From Halovenus sp. (GTDB taxonomy: Archaea; Halobacteriota; Halobacteria; Halobacteriales; Haloarculaceae): a stretch of 11,046 nt of DNA. This document shows positions 1-11,046 of the stretch, one piece after another. The stretch is from contig PUMG01000042.1 of NCBI GenBank assembly GCA_003551265.1, positions 1 to 11,046 on the forward strand, in the 5' to 3' direction. A program made the translations under genes and the position numbers. Below the pieces are notes generated by a model, which did no database searches, was not told where the DNA came from, and saw nothing but the letters and a program-made list of their open reading frames with translations. The number at the start of each line of letters is the position of its first letter. Position 1 is the first letter of the stretch.

Positions 1-180
1 GTACTCGCGGACGAACGCCAGCACGTCTTCGAACCGGGCTACTCCAGCGACGACCACGGAACCGGTCTCGGGCTGTCAATCGTTGCCAGAATTGCAGACC
101 TTCACGGCTGGAGTGTCGACGTGTCCGAATCCGACACTGGCGGTGCACAGTTCGAAATACGTGGTCTCACAAATCCGTAA
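1..180 (+). CDS. Sensor histidine kinase, C-terminal ATPase fragment (5' end outside window)
   Basis: This is the last 59 residues of a two-component sensor kinase, open from the first base and ending in TAA at 178-180. The F-box region (HVFEPGYS, residues 8-15) leads into the ATP-lid G2 motif GTGLGLSI (residues 20-27). The usual final strand and helix of a HATPase_c fold follow, with IADLHGW and GGAQFEI. In this family the domain binds ATP and phosphorylates a conserved histidine, which then passes phosphate to a receiver aspartate. The sensing and dimerisation domains lie upstream of the window. The HTH_10 regulator starts 37 bp downstream, so co-transcription is likely. The HalX response regulator further on is a plausible phosphate acceptor by proximity, which is inference only. 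The kinase assignment is firm; the input signal cannot be seen. Confidence 0.9.
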   Translation, partial: VLADERQHVFEPGYSSDDHGTGLGLSIVARIADLHGWSVDVSESDTGGAQFEIRGLTNP

Positions 181-217
181 AGTCATGTATCTCACCATTC
201 TACCACCGGAGTGACGT

Positions 218-1753
218 ATGGACGAGCTATCGGCGAACGCACCGCTTGGAATCCTGGCGGTGGAACACGAAGGAATGGTCGCGGAGTGTAACGAGGAAGC
301 CTGCGACCTGCTGGGATGTGCCCAGTCCGAGGTCGTTGGCGAAGATATTACAGTCGTGTTTCCGGATTCAATCGAGGCGACGGTCGCGAGTTCGTTCGAG
401 GGACAACTCGACCGGGAGCGGTCCTTCGAAGAGTACTACCCTGGGCTGGAGCGGTGGCTCGCGGTTTCACTCGTCCCGACAGCAGAACAGGTACACCTGT
501 ACGTCAGCGACGTGACCGACAGCTATCGAGCAAAGCGGCGTACCGAGCGTATCCGTGACGACCTCAACCGGGTCACGATACTCAACGAACTCATCTCGGA
601 CGTTCTTGCAGACCTCGTGGACGCGGCAGGCCGCGAGGAAATCGCCGACACCATCTGTCGACGCCTCGGGGAAACCGACCTCTACGAGTTTGCCTGGGTT
701 GGCGAACGCGAACTCGGCGGTGATGACCTCGTTGTCCGGGCGGCAGCGGGACGAAGCGGGCGAACGCTCGAGGAGATTGAGCGCTGTCTCGCCGACTCAA
801 CCGTCCCGGAACACCGAGCAATCGACTCCGGCACCTCTGTCGTTATCCAGCCAATTGGTGACGATGAGCGCGTTGCAGAACCGATTCGACGGGCAGCCTT
901 CGCCGACGGGCTCCAGTCGTTGCTGGCAATTCCGCTCACATACGGGTCGAGCGTCTACGGCGTCGTCGGCGTGTACACCGCCGAACAGGACGCGTTCTCC
1001 GAACGCGAGCGGGCGAGTTTCGAGACGGTCGGCGAGATGGCCGGGTTCGCAATCAACGCGACACGTCACCGAAATCTCCTGTTATCGGATACTGTCGTCG
1101 AACTCGACCTCGACATCTCGGACCCCGACGCACCGTTCGTTCGAGCAGCAACCGACGCAGACCTGATACTCACTGTGGAGGGGGTCGTCCCGCAGGGAGA
1201 GAAACTGCTCTGTTACGTCGCTGTCGAGGGTAGCCCGGTCGACTCAGTCAGTCACTCTCTTCAGTCCCACCCCAGCGTCCAACAGACGCGCCTCATCGGA
1301 GAGCACGAAACAGGGGGAATGTTCGAAGTGACACTCGGTGCGCGAACTCCTCTTGGCTTGCTCGCTGCGAGTGGAGTCACAATCAGCGCAGCCGACTATC
1401 GCGTCGGCGAGGGAACAGTCACCATCGAATGTTCGCCTGCCGAGAACGTCCGCCGAATTATCGATGCGGTCTCACGCGAGTACGAACTGACGGTTCTCGC
1501 AAAGCGCGAGCGCGAGCGCGACGTCACGACGGCCGGGGAGTTCCGGGACGCACTCAGAGAGGAGTTGACCGACCGACAGGAGAACGCGCTTCGAACTGCG
1601 TTTTTCGCGGATTACTTCGAATCACCGCGTGGAAGCAACGCACAGGAGGTCGCCGAAGCGCTCGATATCACCGGTCCGACACTGTTACATCACCTGCGGG
1701 CGGGACAGCGAAAACTCCTCGCCGAGTTCTTCGACGTGACCGACGATTCGTGA
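218..1753 (+). CDS. Bacterio-opsin-activator-like regulator (PAS-GAF-BAT-HTH_10)
   Basis: A 511-residue cytoplasmic transcription regulator of the haloarchaeal Bat family. Residues 1-105 resemble a PAS sensor domain (GILAVEHEGMVAECNEEACDLLG). A charged helical linker follows, then a GAF domain at about 130-285 (LAIPLTYGSSVYGVVGVYT is the typical GAF core). The bacterio-opsin-activator/GAF-HTH-associated domain spans about 288-440. The HTH_10 DNA-binding domain is at about 450-503 (LTDRQENALRTAFFADYFESP, split here by domain, then a recognition helix near TGPTLLHHLRAG). The start is ATG 218, preceded by GGAG at 208-211 with six bases of spacing. The gene lies 37 bp after the kinase and probably shares its transcript. 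Family members sense light, oxygen or redox state through PAS/GAF and activate nearby or distant genes. The ligand and targets here are unknown. It is not bat itself on this evidence, because no bacterio-opsin genes are present. Confidence 0.88.
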   Translation: MDELSANAPLGILAVEHEGMVAECNEEACDLLGCAQSEVVGEDITVVFPDSIEATVASSFEGQLDRERSFEEYYPGLERWLAVSLVPTAEQVHLYVSDVTDSYRAKRRTERIRDDLNRVTILNELISDVLADLVDAAGREEIADTICRRLGETDLYEFAWVGERELGGDDLVVRAAAGRSGRTLEEIERCLADSTVPEHRAIDSGTSVVIQPIGDDERVAEPIRRAAFADGLQSLLAIPLTYGSSVYGVVGVYTAEQDAFSERERASFETVGEMAGFAINATRHRNLLLSDTVVELDLDISDPDAPFVRAATDADLILTVEGVVPQGEKLLCYVAVEGSPVDSVSHSLQSHPSVQQTRLIGEHETGGMFEVTLGARTPLGLLAASGVTISAADYRVGEGTVTIECSPAENVRRIIDAVSREYELTVLAKRERERDVTTAGEFRDALREELTDRQENALRTAFFADYFESPRGSNAQEVAEALDITGPTLLHHLRAGQRKLLAEFFDVTDDS

Positions 1754-1844
1754 GCACCAGCGACGACTGTCTCATCTGTCATCCTCGATGAAATGGCAGT
1801 CATTATGTACTCTGGTCACGAACGAGTGTGTGGAACGCAGTTTT

Positions 1845-2423
1845 ATGACCGAGACGGCAACCCCGCTCCCCAGGGCACTCATCGTCGACGACGAGAAGGA
1901 GGTCGCAGACGCCTACGCACTTCGGCTCCGTGGGCAGTGCGACGTCCAGACAGCCTACGGTGGGCAGACGGCGCTGGAGTTGCTCGACGAGCCGGTCGTC
2001 GACATCGTCTTACTCGACCGCCACATGCCCGGGATGTCCGGTGACGATGTCCTCGCGAAACTCGACGAGCGTGAGTTCTGCGGCAAGGTCATCATGGTGA
2101 CGGCTATCGACCCTGGCTTCGACGTGCTCGACATGCCGTTCGACGACTATCTCTGCAAACCAATCGACCGCGAGGACGTTCGTGTGGCCGTCTCACAGCA
2201 GTGTGAGGTGCTCGGATACGAACTGCTCGGAGAGTACTTCACTGCCGAGTCGAAACGCCGGGTCATCGCAGCCGAGATTCCCGGAGACGAACGTGCCGAC
2301 CACGACGGCTATCGAGAAGTCGAACAGGAGTGTGACGCGCTCCGCGAGCGGATTCGTCGACTTCTCGACGAGAGCGCGGCACTCCTCGAAGCGTTCGATG
2401 CTGTCGGTCGAGAAGGGCGGTGA
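1845..2423 (+). CDS. Response regulator with receiver and HalX domains
   Basis: A 192-residue two-component response regulator. The receiver domain (about 10-125) has the acidic pocket D15-D16, phospho-acceptor D58 in LLDRHMPGMSGD, switch residue T86 and conserved lysine K105 in the CKP motif. The C-terminal part (about 130-190, EYFTAESKRRV onward, helical and coiled-coil-like) matches the haloarchaeal HalX domain, whose biochemical role is unknown. I chose ATG 1845 because it places the first receiver strand (RALIVDDE) right after a short N-terminus. An upstream in-frame ATG at 1788 would add 19 non-acidic residues with no family support. A weak TATA-like element (TTATGT, 1803-1808) lies 40 bp upstream. 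The gene follows the HTH_10 gene by 91 bp, so it may be read from its own promoter. There is no classical DNA-binding domain, so any output probably acts through protein contacts. Confidence 0.9.
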   Translation: MTETATPLPRALIVDDEKEVADAYALRLRGQCDVQTAYGGQTALELLDEPVVDIVLLDRHMPGMSGDDVLAKLDEREFCGKVIMVTAIDPGFDVLDMPFDDYLCKPIDREDVRVAVSQQCEVLGYELLGEYFTAESKRRVIAAEIPGDERADHDGYREVEQECDALRERIRRLLDESAALLEAFDAVGREGR

Positions 2424-2431
2424 TCTACTGA

Positions 2432-2454
2432 CGGGCCAAAACCCGACAGATTTT
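2432..2454. terminator. Candidate bidirectional terminator between convergent genes
   Basis: A short hairpin, CGGG (2432-2435) and CCCG (2442-2445) around a CCAAAA loop, is followed by TTTT at 2451-2454 and a further T-rich stretch. On the minus strand the loop reads as a TTTT run. It lies in the 43-bp gap between the convergent response regulator and microprotein genes, where both transcripts must end. Archaeal termination depends mainly on T tracts, so the T runs are the more reliable part. Confidence 0.4.
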
Positions 2455-2466
2455 CGTTTATCAGTC

Positions 2467-2574
2467 TCACTCGACGTTTGCGGTGTGAGTCTCGGATTGC
2501 TTCCGGCGGTAAAGCGCGTACGACAGCGTTGCGATCAGTGCGATTCCAGCGGTGAGTTTTTTGTTCACCTTCAT
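2467..2574 (-). CDS. 35-residue single-span membrane microprotein, overlapping thiI
   Basis: A very short gene reading MKVNKKLTAGIALIATLSYA then LYRRKQSETHTANVE. Two to three lysines precede a hydrophobic segment at about residues 8-21, which is followed by RRK. This predicts either a small membrane-anchored protein with one helix or a weak signal peptide. Its ATG (2574-2572) overlaps the thiI TGA stop (2573-2571) as ATGA, an arrangement typical of translationally coupled genes and the main reason to believe it is real. It ends in TGA 44 bp before the convergent response regulator. Codon use is ordinary for the region. No Shine-Dalgarno sequence is evident, which suits coupling to thiI translation. 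I do not recognise a family or function. The alternative is a chance ORF in the thiI 3' region, but the composition is gene-like. Confidence 0.6.
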   Translation of the reverse strand: MKVNKKLTAGIALIATLSYALYRRKQSETHTANVE

Positions 2575-3809
2575 ACACGAGAGTCTCTCGAGGGAGAACA
2601 TAAATCGGAGTCGTCCGTTTCAGAGAGAGAAACCGTCTCGAGATTCTGGGCTGCATCACGGGCATCGTCGTCGAGTTCGTCAGGTTCGAAGTTTCGAACC
2701 ACGTCGAGTGATGGTTGGGTTGCCGGGTTGTCCGGGGCGAGTCGGTTACATCCCGCGTCGATGGTTGCATCCTCGTACGTTCCAATCGCTTTGGCCTGCT
2801 CGATGATCTCTCCTTTGTCGAGTGAGAGCAGTGGTCGGTGAACTGGGTAGTCGGTAACAGCTCCGGTCACCCGGAGGGCTGCAGCGGTCTGGCTCGACTT
2901 CTGTCCGATGGCTTCGCCAGTGACGATACCGACAGCATCCGTCTGGTCAGCAACGTACTCGGCGATTCGAAGCATGAATCGGCGGGCGAAGAGCATCCGG
3001 TACATCCCTGTACTGTTGATAATCCTTCCGAGACCCTCCCCGCCAGGTGCAACCCGTAGCGCGAGGTCACCAGGCGTAAATCGTGTGAGGGTTGCGACCG
3101 TCCGCTCGGCCCGGGCACGGTGGTCGACCCCACCGAAGTCACCGAGGTCGACGTAGAGTGGGTACACCGGACATCCGCGTTTCATCGCCAGCCAGGTAGC
3201 TACCGGGGAGTCGATGCCACCGCTCACCAGCGCAACAACTGGCTCCTGCGTCCCGAGTGGCATTCCGCCGGGTCCGTCGTATCGTTCGAGGTAGACGAAC
3301 GCCCGGTCGGGTCGACACTCCACACCGAAGGTTCTCTCGGGGTCGTCGAGGTCTACCGTCGGTTCGATTCCCTGCTCCTGTGCCGCTTCGAAGACGGCTG
3401 TCCCACCCGCTCGTTCGAGTTCCGGGCTGGAAAACGGATGGTCCTCTCGCTGACCGGCGCGTCGAGCACGGACTGCGAACGACTCGCCCGAGTAGTGTTC
3501 TTTCGCAGTCTCTGCAAGTACCCCACGGATATCGTCGAGTGTCGGTTCGCACGTCAGGACGGGACTCACAGAACTCACCCCGAACACCCCGGTGAGTGTT
3601 CTGGTCACGTTCTCGAGTGCCGCGCTCGTGGTGTGGACGTACATCCGTGTGTGTTCGGTCTCCACGGTCGCGTCGAATCCCCGGGTTTCGAGGGCCGACT
3701 CGACGTTCTCTCGGAGTGTCCCCTCCATCCGCCGCTGGACTGACGCGCTTTTCACTCCGAGTTCCCCGGCCGGTCGAACGAGGACGGTGCTGGCTCCGGA
3801 GAGGTTCAT
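2571..3809 (-). CDS. thiI: tRNA 4-thiouridine synthase ThiI
   Basis: A 412-residue enzyme that adenylates and thiolates uridine 8 of tRNA. In some organisms ThiI also carries sulfur for thiamine synthesis. An N-terminal ferredoxin-like region (1-60) is followed by a THUMP RNA-binding domain (about 65-175). A PP-loop ATP pyrophosphatase domain follows, with SGGIDS at 196-201 inside VVALVSGGIDSPVATWLAMK. The family segment GEAIGQKSSQTAAALR is at 298-313 and the conserved AGCNRLAP around C354. There is no rhodanese domain, unlike E. coli ThiI, and the last 40 residues are an acidic, probably disordered tail. ATG 3809 lies 22 bp after mat, with a TATA-like TTTTAA 26 bp upstream, so both read-through from mat and a leaderless transcript are possible. 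The stop overlaps the downstream microprotein start. Confidence 0.93.
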   Translation of the reverse strand: MNLSGASTVLVRPAGELGVKSASVQRRMEGTLRENVESALETRGFDATVETEHTRMYVHTTSAALENVTRTLTGVFGVSSVSPVLTCEPTLDDIRGVLAETAKEHYSGESFAVRARRAGQREDHPFSSPELERAGGTAVFEAAQEQGIEPTVDLDDPERTFGVECRPDRAFVYLERYDGPGGMPLGTQEPVVALVSGGIDSPVATWLAMKRGCPVYPLYVDLGDFGGVDHRARAERTVATLTRFTPGDLALRVAPGGEGLGRIINSTGMYRMLFARRFMLRIAEYVADQTDAVGIVTGEAIGQKSSQTAAALRVTGAVTDYPVHRPLLSLDKGEIIEQAKAIGTYEDATIDAGCNRLAPDNPATQPSLDVVRNFEPDELDDDARDAAQNLETVSLSETDDSDLCSPSRDSRV

Positions 3810-3831
3810 GCGCTGTGAACGACGCCGACAC

Positions 3832-3837
3832 TTAAAA
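3832..3837 (-). promoter_or_regulatory. Candidate internal TATA box for thiI
   Basis: TTTTAA on the minus strand is centred about 26 bp before the thiI ATG, the spacing expected for a leaderless haloarchaeal mRNA. Its last three bases are the TAA stop of mat. It may give thiI expression independent of the mat promoter. Confidence 0.4.
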
Positions 3838-5037
3838 GGTGCTGAGTTCGCCGTCGATGACTCGCTGGGTCAGTTCGGTGACGTTCGCCAGTTCCTCGTC
3901 GATTGTCGCCTCGATGTCGTCGTGGATGTCTTCGACCGTGACGTCGTCTGTCGTCGCAACCTTGGCGTCCGCGACGTGTGGCTGGTCGATTGGTCGTCCA
4001 ATCTGAGAGAGCAGACGGATCTGGAGCTGTCTGATGCCGTCGACGTCCTCGACGACTGACTCGGCGATTTCAGTGCTGAGGAGGTTGTATATCTTTCCGA
4101 TGTGGTTGATTGGGTTCTTCCCGCTTGTCGCCTCCATGCTCATCGGCCGGTTCGGCGTGATGAGACCGTTCGCGCGGTTTCCGCGCCCGACGGAGCCGTC
4201 GTCGCCCTGTTCGGCACTGAGGCCCGTCGTCGTGAGATAGATTGCACCCTCCTCGTAGTTGTCTGCGGTGTTCACGTGGACGTTCACTTCCCGGTCGGTG
4301 TAGTTCTGCGCAAGGTCACTCACGTACCCCTCGACACCCGAGACGGCGTCTCTGTAGGCGTCCATGCTGTCGATGTACTCGTCGACCATCGCAACGGCCA
4401 CCGTGACGTCGATGGTGTCGACTTCCCGCTTCCCCATCACTTTGATGTCCTGGCCGACGTGTGGGTTCGACACCGCGTACTCGGCGTTGAGCTTTCGTTC
4501 GGTGTTGTAGACGATCTGTTCGGTCTCTGTCAGCGGTGCGTGTCCGACGCCGTAGCTCGTGTCGTTCGCCATCGGCACGGCCTGGCCCTTCTCGTCGAAC
4601 ACTTCCTGCAGGTCACCGCTCCCTTCCCCGAGTTTGACGTCGACGATGATGTCCGAACCGGCGTCCAGATGTGGATACTGCTCGTCCAGGTACTCCCGGG
4701 CGCGTCGGAGTGCAACCGTCTCGGTTGGGATTCGTTCGCCCTCATACTGTTTCGTTGCGCGGCCGACGATGAGCAGATAAATCGGTTCGAGCATCTCTCC
4801 GCCGCCGAAGGCAGGGTCTGCGGTCCCGGCGACGAGCTGTGTCTCGTCCGTGTTGAAGTGTAGCGGTTTCCCGAAGCGGTCGAGGTACGTCTGGGCGAGC
4901 GCGCGTGAAACCTCCTCCGCAACGCCGTCACAGATTGAGTCGGGATGGCCCAGCCCCTTTCGCTCGACTATCTCGACTTGCTGGTCCTCGACAGCGCGAC
5001 CCTCGACTGCCTCGACGCGTATATTCCTGTCTGTCAT
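3832..5037 (-). CDS. mat: S-adenosylmethionine synthetase, archaeal type
   Basis: A 401-residue methionine adenosyltransferase that makes S-adenosylmethionine from methionine and ATP in the cytoplasm. The whole length fits the archaeal MAT family, which is very divergent from bacterial MetK. Visible landmarks are ERKGLGHPDSICDG (25-38), NTDETQLVAG (62-71), KLGEGSGDLQEVF (135-147), PMANDTSYGVGHAPLTETE (155-173) and, near the end, GRGNRANGLITPNRPMSMEA (284-303) with SGKNPINHIGKIYN (305-318). I chose ATG 5037 because it begins MTDRNIRVE as in relatives, and because a TATA-like element lies about 29 bp upstream. An in-frame GTG at 5058 would add seven residues and sit close to that box. It is the first gene of a likely mat-thiI-microprotein unit and starts 81 bp after the end of the CYTH gene. 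An essential housekeeping enzyme with no visible defects. Confidence 0.96.
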   Translation of the reverse strand: MTDRNIRVEAVEGRAVEDQQVEIVERKGLGHPDSICDGVAEEVSRALAQTYLDRFGKPLHFNTDETQLVAGTADPAFGGGEMLEPIYLLIVGRATKQYEGERIPTETVALRRAREYLDEQYPHLDAGSDIIVDVKLGEGSGDLQEVFDEKGQAVPMANDTSYGVGHAPLTETEQIVYNTERKLNAEYAVSNPHVGQDIKVMGKREVDTIDVTVAVAMVDEYIDSMDAYRDAVSGVEGYVSDLAQNYTDREVNVHVNTADNYEEGAIYLTTTGLSAEQGDDGSVGRGNRANGLITPNRPMSMEATSGKNPINHIGKIYNLLSTEIAESVVEDVDGIRQLQIRLLSQIGRPIDQPHVADAKVATTDDVTVEDIHDDIEATIDEELANVTELTQRVIDGELSTF

Positions 5038-5063
5038 TGCTCTGGGCTTCGACACCACTGCGT

Positions 5064-5069
5064 CTATAA
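5064..5069 (-). promoter_or_regulatory. Candidate TATA box for mat
   Basis: TTATAG on the minus strand lies about 29 bp before the mat ATG at 5037, inside the 81-bp gap after the CYTH gene. The position predicts a leader of only a few bases and supports ATG 5037 over the upstream GTG. Confidence 0.5.
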
Positions 5070-5118
5070 CTTACGAAACCGATTACCGCAATAGATATGC
5101 ATCAAAGTTATCTCGGCA

Positions 5119-5715
5119 TCAGCGTTGCTCCTGACGTTCGAGCAACAGTCCGAGGTAGGAGGTCTGAATCTGTTCGGCAGGGTCGAGTCCGAGTCGTCGG
5201 AGAACGTCAGCGGCCTGCTCGCGAAGTGAGACCAGCGTCTCGTTGTTTGTCCCGTCGCCATCGAGTTCGTCGTCAGTTCCGAGTTCGACCTCGACGAACT
5301 CGCCCAGCCCGTCGACGGCGTCGAGTACCACTTCACACCCATCGAGTTCGTACCGGGTTCGATATTTCGCAACGTCTGCTGCCGGTTCATAGCCCAGCCC
5401 TGAGAGAACTGCGTGCATCGAATCGTGGTCGGCAACCTGTGTCTCAGCCTCGTGGCGTGTTTTCGACTGGTCGTCGACGAGGGGTCCTTTGTACGTGACA
5501 TGTGTGCGGGAGTCGCTGTGTGTGCAGGAGTCGTCGTTCGTGGGCTGTTCGCGTCGGATTCGGAGTGCTTCGTCGGTCTCGGCGAAGCTTCGGTCCGGCG
5601 CATCGTAGTATGTATCGACCTGTCTGAGCGATTCGATTGGCGTTGCATCCATCTCCTCGAGGCGTGAACGCACCGACTCGTGATCTGCAGCAACTTTCAA
5701 CTCGACCTCGTACAT
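5119..5715 (-). CDS. cyaB: CYTH-domain protein (class IV adenylate cyclase/triphosphatase family, CyaB-like)
   Basis: A 198-residue protein of the CYTH superfamily, whose triphosphate tunnel enzymes act on ATP (class IV adenylate cyclase), thiamine triphosphate or other polyphosphates. The diagnostic ExExK motif is at the N-terminus as E3-V-E5-L-K7. The other charged tunnel residues are in place: DTYYD (34-38), LRIRRE (51-56), VTYKGP (73-78), RHEAE (88-92), KYRTRYEL (118-125) and the closing GEFVEVEL (138-145). A low-complexity insert rich in D, S, T and H lies between the second and third strands (about 57-72). ATG 5715 makes ExExK start at residue 3, as in the family; longer in-frame starts add 57 unrelated residues. 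The gene diverges from the FKBP gene across 132 bp and precedes mat by 81 bp. The fold is clear. Whether the product is cAMP or a hydrolysed triphosphate cannot be read from sequence. Confidence 0.85.
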   Translation of the reverse strand: MYEVELKVAADHESVRSRLEEMDATPIESLRQVDTYYDAPDRSFAETDEALRIRREQPTNDDSCTHSDSRTHVTYKGPLVDDQSKTRHEAETQVADHDSMHAVLSGLGYEPAADVAKYRTRYELDGCEVVLDAVDGLGEFVEVELGTDDELDGDGTNNETLVSLREQAADVLRRLGLDPAEQIQTSYLGLLLERQEQR

Positions 5716-5818
5716 ATCGGTCACTCGGACCGGCAGCGACAAATCTCTGATGACGTGAGGGTGAGTGTGTCCGTCCGACCACGTGAACGTCTCCCACGAG
5801 CACGTCGAAACGGTGTCC

Positions 5819-5824
5819 TTAATA
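5819..5824 (+). promoter_or_regulatory. TATA box of the FKBP gene
   Basis: TTAATA is centred 26 bp before ATG 5848 in the 132-bp divergent region, the classic placement for a leaderless haloarchaeal transcript. It supports the choice of ATG 5848 over the earlier in-frame start at 5680, which would lie inside the CYTH gene on the other strand. Confidence 0.6.
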
Positions 5825-5847
5825 GTACGACGACTGACCAGAACGGT

Positions 5848-7023
5848 ATGAGCAACGAATCCGAGGAGGACGTCGAAGAGGAGCAATCGCAGGCTGACGA
5901 GGAGCTCGAATCACTGGAGGAATCTACTGACGAGGAGACAGACGACGTCACGGACGCCGACACCGAAGAAGCGGCTGACGATGAGACTGAAGCAGACGCC
6001 ACCGAGGATACGTCTGAGGCAGACGAAGCCGAGGATGCGGACGAGGATGCGGATGAGACTGGTCTCGACGACGGCGATTTCATTCTGCTGGATTACACCG
6101 CTTACACCATTGAGGACGAACGTCTGGTGGATACGACCGACGAAGACACCGCTGTCGAGGAGGGCATCGACCAAGAGGGCAGAGAGTTCGAACCGCGGAC
6201 AATCGTCATCGGAAAGGGACACATCTTCCCCAGCGTCGAGGACGACCTCCGCGGCCGGGAGGTCGGAGACACCGGAACCGCCACAGTCAGTTGTGAAGAA
6301 GCGTTCGGTGAGTTCGACGATGAGAAAGTCCGCACGGTGAGCAAAGACAAGATTCCCGAGGACGACCGCTACCCCGGCGCACAGGTCAGTATCGATGGTG
6401 AGGAGGGATTCGTCGAGACGATTATCGGCGGACGAGCACGCGTCGATTTCAACCACCCGCTCGCGGGCGACGACATCGAATACGAGTACGAAATTGTCGA
6501 CGTCGTTGAAGACCGCGACGAGAAGGCTGCAGGGCTGCTGGAGCTGTTCCTCGGAGTTCAGCCCGAAATGTGGTTCCAGACCGACACCGTCGAAGAAGAA
6601 CAGCTCGTCGAAGATGACGATGAAGAAGAGACCGACGACGAGAGCGAAGCAGCCGATGGCGGTGACGAAGAAGAGACTGACACAGAGGAGGCTGACGAGG
6701 GCGACGAGGCAGAGGAAACCGAAGATGAGGAAGAAGACGACGAACCGGAGTACGAGACCGTCGAGGTTGAAAAGGAGACGCTGTACATCGAGTCGACTCC
6801 CGAGTTGACGATGAACCAGCAGTGGATGTTCCAGAAACAGCAGATTGGAGAGGATATGATCGAACTGCTCGACATCGACCGAATCATCGTTCAGGACGTC
6901 ATCGAAGCCCAGCCGGTGGGGATGCCCGGTATGATGGGCGGAATGGGTGGCATGGGCGGACTGGAAGAGGCACTCGGCGACCTCGATATCGACGCCGACG
7001 AACTCGCTGACGAGCTAGAGTAG
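5848..7023 (+). CDS. SlyD-like FKBP-type peptidyl-prolyl cis-trans isomerase with acidic linkers and GGM tail
   Basis: A 391-residue folding catalyst and chaperone. Residues 1-73 are almost entirely D, E, S, T and A and are surely disordered. The FKBP domain starts at DGDFILLDYTAYT (75-87) and continues through IVIGKGHIFPSVEDDLRG. An insert-in-flap chaperone domain sits at about 160-200, and FNHPLAGDDIEYEYEIVDV (201-219) closes the FKBP core, as in archaeal and SlyD-type proteins. A second acidic stretch (248-302) links to a C-terminal domain (303-355). A Gly-Met segment, GMPGMMGGMGGMGG (358-371), and an acidic helix end the protein. Only the FKBP and insert domains have a known activity, isomerising Xaa-Pro bonds and holding unfolded chains. 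The gene is monocistronic, with a TATA box 26 bp upstream. Its last 9 bp overlap the convergent DUF5305 gene. The coding DNA has a small 12-bp tandem repeat at 6031-6054. Confidence 0.9.
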   Translation: MSNESEEDVEEEQSQADEELESLEESTDEETDDVTDADTEEAADDETEADATEDTSEADEAEDADEDADETGLDDGDFILLDYTAYTIEDERLVDTTDEDTAVEEGIDQEGREFEPRTIVIGKGHIFPSVEDDLRGREVGDTGTATVSCEEAFGEFDDEKVRTVSKDKIPEDDRYPGAQVSIDGEEGFVETIIGGRARVDFNHPLAGDDIEYEYEIVDVVEDRDEKAAGLLELFLGVQPEMWFQTDTVEEEQLVEDDDEEETDDESEAADGGDEEETDTEEADEGDEAEETEDEEEDDEPEYETVEVEKETLYIESTPELTMNQQWMFQKQQIGEDMIELLDIDRIIVQDVIEAQPVGMPGMMGGMGGMGGLEEALGDLDIDADELADELE

Positions 7024-8370
7024 CGAATCGACGCTTTTGTTTTCGTTTCCGTCTCTAGCCGTCTCTTCTTCGTCTTCAACACCTGTCGCTGTCACTTCGT
7101 CGTCAGTGCTACCTGCTGTTACATCCGCAGGTGCTGTTGGGTTCTCTGTCGAGACACCACTGCCTTCGTTTTGCGTCCCACGTTCGGACGGCTTGTCACC
7201 ACGTTCGGACGGGGCGTTACCGTTTTCGGAAACACCCTCTCCGTTACTGGCTGTTGCAGTGAAGTCGGCTCCTGCAGATGGCTGTGCCGAGATTGCATAC
7301 AGCAGGTCACGGTCGGTGACGACGAACTCACCGGTCGTGGTGTCCTCGATGACGCGGTTGTTCGTATCGATGGCCACGTCGACGAGGTCTTCGAGCGAGT
7401 CGAGTTCGACACGTGGCCCATCGAGAGATGACTCGGGAACCTGTCCTCGGCTTATCCAGTCGTCGAACGCTTCACGCTCCTGATGACGTTCGAGTAACGC
7501 GAGTTCGACACGTGACGGGGGTACTTGACCCCGGAACTTCAACGCACCGAGGCTGAGAAGACCGACCAGCGAAACCAGAATCAGACCGAACGGTGCGTAC
7601 GAGCGAAGTGGTCCGTAGGTGGCTTCGTACTCGACGAGCTGTGTGCTTTCGTGACGCTCCTGTACAGTGTCTTCCAGCTCGATGCTGTAACTGCCACCGT
7701 CCGGCTCGATGAGGAGTCTGTCCTGGTGCGTGCTGGTGACGCGCTCGCCGTTTACCGTTCCCGAGACACGGGTGTCGAAGACGATGTCCAGTTCAGTCGT
7801 CCCGACGCTCGTTCCGAGCGCTGCTTCGGTTTGCTCGACGCTCTCGACGGCTTCGGTAACGTTGATTTCGAACGCGACGAGTGCTGGCTCTCCGGGCGAA
7901 AGTTCGTCGTGAGTCGCCCGGTCGAGCAGTTCGGTCTGCTGCCAGTACGGCTGTCCGTCCTGGTCGACCGCCTGTGAGCGGAGTTCAGCTTCGATTTCGA
8001 CGTCGAGTTCGCCATCATCAGAGGCGCTGTAGCTGTACTCATGCTCCCCTGCAAAGGTGGGTGAAATTCCGGTGAAGTACACCTGCTGGTTCGAGAGCGT
8101 CTGATTCTCGTCGAACACTGGATTCGGACGGACGACGTCTGCGTGGTGTGAGAGGTACGTCTCCTCGCTCCAGGAGGCAACGATTTCTTCTTCGGTCACT
8201 GTTCCTGGCTCGACGTGTGTCTGATAGACGAGCCAGCCACCGACGACTCCGAGCAGCACGAGTGCGACGACGATGACGACCAGCCAGCGCTGAAGGTGGT
8301 TCCGAACTCGAATCGACCGCAGTGACGGCGCATCTGTACGTTCGCGTTTGTTTTCGTTGTTGTTTGACAT
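7015..8370 (-). CDS. DUF5305 family membrane protein
   Basis: A 451-residue membrane protein resembling the haloarchaeal DUF5305 family, of unknown biochemical role. Residues 1-28 are basic and cytoplasmic, TM1 is about 29-49, and an extracellular domain runs 50-257 with NVT and NQT sequons and many beta-strand-like stretches. TM2 is about 258-277 and a cytoplasmic part about 278-365 (VELALLERHQEREAFDDWIS). A disordered tail follows. The tail repeats PSERG at a seven-residue spacing, encoded by a 14-bp direct repeat at 7178-7191 and 7199-7212. The start lies 24 bp after the signal peptidase stop, so the two genes almost certainly form an operon. From this pairing I infer an accessory role in surface-protein processing or assembly. 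The last 9 bp overlap the convergent FKBP gene. The family call comes from architecture and context, not a search. Confidence 0.78.
   Translation of the reverse strand: MSNNNENKRERTDAPSLRSIRVRNHLQRWLVVIVVALVLLGVVGGWLVYQTHVEPGTVTEEEIVASWSEETYLSHHADVVRPNPVFDENQTLSNQQVYFTGISPTFAGEHEYSYSASDDGELDVEIEAELRSQAVDQDGQPYWQQTELLDRATHDELSPGEPALVAFEINVTEAVESVEQTEAALGTSVGTTELDIVFDTRVSGTVNGERVTSTHQDRLLIEPDGGSYSIELEDTVQERHESTQLVEYEATYGPLRSYAPFGLILVSLVGLLSLGALKFRGQVPPSRVELALLERHQEREAFDDWISRGQVPESSLDGPRVELDSLEDLVDVAIDTNNRVIEDTTTGEFVVTDRDLLYAISAQPSAGADFTATASNGEGVSENGNAPSERGDKPSERGTQNEGSGVSTENPTAPADVTAGSTDDEVTATGVEDEEETARDGNENKSVDSLL
7035..7048 (+). terminator. T-rich candidate terminator for the FKBP gene
   Basis: TTTTGTTTTCGTTT begins 11 bp after the FKBP stop codon (7023). 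Interrupted T tracts of this kind end archaeal transcripts. It lies inside the coding 3' end of the convergent DUF5305 gene, where it encodes the asparagine- and lysine-rich NENKS segment. Confidence 0.45.
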
Positions 8371-8394
8371 GGGTGATGTATCGGGTTGGCTTTC

Positions 8395-9555
8395 TCAGTC
8401 GTTCAGGACGCGGTCGAAGAATCCGTCAGTACGGTCGCGGGTTCGGTGTCGAATCCGAACCGTCGACTGCGACCCTCCGAGGAGGAGCCACAGCGTCAGA
8501 AACGGCGTCACGATAACCGCGAGTATCAGCGTGTATGGAACCCACGGATGGATGGCATAGGCGCGCTCGATAACCGCAGGTGGCAGGATTGCGAAGTATC
8601 GGTACTCCGTCATCGAGCGGAGGTAGTATCCCGTCTCCTCGGGGGCGTGAAACGTCACAGTCGCGTTGGCCGTCTCGTTCGTTCCGAGCGAGATGTGGTC
8701 GGGTTCGACCTCGATACCGGAGCTCTCTGGTTCCATGTGCGAGACCGTCGGCAGGAACCCACCGTTGTGGACCTGATACTCGAAGGAGTCGGACCCGCCA
8801 CTGGGGATAATCGTGGGATTCGGGGAGTCGCTCTCGCTGCTGACGATGCCGTAGGTCTCGGTGCCTGCGGGTGCAACCATCCCGACCATCGCACCGCCAC
8901 AGAGCAACACGAGCGCACCAGCGAGCACGAGGCGGTTGTCGACCACGTCCGGGAGCGAGCGGGAGCGACTCCTCGACCGGTCGCGCTCGCCGCTCGTGTC
9001 ACCAACGAACGTCGCACCGAATGCGAGAACTCCCAGCGCGAACAGCAGATAGGCAAGCTGCTGTGAGCCGAGACGCGGTGCTCCGAATAGCCCGGCGACA
9101 GTTCGTTCGGCTCGGTCGAGCAGTGACCCGACTGCCTCGACGCCAGTTCCCAGATGGGGTATCCGAACGACCGTTCCGTCGACCGACAGCGCGACGGCTC
9201 TGACCTGGCCGTCGGTGACCAGCGGTTCGCCACCGCTCTGGTCGGTCACGATGTTTCCGTCTCCCTGTGTGACGTAGCCATCGGCTCGCTCGTCGACGAC
9301 CCTGTGTGTCGTCAGGTCCCCACCGTGCATCTGCTCTGGCTCGAACACGATGACCGCTCCTGTCCCGACGTCGCCCGCGAGCGGGCCGGGCACTGCGACG
9401 AACCCATCTCCTTCGTTGAGCGTTGGCTCCATGCTGTCGCTCTCGACGTACGCCAGCAACACAGGATAGCCGAGGACGTGTCCCGCCAGTAACGCCACCA
9501 GCATGAGGACGAGCGTCCCTGCAACTGCGAGTTCGAGCAGCCGTGTGAGTTTCAT
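8395..9555 (-). CDS. Type I signal peptidase (archaeal S26B type) with extra C-terminal ectodomain
   Basis: A 386-residue membrane serine protease that should cleave signal peptides outside the membrane. TM1 is about 8-30. The catalytic serine is S41 in SDSMEPTL. The second catalytic residue is a histidine, H84 in LTTHRVVD, as in archaeal and ER enzymes rather than the bacterial lysine. D99 lies in QGDGN. Past about residue 165 the protein is longer than a minimal archaeal peptidase. It has TM2 (168-186), a cytoplasmic loop with RDRSRSRSRS (191-200), TM3 (208-228), an extracellular domain (229-340) with N-glycosylation sequons at N293 and N297, TM4 (340-360), and a basic tail. Charges fit the positive-inside rule throughout. 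ATG 9555 has GGGAGGG at 9565-9571, nine bases upstream. The DUF5305 gene follows by 24 bp. This is probably a specialised peptidase rather than the general Sec enzyme, by inference from the fusion and pairing. Confidence 0.88.
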   Translation of the reverse strand: MKLTRLLELAVAGTLVLMLVALLAGHVLGYPVLLAYVESDSMEPTLNEGDGFVAVPGPLAGDVGTGAVIVFEPEQMHGGDLTTHRVVDERADGYVTQGDGNIVTDQSGGEPLVTDGQVRAVALSVDGTVVRIPHLGTGVEAVGSLLDRAERTVAGLFGAPRLGSQQLAYLLFALGVLAFGATFVGDTSGERDRSRSRSRSLPDVVDNRLVLAGALVLLCGGAMVGMVAPAGTETYGIVSSESDSPNPTIIPSGGSDSFEYQVHNGGFLPTVSHMEPESSGIEVEPDHISLGTNETANATVTFHAPEETGYYLRSMTEYRYFAILPPAVIERAYAIHPWVPYTLILAVIVTPFLTLWLLLGGSQSTVRIRHRTRDRTDGFFDRVLND

Positions 9556-9564
9556 CTGTCTGGT

Positions 9565-9571
9565 CCCTCCC
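9565..9571 (-). promoter_or_regulatory. Shine-Dalgarno site of the signal peptidase gene
   Basis: GGGAGGG on the minus strand lies nine bases before ATG 9555. It stands out because mat, thiI and the FKBP gene here appear leaderless. It therefore implies a 5' leader and SD-dependent translation for this operon. Confidence 0.5.
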
Positions 9572-9581
9572 GAGATGGGTG

Positions 9582-9602
9582 CTGACAGGACGTGCCTGTC
9601 AG
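9582..9602. repeat. Perfect 8-bp inverted repeat in the signal peptidase leader
   Basis: CTGACAGG (9582-9589) and CCTGTCAG (9595-9602) are exact reverse complements around a 5-bp ACGTG spacer. The element lies 27-47 bp before the signal peptidase ATG, just upstream of the Shine-Dalgarno site. It could be a dimeric regulator operator or an RNA stem in the leader. A weak TATA-like TTACAAAG at 9645-9652 (minus strand) would place transcription start near 9622, inside which the element would be transcribed. Confidence 0.5.
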
Positions 9603-9649
9603 TCGGTTTCTGCCTATCTCAGGGGAGACAACACACGACCTATGCTTTG

Positions 9650-9803
9650 TAAGTCAGTGGATACCACATCGGTATACGGTTCCTGCGACTCCGGTATACG
9701 GTTAATACCACTCACGTATTCTGTTACTATCACTTCTGTATACGTTGATACCACTCTAGTTCGTCGTAGATACTATCTGACTCAATTGTGGATACCAGAA
9801 CCC
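9650..9803. repeat. Seven-copy degenerate 22-bp tandem array (iteron-like or operator-like)
   Basis: An AT-rich block built on a 22-bp period. The unit consensus is GTATACGGTT followed by RATACCACTC and two free bases. Copies start at 9650, 9672, 9694, 9716, 9738, 9760 and 9782. GTATAC or GTATTC begins at 9672, 9694, 9716 and 9738, exactly 22 bp apart. ATACCA begins at 9661, 9705, 9748 and 9792 (44, 43 and 44 bp apart), with the relatives CTATCA at 9727 and ATACTA at 9770 falling between. The copies at 9694 and 9738 match at 18 of 20 aligned positions. Each full unit contains a GTAT/ATAC dyad. Twenty-two base pairs is about two helical turns, so all copies face the same side of the DNA. The array lies about 95 bp upstream of the signal peptidase start, with the zinc-finger gene on its other side. 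An operator cluster is my first reading; a replication iteron array is second, since no replication gene is seen. Confidence 0.75.
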
Positions 9804-9819
9804 TGTACAGACCTCACTG

Positions 9820-9978
9820 TCAGATAGGGGGGACAATCTCGTCACACGTTGGACACTCCGCAAGCATTCTCGGCCAGCTTCCGGCTTCGGTGTACTTCGC
9901 CAGCAGGTGCCGAGATGAGACCCGCTGCTCACAGAGTGGACATCGACCGAGCGTCGGCGAGAGTTCGTCCTGTCCCAC
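9820..9978 (-). CDS. Small CPxC zinc-finger protein, GTG start
   Basis: A 52-residue protein with GRCPLCEQRV near residues 11-20 and AECPTCDEIV near 40-49. The two CPxC knuckles are about 27 residues apart, a compact four-cysteine zinc-binding site. The central SSRHLLAKYTEAGS segment suits the beta hairpin and short helix of small haloarchaeal zinc-finger proteins, which I recall as common but functionally unknown. The proposed start is GTG 9978, giving VGQDELSPTLGRC with the initiator as Met. The frame stays open to 10011 without an ATG and includes another Cys-His pair, so an unusual start upstream cannot be excluded. A weak TATA-like TAACAATT (10002-10009, minus strand) lies about 27 bp before the GTG, fitting a leaderless transcript. 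Codon use and the paired CPxC motifs argue strongly for coding. On the plus strand this stretch is open but gives non-haloarchaeal, cysteine-rich sequence. Confidence 0.72.
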   Translation of the reverse strand: MGQDELSPTLGRCPLCEQRVSSRHLLAKYTEAGSWPRMLAECPTCDEIVPPI

Positions 9979-10051
9979 AGCGTGGCAGACGTCGGGAGGC
10001 GGAATTGTTAGTCACTGGATACCTATGGCACCCACTGCCCGAGTTCGAGGT

Positions 10052-10888
10052 ATGGCCGATTCCGAAGCCACAGTGACAGAGACGCGTCGACAGTTCGACC
10101 AGCCCGCGCTCGTCGAGCGCTTCAAGAACCCGGAGTACACTGGCGAGAACAGGTGTCTCCCGTGTACGATTCTCAACACGCTCATCGCTGTCGTCGTGAG
10201 CATCGTGGTCGGGGTGTTCTCGCTCCCGGCAGGCGGCGCACTCTTCGTCGCAAGCGTCCTGGTCATCTTCTTCCGTGGATACCTGATTCCGGGTACGCCC
10301 ACACTCGTGCAGTACTTGCCCGAACGAGTTCACGACGCTCTGGGGACGACACCCCACCACGACGAGCATGTCGAGGTGTCGTTCGACGTCGAGACGACGC
10401 TCACCGACGCAGCCATCATCAGAGAGTGTCCAGAGACCGACGACCTCTGCCTGACCGAGAGCTACCGCAGTGCCTGGCACCAGCGGATGGCCGAGTTAGA
10501 AGGAGACGACCAGAAACGGTATCGACTCTCGGATTCGCTGGTGGTCCCTGCCAACGAAGTTGAGTTCGAGGAGACCGAAACCGGCTGGCACGTTCACATC
10601 GAGGGGGTTCACGCCGGACGGTGGCACTCCGAAGCCGCGTTCGTCGCAGACCTCGCCAGCGAGGAGTTGCTCGGTGAGCGTCTCGACCGCTGGGAAGAGC
10701 TGCCCGCCGACCAGCGAACCCAGCTTCTGGTTGCACTCCGGACGTTCGTTGAGGAGTGCCCCTCCTGTGGGGGAGCGGTCGTTGCAGACGAGGACGTTGT
10801 ACGGTCGTGCTGTCGTGACGACATCGTCTCCGTGACGGCTGCGTGCGTCGAGTGTGACGCGGTGCTGTTCGAGGGAACAGAGAACTGA
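10052..10888 (+). CDS. Membrane-anchored zinc-ribbon protein of unknown function
   Basis: A 278-residue protein I cannot assign to a named family. A CLPC pair (C35, C38) lies directly before two hydrophobic spans, about 39-57 and 62-80, which end in RGYLIPGTPTL. Similar NRC-PC plus two-helix segments occur in other haloarchaeal hypothetical proteins as far as I recall. The central acidic soluble part (100-230) contains another cysteine pair (C126, C133). The C-terminus is ribbon-like: CPSC (236-239), CC (253-254) and CVEC (265-268). Both ends should lie in the cytoplasm if the two helices form a hairpin. ATG 10052 (MADSEATV) is preferred, with GATACCTAT as a possible TATA box about 30 bp upstream. 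ATG 10025 would add nine residues, and the frame is open back to 9788 only through the opposite-strand zinc-finger gene. Part of the C-terminal coding DNA is repeated downstream. Confidence 0.75.
   Translation: MADSEATVTETRRQFDQPALVERFKNPEYTGENRCLPCTILNTLIAVVVSIVVGVFSLPAGGALFVASVLVIFFRGYLIPGTPTLVQYLPERVHDALGTTPHHDEHVEVSFDVETTLTDAAIIRECPETDDLCLTESYRSAWHQRMAELEGDDQKRYRLSDSLVVPANEVEFEETETGWHVHIEGVHAGRWHSEAAFVADLASEELLGERLDRWEELPADQRTQLLVALRTFVEECPSCGGAVVADEDVVRSCCRDDIVSVTAACVECDAVLFEGTEN
10766..10836 (+). repeat. 71-bp direct repeat, copy 1 (inside zinc-ribbon gene)
   Basis: Starts TGTGGGGGAGCGG and ends ATCGTCTCCGTGAC. Every base is identical to 10976-11046, at an offset of exactly 210 bp (70 codons). 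This copy encodes the first CPSC cysteine knuckle region through the CC pair of the membrane/zinc-ribbon protein. Confidence 0.95.
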
Positions 10889-10917
10889 GAGGGCCGTTCC
10901 CGGATGTTGCCGGTGCG

Positions 10918-10926
10918 TTTTTGTAT
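10918..10926 (+). promoter_or_regulatory. Candidate TATA box of a downstream gene
   Basis: TTTTTGTAT is centred 26 bp before ATG 10948, the standard leaderless placement. The T run could also help terminate the preceding zinc-ribbon gene, which ends 30 bp upstream. Confidence 0.45.
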
Positions 10927-10947
10927 CCGCACCGTTCATTCCAGACG

Positions 10948-10975
10948 ATGGACAAGACGATTATCTTCCCCGGGA
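10948..10975 (+). CDS. First codons of an unidentified gene, interrupted by the 71-bp repeat
   Basis: ATG 10948 begins MDKTIIFPG, with a TATA-like element 26 bp upstream, and looks like an ordinary haloarchaeal gene start. After nine codons the sequence becomes an exact copy of DNA from the preceding gene. The frame then reads through arginine- and cysteine-rich residues to a TGA at 11026-11028, which is not credible protein. Too little remains to identify a product. If the repeat is a tandem duplication, an intact second copy of this start should lie 210 bp further on, outside the window. If it is an assembly error, the true continuation is missing. Confidence 0.35.
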
Positions 10976-11046
10976 TGTGGGGGAGCGGTCGTTGCAGACG
11001 AGGACGTTGTACGGTCGTGCTGTCGTGACGACATCGTCTCCGTGAC
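10976..11046 (+). repeat. 71-bp direct repeat, copy 2 (ends at the window edge)
   Basis: Exact copy of 10766-10836, running to the last base given. The bases just before the two copies differ (A at 10975, C at 10765), so the left boundary is sharp. The right boundary is unknown because the window ends, and 71 bp is a minimum length. Confidence 0.95.

Follow-up and report, generated by a model that had tools for sequence, protein, structure and literature searches.

We predict that an array of degenerate repeats with a period close to 22 bp, located upstream of a signal peptidase gene in a haloarchaeal genome, is a multi-site operator of the operon encoding this signal peptidase and a DUF5305 protein. 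The array itself is real, as its periodicity exceeds both shuffled sequences and AT-rich DNA of relatives. Its interpretation as an operator, bound by a cooperative, oligomeric helix-turn-helix (HTH) regulator that would most likely be Lrp/AsnC-like, is drawn from sequence comparison, and we assign it a probability of about 0.68.

Genomic context

The window, i.e., the whole stretch of DNA analyzed, is the entire 11,046-base contig C363 of a 2.9-Mb assembly consisting of 380 contigs. We take the host to be a Halovenus-group haloarchaeon, and four further genomes (G003, G009, G011 and G013) to be genus mates. The array (9661-9806) is flanked by the stop codon of a DUF7837 gene, 13 bp past its distal end, and by a signal peptidase gene on the minus strand. 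As stated in a preliminary description of this locus, the array region is more AT-rich than its surroundings, with 43.5% GC compared to 59.9% window-wide. The genes nearest to the array are the following.

7015..8370, minus strand: DUF5305 protein, gene 2 of the presumed operon (PF17231, E 3.1e-52)
8395..9555, minus strand: archaeal-type signal peptidase I, gene 1 of the presumed operon (TIGR02228, 48 bits)
9820..9978, minus strand: 52-aa double-CPxC protein, DUF7837 (PF25207, E 1e-14)
10052..10888, plus strand: divergent gene whose product has a CLPCT motif close to its N-terminus and cysteines at its C-terminus

The start codon (ATG) of the signal peptidase gene is preceded by a Shine-Dalgarno-like GGGAGGG. 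The TIGR02228 score of the protein falls just short of the cut-off of 51.85, its similarity to SipW is weak, and a Pfam search at E 1e-3 assigned it to no family; the orthologues in G009 and G013 exceed the TIGR02228 cut-off. With regard to the double-CPxC protein, small zinc-finger proteins of Haloferax volcanii reportedly matter for biofilm and swarming.

A graded array with a 22-bp period

Over positions 9650-9803, self-identity at a lag of 22 is 0.538, compared to 0.254 on average in shuffled sequences (z 7.4), and none of 2000 shuffles equalled this value at any period tested (5-60). Similarly, TRF reports a period of 22 at 9661-9756 (4.4 copies, 68% match) with a score of 80, which was reached by none of 1000 dinucleotide shuffles of 9560-9825 (maximum 68). 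The preliminary description proposed that the array should be regarded as chance if shuffled AT-rich haloarchaeal DNA were equally periodic, which we did not find to be the case. As a control with real DNA, we used 154-bp segments from 23 loci (L052-L074; 234,803 bases). Among segments of any GC content, 118 of 22,982 have an identity of at least 0.538 at lags 15-40, and the 12 of these 118 that were listed all have a high GC content (0.59-0.71) and lags that are multiples of 3, like coding repeats. Among segments with a GC content below 0.52, none of 5037 reached 0.538 at lags 10-60, the best being 0.50 at lag 60.

In the orientation of the operon, the repeated unit is a 15-bp semi-palindrome, ATACC-N5-GGTAT, that is perfect only in the promoter-proximal copy. 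The copies, together with the TATA-like box adjacent to them, are as follows.

9645..9652, minus strand: TATA-like box TTACAAAG of the putative signal peptidase promoter
9661..9675, minus strand: candidate operator copy 1, promoter-proximal, perfect (ATACC-GATGT-GGTAT); the right half is RGTAY in four orthologues
9683..9697, minus strand: candidate copy 2; left half 5/5, right half 2/5
9705..9719, minus strand: candidate copy 3; left half 4/5, right half 5/5
9727..9741, minus strand: candidate copy 4; left half 4/5, right half 3/5
9748..9762, minus strand: candidate copy 5, half site, after a 21-bp step; right half 5/5, left half 2/5
9770..9784, minus strand: candidate copy 6, half site, weakest; right half 4/5, left half 1/5
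9792..9806, minus strand: candidate copy 7, half site; right half 5/5, left half 2/5

Matched half-site bases in copies 1-7 thus number 10, 7, 9, 7, 7, 5 and 7 of 10; the right half is lost in copy 2, and the left half in copies 5-7. The blocks from which the array was originally recognized occur where they had been placed, with GTAT at 9672, 9694, 9716 (as GTATTC) and 9738 and ATAC at 9661, 9705, 9748 and 9792, and there is a further ATACTA at 9770. As to the GTAT/ATAC dyad ascribed to the unit, the form that has the best copy is ATACC-N5-GGTAT.

Other aspects of the preliminary description need adjustment. It counted seven units, and units 1-4 (9661-9748) are indeed strong: with a leave-one-out matrix, their scores are equalled by 0, 0, 0 and 1 of the 21,640 other 22-mers in the window. 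However, the scores of units 5-7, which retain chiefly the ATACCA half, are equalled by 77, 462 and 63 of these 22-mers. The period was called strict, but it is interrupted by a single 21-bp step (9727 to 9748). Finally, it is not accurate that every copy is on one DNA face. Two turns do not exactly equal 22 bp: with a helical repeat of 10.5 bp, the rotation is 34 degrees from copy to copy and reaches 171 degrees over 131 bp, so that the copies follow a slowly winding superhelix, and a common face is only an approximation.

A conserved promoter module in related genomes

The TATA-like box is 8 bp downstream of the end of copy 1. An alignment of five species (the window with G003, G009, G011 and G013) reveals a common module, RGTAY-N5-G-N2-TTACAAA, whose first element is AGTAT in G009. 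All five sequences additionally have TGT at a distance of 19-21 nt downstream of the box's first base. When these five sequences are anchored and compared without gaps, so that indels exaggerate the divergence of the flanks, 21-34 of 45 positions are identical at -25..+20, compared to 5-23 of 45 at -70..-25 and 8-22 of 40 at +20..+60. Counting the window's own genome, the module is found in 5 of the 7 examined signal peptidase loci of at least 54% identity, and is not found upstream of the orthologues in G035 and L054.

Evidence for more than one site is available in two of the relatives. In G013 and G011, a second GGTAT is located exactly 22 bp upstream of the first; the frequency of GGTAT in this slot among shuffles is 0.0004 and 0.00065, respectively, although this calculation was made post hoc. 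The two genomes belong to sister species, with signal peptidases that are 82% identical, and the two sequences therefore count nearly as one observation. In the window itself, the -22 copy is degenerate, having lost GGTAT, the very half that G013 and G011 retain. G009 and G003 have no GTAT in the -22 slot and lack the left half-site, and by eye a preceding open frame appears to end 20-25 nt upstream of their module.

The preliminary description proposed orthologous upstream regions as a test of the array, and the outcome is mixed. The proximal module is kept in the four orthologues, but the long array is absent: over 115 bp, lag-22 identity is 0.591 in the window compared to 0.247-0.333 in the orthologues. 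Relative to these four, the long array thus appears to be confined to this genome. Nonetheless, the array is probably functional, at least in part, because a partner at 22 bp occurs in the two sister relatives and because half-sites are retained in units 5-7. The earlier proposal of multi-site protein binding at this promoter is likewise supported, as an inference, by the register of the proximal unit with the TATA-like box, by the module in four Halovenus-group genomes and by the additional GGTAT at 22 bp in two of them.

Occurrence of the motif elsewhere

The core of the module, GTAT-N5-G-N2-TTACAAA, has 8 matches in 7 of 59 genomes (control, 1 match). Four of these are at signal peptidase promoters, including the window's; three are within open frames (200, 367 and 1005 aa), and one is outside long frames. 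A longer pattern, GGTAT-N8-TAC-N5-TGGTAT, which was derived from the G013 and G011 promoters themselves and has no match in the window, is present in 2 of 97 genomes, solely at these same promoters (control, 0). When 21 genomes were searched by DNA similarity, another 12 matches turned up, with lengths of 16-27 bases (best E 0.012).

Within the window's genome, no pattern that we tried found a second array, and neither array nor module is upstream of two signal peptidase paralogues (contigs C360 and C244). An exact 18-base stretch of the array, searched with at most 3 mismatches, matches at the array only (control, 1). Single pairs of motifs are commoner than their reversed controls: GGTAT-N17-GGTAT has 7 matches including the array (control, 1), and RTACC-N5-GGTAT has 12 matches at 9 separate places, among them the array (control, 2 matches). 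We considered whether such places could form a shared regulon in this genome, and rejected this idea; 11 of the 14 non-array places are inside open frames of more than 200 aa, and the other three (on contigs C12, C83 and C190) are in frames of 143-158 aa.

Comparison to known regulatory systems

In archaea, regulators of the Lrp type occupy clustered, imperfect semi-palindromes that are two or three turns apart, in some cases binding cooperatively and wrapping the DNA, and they can either activate or repress (reviewed in PMC2995911; for BarR, PMC10201364). The array resembles such clusters in consisting of several imperfect 13-15-bp semi-palindromes near a core promoter (the BarR sites have 15 bp; PMC2995911, PMC10201364), and in its spacing of roughly two turns, i.e., 22 bp with one 21-bp step (PMC2995911). 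It differs from the clusters in these sources in that as many as seven copies recur about every 22 bp. Its site centers do not appear specially AT-rich (20 of 35 positions are A/T, compared to 83 of 146 array-wide and 40% in the window). The half-site also differs, being ATACC/GGTAT, whereas the three BarR sites compared begin with TTG (PMC10201364). Given the composition of the centers, and given that no regulator is linked to the locus, we say that the array would work like an Lrp cluster, and not that it is one.

Two haloarchaeal systems are also comparable. At the promoter of the halolysin gene sptA in Natrinema sp. J7-2, the TATA box is immediately preceded by positive and negative elements, GAAAT-N7-ATTTC and TTCTT-N10-AAGAA (PMC6085418). 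Like the array, these are semi-palindromes directly upstream of a TATA or TATA-like box, and sptA encodes a haloarchaeal exported protein; unlike the array, they form no phased array as far as described there, and a search of the array for GAAAT-N7-ATTTC gave no match (PMC6085418). The sites of CsmR in Haloferax volcanii are TATCA-N4-TGATA semi-palindromes adjoining the BRE/TATA of archaellum genes, i.e., genes for a surface appendage, and the array's semi-palindrome similarly adjoins a TATA-like element (PMC13286277). The CsmR motif has no match in the window at up to 2 mismatches, where 1.14 are expected by chance. The preliminary description knew of no described haloarchaeal regulator with this motif; for CsmR and one sptA motif this is correct, but the statement extends only to the few motifs compared. 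We conclude that this kind of operator is already known, that the motif of the array matches none of those compared, and that this member appears new within the searches made.

Alternative explanations

The main rival explanation is that the copies beyond the conserved proximal module are a decaying tandem duplication that arose by slippage and has no function. Tandem duplication may well explain how the array originated. Moreover, four orthologues are without the long array, the copies weaken with distance from the promoter, units 1 and 2 resemble each other beyond the half-sites as well, which recent duplication alone would produce, and the window has only a degenerate copy in the -22 slot. 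However, a functionless remnant would not readily account for a copy retained at exactly 22 bp in two sister relatives, and decay has not been even, in that units 5-7 retain their ATACCA half. We therefore regard the absence of any function in these copies as rather unlikely, although it deserves serious consideration. A second idea is that the array is bendable, chromatin-positioning DNA, in which TA steps at about 11 bp favor wrapping by histones or nucleoid proteins and no sequence-specific regulator is involved. The region is an AT-rich island, and its 19 TA steps (9650-9803) do concentrate at a period of 11.0, with a vector strength of 0.54, compared to 0.37 at 10.5 and 0.11 at 10.0. Conservation, however, extends to a specific sequence (RGTAY-N5-G-N2-TTACAAA) at a single promoter, and not to TA phasing in general, so we consider this explanation improbable.

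The remaining alternatives fare worse. Dyadic units can be drawn as hairpins, which might suggest an untranslated RNA element such as a riboswitch or attenuator, but the region folds no better than shuffles (z +1.20 on the minus strand and +0.27 on the plus strand), Rfam at gathering score gives no match, and the array is upstream of the inferred transcript start; we view an RNA element as very improbable. Replication iterons or an origin element, which the preliminary description also entertained, would share the layout of tandem, phased, AT-rich repeats. Nevertheless, ten scanned ORFs include no Orc1/Cdc6 or Rep, there is no plasmid match, the same contig carries the housekeeping genes for SAM synthetase and ThiI, and the conservation is anchored to the promoter. 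The likelihood of a role in replication is accordingly close to negligible.

A possible mechanism and candidate regulators

Under the operator hypothesis, a dimeric HTH regulator would bind the perfect proximal site, and further dimers would cooperatively bind the weaker copies 22 bp apart, such that the bound dimers wrap the AT-rich DNA in a gentle superhelix. The level of the regulator or of a ligand would then set the recruitment of TFB/TBP. The array probably grew in this lineage by tandem duplication of the proximal module. The position of the sites upstream of the TATA-like box leans toward activation, while allowing for repression beside the TATA box, as LrpA is reported to do. The "tightly controlled secretion" suggested earlier for this locus is an inference of the same kind.

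An Lrp has reportedly been studied in Haloferax mediterranei. The window's genome has 7 matches to PF01037, all above the cut-off and none linked to the locus, and we noticed no regulator gene on inspecting by eye the ORF lists of the orthologous contigs. A BAT/GAF/HTH_10 regulator gene followed by a response-regulator gene (218-2423) is present at the left contig end, with no link to the array that we could find. We rejected the BAT/GAF/HTH_10 regulator (218-1753) as the binder, since nothing links it to the array and we saw no gene of this kind in the same ORF lists.

It is possible, though we offer this only tentatively, that an as yet undescribed haloarchaeal regulator is dedicated to ATACC-N5-GGTAT at essentially one promoter, and that in this lineage the expansion of its operator from a single copy or a pair to about seven turned a simple switch into a cooperative, threshold-like one for SipW-like fimbrial export. 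If the array is an operator, relatives have one, two phased or about seven graded sites at the same promoter. This would constitute a natural series for effects of copy number and phasing on the response of an archaeal promoter, as well as an entry point to the control of TasA/Taf-like fimbrial protein export in archaea.

Possible role of the operon in fimbrial export

It is a reasonable guess that the SipW-like signal peptidase/DUF5305 operon exports TasA/Taf-like fimbrial proteins. On three of five relatives' contigs (L052, L054 and L056), the four proteins near the operon that we scanned are all TafE/TafA-like, with scores well under the cut-off, and two of the four carry DUF1102. In the window's genome, there are 14 TafE-like matches, on other contigs and with none above the cut-off. 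Literature searches found nothing on DUF5305, and among their best-ranked matches there was no paper about a GGTAT operator or Taf fimbriae.

A TAACAAAG box is present at two TafE-like genes of G011 and at one of the window's genome, and a TAACAAAT box is upstream of the paralogous signal peptidase gene on contig C244. We rejected shared regulation of the operon with fimbrial genes, as all of the genes with these two boxes are without the GTAT element 13 bp before the box. At most, the fimbrial genes and the operon share the TATA variant alone. TAACAAA boxes resembling TTACAAAG are located at L056:652-660, L056:2065-2073, L111:1461-1468 and in L121, a short distance before TafE-like genes and before a paralogous signal peptidase gene. 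Possibly, this TATA variant is common to the genus.

Additional features of the contig

A family search at E 1e-3 returned none for the divergent gene, while genes with its CLPCT/cysteine signature are present in 9 of 17 scanned loci, including the window. Upstream of this gene, GGATACC (10018-10024) could be taken for an eighth copy of the unit; we rejected it because it coincides, by eye across species, with the divergent gene's own TATA-like region. A 19-base repeat with 89% identity occurs at 9647-9665, in the signal peptidase promoter, and at 10005-10023, between the DUF7837 and divergent genes. Finally, 10766-10836 is exactly duplicated in direct orientation at 10976-11046 (71 bases), where the second copy reaches the contig end; this duplicate probably either arose in assembly as an artefact or marks a repeat's edge.
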